DNA of 40,858 nt from Candidatus Binatota bacterium (GCA_012960245.1 DUBO01000056.1:1-40858), one strand, 5' to 3'; shown: positions 1 through 40,858, counted from the stretch's first letter. Made by a program: numbers and translations. The notes: generated from the sequence alone by a model not told the origin.

Positions 1-672
1 TTTACCCGTCGGTGGATCGAAGCTCACCCCCGGCAAGCCCGGTCGCCCGAAGCCCGGCGCTGCCAAGAGTTCGAGTCCTGGGCGGCAGGCGCCCGGTCGC
101 TGATCGAGGCGGGTCGGATCGACAGCAGCTTTCCTTTTCTGCTCGCGTCGGTGGGCACCGGTACCTCGGTGTTGCTGGTCAACAACGACAGCGTGCACCG
201 GGTGGGAGGCACGGCACTGGGAGGCGGCACCTTCATGGGACTGGTGAACGTGCTGGCCGGTGCCCGCGACTTTGCGGCCGCCGTTGTACTCGCGGCCGCC
301 GGCGATCGAAAGAACGTGGACCTCCTGGTCAAGGACGTTTACCGCGACAGCAAAGAGTTGCCGCTGCCTGGCGACTTGAACGCGGCGTCCTTCGGCAAGA
401 TAACCGCTGATGGCCCCGAGCCCGTAGCGGCCGACCTCGCCAACTCGGCCGCGGCGCTGGTGGCCGAGAACATAGCCCTGCTCTGTCACGGCATGGCCGC
501 TGCCGCGGGAGTGGACACGGTGGTGTACGGTGGCGCCACGCTGCGCGACAACCCGGCACTGGTGAGCGTGCTCACCGAGGTGTCGGCAGCCGTCGGCCTG
601 CGAGCGGTGGTGCCGGACAATGGCGAGTTCACCGGCGCTCTGGGCGCGCTCAAGCTCGCTGCGAGTCTGTAG
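1..672 (+). CDS. coaW: Type II pantothenate kinase, 3' part (partial)
   Basis: The reading frame is open from the first base of the window to a TAG stop at 670-672, so 223 residues of the C-terminal part are present and the start lies outside. It matches the type II (fumble/CoaW) pantothenate kinases, which phosphorylate pantothenate as the first step of coenzyme A synthesis in the cytoplasm. The visible signature is ASVGTGTS followed by a Gly-rich stretch (VGGTALGGGTF), the ASKHA-fold nucleotide and substrate loops of the family; a second Gly-rich segment, VVYGGATL, lies near the C-terminus. The N-terminal phosphate-binding loop is not visible. The gene runs convergent to the cytochrome gene with a single base between the two stop codons. 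Confidence 0.8.
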   Translation, partial: FTRRWIEAHPRQARSPEARRCQEFESWAAGARSLIEAGRIDSSFPFLLASVGTGTSVLLVNNDSVHRVGGTALGGGTFMGLVNVLAGARDFAAAVVLAAAGDRKNVDLLVKDVYRDSKELPLPGDLNAASFGKITADGPEPVAADLANSAAALVAENIALLCHGMAAAAGVDTVVYGGATLRDNPALVSVLTEVSAAVGLRAVVPDNGEFTGALGALKLAASL

Positions 673-673
673 C

Positions 674-1111
674 CTACCCGTCGTTGCCGTCGTTGCCGTC
701 GTTGCCGGCCAGCACGCGCTGACGCGCGGCCAGCGGGTCGAGGTAGGCCTGGGCCCGCAGGCGCCCGATTTCACTGGCCGTGTAAGGCGGGTCGGCCGTC
801 GTCTGACCAAAGCGCGACAGCACCCAGTTGAGTACGGCTGCGAGCCGTTGGTCGTCCAGTGGTGAGTGGGCTGCGCCGGGCACGCGCCCGAGGTATTCAC
901 GGCCGCCGGGCAGCGCGAAGATGCGGCCGGTGTCGGCAAGTGAGGGTACCGCGCGTGATCCCTGGCCCTGGAGCAGGTGGCAGCCGCCACAGCTGAGCAG
1001 GTAGTCGTTGCGAACCTGCGCGTTGTTGTCGGTGGCTGCCTGGCTCGGCGACGCAGCAGCGGCGGTGGCTATAAGGGCAGTGACGAGCAGCGCCGGTAAG
1101 CGGGACTTCAT
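674..1111 (-). CDS. Small periplasmic monoheme cytochrome c, last gene of the amine dehydrogenase operon
   Basis: 145 residues. A signal peptide (about residues 1-25, ending PSQA) is followed by one heme-binding site, C41-G-G-C44-H45, so this is an exported class I-like cytochrome c. The ATG at 1111 overlaps the light-chain stop codon in an ATGA, fixing the start and implying translational coupling. It occupies the place that the copper protein amicyanin (mauC) has in classical mau clusters; the aau cluster of Alcaligenes faecalis, as I recall it, also has a small monoheme cytochrome gene (orf-2) here. It is therefore the likely electron acceptor for the TTQ enzyme (inference). Odd points: there is no Met after the heme motif, and the only other His is H82 (PGAAHSPL). 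The C-terminus is a repeated GND tripeptide. Confidence 0.85.
   Translation of the reverse strand: MKSRLPALLVTALIATAAAASPSQAATDNNAQVRNDYLLSCGGCHLLQGQGSRAVPSLADTGRIFALPGGREYLGRVPGAAHSPLDDQRLAAVLNWVLSRFGQTTADPPYTASEIGRLRAQAYLDPLAARQRVLAGNDGNDGNDG
679..705. repeat. Three 9-bp tandem repeats at the 3' end of the cytochrome gene
   Basis: The unit CGTCGTTGC occurs three times without change at 679-687, 688-696 and 697-705. Read on the minus strand it encodes the GND-GND-GND tail of the cytochrome, immediately before its stop. Perfect identity of the copies suggests recent slippage. Confidence 0.85.
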
Positions 1112-1683
1112 TTCTCCGGCTGCCCTTCTACCGCCAGTCCGATGATCATGGCAGTGGAGCAGTTGTAGACCTGCGACTGCGCGCCCGCGCACCAGTTGAT
1201 GTCGTTGTTGCGGTAGGGGTGGTAGACCGGCCGTTCCCCCTCGTTGCGGTTGCAGAAGCAGCGGCCGCAGGGGTTCTTGCCGCAGCAGTCGTTGTACCAG
1301 ATGAGGTAGTCTTTCTTATCCAGCGGGTTGCGACAGGTTCCTATCCAGGTCACCGGCGACATTTCGGTGCCCGGCGGGCAGCTCGTGCCGCTGCCGCCAC
1401 AACAACCGCATAGAAATCCGTCGATGGCACAGTTGCGCCAGTAGTCGCAGTGGTTGGGGTCGCCCTCGGGGCCTTCAATGTCTTCGGGCGGGGCGGCAGC
1501 GCGTGAACCGGGGCTTTCGTCGGAGGCTTGTCCGCGGGCCACCGGCAACAGTGGCAACGCCGCGACCCCGGCCACGGTGCCCCCAGCTATCACGTGGCCC
1601 AGGCGGGCGAGAAAACTACGCCGCCCACTGCGCCGCGCGAGCGCGCGCGAGCTGTTTTCCATCCAACGGTCCAACCTGCTCAT
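1108..1683 (-). CDS. mauA: Quinoprotein amine dehydrogenase light chain (MauA/AauA), TTQ-bearing subunit
   Basis: 191 residues. This is the small, catalytic subunit of a periplasmic TTQ amine dehydrogenase, which deaminates primary amines to aldehydes. A twin-arginine leader (RRSFLARLG, about 21-29, then a hydrophobic stretch) fits Tat export of the family. The mature part is Cys-rich (14 Cys). The TTQ tryptophans are W113 (SPVTWIGTC) and W164 (DINWCAGA), 51 apart as in the family; D88 and D132 (NDCCGK) match the two conserved active-site aspartates. Two cysteines beyond the usual twelve, C95 (CGCCGG) and C139 (NPCGRC), and the short W164-C175-S176 spacing resemble aromatic amine dehydrogenase (AauA) more than methylamine dehydrogenase. 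It overlaps mauD and the cytochrome gene by ATGA junctions. The symbol is that of the family; aauA may be more exact. Confidence 0.93.
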   Translation of the reverse strand: MSRLDRWMENSSRALARRSGRRSFLARLGHVIAGGTVAGVAALPLLPVARGQASDESPGSRAAAPPEDIEGPEGDPNHCDYWRNCAIDGFLCGCCGGSGTSCPPGTEMSPVTWIGTCRNPLDKKDYLIWYNDCCGKNPCGRCFCNRNEGERPVYHPYRNNDINWCAGAQSQVYNCSTAMIIGLAVEGQPEK

Positions 1684-2351
1684 AGAGCTTGTTCTCCTGC
1701 GGGTGCATCCAGCTCGTGGCCGGAGGGCTCAAGTTCGGCCGACTCAAGTTCGAGATACTCCTGTACCGAGGCCACGCCCAGGCGTCGCGCCTCGAACAGG
1801 CTCTCGAGGTGCTCGCGGGTGTTTACCATGCCGCGGGCGCGCAGCAGTCCGTCGCCGTCCACGAGGGCCGCATAGGGCAGTTTTGAAACCTGCCAGGCCA
1901 GGCCGAGCTCGGTTGATACCACCAGCGGCAGCGACGAGACCCCGTTGGCGCTGGCGTAGCGGCGGTACTCGTCAGGGTCGCCGTCGCCGGCCAGTACCAC
2001 GCGTGCGCTCGCGTCTTCGTCTGCTGCTACCCGCAGCAGGGTGGGCAGCAGGGTGCGGCAGAGCGGGCAGGTAGGCGAGAGAAAGAACAGCAGCGTGTCG
2101 CGTCCGTCGGGGCTGGGCGCACCCAGTTCCAGGCTGCTCCCATCGAGCGTGGTGAGGGACAGTCGCGGCGCCGGCTGGCCCACGGTCGGTCCCTTGGCGG
2201 GTGCCAGCGCGCCTGCCGGTGCTACCCGTTCGTGCAGCAGGCCCACTTGCCGCGAGAGCGCGAACACGACCAGCGCCAGTGCCACCACGCAGACCCACAG
2301 CAGCACGTTGGTTATGACCAGGGCCTGCACGGCGTCAGGCCTCCTCTCCAC
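1680..2351 (-). CDS. mauD: MauD/AauD-like thioredoxin-fold protein for light-chain maturation
   Basis: 223 residues. An N-terminal membrane anchor (about 10-32) precedes a periplasmic thioredoxin-like domain with the redox motif C95-P-L-C98 (SPTCPLCRT) and a cis-Pro region (SKLPYAALV). MauD proteins are required for correct disulfide formation and stability of the amine dehydrogenase light chain, which here has 14 cysteines. The gene overlaps mauE by 17 bp upstream and the light-chain gene by an ATGA downstream, so it is inside one operon. The Glu-rich C-terminus has no assigned role. Confidence 0.9.
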   Translation of the reverse strand: MERRPDAVQALVITNVLLWVCVVALALVVFALSRQVGLLHERVAPAGALAPAKGPTVGQPAPRLSLTTLDGSSLELGAPSPDGRDTLLFFLSPTCPLCRTLLPTLLRVAADEDASARVVLAGDGDPDEYRRYASANGVSSLPLVVSTELGLAWQVSKLPYAALVDGDGLLRARGMVNTREHLESLFEARRLGVASVQEYLELESAELEPSGHELDAPAGEQAL

Positions 2352-2874
2352 TGGGCGATGACAAGGACATCAGCCGGTTGGATGCCGCCCACAGCAGGCT
2401 GGCGCAGGCCACCGTGCCCAGGAATGACAGGCCGTCGAGCCAGCCAAGTGCGCGAGCCGACGTGGGCGCGCAGGCCATCAGTCCGGCCGCCACCAGCGCC
2501 AGGTTACGGCCTAGCAGGCCGGGGTGCAGGCGTTGCGGTGGTCCGCCGCAGCCGCAGTCAAGGTCGCGCCGGCCACGCAGCAGGTTGATGGCGATGGCGC
2601 AGGAGTAGACAGTCAGCAGCGCGGCCGCCGCAAGCGCGGGCAGCAGCCCGGCCGCGGGCAACAGGAAGGCCACGGCCAGCAGCAGTTCTCCCACGCCGGT
2701 GGCCCAGGCGATGGGCGTGACCAGGCCGTCGGGCACGAGACGGTAATCCGAGAGCACCGAGCGAAAGGCCATCGGGTCGCTCAGCTTGTGCAGCGCTGCG
2801 CCCGCGAACAACAGCGCCATGCAGGCCCTCAGCGCCAGCGCCAGCACGGGATCGATCTCGGCCATGGTGATCAC
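2335..2874 (-). CDS. mauE: MauE/AauE-like integral membrane protein
   Basis: 179 residues with about four or five hydrophobic segments (roughly 11-30, 52-75, 78-98, 120-137, 148-165). A Cys pair, C107-G-C109-G, lies in the hydrophilic loop before the fourth segment, where MauE/DoxX-like proteins of this family carry their conserved cysteines. MauE is needed, with MauD, for light-chain folding in the periplasm, probably by relaying reducing power or disulfides across the membrane. The start is either GTG at 2874, overlapping the heavy-chain stop as GTGA, or ATG at 2865 three codons in; the overlap pattern of the operon favours the GTG, but the choice is not certain. Confidence 0.88.
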   Translation of the reverse strand: MITMAEIDPVLALALRACMALLFAGAALHKLSDPMAFRSVLSDYRLVPDGLVTPIAWATGVGELLLAVAFLLPAAGLLPALAAAALLTVYSCAIAINLLRGRRDLDCGCGGPPQRLHPGLLGRNLALVAAGLMACAPTSARALGWLDGLSFLGTVACASLLWAASNRLMSLSSPSGEEA

Positions 2875-4157
2875 GGAATGCGGATCTCCCCGCCGGTCAT
2901 GCCCGCTTCTTCTATGGTGTGCCGGTGGCGGCCGTCACGCGCGTCGAGTACGCCGATGACGCCGATTTCACCGTGGCGCAGGAACAGCAGCGGCTCGTCG
3001 TCCTGGCTCACCACTATCCTGTGGGCTCCCATTGACGGCGTAAAAAAACTCAGCGCGCGGTAGGCCAGGCTACCCGGCTCGAGACCCAGCACCGGGCGCA
3101 GGAAGGCCGGCAGCAGTGCCGGGATCTCGAAGGTGTCCGCGCGTGCTTGTTTTTCAAGGTCATAGACCCAGATCTCGCTGCCGGCGTCCTTGTGAGAGCC
3201 GGGCCCACCCTGGTGAACGAGCGAGTACAGGCGGCGGCTGTTGCGGTGAAGCGCGAGGTGCTGGGAGCCGCCCACCAACCAGGAATCGGTACGCTCTCGG
3301 TCGGTCATGAGCGACCAGCGCGCCACCAGCGAGGGCTTGCCGCCGGCAAACTCGACCTCGTGAAGGTAGCCGTCGAACGAAGCGAACAGCCAGCGACTAC
3401 CGTCGCGCGCGCCCTTTTCGCTGAGCGGGTCTGCGACCACGTCGAAGAAGGGCTCACTGCGCCTGGTCTCGGCGGCGCTGCCGTCGTCGGCCAGGGTGAC
3501 GGCCAAGGCGGCGCCGTCACCGCAGAGCATGCCGAAGCTGCGCCGCCCGGTGGGGTACACCAGCGAGCAACCGGCCACGGGTATCTCGGCCGCGAAGCGT
3601 CGTTGTTCGAGGTCAACGACGGTCACTGAACCTGACTGCACGAGGTTGAGCACCACCAGGAAACGCTCGTCGTCGAGCAGGGCCGACAGCGCTATGCCGG
3701 TGCCGGTCTCGGTAGCGTGCGTGGGCAGTTCGATCTCGCCCGTGACCGCGAGCGTGTGGAGATCGTAGATGGTCACGTAGTCGGTACGCTCGCCGCGGTG
3801 GCCGCGGTCGTATACCGGTTCGACCACGTAGACCTCGCGCCTCGAGTAGGACGTGTGCGGCGCCACCCCGCCCAGCGAGGCGGTGATGTCTACCATGCCC
3901 AGCGCCTGCCCGCTGTCGCCGTCAAACAGTATGCTGTGGCGAAACAGCCGGTCGCCCACCCACAGAGCGTGCGGGCCGAGCTCCGGGCGCACGCTTTCGA
4001 CCACGCCGTGCGGGTCCTGGGCAACGATGGGCGTCGCGTCCGAACCGTCTTTGTTGGCCTCGGGCGCAGACGGCCAGGCGGTGTCGGCGGCTGGGCCGAG
4101 GGAGAAGAAAGTTGCGGCAAACAGTGCTGGCAGTAGTGCTTTCACGGGCGAAAGCAC
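2871..4157 (-). CDS. mauB: Quinoprotein amine dehydrogenase heavy chain (MauB/AauB)
   Basis: 428 residues, the usual size for the large subunit. A signal peptide covers about residues 1-24, and the rest is the seven-bladed beta-propeller that holds the TTQ light chains in the heterotetramer. The segment EPVYDRGHRGERTDYV (about 113-128) is typical of amine dehydrogenase heavy chains; later blades contain GDG and WVYDLE-type repeats. It starts with GTG at 4157; an in-frame GTG at 4145 would give a shorter leader (MKALLPALF) and is an equally good start, and neither has a clear Shine-Dalgarno. It is the first gene of the B-E-D-A-cytochrome operon and lies 76 bp after the FKBP gene. Confidence 0.92.
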   Translation of the reverse strand: MLSPVKALLPALFAATFFSLGPAADTAWPSAPEANKDGSDATPIVAQDPHGVVESVRPELGPHALWVGDRLFRHSILFDGDSGQALGMVDITASLGGVAPHTSYSRREVYVVEPVYDRGHRGERTDYVTIYDLHTLAVTGEIELPTHATETGTGIALSALLDDERFLVVLNLVQSGSVTVVDLEQRRFAAEIPVAGCSLVYPTGRRSFGMLCGDGAALAVTLADDGSAAETRRSEPFFDVVADPLSEKGARDGSRWLFASFDGYLHEVEFAGGKPSLVARWSLMTDRERTDSWLVGGSQHLALHRNSRRLYSLVHQGGPGSHKDAGSEIWVYDLEKQARADTFEIPALLPAFLRPVLGLEPGSLAYRALSFFTPSMGAHRIVVSQDDEPLLFLRHGEIGVIGVLDARDGRHRHTIEEAGMTGGEIRIP

Positions 4158-4186
4158 AGCCTAGTTACGCGACCGGCATGAGACAA

Positions 4187-4234
4187 GGCGGCGCCCGCCC
4201 GGTAATCGCGCCGGAGGTCAGCGCCGCCGGGCGC
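4187..4234. repeat. GC-rich inverted repeats between the FKBP and heavy-chain genes
   Basis: Two overlapping inverted repeats can be drawn: ggcggcgc (4187-4194) with gcgccgcc (4221-4228), and gcgcccg (4191-4197) with cgggcgc (4228-4234). They can form a stable hairpin in the minus-strand transcript directly after the FKBP stop. There is no U-tract, so this may be a weak attenuator or an RNA-processing structure rather than a classical terminator. Confidence 0.4.
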
Positions 4235-4761
4235 TATTGGACGGCGATGATCTTGACGTCGAAGGTCAGGTTCTGGCCCGCCAGCGGGTGGTTGAAATCA
4301 ATCACGGCCGTTTCGTCTTTGATCTCGACTACGCGCACCGGACGACGGCTGCCGTCGGGCGCGCCGACCACCAGCGTGGTGCCGGCTTCGCGGGCTTCTT
4401 CGGGTATCAGCGACAGCTCGACCTGGCGGAAGGCCTCTTCGTCGATTTCACCGTAGCCGTCTGAGGATGAGAGTTTTACCTGTTTGCTCTGGTCTACCGC
4501 GAGGCCAAGCAGGGCTGCTTCGAGGGCCGGCAGGATCTCGTTGCTACCCTGGGTGTAGACCATCGGGGCCCGGCCCTCGCTGCTGTCGGCCGTCGTGCCG
4601 TCGTCGAGCTTGAGCGTGTACTCTATAGAGACCTTGCTACCTTCCTTTACTACCTTGGACTCCTTGTCGCTGTCTTGCGCGTAAGAGGCCGAGGCCACCA
4701 GTACTGCCAGAAGGCTGGCGGTCGCGATCCGTGCAACGGCTGTAATTGTTCCAGATCTCAT
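4234..4761 (-). CDS. Exported FKBP-type (SlyD-like) peptidyl-prolyl cis-trans isomerase
   Basis: 175 residues. A signal peptide (about 1-28, cleavage after ASYA) places it in the periplasm. The FKBP core starts with VSIEYTLKLDDGTTADSS, and the order of core strand, flap-type insert (DGYGEIDEEAFRQVEL and the following 30 residues) and returning strand (DFNHPLAGQNLTFDVKII) is that of SlyD-type FKBPs; NHPLAG is the typical SlyD sequence. The His-rich metal-binding tail of E. coli SlyD is absent. The start at 4761 has a cagg-ag Shine-Dalgarno seven bases upstream. It lies 76 bp upstream of the heavy-chain gene on the same strand, so a role in folding the exported dehydrogenase is possible but only inferred. 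Confidence 0.88.
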   Translation of the reverse strand: MRSGTITAVARIATASLLAVLVASASYAQDSDKESKVVKEGSKVSIEYTLKLDDGTTADSSEGRAPMVYTQGSNEILPALEAALLGLAVDQSKQVKLSSSDGYGEIDEEAFRQVELSLIPEEAREAGTTLVVGAPDGSRRPVRVVEIKDETAVIDFNHPLAGQNLTFDVKIIAVQ

Positions 4762-4814
4762 AACATGGCTCCTGTTTTCTGGTTCCCTAGTACCGTGTCC
4801 GATAACCGGTCGCT

Positions 4815-6218
4815 TCAGGACGCTCTTGCGACCCGATTAGTGCGACGGCGTCCGCCGCCCGGTCCAGCTCCCTTGCTGTTCGAATCGCGGCCGTGTCGCT
4901 GCGGGTGGGTGGACTTGCTGGGCCCGCCGCCCGACGAGTTGTGCTTGCCGTTGCGCTGCGCGTGGACGTAGCGTTTTTCGTCGTCGGGTTGCGTCTCGAA
5001 GCCATCGACCACGCGGCGCTTGATCTTCACGCCCAGCTTTCGCTCTATGGCCTTGACCTGCTGCGCGTCTTCCCTGGCAACGAAGGTGTAGGCCTTGCCG
5101 CTGCGCTCGGCCCTGCCCGTGCGGCCAATGCGGTGGGTGTACGCGTCGGGCGTGTTGGGAATGTCAAAATTGATTACGTGCGAGATGCCAGCCACGTCGA
5201 TGCCGCGGGCGGCGATGTCGGTGGCCACGAGCACGCTGAAACGCCCCTCACGAAAACCCTTCATGGCCCGATCGCGCTGGCCCTGCGTCATGTTGCCTTG
5301 CAGTGCCACGGCCTCGTGGCCCTTGTTGCTCAGCTGCTCGGCGAGTTTTTTGGCCCTGTGCTTGGTACGCGAAAAAACGATGGACGACTTGAAGTCGTCG
5401 CCGTCGAGCAGGTGTAGCAGCAGGTCTACCTTGCGCGTCGCTGCCACCGGGTAGAGCGCGTGCTCTATGGTCTCGATGGGCGCGGCGTGTTCGAGCTCGA
5501 AGACCTCGGGTTTGTACAGCACCGTGTTGGCCAGCTTGCGTATGGCCGACGGCATGGTGGCCGAGAACATCAGGTTCTGTCGGTCATCGGGCAAAGCGGC
5601 GATGATCTTGCGGATGTCGGGAAGAAATCCCATGTCGAACATGTGGTCGGCCTCGTCGATGACCAGCGTCTCCACGTGCGAAAGGTCAACGAAGCCCCTT
5701 CCGAAGAGGTCGAGCAGGCGCCCGGGACAGGCCACGATGATGTCGGGCTTGGCCTTCAGTCCCCTGATCTGGTTGCCGGCCGACACGCCGCCGAACACGG
5801 TGATGACCTTGGCCTTGGTAAACTTTGCCAGCAGTCGGGTCTCGGCCTGTATCTGCATGGCCAGCTCGCGGGTGGGCGCCAGTATGAGTGCGCGCGGACC
5901 GCGGCGGGGGTCGGTGACGATGCGCTGCAGTATGGGCAGCACGAAGGCAGCGGTCTTGCCGGTGCCGGTCTGGGCCAGGCCCAGTACGTCGTAGCCTTCG
6001 AGCGCCGACGGGATGGTGGCCGCCTGTACCGGGCGGGGCGTGACGAAGCCGGCCTCCTTGATGCTGCGACGAAGCGTGTCGTCGAGCGGCAGCTGCTCAA
6101 AAGTGGTCACCGTATCGGGAGAGCCGCCGTGGTTGGGGGCAGGCATGTCGGGAATAACCTGGTCGGAAGGGGAAGTGTCAGGGATAGAGGCGTCAGTAAT
6201 AGAAGTAGTATCGTTCAT
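4815..6218 (-). CDS. DEAD-box ATP-dependent RNA helicase (RhlE-like)
   Basis: 467 residues. All core motifs are present: Q-motif region (FEQLPLDDTLRRSIKEAGF to PRPVQ), Walker A AQTGTGKT (82-89), PTRELA (115-120), DEAD box VIDEADHMFD (188-191), SAT (219-221), ARGID (337-341) and HRIGRTGR (362-369). A basic, Gly/Ser-rich tail (about 420-467) probably adds RNA affinity, as in RhlE proteins. These helicases act in ribosome assembly and RNA turnover in the cytoplasm. An acidic Pro/Asp/Thr-rich leader of about 35 residues precedes the core. The ATG at 6218 lies after ttaattatttcca without a clear Shine-Dalgarno. The exact paralogue (RhlE, DbpA, CsdA) cannot be fixed, but RhlE fits best in length. 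Confidence 0.95.
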   Translation of the reverse strand: MNDTTSITDASIPDTSPSDQVIPDMPAPNHGGSPDTVTTFEQLPLDDTLRRSIKEAGFVTPRPVQAATIPSALEGYDVLGLAQTGTGKTAAFVLPILQRIVTDPRRGPRALILAPTRELAMQIQAETRLLAKFTKAKVITVFGGVSAGNQIRGLKAKPDIIVACPGRLLDLFGRGFVDLSHVETLVIDEADHMFDMGFLPDIRKIIAALPDDRQNLMFSATMPSAIRKLANTVLYKPEVFELEHAAPIETIEHALYPVAATRKVDLLLHLLDGDDFKSSIVFSRTKHRAKKLAEQLSNKGHEAVALQGNMTQGQRDRAMKGFREGRFSVLVATDIAARGIDVAGISHVINFDIPNTPDAYTHRIGRTGRAERSGKAYTFVAREDAQQVKAIERKLGVKIKRRVVDGFETQPDDEKRYVHAQRNGKHNSSGGGPSKSTHPQRHGRDSNSKGAGPGGGRRRTNRVARAS

Positions 6219-6623
6219 TGGAAATAATTAACTCGTGGATGGACGTACACATTCGGTGTACCCACCGGTAGATTCAGACCCGTACAACAGAGAAGGGTGT
6301 GGATTTATTGAAACGCGGCGCGATCTTCCTAAAGAAGCGATCCTGCTGTGCGCCGCCAGTCGCCGGAAGGGCGACCATCAGAGGTTAATTGTATAGCCGG
6401 GCTTTGCTGCCGGCGCAAGCGCTGTTTTGCCTCGCGGCTCTTTTTTCTCCCCGGTGGCCGCTGTCGCTACCGTTTCTGACCGTCGACCAAGGTGCGGGCA
6501 GGCCTTCCAGCCCTCCTGCGACGCGGGCCAGGGCGGGACGACCGGGTGTTTGTATGAGGGTGTTCGCGGGAGTAAATAGAGGCCTGAACAGTCCTGTTGC
6601 GCTTGCCGAAAGGGGGTAAACAG
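6219..6623. other. Non-coding region between divergent helicase and lipoprotein genes
   Basis: This 405-bp stretch has no convincing reading frame. It should contain the promoters of the leftward helicase gene and the rightward lipoprotein gene, but no sequence close to a sigma-70 consensus with correct spacing could be fixed on either strand. A small RNA or long leader is possible but not supported by a visible structure ending in a U-tract. Confidence 0.5.
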
Positions 6624-6860
6624 ATGCACGGATACAATCATAAGTTCGCTGTTCTGGCCACGGGCGTTTTTCTGGCCACCTGCCTTGCGGGCTGTGACGA
6701 GGGGACGACCACTACCATTTCGACGTCTGCTACTTCGACATCTGTTACTTCGACGAGCAGCAGTTCGGCCCCGTTCTCGACCTATGTCCCCTGCGAATTC
6801 CTGACCGTACCCCGGCCCTACTGCTCAACCACCACCAGTTCGACGCTACAAGGTGATTAG
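6624..6860 (+). CDS. Small Ser/Thr-rich lipoprotein of unknown function
   Basis: 78 residues. The ATG at 6624 is preceded by gaaaggggg about ten bases upstream, a good Shine-Dalgarno, and is preferred over an upstream in-frame start at 6597. An N-terminal leader (MHGYNHKFAVLATGVFLATC) ends in the lipobox L-A-G-C (Cys at about 26), so the protein should be lipidated and membrane anchored. The mature part is a low-complexity Ser/Thr stretch encoded by 15-bp tandem repeats, followed by VPCEFLTVPRPYC with a possible disulfide pair and a second Thr/Ser run. I recognise no family. It stands alone, and its function is unknown. Confidence 0.65.
   Translation: MHGYNHKFAVLATGVFLATCLAGCDEGTTTTISTSATSTSVTSTSSSSAPFSTYVPCEFLTVPRPYCSTTTSSTLQGD
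6720..6755. repeat. 15-bp tandem repeat inside the lipoprotein gene
   Basis: The unit TCGAC(G/A)TCTG(C/T)TACT occurs at 6720-6734 and 6735-6749, and a partial copy begins at 6750. It encodes the STSAT/STSVT/STSSS series. The in-frame length suggests expansion by slippage without loss of frame. Confidence 0.75.
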
Positions 6861-6941
6861 CCAACGCCGGCGTTAAGCGAGCCCGGCCGCGCAAGGCGTC
6901 ACCTGGACCGATTCGCCCTGAACCACGGGCTGCGGGCAAGA

Positions 6942-7014
6942 TGCCCAGGGGCGGAATCGAACCACCGACACGGGGATTTTCAGTCCCCTGCTCTACCGAC
7001 TGAGCTACCTGGGC
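6942..7014 (-). tRNA. tRNA-Phe (anticodon GAA)
   Basis: 73 nt fold as a full cloverleaf on the minus strand: acceptor gcccagg with cctgggc, D arm gctc/gagc, anticodon arm with loop ctGAAaa, a five-base variable loop, and a T arm with ggttcgatt. Anticodon GAA reads Phe codons. The discriminator is A. The 3' CCA is not encoded: the base after the discriminator starts tct, so CCA must be added by tRNA nucleotidyltransferase. It lies about 130 bp after the gshB stop on the same strand. Confidence 0.95.
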
Positions 7015-7145
7015 GTGAGGGCAACGCGCAGGCCACGCGCGGTGGCCGGCGTAACCTGCCTGCGCAACTTTTCTAACGGTGTAGGGCGGGGGGGTCAACA
7101 CGCCGCCGGGCGTATGGAGGCAGGCTGCTGTCCGCCAGGCGCGGC

Positions 7146-8093
7146 TCAGTGGCCCGAGGGGCAGCGGCGCTCGACCAGGTCGATGACCTCGGCGGCGAGG
7201 TCGGCACCACCCAGTCGCTTGATTTCCTGCAGGCCGGTGGGGCTGGTCACGTTTATCTCCGTGAGCAGTCCACCGATTATATCCAGGCCGGCAAAGTATA
7301 TGCCCGCTTCGGAGAGCAGGGGCTCTATCGTGCGGCAGATTTCGTGTTCGCGCTCGCCGATCTCGGCCGCCACCACGCTGCCGCCCACGTGCAGGTTGCC
7401 GCGCAGATCGTCTGCGCGCGGCACCCGGCGCATGGCACCGGCCGCACGGCCTTCGAGATAGACCAGGCGCGTGTCGCCTTCGCGCGACGCGGGCAGGTAA
7501 CGCTGCGCCATGATCTGGCGGCGCCCGTTGTCGGTGGACAGCTCGAGTATTGCGTTGATGTTGAGGTCGCCCGCCGACAGGCGAAAGATGCCCTGGCCGC
7601 CGCAGCCGTCAAGCGGCTTGACGACCACGTCCTCGCCCAGGCGCTGCATGAAGGCCAGCACGCGTTGCGGGTCAGCCGTTACTATGGTCTCGGCCACGAG
7701 ATCGGGAAAACGCAGGATGCTCAGCTTCTCACTTATCTCGCGCAGGCCCGCAGGATTGTTGAACACGAAGGTGCGCGCGGGGTCGGCCAGGCTGAGCAGC
7801 TGGGTGGCAAAGAAAAAATCCGAGTCAAAAGGCGGGTCCTTGCGCATGAAGATCGCGTCGAAGTCGTCGGCGCGCTGGTCCGACCACTGCCCGAGTTCAA
7901 AGTGTTCGCCCTGCACGGGCTTCACCGTTACCGGCGCGGTGTGGGCCGCCAACCCGTCGTCGTACAGGAGCTGGTCAATCTGGCAGAACCAGTTTTCGTG
8001 GCCGCGCGACTGGGCCTCGGCCAGGAAGACAAAAGACGTATCCATGCTGATGTCTATCCCGTCGAGCGGGTCCATGACGAAGAGAAATTTCAT
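7146..8093 (-). CDS. gshB: Glutathione synthetase
   Basis: 315 residues, about the length of E. coli GshB. This ATP-grasp ligase joins gamma-glutamylcysteine and glycine in the last step of glutathione synthesis. The N-terminus MKFLFVMDPLDGIDISMDTS matches the family start. MRKDPPFD (substrate domain), VVKPLDGCGGQGIF (ATP-grasp nucleotide loop) and the C-terminal EINVTSPTG (metal and glutathione binding) are conserved. It follows rsmE by 25 bp and appears to be the third gene of a prmA-rsmE-gshB operon. Glutathione synthesis fits an aerobic proteobacterial-type physiology. No gshA is in the window. Confidence 0.96.
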   Translation of the reverse strand: MKFLFVMDPLDGIDISMDTSFVFLAEAQSRGHENWFCQIDQLLYDDGLAAHTAPVTVKPVQGEHFELGQWSDQRADDFDAIFMRKDPPFDSDFFFATQLLSLADPARTFVFNNPAGLREISEKLSILRFPDLVAETIVTADPQRVLAFMQRLGEDVVVKPLDGCGGQGIFRLSAGDLNINAILELSTDNGRRQIMAQRYLPASREGDTRLVYLEGRAAGAMRRVPRADDLRGNLHVGGSVVAAEIGEREHEICRTIEPLLSEAGIYFAGLDIIGGLLTEINVTSPTGLQEIKRLGGADLAAEVIDLVERRCPSGH

Positions 8094-8098
8094 GATCG

Positions 8099-8125
8099 GC
8101 TGGCTACCTGCGGGCTGGCTACCTG
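8099..8125. repeat. Direct repeat of 12 bp in the rsmE-gshB gap
   Basis: gctggctacctg occurs at 8099-8110 and again at 8114-8125, spanning the short gap and the 3' end of rsmE. It is next to a palindrome at 8145-8164, so the junction looks rearranged. Confidence 0.6.
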
Positions 8126-8952
8126 GCCACCGGAGGCCGGCTGGTCCCGGCAGCGCTGGCGGGAATGACCGGCGGTTTACGTCCGAGGTCGCCCCACAGG
8201 TGCTGGCACACGGCGGCTGCCACTATCGAGGCGGTCTCGGCGCGCAGCACCCGCGGCCCCATGCCGACGTCGATCCACCCGTGCTGGTCGGCGAGTTCTA
8301 GTTCCTGGTCGGAGAAGCCTCCCTCGGGGCCGAGCACCGCTATTACGCTGTGGGTGTTGGGGTAGCGCTGTCGCAAGGTGGCGGGCGGGTCGTGGTCGGC
8401 GTTGGTGGTGAATATCAACCCCAGGGTGTCGTCGGGGCGGGTGGGTATGAACTCTTCAAAGCTGCGTATGCGCTCGACCACGGGCACCTGGGTGCGCCCG
8501 CTCTGCTCGGCGGCGGCCACGGCGATGCGACGCCAGCGTTCCACCTTGTTGACGGCCGTGTCTTCGCGCGGACGCGACACGCTGCGGTCGCTGCTTATCG
8601 GGCAGACGCGGTCCACGCCCAGCTCCACGATTTTTTCGACGACGAGGTCGAGCTTCTTTCCCTTGGCCAGGCAGGGGGCGATCGTCAGGTCGAGCGACGA
8701 CTCGGTGCTGCTGTCTATCTCCTCCACTATACGCACCACCGCGGTCTCACCCTGGAACAGCTCGAGCACGCCCAGCGCCTCGCGTCCCTTGCCGTCGAAG
8801 ACCACCAGCTCGTCGCCGGGCTGCAACCTGAGCACTGCCTGCACGTGGTGCAGGGCCGGGCCGGTGAGCACGGCTCGGTCGGCGGTCAAGCGATCGTCGC
8901 CCACGAAGATGCGCGTCTTTGGTGGTGAGGATGTGGTAGCCGAGTGGATCAT
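8119..8952 (-). CDS. rsmE: 16S rRNA (uracil1498-N3)-methyltransferase RsmE
   Basis: 277 residues from the ATG at 8952, chosen because it overlaps the prmA stop codon as ATGA; an earlier in-frame start would read far into prmA. RsmE methylates N3 of U1498 in 16S rRNA of the 30S subunit. The N-terminal PUA-like domain (RIFVG to RIVEE) is followed by the SPOUT methyltransferase domain, with GPEGG (208-212) and the knot motif MGPRVLRAET (231-240). The last 20 residues (after GDLG, ending SRPPVAR) go beyond the usual end of the family and are encoded by the palindrome-bearing segment at 8119-8172, so the native stop may have been replaced. Confidence 0.94.
   Translation of the reverse strand: MIHSATTSSPPKTRIFVGDDRLTADRAVLTGPALHHVQAVLRLQPGDELVVFDGKGREALGVLELFQGETAVVRIVEEIDSSTESSLDLTIAPCLAKGKKLDLVVEKIVELGVDRVCPISSDRSVSRPREDTAVNKVERWRRIAVAAAEQSGRTQVPVVERIRSFEEFIPTRPDDTLGLIFTTNADHDPPATLRQRYPNTHSVIAVLGPEGGFSDQELELADQHGWIDVGMGPRVLRAETASIVAAAVCQHLWGDLGRKPPVIPASAAGTSRPPVAR
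8145..8164. repeat. REP-like imperfect palindrome in the rsmE 3' end
   Basis: tcccggcagc (8145-8154) pairs with gctggcggga (8155-8164) at 9 of 10 positions. It is flanked by gaatgacc, so on the minus strand it begins with ggtcattcccgc, a sequence often seen at the edge of dispersed bacterial palindromic repeats. Only one copy is in the window, so membership in a repeat family is a guess. Confidence 0.4.
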
Positions 8953-9818
8953 GTCGATGCTTCTTTGCGGCAGATGGCGATGCTGCTCCAGCCGTCGTGT
9001 TGCAGGCAGTGTAGCGCCGTCCAACCCGGCTTGATAAACGCTGTTTGCACAATAGGCAAGCGCTCGTCGTCGATGCCCGACAAGATCAGCCTGCCCCCGG
9101 GTGCGACGCAGCGCGTCAGCGCGGGCTGCATGCCGACCAGGGTGGAGGCCAGTATGTTGGCAAAAACAAGGTCGTACAGTCCCCCTGAGGGCGGGCCGTC
9201 ACACACGCGGGTCTCCAGTCCGGCCTCCAGTGAGTTCAGCCGCGCGTTCTCAAGCGTGGTGGTGACGGCCACCGGGTCGTTGTCGGTGGCCAGCGCGCTG
9301 CTGGCGCCCATGCGCAGCGCCGCCAGCGCCAGCACGCCCGATCCGCAGCCCACGTCGGCCACCCTGTCGCCCGCTTGCAGGCAGAGGTCGAGCAGCTCGA
9401 GACAGCAGCGGGTGGTCGCGTGTTGGCCGGTGCCGAAGGCGAGGCCGGGGTTGATGATCACCGTGTCGCGCTCCGGGGCCGCCTGCTCCCAGGGAGGAAT
9501 GACCTCGAGTCGCTTGCCTATGGGCAGGCGCGGAAAAAAGCTTTTCCAGTTGTCGGCCCAGGCGCTGTTGTCGATCTGCCTGGGCGCGGCCGCGGTCACC
9601 ATGCCGGCGGGCAACGACGCCGTGAGCGCGCGTGACATGCCGGCGGCCTGGGCGGCGCCGGCCGCCTGCAGGTAGACCACCAGCTCGGCTTCGCTACTGT
9701 CCTGGCCCCGCAGTTCGCTGTTGGCAAAGCCCTGCTCGGCCAGCAGTCCGGTGAGCAGGTCTACCTGCCCGGGGCTGCTGCGCAGCACCAGCTCGTACCA
9801 GCTGTGGTCGGTGTCCAT
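8949..9818 (-). CDS. prmA: Ribosomal protein L11 methyltransferase
   Basis: 289 residues, the usual PrmA length. An N-terminal L11-recognition domain (WYELVLRSSPG onward) is joined to a class I SAM-dependent methyltransferase domain: NPGLAFGTGQHATT is the PrmA hallmark before motif I, DVGCGSGVLALAALRMGA is the SAM-binding loop, and ATDNDPVAV is motif II. A conserved LILSGI is near the C-terminus. PrmA trimethylates ribosomal protein L11. It heads the prmA-rsmE-gshB operon, with an ATGA overlap to rsmE. Confidence 0.95.
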   Translation of the reverse strand: MDTDHSWYELVLRSSPGQVDLLTGLLAEQGFANSELRGQDSSEAELVVYLQAAGAAQAAGMSRALTASLPAGMVTAAAPRQIDNSAWADNWKSFFPRLPIGKRLEVIPPWEQAAPERDTVIINPGLAFGTGQHATTRCCLELLDLCLQAGDRVADVGCGSGVLALAALRMGASSALATDNDPVAVTTTLENARLNSLEAGLETRVCDGPPSGGLYDLVFANILASTLVGMQPALTRCVAPGGRLILSGIDDERLPIVQTAFIKPGWTALHCLQHDGWSSIAICRKEAST

Positions 9819-9906
9819 GCGGGCAGGCTAACAGCGGGCCGCTCGCAGACAAAGCCGCCGGGCTTGGCACTTGCTTCGCCGCGGGGAGGCGGTTAGCCCT
9901 GCACGC

Positions 9907-10623
9907 ATGCTGGTCATTGGTCACCGCGGCTCCACGGTCGACAGGCCCGAGAACACCATGCCGTCGTTCGCGCGTGCGCTCGAGGCGGGGGCCGACGGTT
10001 TCGAGTTCGACGTGCAGTTGAGCGCCGACGGTGCGCCGGTGGTCATACACGACGAGACGGTGGACCGCACCACCGACGGCTCGGGCTCGGTTGCCGGTCT
10101 GGAGACGGCCGGGCTCAGGCGCCTGGACGCGGGCTCCTGGTTCGACCCTGTTTTTGCCGGACTGCGCCTGCCCTTGCTCGACGAATTGCTGGCCGAGTTT
10201 TCGGACCGTTGCACGCTCAACCTGGAGCTGAAGACCGAGCAGGCCGACCCGGCCCTGGTCGAGCGCTGCCTGGCTGCCGTCAACAGGCACGCGGCGCTCG
10301 AGACGGTGGTGTTTTCGTCTTTCAGCTGGGACTGCCTGCAACTGTTGCGAGAGCGCAGTTCGGCGGCGCGGGTGGGCGTGCTCTATGTGCCCAACAAGGA
10401 GGAGGGTGCCTTTGAGGCCGCGGCCACCCTGGGCGCAGCCACCCTGCATCCGCACGTGTCGGTGGTCGACAAGAAGCTGATGGCGCGTTGTCGCAAGGCC
10501 GGGCTGGACATCTGGACCTGGAATGCCAACGACGAGGCCGAGGTCAGGCGGCTGCGCGATCTCGGCGTGGCCGCCGTGTTTTCAGACGACCCGGCGGCGG
10601 CCGTCGCGGCGTTGACCAACTGA
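9907..10623 (+). CDS. Glycerophosphodiester phosphodiesterase
   Basis: 238 residues from the ATG at 9907 (a TTG at 9871 would add 12 unconserved residues). The single GDPD TIM-barrel domain fills the protein: GHRG with H6 and R7, ENT (16-18), the metal ligands E33 and D35 in FEFDVQLS, catalytic H48 in VIHDETVDRTTDG, and ELKTE. No signal peptide is present, so it is a cytoplasmic UgpQ-type enzyme that hydrolyses glycerophosphodiesters to glycerol-3-phosphate and an alcohol. It is convergent with the M16 peptidase gene. Confidence 0.92.
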   Translation: MLVIGHRGSTVDRPENTMPSFARALEAGADGFEFDVQLSADGAPVVIHDETVDRTTDGSGSVAGLETAGLRRLDAGSWFDPVFAGLRLPLLDELLAEFSDRCTLNLELKTEQADPALVERCLAAVNRHAALETVVFSSFSWDCLQLLRERSSAARVGVLYVPNKEEGAFEAAATLGAATLHPHVSVVDKKLMARCRKAGLDIWTWNANDEAEVRRLRDLGVAAVFSDDPAAAVAALTN

Positions 10624-10643
10624 GGGGAGGCCTGCCCTCTCCT
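10623..10643 (+). terminator. Hairpin filling the gap between convergent genes
   Basis: The 21-nt gap folds as aggggagg / cctctcct-type arms: eight pairs including one G-U, loop about five bases. It starts at the last base of the phosphodiesterase stop and ends next to the peptidase stop. There is no U-tract, so it is a terminator or transcript-end stabiliser only by position and shape. Confidence 0.45.
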
Positions 10644-13358
10644 TCAGGGGCCGACAACCGCGATGGTGACTTTTTCGGGGTCGAGGTAGCGCTGGGCCAC
10701 CCGTAGCAGGTCCTCGGGAGTGACCGCGTTCATGCGCTCGGCGTGCTGGCGGCCGTTGAGATAGCCCAGTCCGTAGAGTTCGTTGAACAGCATTTCGTCG
10801 CCAATGGCGCCGTTGGTTTGCAGGGCGATGTCGTGGCTTCCCAGCAGGTAGAGCCGGGCGCGTTCCAGTTCGTCGCCGTCAACGAGTTCTGTTCTTACCA
10901 AGGCCAGCTGTTCGAGCAGCCCATCGATGGCGGGCTGTTCGTTGTCGGGGTCGGTGGCTATGTAGCCGCCGAACAGTCCAGGGGCCATGCCCTCGGTGTG
11001 GAAGGCGGTCACGCTGTAGGCCAGTCCGCGCTTATCGCGCAGTTCACGAAACAGTCGGCCGCCTTGCCGCGACAACACCGCGTCGAGAATGTCGAGGGCA
11101 AACCTGTCACTGTTGTGCAGGTCGGCGCCCGGCCATGCCACCACCACGTGTGATTGTTCGCGCGGTACCGCTTTGCGCACTTTCTGCACCACCCCGGGCG
11201 CATCGGCAGCCGGCGGCTGCACGAAGGCGTCGGCGGGTGCCTCGAGCCCCTCAAGCGCCGCCCGCAGGCGCTTGAGCACGTCGTCGCTCTGCACGTCGCC
11301 CACCACCGACACGACCAGGCTCGTGGGGTCGAGCGCGCGACGGTAAAAGTTTTCTATCGCGGCCTTGTCCATGGCCTGCACTGTTTCTTTTTCACCCACG
11401 GTCGTCATGCCGAAGGGGTGCGAGGGGTACACGGTGCGCCAGGCCAGTTCGAAGGCGAGGTGGCTCGTTGCGTCTTCCCTGTTGTCGATGACCTGCAGCA
11501 ACTCGTGGCGGGTCTTCTCAATTTCGTCGTCCGGAAAGTCGGGCCTCAGCAGTACGTCGAGAAAAAGTTCGACGCCTTCGTCGAACGATCCCGACAGGAA
11601 CGACCCGCTCACGCCCAGCGAGTTGCGACCCGAAAAGCCGCCCAGCTCACCGGCCATGGTCTCGACCTGCCGGGCCAGCTGCTCGCGGTCGATTGAGCCT
11701 GCCCCGCGGGTGAGCATCTCGGCCGTAAAGGTAGATACTCCGTTGTCCGATTTACTTTCGGCCAGCAGGCCACCGCGCATGGCCGCCCGGATGGAGAACA
11801 GCGGCGCTTCGTGGTGCTCCTGCACGATGATCCTGACGCCGTTGTCGAGCGTGACCAGCCGCGGCTCGGTGTCCCTCCCGTGCCTGGTGGTTGACCGCGA
11901 AGGTGCAGAGGGCCGCGCCTCGGCCTCGGCCTTTTCGTCGGCCTGCGATTGCACGGCTACCGAGAGCACGCGGGCCGCTTCCACGGCCGTGGCCTTGTCC
12001 AGTACCACCTCGCTGCCGGTGGGCACCAGGCTCACCACCGTGAGGTTATCGGCCACGAGGTAACGCCGGGCCACCCGCTGCAGGTCGGCCAGGGTGAGCG
12101 AGTCGAGTCGCTCGATGTAGCGGCGGTCAAAGTCGAGGTCTTCGTGCACGGTGAGCAGGTAGCCGGCTTCGCGGGCCTGGCCCTGCACTGTCTGGCGCTG
12201 GTAGATGAAGTCGGTTTGCAGGTTTTTACGCGCTCGCCTGAGTTCGTCGGCGCCCACCGGGCCGGCCAGCAGGGGCGTGATCTGTTCGAGCAGGGCGGGC
12301 AGGGTGGCCACGAGATTGGAGTCGTCCATCGACGCCGTCACCACGAACATGCCCGGGTCAGCGGGGGTGTAGGCGTAAGTGTTGACGCCGTTCACGAGCT
12401 GGGTTTCGGCCACCAGCTCCCGGTACAGGCGCGAGCTTTCGCCACCGCCCAGTATCCAGGCCAGGGTATCCAGTGCCGCTACGTCTTCGTGGTTGGCGCC
12501 GGGCACGTGGAAGCCCAGCGCGAGGTGCGACTCCTTCACGTCCATGTGCAAGGCCTCGAACTCGGTGCCGGCCTGCGCGGGTTCGCTGGCCCGGCTGGGA
12601 CGTTCAACGGGGCGGTTTTCGAAGTCGCCAAAGAGGTCGTCGACCACCGACCGCAGCTCGCGCGCCTTGACGTCGCCCACTATCACCAGCGCCATGTTGC
12701 CCGGCGAGTAGAACCTGCCGAAGAAACTCAGGATCTTCTCACGGTCGAGCCCGGTTATTGATTCCTCGGTGCCTATGACCGGTCGGCCGTAGGGGTGCTG
12801 CTTGAAGGCCTTGGCAAACATGGCCTTGAACACGCGGCTTCCCGGCATGTCCTGGCTGCGCTTGTACTCCTCCATGACGACGCCCAGTTCGCGCTCGAGC
12901 TCTTCGGGGTCGAAGGCAGAATTGCGTACCGCGTCGGCCAGGATGTCGAGCCCCTGCTCGGCGTGACGCGAAGCCAGCACGAGGTGGTAAACGGTCTGGT
13001 CCCAGGAGGTCCACGCGTTGATGCGTCCACCGGAGCCTTCCACCTCGGCGGCGATCTCGCCCACGCCGCGGCGCGAGGTGCCCTTGAACAACATGTGCTC
13101 GTGCACGTGCGCCACGCCGGCCTCGGGGTCCAGCTCGTCGGCGGCGCCGGCCTTGACCCAGACCTGCAGCGCGACCACGGGCGCAAAATGATCCTCGCTC
13201 ACCAGCACCTGCATTCCGTTGTCGAGTGTCCAGGTACTGAGTTTTTCTTCGCCGCGCTGCGGCATGACTGCGTCTATCATCGAGCTACACCCGTACAGGG
13301 ACAGCGCAAAGACGGCAAGCAGGCTACAGACGTAGGATCCTGAGGCTGGGCGATTCAT
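10644..13358 (-). CDS. Two-module M16 zinc metallopeptidase lipoprotein
   Basis: 904 residues from the ATG at 13358 (MNRPASGSYV); an upstream start at 13406 would put 16 residues before the leader. The leader ends in the lipobox L-Y-G-C24, so it should be a lipid-anchored envelope protein. The first M16 module has the inverted zinc motif H84-V-H-E-H88 (HxxEH) and the downstream Glu pair E163/E164. The second module (from about LVTLDNGVRIIV) lacks HxxEH (VSTFTAEM at that place) but keeps LRDKRGLAYSV, the Arg/Tyr substrate-binding motif. It thus joins in one chain the active and inactive halves that many bacteria encode as two genes. The substrates are unknown; peptide or secreted-protein turnover is likely. 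Confidence 0.93.
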   Translation of the reverse strand: MNRPASGSYVCSLLAVFALSLYGCSSMIDAVMPQRGEEKLSTWTLDNGMQVLVSEDHFAPVVALQVWVKAGAADELDPEAGVAHVHEHMLFKGTSRRGVGEIAAEVEGSGGRINAWTSWDQTVYHLVLASRHAEQGLDILADAVRNSAFDPEELERELGVVMEEYKRSQDMPGSRVFKAMFAKAFKQHPYGRPVIGTEESITGLDREKILSFFGRFYSPGNMALVIVGDVKARELRSVVDDLFGDFENRPVERPSRASEPAQAGTEFEALHMDVKESHLALGFHVPGANHEDVAALDTLAWILGGGESSRLYRELVAETQLVNGVNTYAYTPADPGMFVVTASMDDSNLVATLPALLEQITPLLAGPVGADELRRARKNLQTDFIYQRQTVQGQAREAGYLLTVHEDLDFDRRYIERLDSLTLADLQRVARRYLVADNLTVVSLVPTGSEVVLDKATAVEAARVLSVAVQSQADEKAEAEARPSAPSRSTTRHGRDTEPRLVTLDNGVRIIVQEHHEAPLFSIRAAMRGGLLAESKSDNGVSTFTAEMLTRGAGSIDREQLARQVETMAGELGGFSGRNSLGVSGSFLSGSFDEGVELFLDVLLRPDFPDDEIEKTRHELLQVIDNREDATSHLAFELAWRTVYPSHPFGMTTVGEKETVQAMDKAAIENFYRRALDPTSLVVSVVGDVQSDDVLKRLRAALEGLEAPADAFVQPPAADAPGVVQKVRKAVPREQSHVVVAWPGADLHNSDRFALDILDAVLSRQGGRLFRELRDKRGLAYSVTAFHTEGMAPGLFGGYIATDPDNEQPAIDGLLEQLALVRTELVDGDELERARLYLLGSHDIALQTNGAIGDEMLFNELYGLGYLNGRQHAERMNAVTPEDLLRVAQRYLDPEKVTIAVVGP

Positions 13359-13482
13359 CGGTAAAAGGGGAACCGGGCGAATCCCATGTGGGGCGCGAGG
13401 TGTCAACCCGTGCTAGAGTAAACGCCTGTAGATGACCCGTGCAGGGGCTTAACAGCCGGTACTGGTCGGTGTGGAGGTTGGT
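13359..13482. promoter_or_regulatory. Divergent promoter region between the M16 peptidase and cvpA genes
   Basis: 124 bp separate two divergent genes. On the plus strand, tgctagagt (13411-13419) resembles an extended -10 (TGnTAnAnT) without a clear -35. On the minus strand ttgaca (13406-13401) matches -35 perfectly, but no good -10 follows at the right distance. Both are suggestions only. Confidence 0.3.
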
Positions 13483-14046
13483 ATGAACATCGTCGATGTC
13501 GGGCTTCTCCTGCTCCTTTTTTTCGCGGCCCTCCGGGGTTACTCGCGGGGATTTTTTCACGAACTGCTCTCGCTGGTATCCATAGTGGCGGGCTGCGCGG
13601 TCGCGTTTCGTTTCTGCCCGGCCGTGGCCGAGGGCATCGCCGTTCGCGCCACCATGCCCTACTTTCTCACCATCAGCCTGGCCTTTCTCGCACTGTTTTT
13701 CCCGGTGGTCTTAGGCTTGAGGATAGCCAACACGCTGGTAGAACGCTTCTGGGTGTCGATTGCCGTGTCGCCGCAGAACAGGCTCGCGGGCATGGGCTTC
13801 GGTGTGCTCAAGGGCGCCCTGGTGCTCGGCAGCGCAGTGATACTGCTGCGCAGCTCAGTACCAGTGTCCGAAACCCGCGACGCTTTTGCGGGGCGTTTTC
13901 TCGGGGTAGCCGAAGAGCTGCAGGTGCGCGTGCAGGAGTCGCAGGTAGGCGATGCCCTTGCACGGGTTTCACTTGGCATTTTCGCCGTGGCAATGGATAA
14001 GGGACAGGACTGGTTCGTCTCTGTCGGCCACGACGGTCACCCTTGA
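13483..14046 (+). CDS. CvpA family membrane protein
   Basis: 187 residues. The ATG at 13483 is preceded by ggagg at seven bases, which decides the start against the GTG four codons upstream. Four hydrophobic segments (about 3-18, 28-45, 62-83, 103-123) and the N-terminal NIVDVGLLLLLFFAALRGYSRGF match CvpA-family proteins, first known from colicin V production. CvpA homologues are linked to envelope homeostasis, but their molecular role is unclear. The stop TGA overlaps the TTG start of dnaG. Confidence 0.85.
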   Translation: MNIVDVGLLLLLFFAALRGYSRGFFHELLSLVSIVAGCAVAFRFCPAVAEGIAVRATMPYFLTISLAFLALFFPVVLGLRIANTLVERFWVSIAVSPQNRLAGMGFGVLKGALVLGSAVILLRSSVPVSETRDAFAGRFLGVAEELQVRVQESQVGDALARVSLGIFAVAMDKGQDWFVSVGHDGHP

Positions 14047-15764
14047 TTGCTGAGGACAAAATAAACGAGATCCGCGAAGCGGCGCGCATATCCGAGTTCA
14101 TCTCGTCGCACGTCGAATTGAGGAGAGCCGGCCGCTCTCTGAAGGGCCTGTGCCCCTTCCACGAAGAAAAAACCCCGTCATTCTCGGTCAACGACGATGG
14201 CGGTTTCTATCACTGCTTTGGCTGCGGCGAAGGCGGCAACGTTTTTAAGTTCATCATGGCGCTCGAGGGGCTGAGTTTTCCCGAGGCGGTGCGCAAGGTC
14301 GCCGACCGTTGCGGCATAGAGCTCCCCGAAGAACGGGGCTCGGCCGGTGGCCCAGTGCGCAAGGACCTGTTTGCCCTGCTCGACTCGGTGGCCGGTTACT
14401 ATCGTCGTGTGTTGCTTGAGACCCAGGCCGGCGAGTCCTGGCTCGAGTACCTCGCTGCGCGCGGCATCAACGAAAAGTCATCCGACAGTTTCATGCTTGG
14501 CGCGGCGCCCGATTCAGGGGACGGCCTGTTGCGCTGGCTCAAGCAGGAGGGTGCCGATCTCGAGCAGGCGCAATCGCTCGGCCTGGTCACGCGGCGGCAG
14601 GGCCGAACGGTAGACTCGTTTCGTTCGAGGTTGATTTTTCCGCTGCGCGATAACCAGGGTCGCGTGGTCGGCTTTGCCGGTCGCAAGGGCGAGACAGCCG
14701 AGGGCCCCAAGTACATAAACTCGGTGGAGTCGTCGGTCTATCACAAGGGTAGGGTTCTCTACGGGCTCGACCTTGCCCGCACCGCCGTGAGGGACAAGGG
14801 TTTCGCGCTGCTCGTTGAAGGTTACACTGACGTCATCGCCCTGCACCAGGCAGGAATGGAGAACGTGGTGGCCACCTGCGGCACGGCGCTCACCGCCGAG
14901 CAGGTCAAACTGCTCAAGCGCTTCAGCTCGGAGATGATCACGCTGTTTGACGGCGACGAGGCTGGCAGCCGGGCAGCCGGGCGCAGCTTTCCGGTGTTCA
15001 TGGAGGCCGGCGTCTGGGCCCGTGGCCTGTCGTTGCCCGCCGACGCCGATCCCGACAGCTTTGTGCGCGAGCGCGGCGTGGAGGCTCTTGCGCAACTGCT
15101 GGGCGGGGCTGGCCCGCTGGTCGACACCTGGCTGCGGCAGCTTACCGGCCAGGCCGCCGATACGGCCTCCATGGCCAGGGCGGCCAGCGACCTGTCAAGT
15201 TTGCTCAAAAAGGTGCAGGACCCGTTCGAATATGACCTTTTGCTGCGCAAGGCTTCGGTGTGGACGGGCATAAGCGAGAAGGTTCTCAGGGGGCAGGCTG
15301 CGCCCATGCCACAGAAGCGCGTCGCGAGGGGCGCCGAGTCCCTTGGAGGGGCGGCGGGACTGGACGAACTGTTGGTGACCCTGCTGCTAAGTGATTCGGC
15401 GCTGGCCGCCTCGGTGGTAGAGGCCGGGGCCCTGGACCGCATGGAAGACGGGCCGTTCCGGCAGGTTGCGGGCGATTTACTGCAGGCCAGCAGCCCGGCC
15501 GACGCCGCCGACCAGCTGGCCGCGTTGCCCTCGGACCTGGGGGCGCGGGTGGCTCAGAGGCTCAACGAGGGGGTATATTCCGATACCGCCGTGGCTCGGC
15601 GAGCCCTGGGCGACTGCCTGTCGGGCCTGGAAAGACGGCAGCGCAAAGCAATAAACCGCCAACGCCTGCTGGAACTGAAGCGGGCTGAGGAGGCTGGCTC
15701 GGATATTGCTCCTATCCCCGGGATGGGAGACTGGAAATCCAGCCGGATGTCAGATGGCAAGTAG
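14043..15764 (+). CDS. dnaG: DNA primase
   Basis: 573 residues, starting with TTG at 14043 that overlaps the cvpA stop (TTGA); conserved sequence begins within a few codons. The N-terminal zinc finger is C37-P-F-H40 with C58-F-G-C61. The RNA polymerase core has RLIFPLRD and GFAGRK; the TOPRIM domain has VEGYTDV (E259, D263) and DGDEAG (D303, D305), which bind the catalytic magnesium. The C-terminal part, which should bind DnaB helicase, is less conserved. DnaG synthesises RNA primers for replication. The gene overlaps rpoD by 11 bp, giving the macromolecular-synthesis arrangement dnaG-rpoD without rpsU. Confidence 0.97.
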
Positions 15765-17850
15765 CAGCAAAAGCGACGCAACACCTGTTGGGGCGCCGGC
15801 CAGTGGGGCAGAACTGGCCCCGGAAGTAGGCGCCGAGGCCCTCGGGTCATTGCTCACCCTGGGAAAGAAGCAGGGCTTTGTTACCTACGAGGACGTCAAC
15901 GTCGTGCTCGGTGCGGGAAGCGAGGACGACCGTAGCGTGAGCGGCATCGAAAGCATGCTTGAGGCTCTGCGCAAAAACGACGTCCTGCTCGCCGACAATA
16001 CCAGCGAAGGCGAGCGCGCGGTAGCTGAGAGCAAGGCGGCCGCCAAGTCAGCCGCCAGCAAGACCGGCAAGAAGAAAGAAGTCGGGGCCAGCGATCGCGA
16101 GGGCGATGTCGACTACGTGCGCATGTACATGCGCGACATGAGCAACTTCAAGCTGCTCACCCGTGAAAAAGAAGTAGCCATTGCCAAGCGAATAGAGGCT
16201 GGCTCTAACCGATTGTTTGACCTTGTCTTTTCGTCTCCCTTTGGTCGCAACCGGGTGCGCGCGCTGTTGGAGCTGGTAGAGGCCGGCGATATTCGTGTTC
16301 GCTCGGTGGTCAAGCTGGTCGAACCCGATCTCGAGGTTTCGGGCGAGGTTTCGGGCGAAGGCGAAGGCGAGGGCGAGCAGGGTGCCGAGGGTGTCGTGGG
16401 CCTGGAGGCCGGATCCCAGGGCGATGATGCCCCGGATGATGATGCCCCGGATGATGATGCTGTAAACCTGGCCGCCGAGGTGGTGGCCGGTGATGAACTC
16501 GATGCCGAGGACGTGGCTGTTGAGCCCACTGCGGATGCCGAGGCCCCGGTTGGCGATGAGCCCGAAGAATTGGTAGCCAGCGAGGCAGCGTCGGAGGGCA
16601 TGGTCGCCAACGAGGGCGAGCAGGAGCTCAACCGGCAGCTCACAGTGTTGCTTAAGAAGCTCGTGCGCAAGGCCAACAGCATTGAGCGCAACCTCGACCG
16701 GGCCGACGGCAGTGACGACAAGGACCAGGAGCGCTTGCTGGCATCCGCACGCCGGCTCAACAACGGATTTCTCCAGGGCTTGCGCGACATTCCGCTGCAT
16801 AGCAGCCAGCTCAATTCGGTCGTAGAGGAAATCGCGACCGCGCGTTCGCGCCTGGGCCGGCGCCGGCGTCTGCTCGAGAAGGCGCGGCGTAAGACCGGGC
16901 GTGACCCCGAGCAGGTCGTAGAACTCGTGGGCAATCTAGGCAAGGGCAAGACCAGCGACCAGCGCATTTGTGGAACCCTGCGCTTGAGCGTCGAGGGTGC
17001 AATGAAGCTGGCCGTGGACATCGGCAAGTGCCAGGAGGAGACCTTGGAGATCATAGCCCTGACCGGGCTCACCGTTTCCGAGTTCGACGAGCTCTGGCGA
17101 AGCATCAACCAGGCCCGCGATGATACGACGACGGCCAAGACCGAGATGACCGAGGCCAACCTGCGCCTGGTCGTTTCGATAGCCAAGCGTTACAACAACC
17201 GCGGCTTGCAGTTTCTCGACCTCATACAGGAGGGGAACATCGGCCTGATGAAGGCCGTCGAAAAATTCGACTACAAGCGCGGCTACAAGTTCTCGACCTA
17301 TGCCACCTGGTGGATACGCCAGTCGATCACCCGAGCCATTGCCGACCAGGCGCGCACCATCCGCATCCCGGTGCACATGATTGAGTGGATCAACAAACTC
17401 ATCCGAGCCAAGCGGCAGTTTATCCTCGACCACGCCCGCGAGCCTTCGATCGAGGAACTGTCGGTCCTCATGGAGCTGCCCCCCGACCGGGTGCGCAAGG
17501 TGCTCAAGATCGCCAGGGAGCCTATTTCGCTTGAAACTCCCATCGGCGACGAAGAAGAGAGCAATCTCAGTGATTTTATTGAAGATAAGCGGGCTATCGC
17601 CCCCCCGGACATAGTGGTGAACAAGAACCTGCAGACGCATACGCGCAAGGTTCTGGCCACGCTGACCCCGCGGGAGGAGCAGGTGCTGAGGCTGCGATTT
17701 GGAATTGGAGAAAAAACCGACCATACCTTGGAGGAGGTCGGGGGACGTTTTTCCGTCACGCGCGAGCGAATACGGCAGATCGAGGCCAAGGCCCTGCGCA
17801 AGCTTCGGTTGCCCAGTCGCAGCCGTAAGCTCAAAGGGTTCGTGGGCTGA
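15754..17850 (+). CDS. rpoD: Primary RNA polymerase sigma factor (sigma-70)
   Basis: 698 residues from the ATG at 15754 (MASSSKS), within the end of dnaG. Region 1.1 (about 25-85), region 1.2 ([21 protein letters not shown], 120-140), region 2 ([13 protein letters not shown] to [10 protein letters not shown], 468-525, with the -10-melting aromatic residues), region 3 (540-620) and region 4 (TLTPREEQ to [16 protein letters not shown], 636-685, with the -35-binding helix-turn-helix) are all intact. Between regions 1.2 and 2 lies a long non-conserved region (about 150-460) with a very acidic core of GEG and DDAP repeats (195-240). It directs housekeeping transcription. Start choice follows the overlap; ccgga gives a weak Shine-Dalgarno. 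Confidence 0.97.
16423..16460. repeat. 15-bp tandem repeat in rpoD
   Basis: gatgatgatgccccg occurs complete at 16435-16449, in a shortened form just before (16423-16434) and partly just after (16450-16460). It encodes the [13 protein letters not shown] run of the non-conserved sigma region. A second repeat, gaggtttcgggc, occurs twice about 100 bp upstream. Confidence 0.7.
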
Positions 17851-17865
17851 AACGTTCCTCGTTTC

Positions 17866-17942
17866 GGGCCCATAGCTCAGTTGGTTAGAGCAGTGGACTC
17901 ATAATCCATTGGTCCCAGGTTCGAGTCCTGGTGGGCCCACCA
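17866..17942 (+). tRNA. tRNA with CAU anticodon, probably tRNA-Ile2 (lysidine) rather than Met
   Basis: 77 nt including an encoded CCA form a full cloverleaf: acceptor gggccca/tgggccc, D arm gctc/gagc, anticodon loop ctCATaa, variable loop tggtc, T loop ttcgagt. The anticodon CAU could be elongator Met or Ile2. The acceptor has C4-G69 and C5-G68, positive determinants for TilS, which converts the C to lysidine for reading AUA. The anticodon stem has G29-C41, not the U29-A41 of E. coli tRNA-Met. The lack of a C1-A72 mismatch excludes initiator Met. It starts 15 bp after rpoD. Confidence 0.9.
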
Positions 17943-17976
17943 CTGGTTTTATGGCGACTGGTCTATCAGAAGTATA

Positions 17977-18690
17977 TTGACGTCAGAGCTCAAAAAACTC
18001 TATGAACTACAGAAGACCGACAGCGGTCTTGCCGAACAACGCCGCGAGGTCGATCGCCACGAAGGCGCCCTGGCGTCGCGTCGCGGGGCGATAGCCGAAT
18101 GCGCGCAGCGCGAGAGCGCGGTGGCAGCCGAGCGAGCCGCGTTGGTGCACCGGCGGGCCCTGCTCGAGCGCGAACTCGAAGATCTCAACTCCAAGCTGCG
18201 CGAGCGTAAGCAACGCCAGAACACAGTGGCCTCTGCAAGGGAGTTTGACGCTTCGAAGATCGAGCTTCGCGACCTCTCCCGCGACATAGAAGGACACGAA
18301 GAGCAGCTGTACGAAATCGAGGTCGAGATCGAGAAGGTCGAGGCCCGCTTGCTCGTGCATCGGAAGGAGCGCGAGGATCTGGAGCAGGCCGACCACAGGC
18401 AGGTCGAGGACGAGGGCGGGCGCATTGACGAATTGCGTGCGATTCTGGAAAAGGCAGCCGAGGAAAGACAGCTCGTGACTGGTGCCATCGAGGCGTCGGC
18501 GCTTAAGCGCTACGAGACCGTGCTCAAGCGCGGTGCCGGGCTGGCCGTGGTCGAAGTGGAAGGCGAAGCCTGCAAGGGCTGCCACGTGCGCATACCGCCG
18601 CAGGTGCTCATCGATATCCGGAGCTCACGTTCGATTAACCACTGCCCCAGCTGTCAGCGCATTCTTTTTCTGGTCTCACCGGAGGACTGA
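17977..18690 (+). CDS. Coiled-coil protein with C4-type zinc ribbon
   Basis: 237 residues. The start is the TTG at 17977; the upstream ATG at 17951 is in another frame and stops at once. Residues about 5-175 form a long Glu/Arg/Leu-rich coiled coil (heptad-like ELEDLNSKLRERKQR, ASKIELRDLSRDIEG). The C-terminus holds a zinc ribbon: C199-K-G-C202-HVRIPPQV and C223-P-S-C226. This family (CT398/Cdsz-like, often beside rnpB or a GTP cyclohydrolase homologue) is widespread but of uncertain function, possibly an RNA or nucleic-acid-associated scaffold. It lies between the tRNA and the RNase P RNA gene. Confidence 0.88.
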   Translation: MTSELKKLYELQKTDSGLAEQRREVDRHEGALASRRGAIAECAQRESAVAAERAALVHRRALLERELEDLNSKLRERKQRQNTVASAREFDASKIELRDLSRDIEGHEEQLYEIEVEIEKVEARLLVHRKEREDLEQADHRQVEDEGGRIDELRAILEKAAEERQLVTGAIEASALKRYETVLKRGAGLAVVEVEGEACKGCHVRIPPQVLIDIRSSRSINHCPSCQRILFLVSPED

Positions 18691-18712
18691 TCCCTATCCG
18701 CATACGCGGGGC

Positions 18713-18742
18713 TGGACAGCGGGGGGCTTTCCGTTGTATGCA
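18713..18742 (+). promoter_or_regulatory. Candidate sigma-70 promoter of rnpB
   Basis: tggaca (18713-18718) matches the -35 consensus at five of six bases. tatgca (18737-18742), 18 bp later, matches the -10 at three, including the first T-A. A start about eight bases downstream would fall at 18749-18751, exactly where the RNA P1 helix begins. The position fit is the best argument. Confidence 0.4.
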
Positions 18743-18750
18743 GTCGGTGA

Positions 18751-19123
18751 AACGGAGCTGGCCGGGCAGTCGCTCGCGTCTCGTACGCGGGAGGAAAGTC
18801 CGGACTCCTCAGGGCAGGGTGGCCGCTAACAGCGGCCCGTCGCGAGGCGGGGAAAGTGCAACAGAAAGTAAACCGCCCCGGCCAAGGCCGGGGTAAGGGT
18901 GAAACGGTGAGGTAAGAGCTCACCAGGCCCGTCGGTAACGGCGGGTGCTTTGTAAACCCCACCTGGAGCAAGACCAAATAGGGGGGCGGACGGCCCGTCC
19001 TTTGCCCCTGGGTAAGGTCGCACGAGCCGCCGGGCAACCGGCGGCCCAGATGAATGACTGCCCCGAGCACCGCCTTTACGGGTCGGTGTTCGGACAGAAT
19101 CCGGCTTACAGGCCGGCTCCGTT
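18751..19123 (+). ncRNA. rnpB: RNase P RNA, bacterial class A
   Basis: This is the catalytic RNA of RNase P, which cuts the 5' leader from tRNA precursors. The universal core is plain: gaggaaagtccggactc (CR-I, near 18790), acagaaagtaaaccgcc (CR-II/III region near 18858), gagctcaccagg, and near the 3' end agatgaatgactgcc and acagaatccggctta (CR-IV/V). The ends were set by the P1 helix: aacggagctggcc (18751-18763) pairs with ggccggctccgtt (19111-19123) with a single G-U. A run of T follows at once. About 373 nt is normal for type A. The protein partner rnpA is not in the window. Confidence 0.96.
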
Positions 19124-19129
19124 TTTTTC
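19101..19129 (+). terminator. Probable rnpB terminator
   Basis: ccggc (19101-19105) and gccgg (19112-19116) can form a short hairpin, followed by ctcc and a run of seven T (19122-19128). The same sequence forms the 3' strand of P1, so termination and folding would compete. The T-run then continues as a pyrimidine-rich stretch. Confidence 0.45.
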
Positions 19130-19280
19130 CCCTTTCTTTCCTGCCCCCCCCCTGTGACTGAGCGGCCCGGGCCTGCCGGCAATTTTTTTTCCCCACAGTG
19201 GCCCACTCTCTAACAAAGCGAATACACTTAGCTTTCGCGTTTGGGAAAAACCGTTACGAGCACAAGCCAGAGAAAACCAC

Positions 19281-19310
19281 TTGCCTTCCGGTGTTGAAGT
19301 GGGATAGAAA
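19281..19310 (+). promoter_or_regulatory. Candidate promoter for mraZ and the dcw cluster
   Basis: ttgcct (19281-19286) resembles -35 (TTGACA, four of six) and tagaaa (19305-19310), 18 bp later, resembles -10 (four of six). The MraZ-type operator repeats overlap and follow it, as expected for an autoregulated promoter. The match is moderate, and other start sites in the 300-bp gap are possible. Confidence 0.35.
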
Positions 19311-19343
19311 CGGAACTTGTGGGTGGTTGTGGGGCTGTGTGGG
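19299..19343 (+). promoter_or_regulatory. MraZ operator: phased GTGGG repeats
   Basis: GTGGG occurs at 19299, 19319, 19329 and 19339: three copies at exact 10-bp spacing plus a fourth one further period upstream, with the slot at 19309 degenerate (aacgg). MraZ of E. coli binds direct TGGG-containing repeats spaced by one helical turn upstream of its own gene, and this array lies about 90 bp before mraZ. It is therefore very likely the autoregulatory operator of the dcw cluster. The rest of the 19130-19428 gap shows no gene. Confidence 0.75.
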
Positions 19344-19428
19344 GAAAGGTCTCCTTGGTTGGAATCGGTCGGGGGCTGGAATGTGGACAATCTCTCGGGA
19401 GGTTGGCCACCCACGTTTTTTTTGACTC

Positions 19429-19878
19429 ATGTTCAGAGGCACGTTTGCACACTCAATCGACGACAAGGGGCGCATTGCGATCCCCCGTCGTTTTCGTGAG
19501 CAGCTTGCCCAGCTGGGCGACAGCGCGGTAGTACTGACCAGGGCCCTGGACTCCAGGTTCAGGTGCCTTGATCTGTACCCGCTCAGCGAGTGGGCGCGCC
19601 TGGAGGCCCGCCTGGGCGAAATGCCGCCCTTCGAGTCGAGGACCGTCGATTTCAAGCGCCTCTACGTTCATCCCGCCCAGGACCAGCAGATCGACGCCCA
19701 GGGGCGGGTGCTGGTGCCCGCGGAACTCCGGGATTACGCGGGCCTGGCCAAGGAAGCCGTTTTTACCGGCGACCTGCAGAAGTTTCAGCTCTGGAGCCAG
19801 CCCGACTGGGAAAACGGCCGTCGCCAGCTCGACGAGGCCAGGCAGGATCCCTCCTTCTTCGGCGATTTTTCTTTCTGA
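19429..19878 (+). CDS. mraZ: Transcriptional regulator MraZ
   Basis: 149 residues, the usual length. Two SpoVT/AbrB-like repeats are seen, each with the family signature: MFRGTFAHSIDDKGRIAIPRRFR (1-23) and QDQQIDAQGRVLVPAELRDYAGL (about 84-106). MraZ forms a ring that binds repeats upstream of the dcw cluster and represses it. The ATG at 19429 is forced by an in-frame TGA two codons upstream (19423), yet no Shine-Dalgarno is within reach: the bases before it are a T-run and gactc, with gggagg only 27 bases upstream. It is the first gene of the cluster and is separated from rsmH by 135 bp. Confidence 0.96.
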   Translation: MFRGTFAHSIDDKGRIAIPRRFREQLAQLGDSAVVLTRALDSRFRCLDLYPLSEWARLEARLGEMPPFESRTVDFKRLYVHPAQDQQIDAQGRVLVPAELRDYAGLAKEAVFTGDLQKFQLWSQPDWENGRRQLDEARQDPSFFGDFSF

Positions 19879-19909
19879 ACTCCCCTCGAAACAGCGAAGA
19901 ACAGTTGTG

Positions 19910-19956
19910 CGCGCCCTGGGGGCGCGGGGCTTAAAACTGTACACCGGTGTTATAGA
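19910..19956 (+). promoter_or_regulatory. Hairpin and extended -10 promoter candidate between mraZ and rsmH
   Basis: cgcgccc (19910-19916) pairs with gggcgcg (19920-19926) around a three-base loop, without a U-tract. It is followed by TGTTATAGA (19948-19956), which matches an extended -10 (TGnTATAAT) except for one base; no good -35 is seen. A second promoter for rsmH and the following genes is plausible. Confidence 0.35.
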
Positions 19957-20013
19957 CTGGGGGGCAGTGGCCTATCGACCCGCCGGGCAGCCTGCGGTCT
20001 CGGGTGAGCGCAG

Positions 20014-21003
20014 TTGAACGACGAGAGTTTGAATATCGGCACCCACACGCCCGTCATGATTGATGAGGTTATGCAGGCGCTGGGCTTGCGGCCGGGTTGT
20101 AGGGCGCTCGACCTGACACTGGGAGAGGGTGGCTTTACCCGCCGCCTGCTCGAGGCTTGTGGGCCCGGTGGCGAGGTGCTGGCGATGGACCGCGACCGCG
20201 AGGCGGTTGAACGCGCCCGGGCCGGGATGGCGAGCGAGGCTGGCCACCTGCACCTGGTGCACGACAGCTACTCGCTGGCGGCTGAGCAGCTGGCGCGATT
20301 GGGGTGGGATGATGGAGTGGATGCGGTGGTAGCAGACCTGGGATTATCCAGCGTACAGCTGGACGACGCCGAGCGCGGATTCAGTTTCAGCAAGGACGGC
20401 CCGCTCGACATGCGCATGGACCGTTCCACCGGCGCCACCGCAGCCGACCTGCTCAACGAACTTTCCGAATCCGAATTAGCCGATATCTTTTACCAGTACG
20501 GCGAGGAGCGTAAATCGCGCAGGGTGGCCGCCGCCGTGGTGCGCAAGCGAGCGCTGTCGCCTTTTGCGCGCACCTCGGACCTGTCCCAGGCTGTGCGCGA
20601 GGCGGGGCTGCGCGGCCGCCCGGGGCACGACCCGGCCACGCGCACTTTTCAGGCGCTGCGCATAGCGGTCAACCGCGAGCTCGACGAACTCACGACCCTG
20701 CTCGACCAGGGTTGGGAGCTGCTCAGGCCAGCCGGCCGCATGGCGGTGCTCTCCTACCACTCGCTCGAAGACAGGATAGTGAAGAGGACTTTCCGGCAGT
20801 GGTCGGCTGACTGCCTGTGCCCGCCCGACCTACCGGTGTGCAACTGTGGCTGGCAGGCGCGTACTCGCCTGCTCGGCAAGCGCCAGGTCGCCGGCAGCGA
20901 CGAGATAGAGCGCAATCCCCGCGCCCGCAGCGCCGGCCTCAGGGTTGTTGAGAGAATAACGGAGCGGAGCACGACCGCGGAGACAACCGGTGGCACGGCG
21001 TAA
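20014..21003 (+). CDS. rsmH: 16S rRNA (cytosine1402-N4)-methyltransferase RsmH
   Basis: 329 residues. It methylates N4 of C1402 in 16S rRNA. The family start HTPVMIDEVMQAL, the SAM loop LDLTLGEGGFTRRLLEA, ADLGLSSVQLDDAERGFSF and the C-terminal SYHSLEDRIVKR are all present. The start is the TTG at 20014, preceded by gggtgag; an in-frame TGA at 20005 excludes anything earlier, and a second TTG at 20029 is possible. The 3' end overlaps ftsL by 14 bp. Confidence 0.96.
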   Translation: MNDESLNIGTHTPVMIDEVMQALGLRPGCRALDLTLGEGGFTRRLLEACGPGGEVLAMDRDREAVERARAGMASEAGHLHLVHDSYSLAAEQLARLGWDDGVDAVVADLGLSSVQLDDAERGFSFSKDGPLDMRMDRSTGATAADLLNELSESELADIFYQYGEERKSRRVAAAVVRKRALSPFARTSDLSQAVREAGLRGRPGHDPATRTFQALRIAVNRELDELTTLLDQGWELLRPAGRMAVLSYHSLEDRIVKRTFRQWSADCLCPPDLPVCNCGWQARTRLLGKRQVAGSDEIERNPRARSAGLRVVERITERSTTAETTGGTA

Positions 21004-21331
21004 AGCGAAACGGGGTAAAATCGGCGCCTGGTGGGCGCGGCGGGCCTTTGACCCTGCCTCTGCCGGTACGCGCGTGCGCCTGGCCGTGGCCGCGGCGCTG
21101 GTGCTCGGCGCGGGACTGTCGCAGGTGATGGTGCGCGCCAAGGTTATGGATCTCGGCTACGCGATCGAAAGCACGCGCGGGCTGATCGACGAGCTGGGTC
21201 ACGAGCACACGCGGCTCAGGGTAGCCGTGGACCGCGAAAGCGGCTTCGAACGCATGCGCAATCGCGCGGACGACGAACTGGGGCTGAAACCGCGCGTGGG
21301 GCGCAGCAGGGAAATGAATGACAGACCGTAG
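20990..21331 (+). CDS. ftsL: Cell division protein FtsL-like
   Basis: 113 residues starting with GTG at 20990. A basic cytoplasmic N-terminus (MARRKAKRGK) precedes one transmembrane segment (about 29-50) and a periplasmic coiled-coil-like stretch (YAIESTRGLIDELGHEHTRLRVAVDRE), the topology of FtsL. It ends ADDELGLKPRVGR, like the 'A.. .GL.. P' end of FtsL/LysM-type small division proteins. FtsL joins FtsB and FtsQ to activate FtsWI. Sequence conservation in this family is low; identity rests on topology and on its place between rsmH and ftsI, overlapping both. Confidence 0.85.
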   Translation: MARRKAKRGKIGAWWARRAFDPASAGTRVRLAVAAALVLGAGLSQVMVRAKVMDLGYAIESTRGLIDELGHEHTRLRVAVDRESGFERMRNRADDELGLKPRVGRSREMNDRP

Positions 21332-23273
21332 TAGATTTGGGCGTCGACTCGCGTTCGTGGGTTCCTGCCTCGGAATTTTTGCCGTGGCGCTGTTCGCCAG
21401 GATGTTCACTCTCACCGCCCTGGAGGGCGAGCGACGCGCCGACAAGGCGCAGCGCATGACCTGCTCAGAGACCGCCCTGGTGTCGTTTCGCGGGCGTGTC
21501 GTCGATCGCAACGGCGCCACCCTGGCCGCGAGCCTGTCCACGCGCAGCATTTCGCGCAGCAGCACCAAGTACCGCTACGATCCGTCCCACGCCGCCCTGC
21601 TGGCGCCCGTGCTGGGCCTCGAACGCGGCCGCGTGGACGGACTGCTCAAGGGCAAGCCGGGCAAGTTCCAGTGGCTGGCGCGCAGGGTGAGCCTCGACGT
21701 GGCAGCCGCCGCGAGCCGACTGGGCATTGCCGGACTCGAAGTCCATACTTCGCAAAGCGAGATACAGCGCCGAATTTACCCCCAGGGCCGCCTTGCCTCA
21801 CACGTGGTCGGCCACACCAACAGCTACTCCAGGGCCATGGAAGGCGTGGAGCTGGAGTTCGACGAGTACATAAAGGGCAAGCCGGTCAGCGTCCGGGTCT
21901 GCCGCGATATACACAAGCGACCGTTCTACAACGAGAGCGATCTCGCCGGCGTCAACTGGGGCGATACCGTACAGCTCACGCTCGACTCCAACCTGCAGAG
22001 CATCGCCGCCCGCGAGTTGGCGGCCGCGCTCGAGGAGTTCGACGCGCAAAGCGGGAGCGTGGTCATCGTGGAGCCTTCAACGGGCAACGTACTGGCCATG
22101 GTCAGCCTGCCCGACTACGACTCCAACAGCCCCTGGCTGTCGGACCCGGCCGATCGGCGCAATCGGGCAGTCACCGACAACTTTGAACCCGGGTCAACGA
22201 TGAAGCCTTTCCTGGTGGCGGCTGCACTCGACTCGGGTGTCGTCAGCGAGGAAGACAGTTTTTTCTGCGAGGATGGGCTCTGGCGCTATGGTGGCCGCCC
22301 CATACACGACTACCACCCGCACGGTGACCTGCTGGTGCCCGAGATCATCAAGTACTCGAGCAACATCTGCTCGGCCAAGATCGGTGTCGAGCTGGGCGCC
22401 GAGCGCCTGCACGACTACCTTGAGCGTTTTGGCTTCGGGTCGCGCAGCGGCGTGAGGTTACCCGGCGAGGTGAGCGGACAGCTCGCGGCCGCCGCTTCGT
22501 GGCGGCCGGTGCGCTTGGCCAACATCAGCTTTGGACAGGGGATGGGGAGTACGGCCCTGCAGTTGGCGGTGGGCTACGCCACGCTGGCTAACGGCGGCGT
22601 GCGCATGAAGCCGCGCCTGGTCAAGACAGTGGTAGCGGCAGACGGCACGGTGAAGGTACCCGACGAGACTGTCGTGGAGGGCAGGGCGGTGAGCAAGCAG
22701 GTGGCGGCCAGTGTCACTGCCATGCTCGAGTCGGTGGTCGAACCAGGTGGCACGGCTCTCAGGGCGGCGGTTGACGGGGTGCGGGTGGCCGGTAAGACCG
22801 GTACCGCGCAGCAGATAGGCGAGGATCGTACTTATGCCAACGGCTGGTGGGCGTCGGTGTTTGCCGGCTACCTGCCCGCCGACAACCCGCGTCTGGCCAT
22901 GGCCGTGGTGGTTAACCGGCCGGTGCGCAATCACTTCGGCGGCGTGGTCTCCGCGCCGGTGTTTCGCCGCATAGCCGAGTCGGGGCTCGATTATCTCAAG
23001 ATCCGTCGCGACCAACCCCGCGAAGAAAAACCTGTGATGGTTCGCTTGCGCCGGCGCGTGCGTCCGCAGGCCGAGCAAGCGGGGGGCAAAGACCTCATGC
23101 CCGATCTCGAGGGCCTCAGCATGCGTTCGGCGTTGCACATGCTCGACGGATGCGATTGCGATATAGCGGCCTCGGGCAGCGGCTACGTGGCCGACCAGCA
23201 ACCCGCGGCCGGCACCCGCCTGGCGGCGGCCACACCGGTGCGGTTGCAACTTCTTCCGGAATTGCAACCTTGA
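21318..23273 (+). CDS. ftsI: Septal peptidoglycan transpeptidase FtsI (PBP3) with PASTA domain
   Basis: 651 residues. An N-terminal membrane anchor (about 11-34) is followed by the class B dimerisation domain (RGRVVDRNG at 58-66; VEGVELEFDEYI-like hinge near 176-185) and the transpeptidase domain with S293-T-M-K296 (active-site Ser), S347-S-N349 and K493-T-G-T496. A C-terminal PASTA domain (about 592-651, MPDLEGLSMRSALHML) is added. FtsI cross-links septal peptidoglycan together with FtsW. The ATG at 21318 overlaps ftsL by 14 bp. The PASTA tail is absent from E. coli FtsI but known in SpoVD-like and some deltaproteobacterial proteins. The stop TGA overlaps the TTG of murE. Confidence 0.95.
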   Translation: MTDRSRFGRRLAFVGSCLGIFAVALFARMFTLTALEGERRADKAQRMTCSETALVSFRGRVVDRNGATLAASLSTRSISRSSTKYRYDPSHAALLAPVLGLERGRVDGLLKGKPGKFQWLARRVSLDVAAAASRLGIAGLEVHTSQSEIQRRIYPQGRLASHVVGHTNSYSRAMEGVELEFDEYIKGKPVSVRVCRDIHKRPFYNESDLAGVNWGDTVQLTLDSNLQSIAARELAAALEEFDAQSGSVVIVEPSTGNVLAMVSLPDYDSNSPWLSDPADRRNRAVTDNFEPGSTMKPFLVAAALDSGVVSEEDSFFCEDGLWRYGGRPIHDYHPHGDLLVPEIIKYSSNICSAKIGVELGAERLHDYLERFGFGSRSGVRLPGEVSGQLAAAASWRPVRLANISFGQGMGSTALQLAVGYATLANGGVRMKPRLVKTVVAADGTVKVPDETVVEGRAVSKQVAASVTAMLESVVEPGGTALRAAVDGVRVAGKTGTAQQIGEDRTYANGWWASVFAGYLPADNPRLAMAVVVNRPVRNHFGGVVSAPVFRRIAESGLDYLKIRRDQPREEKPVMVRLRRRVRPQAEQAGGKDLMPDLEGLSMRSALHMLDGCDCDIAASGSGYVADQQPAAGTRLAAATPVRLQLLPELQP

Positions 23274-24814
23274 GGCCGGTGTTGCTCAAAAGTCTAATCT
23301 CGGCCATACCCGCCAGCGACCTGGTGGACCCTGTCGTCGGTCTTGACACCGAGGTAGCCGGCCTCTGCAATGATTCGCGGAAGGTCTCGAGCGGTGATCT
23401 TTTTCTCGCCCTGCCCGGTAGCAGGATCAACGGGGCTCGCTTCGTGGAACAGGCTCTCGAGGCTGGCGCGGTGGCCGTGCTGGCCGACCGATCGCTGCCC
23501 GCCCGGCCGCGCCTGCTGCGCTGCGATAACACGGCCCGCAACGCCGGCCTGCTGGCCGACGCTTTTTATGGTCGCCCGTCGAGCGAGCTCGCCCTGGTGG
23601 GCATTACCGGTACCAACGGCAAGACGAGCTGTGCGTGGTTGCTCGAGAGCATCTGGCGCGCGGCTGGGATCGAGGCGGGCATAATGGGTACGCTCGACGC
23701 CCGCTGCTCGACCTTCGCGCGCCCGGCGCTTCTCACCACGCCCGGCTGCGTGGAGTTGCAGGCTACGCTGGCCGATTTCAGGGCCGCCGCTTGCGAGGCC
23801 GTGGCCATGGAGGTGTCGTCGCATGCGCTCGAACAACAGCGCGTGTCCGGCTGCCGTTTTGACACGGCCGTGTTCACCAACCTCACTCGTGATCACCTCG
23901 ACTACCACGCCGACGAACAGGCTTATTTTGACGCCAAGGCGCTGTTGTTTACCGAGCACCTGGCCGGTGACTCGGTGGCCGTAATAAACCACGACGACCC
24001 CTGGGGCCACCGCCTTCTCGGCAGGCTGGGGTCCTCTACCGAGGCCTGGACCTGGTCGACCGTGCAGGGAGAGAAAGCCTGCGTAACGCTGCGGCAGCTC
24101 GAGCTTGGTCTCGACGGCATACGCGCGGTGGTTGACCTGCGGGGGCGTCGGCTCGGCATACGTTCGTGTCTGCTGGGAGCGGTCAACGTGTCGAACATGC
24201 TGGCCGCCATTGCCGTGGCATCTTCGATGGGCGTAGACGATGGTTGCATAGTCCGTGGCCTAGCCGACTGCGCCCCGGTGCCCGGAAGAATGGAGCGCGT
24301 GGGGCAAGGCGGCCCCGTGGTGCTGGTGGACTACGCGCATACCCCGGACGCGCTGGAGCGCACCCTGCGGGCGCTCAAAAGCCAGGTCGAAGGCCGACTG
24401 CTGGTGGTGTTCGGCTGCGGCGGCGACCGCGACAAGGGCAAGCGCGCCATGATGGGGGAGGTGGCGGGCCGCCTGGCCGACGTGGCCGTGCTGACCTCCG
24501 ACAACCCGCGGACCGAGGACCCCGAGACTATTCTCGACGACATTGAGCAGGGTACGCTTTCGTCGATGTCGCTGTTGAAGCACGCGACGGGCAGTGGCTA
24601 CCTGCGCGAGGCCGACCGCGGTGCGGCCATTCGCTCGGCCATAGGCATGGCATCTCCCGCCGACGTGGTTGTGGTGGCGGGCAAGGGACACGAAGATTAC
24701 CAGGAGACCGACGGTGTGAGGGCTCCCTTCGACGACAGGCTGGTGGTGGCCGAGGTGCTCGACCAAGGACGGCCCGGCAACGGCACACGGGCGACGGCGC
24801 AGGCGGGCGAGTGA
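23270..24814 (+). CDS. murE: UDP-MurNAc-L-Ala-D-Glu:meso-diaminopimelate ligase
   Basis: 514 residues. It adds the third residue to the UDP-MurNAc peptide. The Mur ligase P-loop TGTNGKTS (113-120), the central VSSHALEQQRV, DHLDYH, and DNPR (411-414) are clear; DNPR marks meso-DAP rather than lysine specificity, so the cell wall is of the Gram-negative type. The start is taken as the TTG at 23270, overlapping the ftsI stop as TTGA; a GTG at 23279 is a possible alternative, and the open frame further upstream lies inside ftsI. The stop overlaps murF as GTGA. Confidence 0.96.
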   Translation: MRPVLLKSLISAIPASDLVDPVVGLDTEVAGLCNDSRKVSSGDLFLALPGSRINGARFVEQALEAGAVAVLADRSLPARPRLLRCDNTARNAGLLADAFYGRPSSELALVGITGTNGKTSCAWLLESIWRAAGIEAGIMGTLDARCSTFARPALLTTPGCVELQATLADFRAAACEAVAMEVSSHALEQQRVSGCRFDTAVFTNLTRDHLDYHADEQAYFDAKALLFTEHLAGDSVAVINHDDPWGHRLLGRLGSSTEAWTWSTVQGEKACVTLRQLELGLDGIRAVVDLRGRRLGIRSCLLGAVNVSNMLAAIAVASSMGVDDGCIVRGLADCAPVPGRMERVGQGGPVVLVDYAHTPDALERTLRALKSQVEGRLLVVFGCGGDRDKGKRAMMGEVAGRLADVAVLTSDNPRTEDPETILDDIEQGTLSSMSLLKHATGSGYLREADRGAAIRSAIGMASPADVVVVAGKGHEDYQETDGVRAPFDDRLVVAEVLDQGRPGNGTRATAQAGE

Positions 24815-26199
24815 CCGGCCTCGACGCAGCGGCGGCTTGCAGCGCCACTTCGCGGCCGCGGGCCGACGACCGCGAGTTTGCCGGCGTTTCGACCGACAGT
24901 CGCAGCATCAGGCCCCGCGACCTCTTCGTGGCGCTCACCGGCGATCGTTTTGACGGTCACGATTACGTAGACAGCGCCATAGCGGGCGGCGCCACCGGCG
25001 TTGTGTGCCTGCGCGGCCGCAGCGGTGACCGCCGCGACGTGTTGTTTCTCGAGGTCGACGACACCCTGCACGCGCTCGGCGATCTAGCGGCCTGGAACCG
25101 TGGCCGTTTTGATGTGCCGGTGGTCGCGGTGACCGGGTCAAACGGTAAAACCAGCACCAAGGAAATGCTCAGGTCCGTTCTGGCCACGGCTTACGGCGCC
25201 GACGCCGTGCTGGCCAACAAGGGCAACTTGAACAACCTCATTGGCATGCCCACCACGCTGCTTGAGCTGGGCGAGAGCCACCGCGTGGCTGTGCTTGAAA
25301 TGGGTATGAACGCTCCGGGCGAGATCGCCCGCCTCACCGAAATTGCCTCGCCGACGCTGGGGCTGGTGACCTGCGTGGGCAGCGCGCACCTCGAAGGGCT
25401 GGGCTCCATAGAAGGCGTGGCCGCGGCCAAGGGTGAGTTGTTTGCCGGCCTGCCGGCCGGGGCGACAGCCCTGGTCAACCTCGACGACGCCAGGGTCGTG
25501 GAGCAGGCTGCCCGTTTTTCTGGTCGCCACGTTGGTTACGGCGAGCAGGGCCAGACGATGGCCTGCGAAATCGAAGGGCTGGGGCTGAGGGGGTCGCGCT
25601 TTGTGCTCGTGCACGGCGACGAGCGCTGCGCGGTGGAGATAAAGGCGGTGGGTCGCCATAACGTGGCCAACGCGCTGGCGGCGGCGGCCGTGGGCGTGGA
25701 GCTGGGACTGGGCCTGGCCGAGGTCGCCGAGGGGTTGGGCTCGGCGCCGGTGCCGGGCATGCGCATGCAACCCCGCCTGCTGGCTAACGGCGTGACCGTT
25801 GTCGACGACTGCTACAACGCCAACCCCGCGTCGCTGGAGGTCGCCCTGCAGACCATAGGCGATGCAGCCGGGCAGGGGCGTTGCCTGCTGGCCCTGGGCG
25901 ACATGCTCGAGTTGGGAAGCGAGGCCGACCGGCTGCACGAGGTTGCCGGGCGCGCGGCGGCCAACCTGGCGCCGGCCCTGCTGTGCGTCCTGGGAGCAAA
26001 CGCCGAGGCGCTGGTGGACGGTGCGCTGGCGGCGGGCCTGGCGGCCAACAGGGTGGCGATCTGCGCCGACCACGCCGAGGTGGCCGCGTCGGTGGCCAGG
26101 TGCTGGCGCGCGGGCGACGTGGTACTGGTCAAGGGATCGAGGGGGTCCGCGATGGACCGCGTCGTAGACGAGCTCGAACAGCTGGGAGCCAGGGAATGA
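24811..26199 (+). CDS. murF: UDP-MurNAc-tripeptide:D-Ala-D-Ala ligase
   Basis: 462 residues starting with GTG at 24811, which overlaps the murE stop. MurF adds D-Ala-D-Ala to complete the cytoplasmic pentapeptide precursor. The N-terminal domain has GVSTDSRSIRPRDLFVAL, the P-loop is VTGSNGKTSTK (107-117), and ANKGNLNNLIGMP, EMGMNAPGEI and DDCYNANP are MurF-specific motifs. The D-Ala-D-Ala it needs must come from a ddl gene elsewhere, since none is in this cluster. The stop overlaps the mraY start as ATGA. Confidence 0.97.
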   Translation: MTGLDAAAACSATSRPRADDREFAGVSTDSRSIRPRDLFVALTGDRFDGHDYVDSAIAGGATGVVCLRGRSGDRRDVLFLEVDDTLHALGDLAAWNRGRFDVPVVAVTGSNGKTSTKEMLRSVLATAYGADAVLANKGNLNNLIGMPTTLLELGESHRVAVLEMGMNAPGEIARLTEIASPTLGLVTCVGSAHLEGLGSIEGVAAAKGELFAGLPAGATALVNLDDARVVEQAARFSGRHVGYGEQGQTMACEIEGLGLRGSRFVLVHGDERCAVEIKAVGRHNVANALAAAAVGVELGLGLAEVAEGLGSAPVPGMRMQPRLLANGVTVVDDCYNANPASLEVALQTIGDAAGQGRCLLALGDMLELGSEADRLHEVAGRAAANLAPALLCVLGANAEALVDGALAAGLAANRVAICADHAEVAASVARCWRAGDVVLVKGSRGSAMDRVVDELEQLGARE

Positions 26200-27272
26200 T
26201 GTACAACCTGCTGTTACCCTTTGCCGATTCATTGCCGTTGCTCAACGTTCTTCGCTACATCACCTTTCGCAGCCTGGCGGCGGCCCTGCTCGCGCTGCTG
26301 TTCGCCTTCGTCTTCGGGCCGCGCCTTATCCGGGTACTCAAGGCGGGGCAGATTCGCCAGCCGGTGAGCGAGTACGTGCCCGAGGGGCACGCGGTGAAAC
26401 AGGGCACGCCCACCATGGGCGGCATACTGATCATCATGTCGCTGCTCGTCCCGGTGCTGCTGCTCGCCGACCTGCAGAACTTTTACGTGTTGATTACAGT
26501 GGTGGTCATAGCCGGCTACGGCTCGATCGGCGCCATGGATGATTTTCGCAAGATTTCCCTGGGCAGCAACGAGGGACTGAGCGGGCGCAGCAAGCTGGCC
26601 TGGCAGGCCCTGATCGCCGGCGGCGTGATGCTGGCCATGTACCTCAGGCCGGGTTTCGACAGCACCCTGGCCATACCTTTCTTCAAGGACCTGCACCCCG
26701 ACCTCGGCTTGTGGTACATCCCCTTCGCGGTGCTGGTGGTGGTGGGCACCTCCAACGCTGTCAATCTCACCGACGGGCTGGACGGCCTGGCCATAGGGCC
26801 GGTGATGACCACCGCTGTTACCTTTGCCATCTTTGCATACTCGGCTGGTCACGCGGGTATATCTGACTACCTGCTCATACCCGGCGTGCCGGGAGCCGGC
26901 GAGCTCACGGTTGTGTGCGCGGCGATGGTCACGGCCAGCCTCGGCTTTCTGTGGTTCAACACTTACCCGGCGCAGATGTTCATGGGCGACGTGGGTTCGC
27001 TTGCCCTCGGTGGTGGGCTGGGGATGGTGGCCGTCATTACACGCAACGAGCTGGTGCTCGTGCTGGCCGGCGGCGTCTTCGTGGCCGAGGCCTTGTCGGT
27101 GATAGTGCAGATCGGATCTATCAAGCTCAGGGGTAAGCGGGTGTTCCGCATGGCTCCCATACATCATCACTATGAGCTCAAGGGCTGGCCCGAACCGCTG
27201 ATCATCGTGCGCTGCTGGATCATCTCGGTGCTGTGCGCGCTCATGGCGCTGTCCACGCTCAAGCTGCGCTGA
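26196..27272 (+). CDS. mraY: Phospho-MurNAc-pentapeptide transferase MraY
   Basis: 358 residues from the first of two adjacent ATG codons (26196 or 26199), with aggga upstream; the first overlaps the murF stop. About ten transmembrane helices are expected and the hydrophobic pattern agrees. The active-site motifs are GAMDDFRK (Asp-Asp pair), NLTDGLDGLA and PIHHHYELKGW, all typical of MraY. It transfers phospho-MurNAc-pentapeptide to undecaprenyl phosphate, giving lipid I at the inner membrane. murD follows after six bases. Confidence 0.97.
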   Translation: MMYNLLLPFADSLPLLNVLRYITFRSLAAALLALLFAFVFGPRLIRVLKAGQIRQPVSEYVPEGHAVKQGTPTMGGILIIMSLLVPVLLLADLQNFYVLITVVVIAGYGSIGAMDDFRKISLGSNEGLSGRSKLAWQALIAGGVMLAMYLRPGFDSTLAIPFFKDLHPDLGLWYIPFAVLVVVGTSNAVNLTDGLDGLAIGPVMTTAVTFAIFAYSAGHAGISDYLLIPGVPGAGELTVVCAAMVTASLGFLWFNTYPAQMFMGDVGSLALGGGLGMVAVITRNELVLVLAGGVFVAEALSVIVQIGSIKLRGKRVFRMAPIHHHYELKGWPEPLIIVRCWIISVLCALMALSTLKLR

Positions 27273-27278
27273 AGGGCT

Positions 27279-28667
27279 TTGGCTGTGGCGACGACGAAGC
27301 CGATTGCGGTGGCTGCTCCGGGGCGCGTACTTGTTCTCGGCCTCGGTCGCAGCGGCCGCGCGGCCGTAGGCGCCGCCCTCAGGCGCGGAATCACGGTGCT
27401 GGCGACCGACGACAGCGGCGAGGCCTGCGAGCAAGCCGAGATGGTGGCGCCCGAAGGGGCGGTTGCGCGCCTGGGCGAAGTTGACGCGCTGGTGGTAAGC
27501 CCCGGTGCGCCGGCCGACCACCCACTGATGCTCGCCGCCCTTGATCGCGGCGTCGAGGTTATCTCTGAGCTTGAGTTCGCGTGGCGACTGCTCGGGCCGG
27601 CGCCGTTGTACGCCGTGACCGGGACCAACGGCAAGAGCACGACCACCGCGCTGCTTGGGCACGTGTTCGGCTCCTGCGGGCGCAAAGTGTTCACCGGTGG
27701 CAACCTCGGCACTCCGCTGAGCGACGCGGTGGTGACGGCCGGCAAAGACGAGCAGCCCTGGGACTGCTACGTGGTGGAGGTGTCGAGCTTTCAGCTCGAG
27801 CGCGTGAGCGGTTTTGCCCCCGACCTGGCCGTGCTGCTCAACCTGACCCCTGACCACCTCGACCGCCACGGCACTATGCAGGACTACCTCGCCGCCAAGC
27901 TGGCTGTCTTTGCGCGCGCGCGTCACTCGGTGATAGGGCGCGACCAGGACTGGCCCCAGAGGGCCCGCGCCGACGGCTGCGGCGGAGTGCCGGATCCCTC
28001 GGCGGCCGACTGCAGCAGCTTCGGCCGTTCGCCACTGCCCGCGGGGGACGGCGGGGTCTGCTGGCAGGCAGAAGGGCGCACGGTTACGGCTGCCGACGGC
28101 TGGACGGTAAAACTGCCCGACCACTGGCCCCGCGTTGCCCACGATTTCGAGAACGCGGCAGCGGCTGCCCTGCTGGCGCGACTGGCGGGCCTCTCTGGCC
28201 AGCAGTTCGAACAAGCGCTGAGTAGTTTTGAGCCACTTCCGCACAGGCTCGTGTCGGTGGGCGTGGGTCATGGGATAGAGTTCTGGAACGACTCGAAAGC
28301 CACAAACACCGGCTCGGTGTTGAGCAGCGTGGCTGCCCTGGACCGCGAGCTGGTGCTGCTGATGGGCGGTGTGGATAAGGGCGCAGACTTCTCGGAGGTC
28401 GCCTCCAGCGGTGCTAGGATAAAGACCGTGATCGCCTTCGGGGCAGCCGCCGGCCGAATAGACGACGACCTGCAGGGCAGCCTGCGGGTGGTGCGGGCGG
28501 CTGGGCTCGAGGAGGCGTTTTCCGTGGCGGTGGAAGAAGCCGAGGCTGGCGACGCGGTGCTACTGGCCCCGGGTTGCGCGAGTTTTGACGAGTTTGCGGA
28601 CTACGCTGAACGTGGCCGTCGCTTTGAACAGTTGGCGCGGGGTTGGGTAGCCGGGATCGGGCGGTGA
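27279..28667 (+). CDS. murD: UDP-MurNAc-L-alanine:D-glutamate ligase
   Basis: 462 residues with a TTG start at 27279, or a GTG at 27285. MurD adds D-Glu to UDP-MurNAc-L-Ala. The N-terminal Rossmann-like domain starts VLVLGLGRSGRAA. The P-loop is VTGTNGKSTTT (113-123), followed by GGNLGTP, EVSSFQLE, NLTPDHLDRHG and the C-terminal NDSKATN and LLAPGCASFDEF, all diagnostic. The gene lies 6 bp after mraY and 12 bp before ftsW. Confidence 0.96.
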   Translation: MAVATTKPIAVAAPGRVLVLGLGRSGRAAVGAALRRGITVLATDDSGEACEQAEMVAPEGAVARLGEVDALVVSPGAPADHPLMLAALDRGVEVISELEFAWRLLGPAPLYAVTGTNGKSTTTALLGHVFGSCGRKVFTGGNLGTPLSDAVVTAGKDEQPWDCYVVEVSSFQLERVSGFAPDLAVLLNLTPDHLDRHGTMQDYLAAKLAVFARARHSVIGRDQDWPQRARADGCGGVPDPSAADCSSFGRSPLPAGDGGVCWQAEGRTVTAADGWTVKLPDHWPRVAHDFENAAAAALLARLAGLSGQQFEQALSSFEPLPHRLVSVGVGHGIEFWNDSKATNTGSVLSSVAALDRELVLLMGGVDKGADFSEVASSGARIKTVIAFGAAAGRIDDDLQGSLRVVRAAGLEEAFSVAVEEAEAGDAVLLAPGCASFDEFADYAERGRRFEQLARGWVAGIGR

Positions 28668-28679
28668 GGGATCGGGTGG

Positions 28680-29810
28680 ATGGCGACAGCAAAGCGTAAG
28701 AGGGTGAGCGTACGGGCCTCGGACAGGCCCGACCCGTGGATGATTGCTGCCGTCGGCCTGCTGGTGGTTGCGGGCCTGCTCTTCGTGCTCGACACGACGT
28801 ATTTTTTCTCGCGGCAGACTTACGGCGACAGCTACCGCATGTTTATCAAGCACGTTGTCTCGGTGGTGCTCGGGGTTGCGCTCATGTTCGGCCTGTCGCG
28901 CTGCCGTTCCGACCTGCTCGAGAGGGCGGCTCCCTGGCTGCTCGTGGGTTCCTTGCTGTTGCTATGCCTGCCGCTGATGCCGGGCCTGGGCCACTGCACG
29001 CACGGTGCCTGTCGCTGGATTGCCCTGGGTCCGGTCAACCTGCAGCCGGGTGAGCTGGTGAAGTGGACCTTCGTGGTGTTCGCCGCCGCAGTACTGGCCG
29101 CGCACGGACAGCACGGCCCCGGCTGGAAACGCGAGGTGGCCATAGTTGGCCTCCTGCTGGCCGTCATCACCACGGTGCTCATGCGGCAGCCCGACTTCGG
29201 CACCACGGTTCTCATCGGCGCACTGGGCATGGGTATGCTACTGATCGCCGGACTGCCCACCGCATGGCTGGTGGCCATGGGCACGGCTGGGGCGGCGGCA
29301 GCGGCCGCTGCGATAGCGCTTGAACCTTACCGCGTGAGGCGGGTGCTGGCCTTTCTCAGTCCCGATGCCGACCCGCTGGGAAGCAACTGGCAGCTGAACA
29401 AGTCGCTCATCACCTTCGGGTCGGGGCGTTGGACCGGTGTGGGCCTGGGCAGCTCGCGATTGAAGACCGGCTGGCTGCCCGAGGCGCACACCGATTTCAT
29501 TTTCTCGGTGGTGGGCGAGGAGACGGGGATACTGGGCGCGGGCGTGTTGCTGCTTTGTTTCTGCCTGCTGGCCCAGCGTGGATTTCGCATAGCCTATCGC
29601 CACCCCGATCGTTACGGCCAACTGCTGGCCGCCGGTCTGACCATGGCCTTGACCATGCAGGCCCTGCTCAACATGGGAGTGGTACTGGGGCTGCTGCCCA
29701 CCAAGGGTATGGCGTTGCCGTTCGTGAGCTACGGCGGTTCGTCGATGCTTTTCAGCCTGGCCTGCGTGGGCGTGCTTATGTCGCTTTCGCGGGAGCTGCG
29801 CGAAAGATGA
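28680..29810 (+). CDS. ftsW: Septal peptidoglycan glycosyltransferase FtsW (SEDS family)
   Basis: 376 residues, about ten transmembrane segments. FtsW polymerises lipid II at the septum in complex with FtsI. Family motifs: CRWIALGPVNLQPGE (111-125), RQPDFGTT (169-176), NWQLNKSLITFGSG, PEAHTDFIFSVVGEE (267-281, with D272 as the probable catalytic Asp of SEDS enzymes) and PFVSYGGSS near the C-terminus. The ATG at 28680 has gaggg about 11 bases upstream. The stop overlaps the murG ATG as ATGA. Confidence 0.95.
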   Translation: MATAKRKRVSVRASDRPDPWMIAAVGLLVVAGLLFVLDTTYFFSRQTYGDSYRMFIKHVVSVVLGVALMFGLSRCRSDLLERAAPWLLVGSLLLLCLPLMPGLGHCTHGACRWIALGPVNLQPGELVKWTFVVFAAAVLAAHGQHGPGWKREVAIVGLLLAVITTVLMRQPDFGTTVLIGALGMGMLLIAGLPTAWLVAMGTAGAAAAAAAIALEPYRVRRVLAFLSPDADPLGSNWQLNKSLITFGSGRWTGVGLGSSRLKTGWLPEAHTDFIFSVVGEETGILGAGVLLLCFCLLAQRGFRIAYRHPDRYGQLLAAGLTMALTMQALLNMGVVLGLLPTKGMALPFVSYGGSSMLFSLACVGVLMSLSRELRER

Positions 29811-30886
29811 ACGTGGCCATAGCCGGGGGAGGTACGGGCGGGCACTTGTTTCCCGGCCTGGCCGTTGCCCGCTTGTTGAGGAGGCGCCATCCGGACGCCT
29901 CCATTTTTTTTCTCGGCGCAGAACGCGGCATCGAAGCAAGGGTGGTCGAGCCGGCCGGCTTCGAACTGGTGTGCCAACCGCTGCAACCGTTGGCCGGTCG
30001 CAATCCGCGGGCGGCCGCCGGCGCGCTGCTGAGCGTGACCCGCGGGGCACTGGGCGCACGCCGTGAACTCAAGAGCCGCGGCTGTGGCGTGCTGCTGGGC
30101 CTGGGGGGGTACGCTTCTGCGGCAGGCGTACTCGGTGCGCGCCTGGCTGGCCTGCCTGTGGTGCTGCTCGAGCAGAACCGCAAACCGGGATTGACCAACA
30201 AGCTGTTGGCGCGTGCCGCGGCCAGGGTCTGCACCAGCTTCGAGGAAAGCGCCGACGCGTTTCCCGCTGGTCGTTGTAGCTGGACGGGTAACCCCCTGCG
30301 AGAAGGACTCGACCTGGCCGATGGCGCCGAGTCGACGGACGGGGGAGACACGCTGCTGGTGCTCGGTGGCAGCGCGGGGGCGGTGAGCCTGAACCGGGCG
30401 GTGACCACGGCCCTGGCTTCGATCTCGTCGCGGGTGCAGTTGCCGCCCATACTTCACCAGGCTGGCGAGACCGGGCTGGACGAGACCCGCGCCGCCTACC
30501 AGGCCGCCTCCATCGAGGCTCGCGTCGTGCCCTTCATAGAGGACATGGCGGCTGCCTACTCAGGCGCGCGCGTGGCGGTGTGCCGGGCGGGTGCCACCAC
30601 GGTGGCCGAGCTGCTGGCCACGGCGACTCCTTCGTTGTTATTACCCTATCCCTGGGCGGCCGACGATCACCAGTCGGCCAACGCGGCCGTGCTCGAGGAG
30701 CTGGGGGCCGCGATCACTGTTGTCGATGACGAGCGCGCGGCAGCAGCCACAGCGCGACACCTGCTCGGCTTGCTAAGCGAAGACGACGGGCTAGACTCCA
30801 TGACCCAAGCCGCCCGCAAATCGGCGCGGCCCGGGGCTGGAGAAAGGGTGCTGAAAGTTATCGAAGAAGTCCTCGCCGTATCCTGA
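29807..30886 (+). CDS. murG: UDP-GlcNAc:lipid I N-acetylglucosaminyltransferase
   Basis: 359 residues. MurG converts lipid I to lipid II on the inner face of the membrane. The start at 29807 (MNVAIAGGGTGGHLFPG) is fixed by the ftsW overlap and by the GGGTGGH loop at 7-13, the lipid-diphosphate site with H13. The C-terminal GT-B domain has LLVLGGSAGAVSLNRAV, CRAGATTVAEL and LPYPWAADDHQSANA, the UDP-GlcNAc pocket. The open frame extends further upstream inside ftsW, but that part is not conserved. The stop shares one base with the murC ATG. Confidence 0.97.
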   Translation: MNVAIAGGGTGGHLFPGLAVARLLRRRHPDASIFFLGAERGIEARVVEPAGFELVCQPLQPLAGRNPRAAAGALLSVTRGALGARRELKSRGCGVLLGLGGYASAAGVLGARLAGLPVVLLEQNRKPGLTNKLLARAAARVCTSFEESADAFPAGRCSWTGNPLREGLDLADGAESTDGGDTLLVLGGSAGAVSLNRAVTTALASISSRVQLPPILHQAGETGLDETRAAYQAASIEARVVPFIEDMAAAYSGARVAVCRAGATTVAELLATATPSLLLPYPWAADDHQSANAAVLEELGAAITVVDDERAAAATARHLLGLLSEDDGLDSMTQAARKSARPGAGERVLKVIEEVLAVS

Positions 30887-32334
30887 TGGGCAATTCGCAA
30901 CCCAGCCGACAGTACCAACCCTGGGATCACATGTTTCCCGGCGTTGGTTCCGCCCTGGATGCCGGCGTGCGCGAACACATCCACCTGGTGGGCGTGGGGG
31001 GAATAGGCATGAGCGGCATCGCCGAAGTGTTGCTCACCCTGGGCTACCGCGTGAGCGGTTCCGACCTGCGCACGAGCGAAGTCACGCGCCGGCTCGAAAA
31101 GCTGGGCGCGGACATCGGTTACGGGCACAGCGCGGACTCGATCGACTCGGGCATAGACGTCGTGGTGGTGTCGTCCGCCGTCGACGACGGCAACCCCGAG
31201 GTCGTGGAGGCCCGTGCCCTCAGGGTTCCTGTCATACGCCGGGCCGAGATGCTGGCCGAGCTCATGCGCCTGAAATACGGCGTGGCGGTGGCCGGCGCAC
31301 ACGGCAAGACAACCACCACCTCGTTGATGGCGGCGGTGCTGGGCGAGGGCGGTTACGACCCCACGCTGGTCATCGGTGGTCGCCTGAAGTCGCTGGGCGG
31401 CAGCAACGCCAGGCTCGGAACCTCGCGCTACATGGTAGCCGAGGCCGACGAGAGCGACGGTAGCTTCGTGGCTCTCAGGCCGGTTATTGCCGTGGTCACC
31501 AACATCGACCGTGAGCACATGAACCACTACCGCACCATGGAGCGACTGGTCGACGCCTACGTGGAGTTTGTGAACAGCGTGCCGTTCTACGGCCGCGCCA
31601 TACTGTGCGTTGACAGCGACGAAGTGCGTGGCATGCTCCCGCGCATTCGCAAGCGGGTGGTTACCTACGGATTTTCGGCCGACGCCGACCTGCGCGCGGT
31701 AGAAGTAACGCGCGATGGCTTCAAGACCTCGTTCGAGGTCATACGCCGCGGCGTGGCCCTGGGCGCAATCGAGCTGGCCATGCCCGGCCGTCACTCGGTG
31801 CTCAACGCCCTGGCCTCGGTGGCGACGGCCCTTGAGCTGGGCATGGATTTTTCCGATTGCAGTAAAGCCCTGTCGGCCTTTGAGGGCATCATGCGACGCT
31901 TTGAGGTCAAGGGCGAGTGCAACGGCGTGACGGTGATAGACGACTACGCTCATCATCCCACCGAGCTGCGTGCGACCCTGGGCGCCGCCCGCGATGGTTT
32001 CTCGCAGCGGGTGCTGGCCGTTTTTCAACCCCACCGCTACAGCCGCCTTGCCGACCTCTTCAAGGACTTCGCGGCTGCTTTTGAAGACGCCGACGAGGTG
32101 GTGGTCACCGACATTTACGCGGCCGGCGAACAGCCGCTCGAAGAAGCCAGCGCCCAACTACTCGTGGAGGCCATCGGGCGGCTGCACGACGGTCCGGTGA
32201 GCTACCTTCCGTTTGACGAGACGCTTGCCTCCAGAGTGGCCGAACTGTCCCGCCCCGGTGACCTCGTGATCACTATGGGGGCCGGTGACATAACGTGCCT
32301 GGGTCCCGAAATCCTTGCTCGACTCGCCGGCTGA
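30886..32334 (+). CDS. murC: UDP-N-acetylmuramate:L-alanine ligase
   Basis: 482 residues. MurC attaches the first amino acid, L-Ala, to UDP-MurNAc. The N-terminal nucleotide-binding motif is HLVGVGGIGMSGIAE (33-47), the P-loop AGAHGKTTTT (136-145), followed by EADESDGSF, NIDREHMNHY, DDYAHHPTE and FQPHRYSR, all diagnostic. An unusual 30-residue N-terminal extension precedes the first motif if the ATG at 30886 is used; an in-frame ATG at 30931 (MFPGVGS) could be the true start, but the TGATG coupling with murG favours 30886. The 3' end overlaps murB by 20 bp. Confidence 0.96.
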   Translation: MGNSQPSRQYQPWDHMFPGVGSALDAGVREHIHLVGVGGIGMSGIAEVLLTLGYRVSGSDLRTSEVTRRLEKLGADIGYGHSADSIDSGIDVVVVSSAVDDGNPEVVEARALRVPVIRRAEMLAELMRLKYGVAVAGAHGKTTTTSLMAAVLGEGGYDPTLVIGGRLKSLGGSNARLGTSRYMVAEADESDGSFVALRPVIAVVTNIDREHMNHYRTMERLVDAYVEFVNSVPFYGRAILCVDSDEVRGMLPRIRKRVVTYGFSADADLRAVEVTRDGFKTSFEVIRRGVALGAIELAMPGRHSVLNALASVATALELGMDFSDCSKALSAFEGIMRRFEVKGECNGVTVIDDYAHHPTELRATLGAARDGFSQRVLAVFQPHRYSRLADLFKDFAAAFEDADEVVVTDIYAAGEQPLEEASAQLLVEAIGRLHDGPVSYLPFDETLASRVAELSRPGDLVITMGAGDITCLGPEILARLAG

Positions 32335-33253
32335 ACGCCTCGAGGCCCTGGCCCTCGGGCTGGCCGAGGACGAGGTGCAATTCCACAGGTCGCGGTCGCT
32401 GGCGCGGCTCACCTCCTGGCGCATAGGCGGCCCCGGCGATCTCTTCGTTGCGCCCAACGATCGGCGGTCGCTTTCGGCTGCCCTGGGCCGGGCGTCGGCC
32501 ACCGGCGTTCCGGTGACCTTTATAGGCGGCGGCACCAACCTGCTGGTATCCGACAAGGGAGTGCGCGGCCTGGTAATCAAGCTGGGCGAGGGCTTCGATT
32601 ACATCCGCTGGGTCGACGAGGGCGGTGAGAAGGCCACCGTGGAGGTTGGCGCTGCCACGAAGCTGGCCCGATTGGTGCGCGAAACCGTGGACGCGGGCTA
32701 CGGCGGACTGGAGTTTGCAGCCGGTATACCTGGCCTGGTGGGTGGCGGGACGCTGATGAACGCCGGCGCCTTCGGGGGCGAGCTGGGCGAGGCCATACTA
32801 TCGATCGAAGTGGCCGCTGGCGAGGGGCAGGTGAGCAGAATTGGCACAGACGACTTGCAGTTCTCTTACCGTAAGCTGGCGCTGCAGGCCGACCGCGTGC
32901 TAATCTCAGTGAGATTCGTGTTGTTGCGCTCTTCCACGTCAAGGCTGAGGAGCGCGGTGGAAGTGGTGCAGAGGAAGCGGAGAAAGAAACAACCGGTGGG
33001 CCATCCCAACGCGGGCTCTGTTTTTCGTAATCCGGCCGGCGAGTACGCTGGTCGCCTCATCGAGCGTGCGGGACTCAAGGGCACCCAGGTGGGCCAGGCC
33101 CGGATTTCGGACGAGCACGCCAACTTCATAGTCAACCTGGGTGACGCCCGGGCCGACGATGTGCGGCGCTTGATGCAACTGGTGCAGGACTCGGTGTGGG
33201 AGCGCAGCGGCGTGTGGCTGGAGCCAGAAGTGCGCATGCTCGGTGAGTGGTGA
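32315..33253 (+). CDS. murB: UDP-N-acetylenolpyruvoylglucosamine reductase
   Basis: 312 residues with a TTG start at 32315 inside the end of murC. MurB uses NADPH and FAD to reduce UDP-GlcNAc-enolpyruvate to UDP-MurNAc. The FAD-binding part has SWRIGGPGDLFVAP, FIGGGTNLLVSDKGVRGLVI and GIPGLVGGGTLMNAGAFGGE. The substrate domain has GHPNAGSVFRNP, whose Ser is the expected proton donor, and ISDEHANFIVNLG. No ddl gene separates it from ftsQ, which follows 23 bp later. Confidence 0.96.
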   Translation: MLDSPAERLEALALGLAEDEVQFHRSRSLARLTSWRIGGPGDLFVAPNDRRSLSAALGRASATGVPVTFIGGGTNLLVSDKGVRGLVIKLGEGFDYIRWVDEGGEKATVEVGAATKLARLVRETVDAGYGGLEFAAGIPGLVGGGTLMNAGAFGGELGEAILSIEVAAGEGQVSRIGTDDLQFSYRKLALQADRVLISVRFVLLRSSTSRLRSAVEVVQRKRRKKQPVGHPNAGSVFRNPAGEYAGRLIERAGLKGTQVGQARISDEHANFIVNLGDARADDVRRLMQLVQDSVWERSGVWLEPEVRMLGEW

Positions 33254-33276
33254 AGTGAGCGTTTGCGAAGTGAACG

Positions 33277-34149
33277 GTGGAGACGGTGGCGGTAAAGACG
33301 GTGGCGGCGCGTAAACGAAAACTGACAAAGCGGGAAAAAGCGGCTCGCGAGAAAACCGTGCGAGGCGGCCTGCTCGTGGCGTGCACGGCGGTCAGCCTGT
33401 GGATCATATCTGCCTTCGCGTGGCCGGCCTTCGCCGATCATCCTTACTTCAAATTGAAATCGGTGAGAGTGAGTTGTGACTCTGAGGCGGCCGACCCGCG
33501 CAGGTTGGCTGCGCGCGCCGGACTCTACGCCGGCACCAGCGTGTGGCGGCTCGACCTTGAGGGAGCCATTCGCGAGCTCGAGTCCGACACCTGGGTCGAA
33601 CGCGTAGACCTCGAACGCAGGCTACCGGCCGAGGTGCGCCTGCGCGTGCTGCGCAAGCGACCGGTGGCCGCCACCATGCTCGACAGTGGCCCGTGGCTGG
33701 TCGACGAGAGCGGCGCAGTATATCGTGGCGTGGATCGCTCGGCGCTGCCCGACATTCCCTGGGTGACCGGCTGGCAGGACATCGACAGCAGGGGCGCGAG
33801 GGTAAACCGGCTCAGGGCTGCCGTGGCGGTGGTGCACGAGGCCAACGCTCGCGAGCTGCCGCTGTCGCAAGTGAACCTGGACGCCGACGGTGAAGTGTGG
33901 CTCTACCTGGACGGCTATCTGGTATCTATCAGACTTGGCTTGCCCGGTGATTCGGGCGCGCGATTGAACCGCCTGTCGCGCGTACTCGGAGAACTTGGTT
34001 CTGGCCTGGAGCAGGTCAGTCACATTGACCTGGCCATGGACGGAGTAGTCGTGGTGAAGGCCCGCGGTGGAAAAATACGCGCGCTGTCTGCGACGTTGGC
34101 CTCGAGAGCCAGGTCGGGCGGGCCGGGAACGGGTGGCGGTCGTGGCTAA
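33277..34149 (+). CDS. ftsQ: Cell division protein FtsQ
   Basis: 290 residues. A basic cytoplasmic N-terminus (KRKLTKREKAAREK) leads to one transmembrane helix (about 31-52), then a POTRA domain (FKLKSVRVSCDSEAADPRRL to LRVLRKRPVA, about 58-130) and the beta domain, the usual FtsQ/DivIB architecture. FtsQ scaffolds FtsL and FtsB in the divisome. The GTG at 33277 is one of two close GTG codons (also 33286), both in a repeated gacggtggcgg context, so the exact start is uncertain. The 3' end overlaps ftsA by 8 bp. Confidence 0.92.
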   Translation: METVAVKTVAARKRKLTKREKAAREKTVRGGLLVACTAVSLWIISAFAWPAFADHPYFKLKSVRVSCDSEAADPRRLAARAGLYAGTSVWRLDLEGAIRELESDTWVERVDLERRLPAEVRLRVLRKRPVAATMLDSGPWLVDESGAVYRGVDRSALPDIPWVTGWQDIDSRGARVNRLRAAVAVVHEANARELPLSQVNLDADGEVWLYLDGYLVSIRLGLPGDSGARLNRLSRVLGELGSGLEQVSHIDLAMDGVVVVKARGGKIRALSATLASRARSGGPGTGGGRG

Positions 34150-35356
34150 GACTCCGCAGATATTTGCTGGCCTCGATATAGGCTCACAGAAAGTCGCCAT
34201 GATCATAGCCGAGCGCGGCCCGGGTGGTACTGTTGACGTGCTGGGCGTGGGTACGGCGCTGTCCAACGGCATAACGGCCGGCCGCGTTGTCGGCGTTGAG
34301 GCCACGGCCGATGCTATCGCGGTGGCCATGTCCGAGGCCGAGCTCATGGCCGGCACCTCGGTGCGCTCGGTGTCGGTGTCGATGTCGGGCGACCACGTGC
34401 GTGGGACCAACAGTCACGGGGTCGCGGCGGTGGACAACGGCGAAGTGTCGGCCGGCGACGCGCGCAGGGTCATAGAGGCGGCCCAGGCCGTGCCTCTTCC
34501 GCCAGACCAGGAAATACAACAGACGCTTTGTCGCGACTTCGTGGTCGATGGCCAATCGGGAGTGAGCGACCCGGTGGGAATGAGCGGCGTGCGGCTGGAG
34601 GTCAACCTTCATCTTGTAAGTGGTGCCGAGACCGCGGTGGCCAACGTCTTCAAGTGCTGCAACCGCGCCGGGCTGAGCGTGGAAGACATGGTGGCCTCTT
34701 CGCTGGCCTCGGCCCAGGCCGTGCTCTCGGACGACGAGAAAGACCTGGGCGTGGTGCTCATGGACATGGGCGCCGGTACGATCGACCTGGTTGTCTACCG
34801 TGGCGGCTCGGTCGCCCACAGCTCGGTGAGCACCATTGCCGGCGATCATATAACCAGCGATCTTGCCCACTGTCTTGAGACTTCCCTGGGCGAGGCCGAG
34901 GCGCTCAAAAAACGCCACGGTCGCGCGCATTCCCTGCTGGTCGATTCGGATTCGGAGATCGAAGTGGCCGGTGTCGGTGGCCGCTCGCCCAGCCTGGTGG
35001 GCAGGGCACTGGTGGCCGACATCGTGGAGTCGAGGCTCGAAGAAATATTTGAGGGCGTCCTCGAACGCCTCGAAGAAGCCGGCCAGGGCGAAAAGCTGAC
35101 TTCGGGCGTGGTGCTGACCGGTGGTTGCTCGATGATGCCCGGCATAGTGGACGTCGCCTCGAGGGTGCTGCGCCTGCCGGTGCGCCTGGGCGAACCCGCG
35201 CAGCTGGGCGGCTTGGCCGAGGAGGTTGACGACCCGTCGTGGGCCACGGTGATAGGGTTGGTACACGACCTGCCGGGCCGCGATATTATAAACGCCGGCG
35301 CGACGCCCCGTTTTCTGCCACGCTGGCTTCAGCGCAAGTGGCGCGAATTGTTCTGA
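34142..35356 (+). CDS. ftsA: Cell division protein FtsA
   Basis: 404 residues from the GTG at 34142 (MAKTPQIFAG); GTG at 34133 is an alternative. It is an actin-like ATPase that anchors FtsZ to the membrane. Phosphate-1 motif GLDIGSQKVA (10-19), the 1C domain (VRSVSVSMSGDHVRG), phosphate-2 VLMDMGAGTIDL and the adenosine motif VLTGGCSMMPG are present. The C-terminus ends in an amphipathic PRWLQRKWRELF, the membrane-targeting helix. It overlaps ftsQ, and 128 bp separate it from ftsZ. Confidence 0.96.
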   Translation: MAKTPQIFAGLDIGSQKVAMIIAERGPGGTVDVLGVGTALSNGITAGRVVGVEATADAIAVAMSEAELMAGTSVRSVSVSMSGDHVRGTNSHGVAAVDNGEVSAGDARRVIEAAQAVPLPPDQEIQQTLCRDFVVDGQSGVSDPVGMSGVRLEVNLHLVSGAETAVANVFKCCNRAGLSVEDMVASSLASAQAVLSDDEKDLGVVLMDMGAGTIDLVVYRGGSVAHSSVSTIAGDHITSDLAHCLETSLGEAEALKKRHGRAHSLLVDSDSEIEVAGVGGRSPSLVGRALVADIVESRLEEIFEGVLERLEEAGQGEKLTSGVVLTGGCSMMPGIVDVASRVLRLPVRLGEPAQLGGLAEEVDDPSWATVIGLVHDLPGRDIINAGATPRFLPRWLQRKWRELF

Positions 35357-35484
35357 GCTTTGCACTGCCGCGGGGTCGCGCAGCGGCTCGCCGTGGTGTA
35401 TTCTTGATGCTTCCTGGCGCACTCGGCGCAAATTTTCGGTAGGTGAGTTTCGTTTGCGGCCGGGCCGCAGTGGAGGAGGGGTGG

Positions 35485-36792
35485 ATGATCGAGTTGGCGG
35501 ACGGCGACGAGGGTAAGGCCAGGATAGTAGTAGTGGGCGTGGGCGGCGGCGGCGGTAACGCGGCCAACACCATGATCCAGGGCCAACTCAACGGCATACA
35601 TTTCATAGTTGCTAACACCGACCTCCAGGCGCTGGGTACCAGCCAGGCGCCGGTCAAGGTGCAGATCGGGGCGGAGCTGACCAAGGGACTGGGCGCCGGC
35701 GCCAACCCTGAAATAGGTCGCAAGGCTGCCCTCGAGCAGGAAGACCTCATCCGCGAAGAAGTCTCGGGTGCCGACATGGTATTTGTTACCGCCGGCATGG
35801 GCGGTGGCACGGGCACCGGGGCAGCGCCGGTCATAGCTCGCATAGCCCGTGACCTGGGCACCCTGACCGTCGGCGTGGTGACGCGCCCGTTCAAGTTCGA
35901 GGGACGAAAGAGACAGCGACAGGCCGAGGAAGGCGTGCGCGAGATGCGCGCGGCCGTAGATACGCTCATCGTTATCCCCAACCAGAGGCTGGTCGACATA
36001 TCACAGCGGGGTACCACCGCGCTCGACGCCTTTGGTCTCGCCGACGACGTATTATTCCAGGCCGTCAAGGGCATTTCGCAGATCATAACCGAGGCCGGCC
36101 TCATCAACGTGGACTTTGCCGACGTGAGAACGATCATGTCCGAGATGGGTCTTGCCATGATGGGCGCGGGCACCGGTAGTGGTGACACCCGGGCACTCGA
36201 CGCGGCTACGGCCGCTGTATCGAGCCCACTGCTCGAAGACCTCACGATATCAGGCGCCAGCGGGCTGCTGGTCAACATCACCGCCAGCGACGATTTTGGC
36301 ATGCAGGAAATGAACGAAGCCGTCGATTTCCTGCAAGAGCAGGTACACGAGGACGCCAACATAATTGTCGGCCTGGTGCACGACTCAACCATCAAGGACG
36401 AGGTGAGCATAACCGTTATCGCTACCGGCTTCGGCGATTCGCTCAGCGAAGAGGAGCAGGACAGCGCCGAGATGTTGGGCAACTTGCCGGGCGACGGCCC
36501 GCGTGCCTCGGCCGACCAGCCCCTGACCTCGTTGGCCAACGGCCTCACTGGCGTTGCGCCCGTGCTGCCCGACGACGCTGAACTGGCGGGTCCCGACCAG
36601 CATTCGGACTTCAGCATGGAGCCGGGCGAGGGCGAAGCCACTCTGGACCAGGCCGAAAACCAGTACGGCGCGCCCGAGATCGACCCGGCACCGGCGATGG
36701 ACGTGGCGCCCGCGCGCAGCGAATCGCGCTCTCTCGACATTCCGGCCTACCTCAGGCGCTGGAAAGAACGAGCTCAACGCCCCAACCGCTGA
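35485..36792 (+). CDS. ftsZ: Cell division GTPase FtsZ
   Basis: 435 residues. The ATG at 35485 is preceded by ggaggagggg at about seven bases, the strongest Shine-Dalgarno in the window, and matches the conserved start [16 protein letters not shown]; an upstream start at 35443 is not needed. The tubulin signature GGGTGTG is at 106-112 and the T7 catalytic loop N208-V-D210-F-A-D213 is intact. A variable acidic linker (about 325-415) leads to the C-terminal peptide [10 protein letters not shown], which binds FtsA. FtsZ forms the division ring. It is the last gene of the dcw cluster. Confidence 0.98.
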
Positions 36793-36797
36793 CCTGC

Positions 36798-36818
36798 CGG
36801 GCCGGGATGACCGGCCCG
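36798..36818 (+). terminator. Hairpin after ftsZ
   Basis: cgggccgg (36798-36805) and ccggcccg (36811-36818) form a perfect eight-base-pair stem with a five-base loop, six bases after the ftsZ stop. No U-tract follows, so termination would be inefficient or factor-dependent; it may also protect the mRNA 3' end. Confidence 0.5.
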
Positions 36819-36863
36819 CGACTGCTTCCAAAGGGGCTCCACCGGCTGTAGACTGGCCCGCCG

Positions 36864-38564
36864 GTGAGCGCCCCCGACGAAAAACTTCTATTCAAGCCCA
36901 ACAGCTTCGGCGCGGTGTCGGTGTGTCTGGCCTACCCGGGCCCTCGCGAAGTGGCGCTGGCCAACCTCGGCTTCCAGGCCGTGTTCCGCATACTGGCCAC
37001 CACGCCCGGCGTGGTCTGCGAGCGGGCTTACCAGCCGGAGCCGGGCCAAGCGCTGCTCAGCTACGAGTCGAGGCGCTCGGCCGGCGACTTCGACATAGTG
37101 GCGTTCTCGCTGTCGTTTGAGAGCGATTACCCACTGGTGGTTGCCATGCTCGACTCTGCGGGTATCCCCGCGAGGCGCGAGGTCCGAGAGCCGAGTGATC
37201 GAGCCTGGCCGCTGCTGCTGGCCGGCGGCCCGGCCTGTTTTCTCAACCCCGAACCCATGGCGCCCTTCATGGACCTCTTCCTGCTGGGCGAGGCCGAGGA
37301 GATGCTGGCCGAGGCTTTTCGGTCGGCTGAATCCTGGCGTGGCATAGGCGGCGCGGCGGTGCTCGACGCGCTTTCGTCTGTGGCCGGTGCCTACCGGCCG
37401 TCTGACTGCGATCCTGTGTACGGCACCGATGGGCGACTAGCTGAGCGCGGCGCGAGGGAGGGGGCCGCTGGGACGGTGCTGCGCCGCTACGTCAAAAACC
37501 TCGACGATGCGGGCGCGCGCACCGTGGTGGTAGCTCCCGACGCCGTGTTCGGTGACAAGTTCCTGGTCGAAGCCAGCCGTGGGTGCGAGTGGGGCTGCCG
37601 GTTCTGCGCGGCGGGCTTCATGTACCGACCCGTGCGCCATCGCGACAGCGGCAGGGTGCTGGCCGATGCGAAGGCCGGGCTTGAACACAGCCGGGAGGTT
37701 GGCTTGGTGGGCGCCGAGATGGCAAGCCATCCAGGCATCACTCGCACCTGCTCGGACATCGCCGACCTGGGCGCGCGCGTGTCGCCGTCTTCTCTCAAGG
37801 CAGATGTCATAACGCCGGGCCTGGCCGCCGCCCTGGCCCGCGCCGGCACGCGCTCGGTCACCGTTGCCCCCGAGGCCGGTTCGGAACGCATGCGGCGGGT
37901 CATCAACAAGAACTTGAGCGAAGCCGAGATACTGCGCGCGGCCGACATGCTGGCCGCCGACGGTGTGGAGTCGCTCAAGCTCTACTTCATGGTGGGACTG
38001 CCGGGCGAAGAGGAAGAAGACCGCCAGGCCATCGTCGAGCTGGTCACGACCATACGCGATCGCCTGCTCAGCGCCGGGCGCGAGCGCGGGCGCGTGGGTT
38101 CGGTCAAGGTCTCGATCAACCCCTTCGTACCCAAGCCCTGGACGCCCTTCCAGTGGGACGCGATGATGCCCGTGTCCCAGCTCAAGGACGTATTGCGGCG
38201 GCTGCGTCGATCGCTGGGTCGGCTTGCCAACGTGCAGGTCGACGCCGACTCGCCGCGGGAGGCTTACCTGCAGACCCTGTTGTCGCGGGGCGACAGGCGC
38301 GTGGCCGATATCATTGAGACCCTGGCGAGGGCCGACAAGGATCAGTGGTGGGGCTTACTGCGCGAGATGGCCCGGGGGCGTGCGGCCATCAACCCCGACG
38401 ACTATGTCACGCGCGAGTATGGCTGCGAGGAGTTGCTGCCCTGGGATTTCATCGACCAGGGCATAGACCGAGATTATCTCTGGCTGGAGCGGCGGCGCTC
38501 GCAGTCGGCCCTTGAGACCGAGCCCTGCGACGTTTCGAGCTGCGTTGTCTGCGGGGCCTGCTGA
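36864..38564 (+). CDS. B12-binding-type radical SAM protein
   Basis: 566 residues from the GTG at 36864. An N-terminal B12-binding-like domain (about 15-150, with DFDIVAFSLSFESDYP and LLAGGPACFLNPEP) precedes the radical SAM domain, whose 4Fe-4S motif is C241-E-W-G-C245-R-F-C248. Downstream are SLKADVITPGL, VAPEAGSERMRRVINK and YFMVGLPGEEEED, common to this TIGR03960/YgiQ-like group. The C-terminus ends CDVSSCVVCGAC, a Cys cluster that may hold another Fe-S centre. The DUF2344 module that often accompanies the family is not present. The substrate is unknown. The stop TGA shares a base with the acpS ATG, so both are likely co-translated. Confidence 0.88.
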   Translation: MSAPDEKLLFKPNSFGAVSVCLAYPGPREVALANLGFQAVFRILATTPGVVCERAYQPEPGQALLSYESRRSAGDFDIVAFSLSFESDYPLVVAMLDSAGIPARREVREPSDRAWPLLLAGGPACFLNPEPMAPFMDLFLLGEAEEMLAEAFRSAESWRGIGGAAVLDALSSVAGAYRPSDCDPVYGTDGRLAERGAREGAAGTVLRRYVKNLDDAGARTVVVAPDAVFGDKFLVEASRGCEWGCRFCAAGFMYRPVRHRDSGRVLADAKAGLEHSREVGLVGAEMASHPGITRTCSDIADLGARVSPSSLKADVITPGLAAALARAGTRSVTVAPEAGSERMRRVINKNLSEAEILRAADMLAADGVESLKLYFMVGLPGEEEEDRQAIVELVTTIRDRLLSAGRERGRVGSVKVSINPFVPKPWTPFQWDAMMPVSQLKDVLRRLRRSLGRLANVQVDADSPREAYLQTLLSRGDRRVADIIETLARADKDQWWGLLREMARGRAAINPDDYVTREYGCEELLPWDFIDQGIDRDYLWLERRRSQSALETEPCDVSSCVVCGAC

Positions 38565-38968
38565 TGGCGCTGCTGGGCACGGGTGTGGACCTGGTCGACG
38601 TTGAGCGCGTGCGAGTGATACTGGCCAACGGTGCGCGCGGCGAGCGCTTCAAGCAGCGAGTGTTCACCCCCGGCGAGCGTCACTACGCCGATGGTTGCTC
38701 GCGCCCCGAACAGGCTTACGCTGCGCGCTTTGCCGCCAAGGAAGCGCTGCTCAAGGCGCTGGGAAGCTGTGGTGGGCCGGCCTGGGGATTTCCCTGGCAG
38801 GACATAGACGTGGTGCACTCGTCCGCGGGCGCGCCTTGCCTGCAATTGTTGGGGCGCGTGGCCGAGGTGGCCCGGGAACTCGACGTTGGTCGCATACACT
38901 TGTCGCTGGCCCACGAGCGCGCGATGGCCGTTGCTACGGTCGTGTTGGAGGCGGGGCCCGGCCGATGA
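38564..38968 (+). CDS. acpS: Holo-[acyl-carrier-protein] synthase
   Basis: 134 residues. AcpS moves 4'-phosphopantetheine from CoA to acyl carrier protein for fatty acid synthesis. LGTGVDLVDVERV holds the magnesium ligand D9, and RFAAKEALLKALG holds E60 and K64, the two family signatures; FTPGERHYA is also conserved. The start is fixed by the TGATG junction with the radical SAM gene. It is followed by a palindrome and a convergent cytochrome gene. Confidence 0.95.
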   Translation: MALLGTGVDLVDVERVRVILANGARGERFKQRVFTPGERHYADGCSRPEQAYAARFAAKEALLKALGSCGGPAWGFPWQDIDVVHSSAGAPCLQLLGRVAEVARELDVGRIHLSLAHERAMAVATVVLEAGPGR

Positions 38969-39027
38969 CCCGCGGCGGGGTTACGAGCAACCCGCCAACC
39001 ACAACTCCTTCCTGCTTGTCGAGATTT

Positions 39028-39049
39028 CTTGAAGCCGGCCGGCTTCAAG
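39028..39049. terminator. 22-bp perfect palindrome between convergent acpS and cytochrome genes
   Basis: The half-site cttgaagccgg (39028-39038) is followed directly by its exact complement to 39049, giving an 11-bp stem on either strand if a tight loop forms. It sits 60 bp after acpS and 15 bp after the cytochrome stop. Without a U-tract it could be a bidirectional terminator or a protein-binding site. Confidence 0.45.
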
Positions 39050-39063
39050 CGAGCCGTGCAGGC

Positions 39064-39525
39064 TTATTCGTTGAAATCGAAGTCGGTGCCCAGCACCATC
39101 ATGTAGTCGCGCAGGGCGACGATGATGCGGTACTGCTCGTGGGCGTCGGCGTCGGAGTAGATCGGGTTCCAGTCGTCGTCTTCGTTGAAGCTGAAAAAGT
39201 TGGGCATCTTGGTGCCCGGCTGCAGGCTCTGCGGGTCGATGAGCCACTGCAGCATCCATTCGGGGCGAAGCCGGTGCTTGGCCAGGATGAGGTTGGGAGC
39301 GATGATGTCGTCTGTGAGCGGCTCACCCGCGCGCGTAGCGTGGCAAAGGGCACACTGGTAGGCCTCGAACATCTGCTTGCCAAGCGTGGCACTGGCGCGA
39401 AACTGGGGCGTATCGGTACGAAAGTACTGTGCTTGTCCGGCTGCATCGGCCGGCACGGGCGTGATCGCCAGCAGGCCGCAGGCCAACACCGACAGGGTCG
39501 TAGCTTTGAGGATTCGGCTGCTCAT
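39064..39525 (-). CDS. Periplasmic monoheme cytochrome c
   Basis: 153 residues. A signal peptide (about 1-29, ending PADAA) precedes a cytochrome c domain with C58-A-L-C61-H62 and a probable distal ligand M107 in PGTKMPNFF. The pattern FEAYQCALCH, then a loop with APNL and PEWMLQWL, is that of class I cytochromes attached to respiratory oxidoreductases. The ATG at 39525 has aaggag nine bases upstream, a strong Shine-Dalgarno. It stands as a single gene, leftward, and its partner is unknown. A product of 153 residues with one heme site cannot be a diheme MauG. Confidence 0.88.
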   Translation of the reverse strand: MSSRILKATTLSVLACGLLAITPVPADAAGQAQYFRTDTPQFRASATLGKQMFEAYQCALCHATRAGEPLTDDIIAPNLILAKHRLRPEWMLQWLIDPQSLQPGTKMPNFFSFNEDDDWNPIYSDADAHEQYRIIVALRDYMMVLGTDFDFNE

Positions 39526-39627
39526 CGGGGCTCCTTCGCGGTGGGTCTGTCAGCCCCGCACACGGTCGGGCGACAGCAGAAAGAATTAGCAGCAGTCGCG
39601 CCACGGGGCAAATCAACGGGCATGGAT

Positions 39628-39655
39628 TTGCCCCCATGGGGGGGGGAGCTATACT
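39628..39655 (+). promoter_or_regulatory. Probable sigma-70 promoter of the phasin-like gene
   Basis: ttgccc (39628-39633, four of six matches to -35) and tatact (39650-39655, five of six matches to -10) are 16 bp apart. The spacer contains the palindrome cccccatggggg. A start near 39662 would leave a leader of about 37 bases with gggggata before the ATG at 39699. Confidence 0.5.
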
Positions 39656-39698
39656 TATCGGGCAGCTGCGGCGGTCGAGCGCGGCTTGGGGGATATAG

Positions 39699-40082
39699 AT
39701 GGACACTGGTAGCTTGGAAAAAAGATTTGGAACCCTTCTGGGCGAAGTCCGTGGCCTCGTGGGTCGCGAAACGATCGATTCGGTCATAGAGGGAGCTGCC
39801 AAGGGGGCGGCGAAGACCCGCGCCTCGGTGGATCGCAATCTCGATGCCCTACTGTCAATGGCCAACCTACCCTCGCGCAGAGACTACCGTAAGCTGCAGA
39901 CCAAGCTCGACACGGTGCAGGGCAGCCTACGCAACCTCAACCGCAAGCTCGACACGCTGAGCGAGGCGCTTGAGGCTGGTAATGGCGCGACGTCGAAGAA
40001 GGCGGCGTCAAGTAAACCAGCGTCGAAGGCTAAGAAAGGCTCGGCCACAAAGCGGCCAAGCAGGGCTCGAGCCAAAAAGTAG
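39699..40082 (+). CDS. Phasin-like protein with Lys/Ala-rich tail
   Basis: 127 residues. The first 95 are predicted helical, with amphipathic stretches and the segment MANLPSRRDYRKLQTKLDTVQGSL in two overlapping parts (NLPSRRDY, then heptad-like LRNLNRKLDTLSEAL), as in phasin-like and PhaE/PhaF proteins that coat polyhydroxyalkanoate granules. From about residue 97 on, the tail is Lys, Ala and Ser only (SKKAASSKPASKAKKG), like the histone-like tail of PhaF that binds DNA. A good Shine-Dalgarno (ggggga) precedes the ATG at 39699. No PHA synthase gene is in the window, so the assignment rests on sequence character alone. Confidence 0.65.
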   Translation: MDTGSLEKRFGTLLGEVRGLVGRETIDSVIEGAAKGAAKTRASVDRNLDALLSMANLPSRRDYRKLQTKLDTVQGSLRNLNRKLDTLSEALEAGNGATSKKAASSKPASKAKKGSATKRPSRARAKK

Positions 40083-40089
40083 CGCCGCC

Positions 40090-40858
40090 TTACTCGGCGC
40101 GCACGGCGGCGGCGAGCAGATCGTCCAGATCGGGAAGCTCCGCCCCCAGCAGGGCCAGGTCCTCAAGCGACCCGGCTTCAACCACCAGGTCCTCAACTCG
40201 CAGTACGGCCGCGTGGGTTGCGTCTTCGATCCGCGCTGTTACCTCGGCTTCGGCCTGGCGCAATAAGCCCAGCTCGGCGTTGATGCGTTCGAGCAGTTGG
40301 GCGCATCCCGGCGGCGCGTCGGTTGACAGGTCGATTTTGGATCTCCCGGCGGCAGTGGCGGGCGGCGTGAGCCTGTTGGCCACTATGGGTGCTACCGCAA
40401 AGCCGCGGTCCAGCAGTTCCTCTCTCAGGGCCAGCGTCGCGTTGGCCGAAGCGACGGACGCCCTGCCCACCAGTGCAAAGCAGCTTGGAGGCGTGGCCAG
40501 CAGCGTCTCAATGTCGCGCGAACGCTCCACCATGTTCTCCATCATACGCGCGAAGTCGGTCACGAAGCTGGACACCTGCCCCAGCAACGCAGCTCCGGTC
40601 ACGCGCTCGACCATGCCCAGCAGCAAGGTAGCCGTGGCCCGTGCGAGCCGGCTCCCTCGGCCGGCTGCGGCGCGGGCCGGGTCCACGAGCAGGGCCACCG
40701 CGCGTGTTTCGAGCAGTGCGGCCATGCGCGACGGCGCCGACAACAGCTCCTCGGCGTGCAGGGCCGGAGGGGTATCAACTACGATGAGATCCCACAGCTT
40801 GCTTTCGGCCAGCTCGTGCAGTCGTTGAAAGGCCATGTAGGGGCCCGAGCTGCCGGTG
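40090..40858 (-). CDS. ArsA-like anion-transporting ATPase, C-terminal part (partial)
   Basis: The gene runs off the right end: the frame is still open at 40858, and residues before the first internal Met (TGSSGPYMAFQRL) continue it. About 256 residues are seen. The hallmark is WDLIVVDTPPALHAEELLSAP, the switch II-type DTPP motif of ArsA/GET3 deviant-Walker ATPases; the N-terminal P-loop is outside the window. The region after it (GSRLARATATLLLGMVERVTG, FARMMENMVERS) is typical of the ArsA-like proteins of actinobacteria and deltaproteobacteria, where the function is unknown rather than arsenite export. It is convergent with the phasin-like gene, with seven bases between the stops. Confidence 0.82.
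   Translation of the reverse strand, partial: TGSSGPYMAFQRLHELAESKLWDLIVVDTPPALHAEELLSAPSRMAALLETRAVALLVDPARAAAGRGSRLARATATLLLGMVERVTGAALLGQVSSFVTDFARMMENMVERSRDIETLLATPPSCFALVGRASVASANATLALREELLDRGFAVAPIVANRLTPPATAAGRSKIDLSTDAPPGCAQLLERINAELGLLRQAEAEVTARIEDATHAAVLRVEDLVVEAGSLEDLALLGAELPDLDDLLAAAVRAE

Follow-up and report, generated by a model that had tools for sequence, protein, structure and literature searches.

A Met-less cytochrome c552 homologue in aau-type amine dehydrogenase operons is a candidate MauG-independent TTQ maturation factor

The window analysed here is a 40,858-nt stretch of DNA from a Candidatus Binatota bacterium (GCA_012960245.1 DUBO01000056.1:1-40858), and between positions 674 and 4157 it carries an operon of five minus-strand genes whose ends overlap. 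In order, these encode the exported beta-propeller heavy (alpha) chain of an amine dehydrogenase (2871..4157, 428 aa; PF06433, 3.9e-34), a MauE-type membrane protein (2335..2874, 179 aa; PF07291, 2.9e-26), a thioredoxin-like MauD with a CPLC motif at residue 95 (1680..2351; TIGR02661, 197.7 bits against a cut-off of 188.6), the TTQ light (beta) chain (1108..1683; PF02975, 5.9e-50) and a 145-aa monohaem cytochrome c (674..1111), the gene for which overlaps that of the light chain. Pfam and NCBIfam calls together with the coordinates confirm the overlapping five-gene order given in the original prediction, which was also right that no amicyanin, mauF, mauG, mauL, mauM or mauN lies near the operon. 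The most plausible start codon of the cytochrome gene is the ATG at 1109-1111, given the signal peptide encoded after it; a longer open reading frame reaching 1192 was rejected as a mechanical extension. On one side the operon is flanked by part of a type II pantothenate kinase gene (151-672, plus strand), and on the other, 77 bp upstream and on the same strand as the operon, by a gene for an FKBP-type peptidyl-prolyl isomerase (4234-4761, minus strand). The isomerase is kept in a same-genus genome (86%), and we detected none beside the operon in the other fetched loci. Across the class no further gene beyond the five is conserved at this position, which leaves the operon without a linked maturase of the radical-SAM or flavoprotein kind. 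The host assembly is 2.82 Mb and 96% complete, and a profile search of the whole genome found no cupredoxin (PF00127). Depositor labels within its class include both ‘Candidatus Binatia’ and ‘Deltaproteobacteria’, and a same-order MAG is named Candidatus Binatia; the class is thus probably Binatia, a likelier name than the earlier ‘deltaproteobacteria-like’.

Sequence comparisons support the reading of the encoded enzyme as an aau-type TTQ amine dehydrogenase, that is, one on the side of the aromatic amine dehydrogenase (AADH) of Alcaligenes faecalis. The heavy chain has its best PDB match in that enzyme (2hxc, 1.2e-38, vs 4e-31 for methylamine dehydrogenase, MADH), and the light chain scores 1.9e-46 against AADH and 1.2e-36 against mature MADH chains. 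A MADH precursor comes close to the AADH value (1.6e-46), but in an alignment that takes in the leader; restricted to the mature domain, the best PDB match is A. faecalis AADH. Both subunits fall below the NCBIfam MADH equivalogs (heavy chain 123.3 bits against the 454.45 cut-off of TIGR02658; light chain 178.9 against 196.85). The light chain has 14 cysteines and the tryptophans W113 (codon 1345-1347) and W164 (codon 1192-1194), which are predicted to form TTQ and whose positions are kept in 118/118 and 117/118 aligned light chains, and its Asp132, the equivalent of the catalytic Asp76, is Asp in all 118. In trees of heavy and light chains, every MauF/MauG-linked enzyme lies on one side of a 100/100 branch and both the window and A. 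faecalis AADH lie on the other, so that gene order, tree placement and PDB matches agree with the aau-type architecture first proposed for the locus and place it outside the MauFG/MADH clade. The closest kin of the window come from Myxococcota-labelled MAGs and from the class of the window itself; A. faecalis AADH instead groups with plasmid-borne Pseudomonadota clusters, and the window is not nested with it.

Chistoserdov reportedly described in 2001 the order of the A. faecalis aauBEDA-orf2 cluster, which is said to lack mauFGLMN. The window shares its gene order and its side of the tree with that cluster (PDB 2agl and others); in both, the light-chain gene is followed by one for a small monohaem cytochrome, orf2 being compared here by gene position and monohaem type. 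The Paracoccus denitrificans mau operon (L128) has the B-E-D-A core, the TTQ tryptophans and MauD/MauE in common with the window but belongs to the separate clade, and it has mauF, amicyanin, mauJ, mauG and mauM/N and lacks the cytochrome described below. The suggestion that the substrate is an aralkyl amine is not supported as it stands. In the column of the hydrophobic alpha-Phe97 gate the window has Ala and an inserted stretch, and only 12 of about 110 aligned chains have Phe, with the alignment of this loop being uncertain; the Phe that gates MADH and AADH thus appears not to be conserved in this clade, and with the loop insertion the substrate cannot be read off the sequence. The window differs from A. 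faecalis AADH in this region and is not nested with it, and we know of no characterised enzyme on that side of the family other than A. faecalis AADH itself.

The fifth gene product carries a single CxxCH, the haem-attachment motif CGGCH at residues 41-45 (977..991, minus strand), unlike the two-haem PF03150 proteins of the MauG and dihaem peroxidase kind; no Pfam or NCBIfam family matched the protein above threshold, the best in Pfam being a weak match to Cytochrom_C. A profile of 42 relatives, however, matches Thermus thermophilus c552 (1c52/2fwl) at 1.5e-18 in two blocks split by a gap, and the AlphaFold2 model (pLDDT 92) has c552 as its top structural match (1dt1; VIA-align Z 10.9, 102 residues, 2.5 A). 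The two proteins share their fold and are homologous over the whole length, including the C-terminal extension (1c52/1dt1), but c552 has Met69 and its loop, both of which the operon cytochromes have lost. Specifically, in an alignment of c552, the Met-bearing cytochromes from the same operons and 115 distinct Met-less sequences, all 115 have the same 18-residue deletion, which removes the Met-ligand loop (c552 residues 50-67); the segment is exactly 23 residues long in every one of them, 41 in c552 and 40-42 in the full-length Met-bearing proteins. In the window, a Pro-Gly pair (residues 78-79; 875..880, minus strand) aligns to the site of the lost loop. The Met69 column holds Gly in 110 and Asn in 5 of the Met-less sequences, compared with Met in 15 of the 17 Met-bearing rows (15/16 when only full-length rows are counted, one exception being a truncated fragment), and the mature cytochrome of the window has no Met at all.

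Across the first alignment, of 87 sequences, the only invariant positions are CxxCH, Pro56, Arg71, Pro78, Glu114 and Arg119; Met, Lys and Cys are not conserved there, nor is any second His. In the window, His82 lies three residues past the Pro-Gly pair at the deletion site, where it could occupy the sixth coordination position; this would count against five-coordination. Position 72 of c552 is Q/T/N/H in most members, with His in 6/115 and Gln, Thr and Asn commoner, and we ruled out a bis-His haem as a general rule on that count of six. In a tree built without the deleted columns the Met-less set forms a single group (99/88) once the contig-end fragment L089 is left out; with L089 included, the tree gave two changes. 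By these comparisons the cytochrome is a c552 homologue without the axial Met ligand, an addition to the earlier description of the protein as a monohaem cytochrome, which was correct as far as it went. The haem iron of c552 is ligated by His15 and Met69, and removal of Met69 gives a five-coordinate haem; the same study cites engineered c552 artificial peroxidases (PMC10635480).

The Met-less cytochrome is closely tied to the enzyme. Among 98 class relatives searched, 40 have light chains, and all 40 have the cytochrome at 110 bits or more; the one relative with the cytochrome and no light chain (G057) has the gene at a contig edge. In the genomes G101, G104 and G105, a genome-wide search added six loci at which the cytochrome accompanies a light chain, next to it in five cases and at a distance of about 4 kb in the sixth, and in G101 it does so even with MauD and MauE located mostly elsewhere. 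Sorted by content, the distinct loci comprise 125 with the cytochrome and without MauG/MauF, 9 with MauG and MauF and without the cytochrome (a small sample from few groups), and none with both. The loci first fetched gave 117 (108 distinct) of the first kind and 4 of the second, and newly drawn loci from two Pseudomonadota groups added 18 (17 distinct) and 5, plus one locus with neither. Of the seven loci with neither, two are contig ends and five are copies in genomes that carry the cytochrome elsewhere. The exclusion is kept even within the genomes G1117 (L231, L237) and G786 (L221, L224), each of which has one locus of each kind. We rejected the exclusivity as statistically independent evidence, as the pattern maps to one branch of the tree, and the two traits may simply be co-inherited. 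What the sequences contain is one deep evolutionary contrast plus 40/40 retention, which is correlation and not proof.

Some loci depart from the simple arrangement. The light chain stands without a nearby cytochrome at five loci, which are extra copies in G078 and G710 together with L106; a maturation factor could serve these only in trans. G078 (L065-L068) and G101 (L207-L210, L106) each carry at least four heavy/light pairs, and in G078 just one of the four loci has MauE/MauD and cytochromes. The aau clusters of Pseudomonas aeruginosa RW109 and Cupriavidus pinatubonensis plasmids (L129, L130) resemble the window in having BEDA, then the Met-less cytochrome, and no mauFG, but differ in a second cytochrome c between the light chain and the Met-less one. 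In many Pseudomonadota loci the added cytochrome is a dihaem protein or a c552 paralogue that keeps its Met, and the Met-less protein is retained as well. In marine Halieaceae (L101-L121) the aau operon is accompanied by a downstream dihaem cytochrome, an AraC-like regulator and a TonB receptor, which hints at uptake of a specific amine.

Because the Met-less cytochrome is present where mau operons have MauG, we propose that it is a monohaem, MauG-independent TTQ maturation factor, a reading that we favour tentatively and at slightly less than even confidence. The heavy and light chains would be exported to form a periplasmic TTQ amine dehydrogenase, with MauE and MauD, by homology, guiding export and disulfide folding of the light chain, and the dedicated c552-like cytochrome would complete TTQ in place of the dihaem MauG. 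Loss of the Met-ligand loop would leave the sixth coordination site open or weakly filled, perhaps with a five-coordinate haem, and a haem motif that is kept while the loop is lost is suited to binding peroxide or O2 over fast electron transfer. With peroxide, or with O2 and electrons, the cytochrome could then oxidise the precursor light chain at W113/W164 in the manner of a peroxidase, its Trp96, which is replaced in just a few members, perhaps providing the oxidation path. The mature enzyme would oxidise a primary amine and pass electrons to a separate acceptor that differs among lineages. The likeness to MauG lies in the proposed function and in the complementary set of loci only; MauG is an unrelated protein of 387 aa with two haems, compared with about 120 aa and one haem here, and since it uses both haems and long-range hole hopping, a single haem may not suffice. 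A broader form of the proposal, about which we are a shade more hesitant, is that a single 18-residue deletion of the Met loop turned a c-type carrier into a TTQ-completing monohaem oxidase, and that most TTQ amine dehydrogenases in nature depend on this route, as 125 of 134 classifiable loci in our sample would, leaving MauG to a minority.

The main competing explanation is that the dehydrogenase passes its electrons to the Met-less cytochrome, a dedicated acceptor in the place of amicyanin or azurin with an unusual axial ligand, either a His, Gln or Asn after the deletion or one donated by a partner. Descent from the electron carrier c552 is what would be expected of such an acceptor, as are the prevalence of Q/T/N/H at position 72, the overlap with the light-chain gene, the lack of a cupredoxin in the host genome and the absence of any other cytochrome from this operon and from most of its counterparts in the class. 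Nevertheless, no ligand residue is conserved, and a deletion of the Met loop in every member is expected to impair fast electron transfer. Moreover, where Pseudomonadota loci have gained a second, Met-bearing or dihaem cytochrome, the Met-less one is never lost, which favours separate roles for the two; the acceptor slot varies among these loci and the Met-less slot is constant, which counts for a role in maturation. We thus consider the acceptor explanation unlikely, though it is the one to be taken most seriously.

A less probable explanation again, and one that we doubt, is that completion of TTQ is autocatalytic or falls to a MauG-superfamily dihaem protein whose gene lies elsewhere, and that the cytochrome has some other task, say, sensing or peroxide protection. 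MauG finishes TTQ from a precursor with a mono-hydroxylated Trp, and the first hydroxylation is thought to be autocatalytic in MADH (PMC7876137). A MauG-superfamily protein occurs in 76 of the 98 class relatives, but most of these matches are weak and resemble generic peroxidases, and near-orthologues of MauG (>50% identity) occur in just 3/98 class genomes, distant from the operon. Near-orthologues of 51-54% (L143 in G036, L144 in G029, L145 in G072 and L184 in G105) lie outside mau operons in genomes that have aau operons. The host genome has a single superfamily match over the cut-off, on another contig: L142 (C51:66000-72500), a secreted peroxidase-like dihaem protein that is very long (at least 1457 aa) and has CASCH and CVGCH motifs followed by many Cys-rich CDDGDxCT repeats, and the same-genus genome G002 has a match in a frame of similar length. 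A search for a dihaem MauG homologue, as the original prediction advised, therefore yields one PF03150-like protein that counts against our maturation proposal but is too divergent and unlinked to be called MauG. In G104, which has the full operon, there is no PF03150 match even at E 0.1 and no MauG match, and a role unrelated to the enzyme would not yield the 40/40 association.

Least probable is a methylamine dehydrogenase serving methylotrophy, as the Binatota literature assumes from family-level mauA/mauB annotation: mauA/B were reported in Binatota orders with amicyanin named the most probable acceptor (Murphy et al. 2021, PMC8262859), yet here both subunits are below the MADH equivalog cut-offs and outside the MauFG clade (100/100), no mauF or mauG is linked, the host genome has no amicyanin and no PF00127, and the gating Phe appears unconserved. 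All class members placed in the trees fall on the aau side without a linked amicyanin, which suggests that ‘mauAB’ matches from Binatia and comparable uncultured groups denote aau enzymes of this kind. The case for methylotrophy read from ‘mauAB’ in Binatia (PMC8262859) is thus weaker than stated; the inference deserves re-examination and calls for caution.

What is new here is the loss of the Met-ligand loop in the cytochrome, together with its near-invariant association with the enzyme and its mutual exclusion with MauG/MauF. To our knowledge, how TTQ forms in aromatic amine dehydrogenases that lack mauFG has been an open question since the A. faecalis cluster was sequenced. The original prediction looked to factors encoded elsewhere or to an unknown route; it was right to look beyond mauFG, but the best candidate lies inside the operon, as its fifth gene. 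The Met-less cytochrome would thereby be the prime suspect for TTQ maturation in aromatic amine dehydrogenases, as one small, expressible protein with a clear structural signature, and G1117 and G786, each with a mau operon that has MauG and an aau operon that has the Met-less cytochrome, would be natural test strains.
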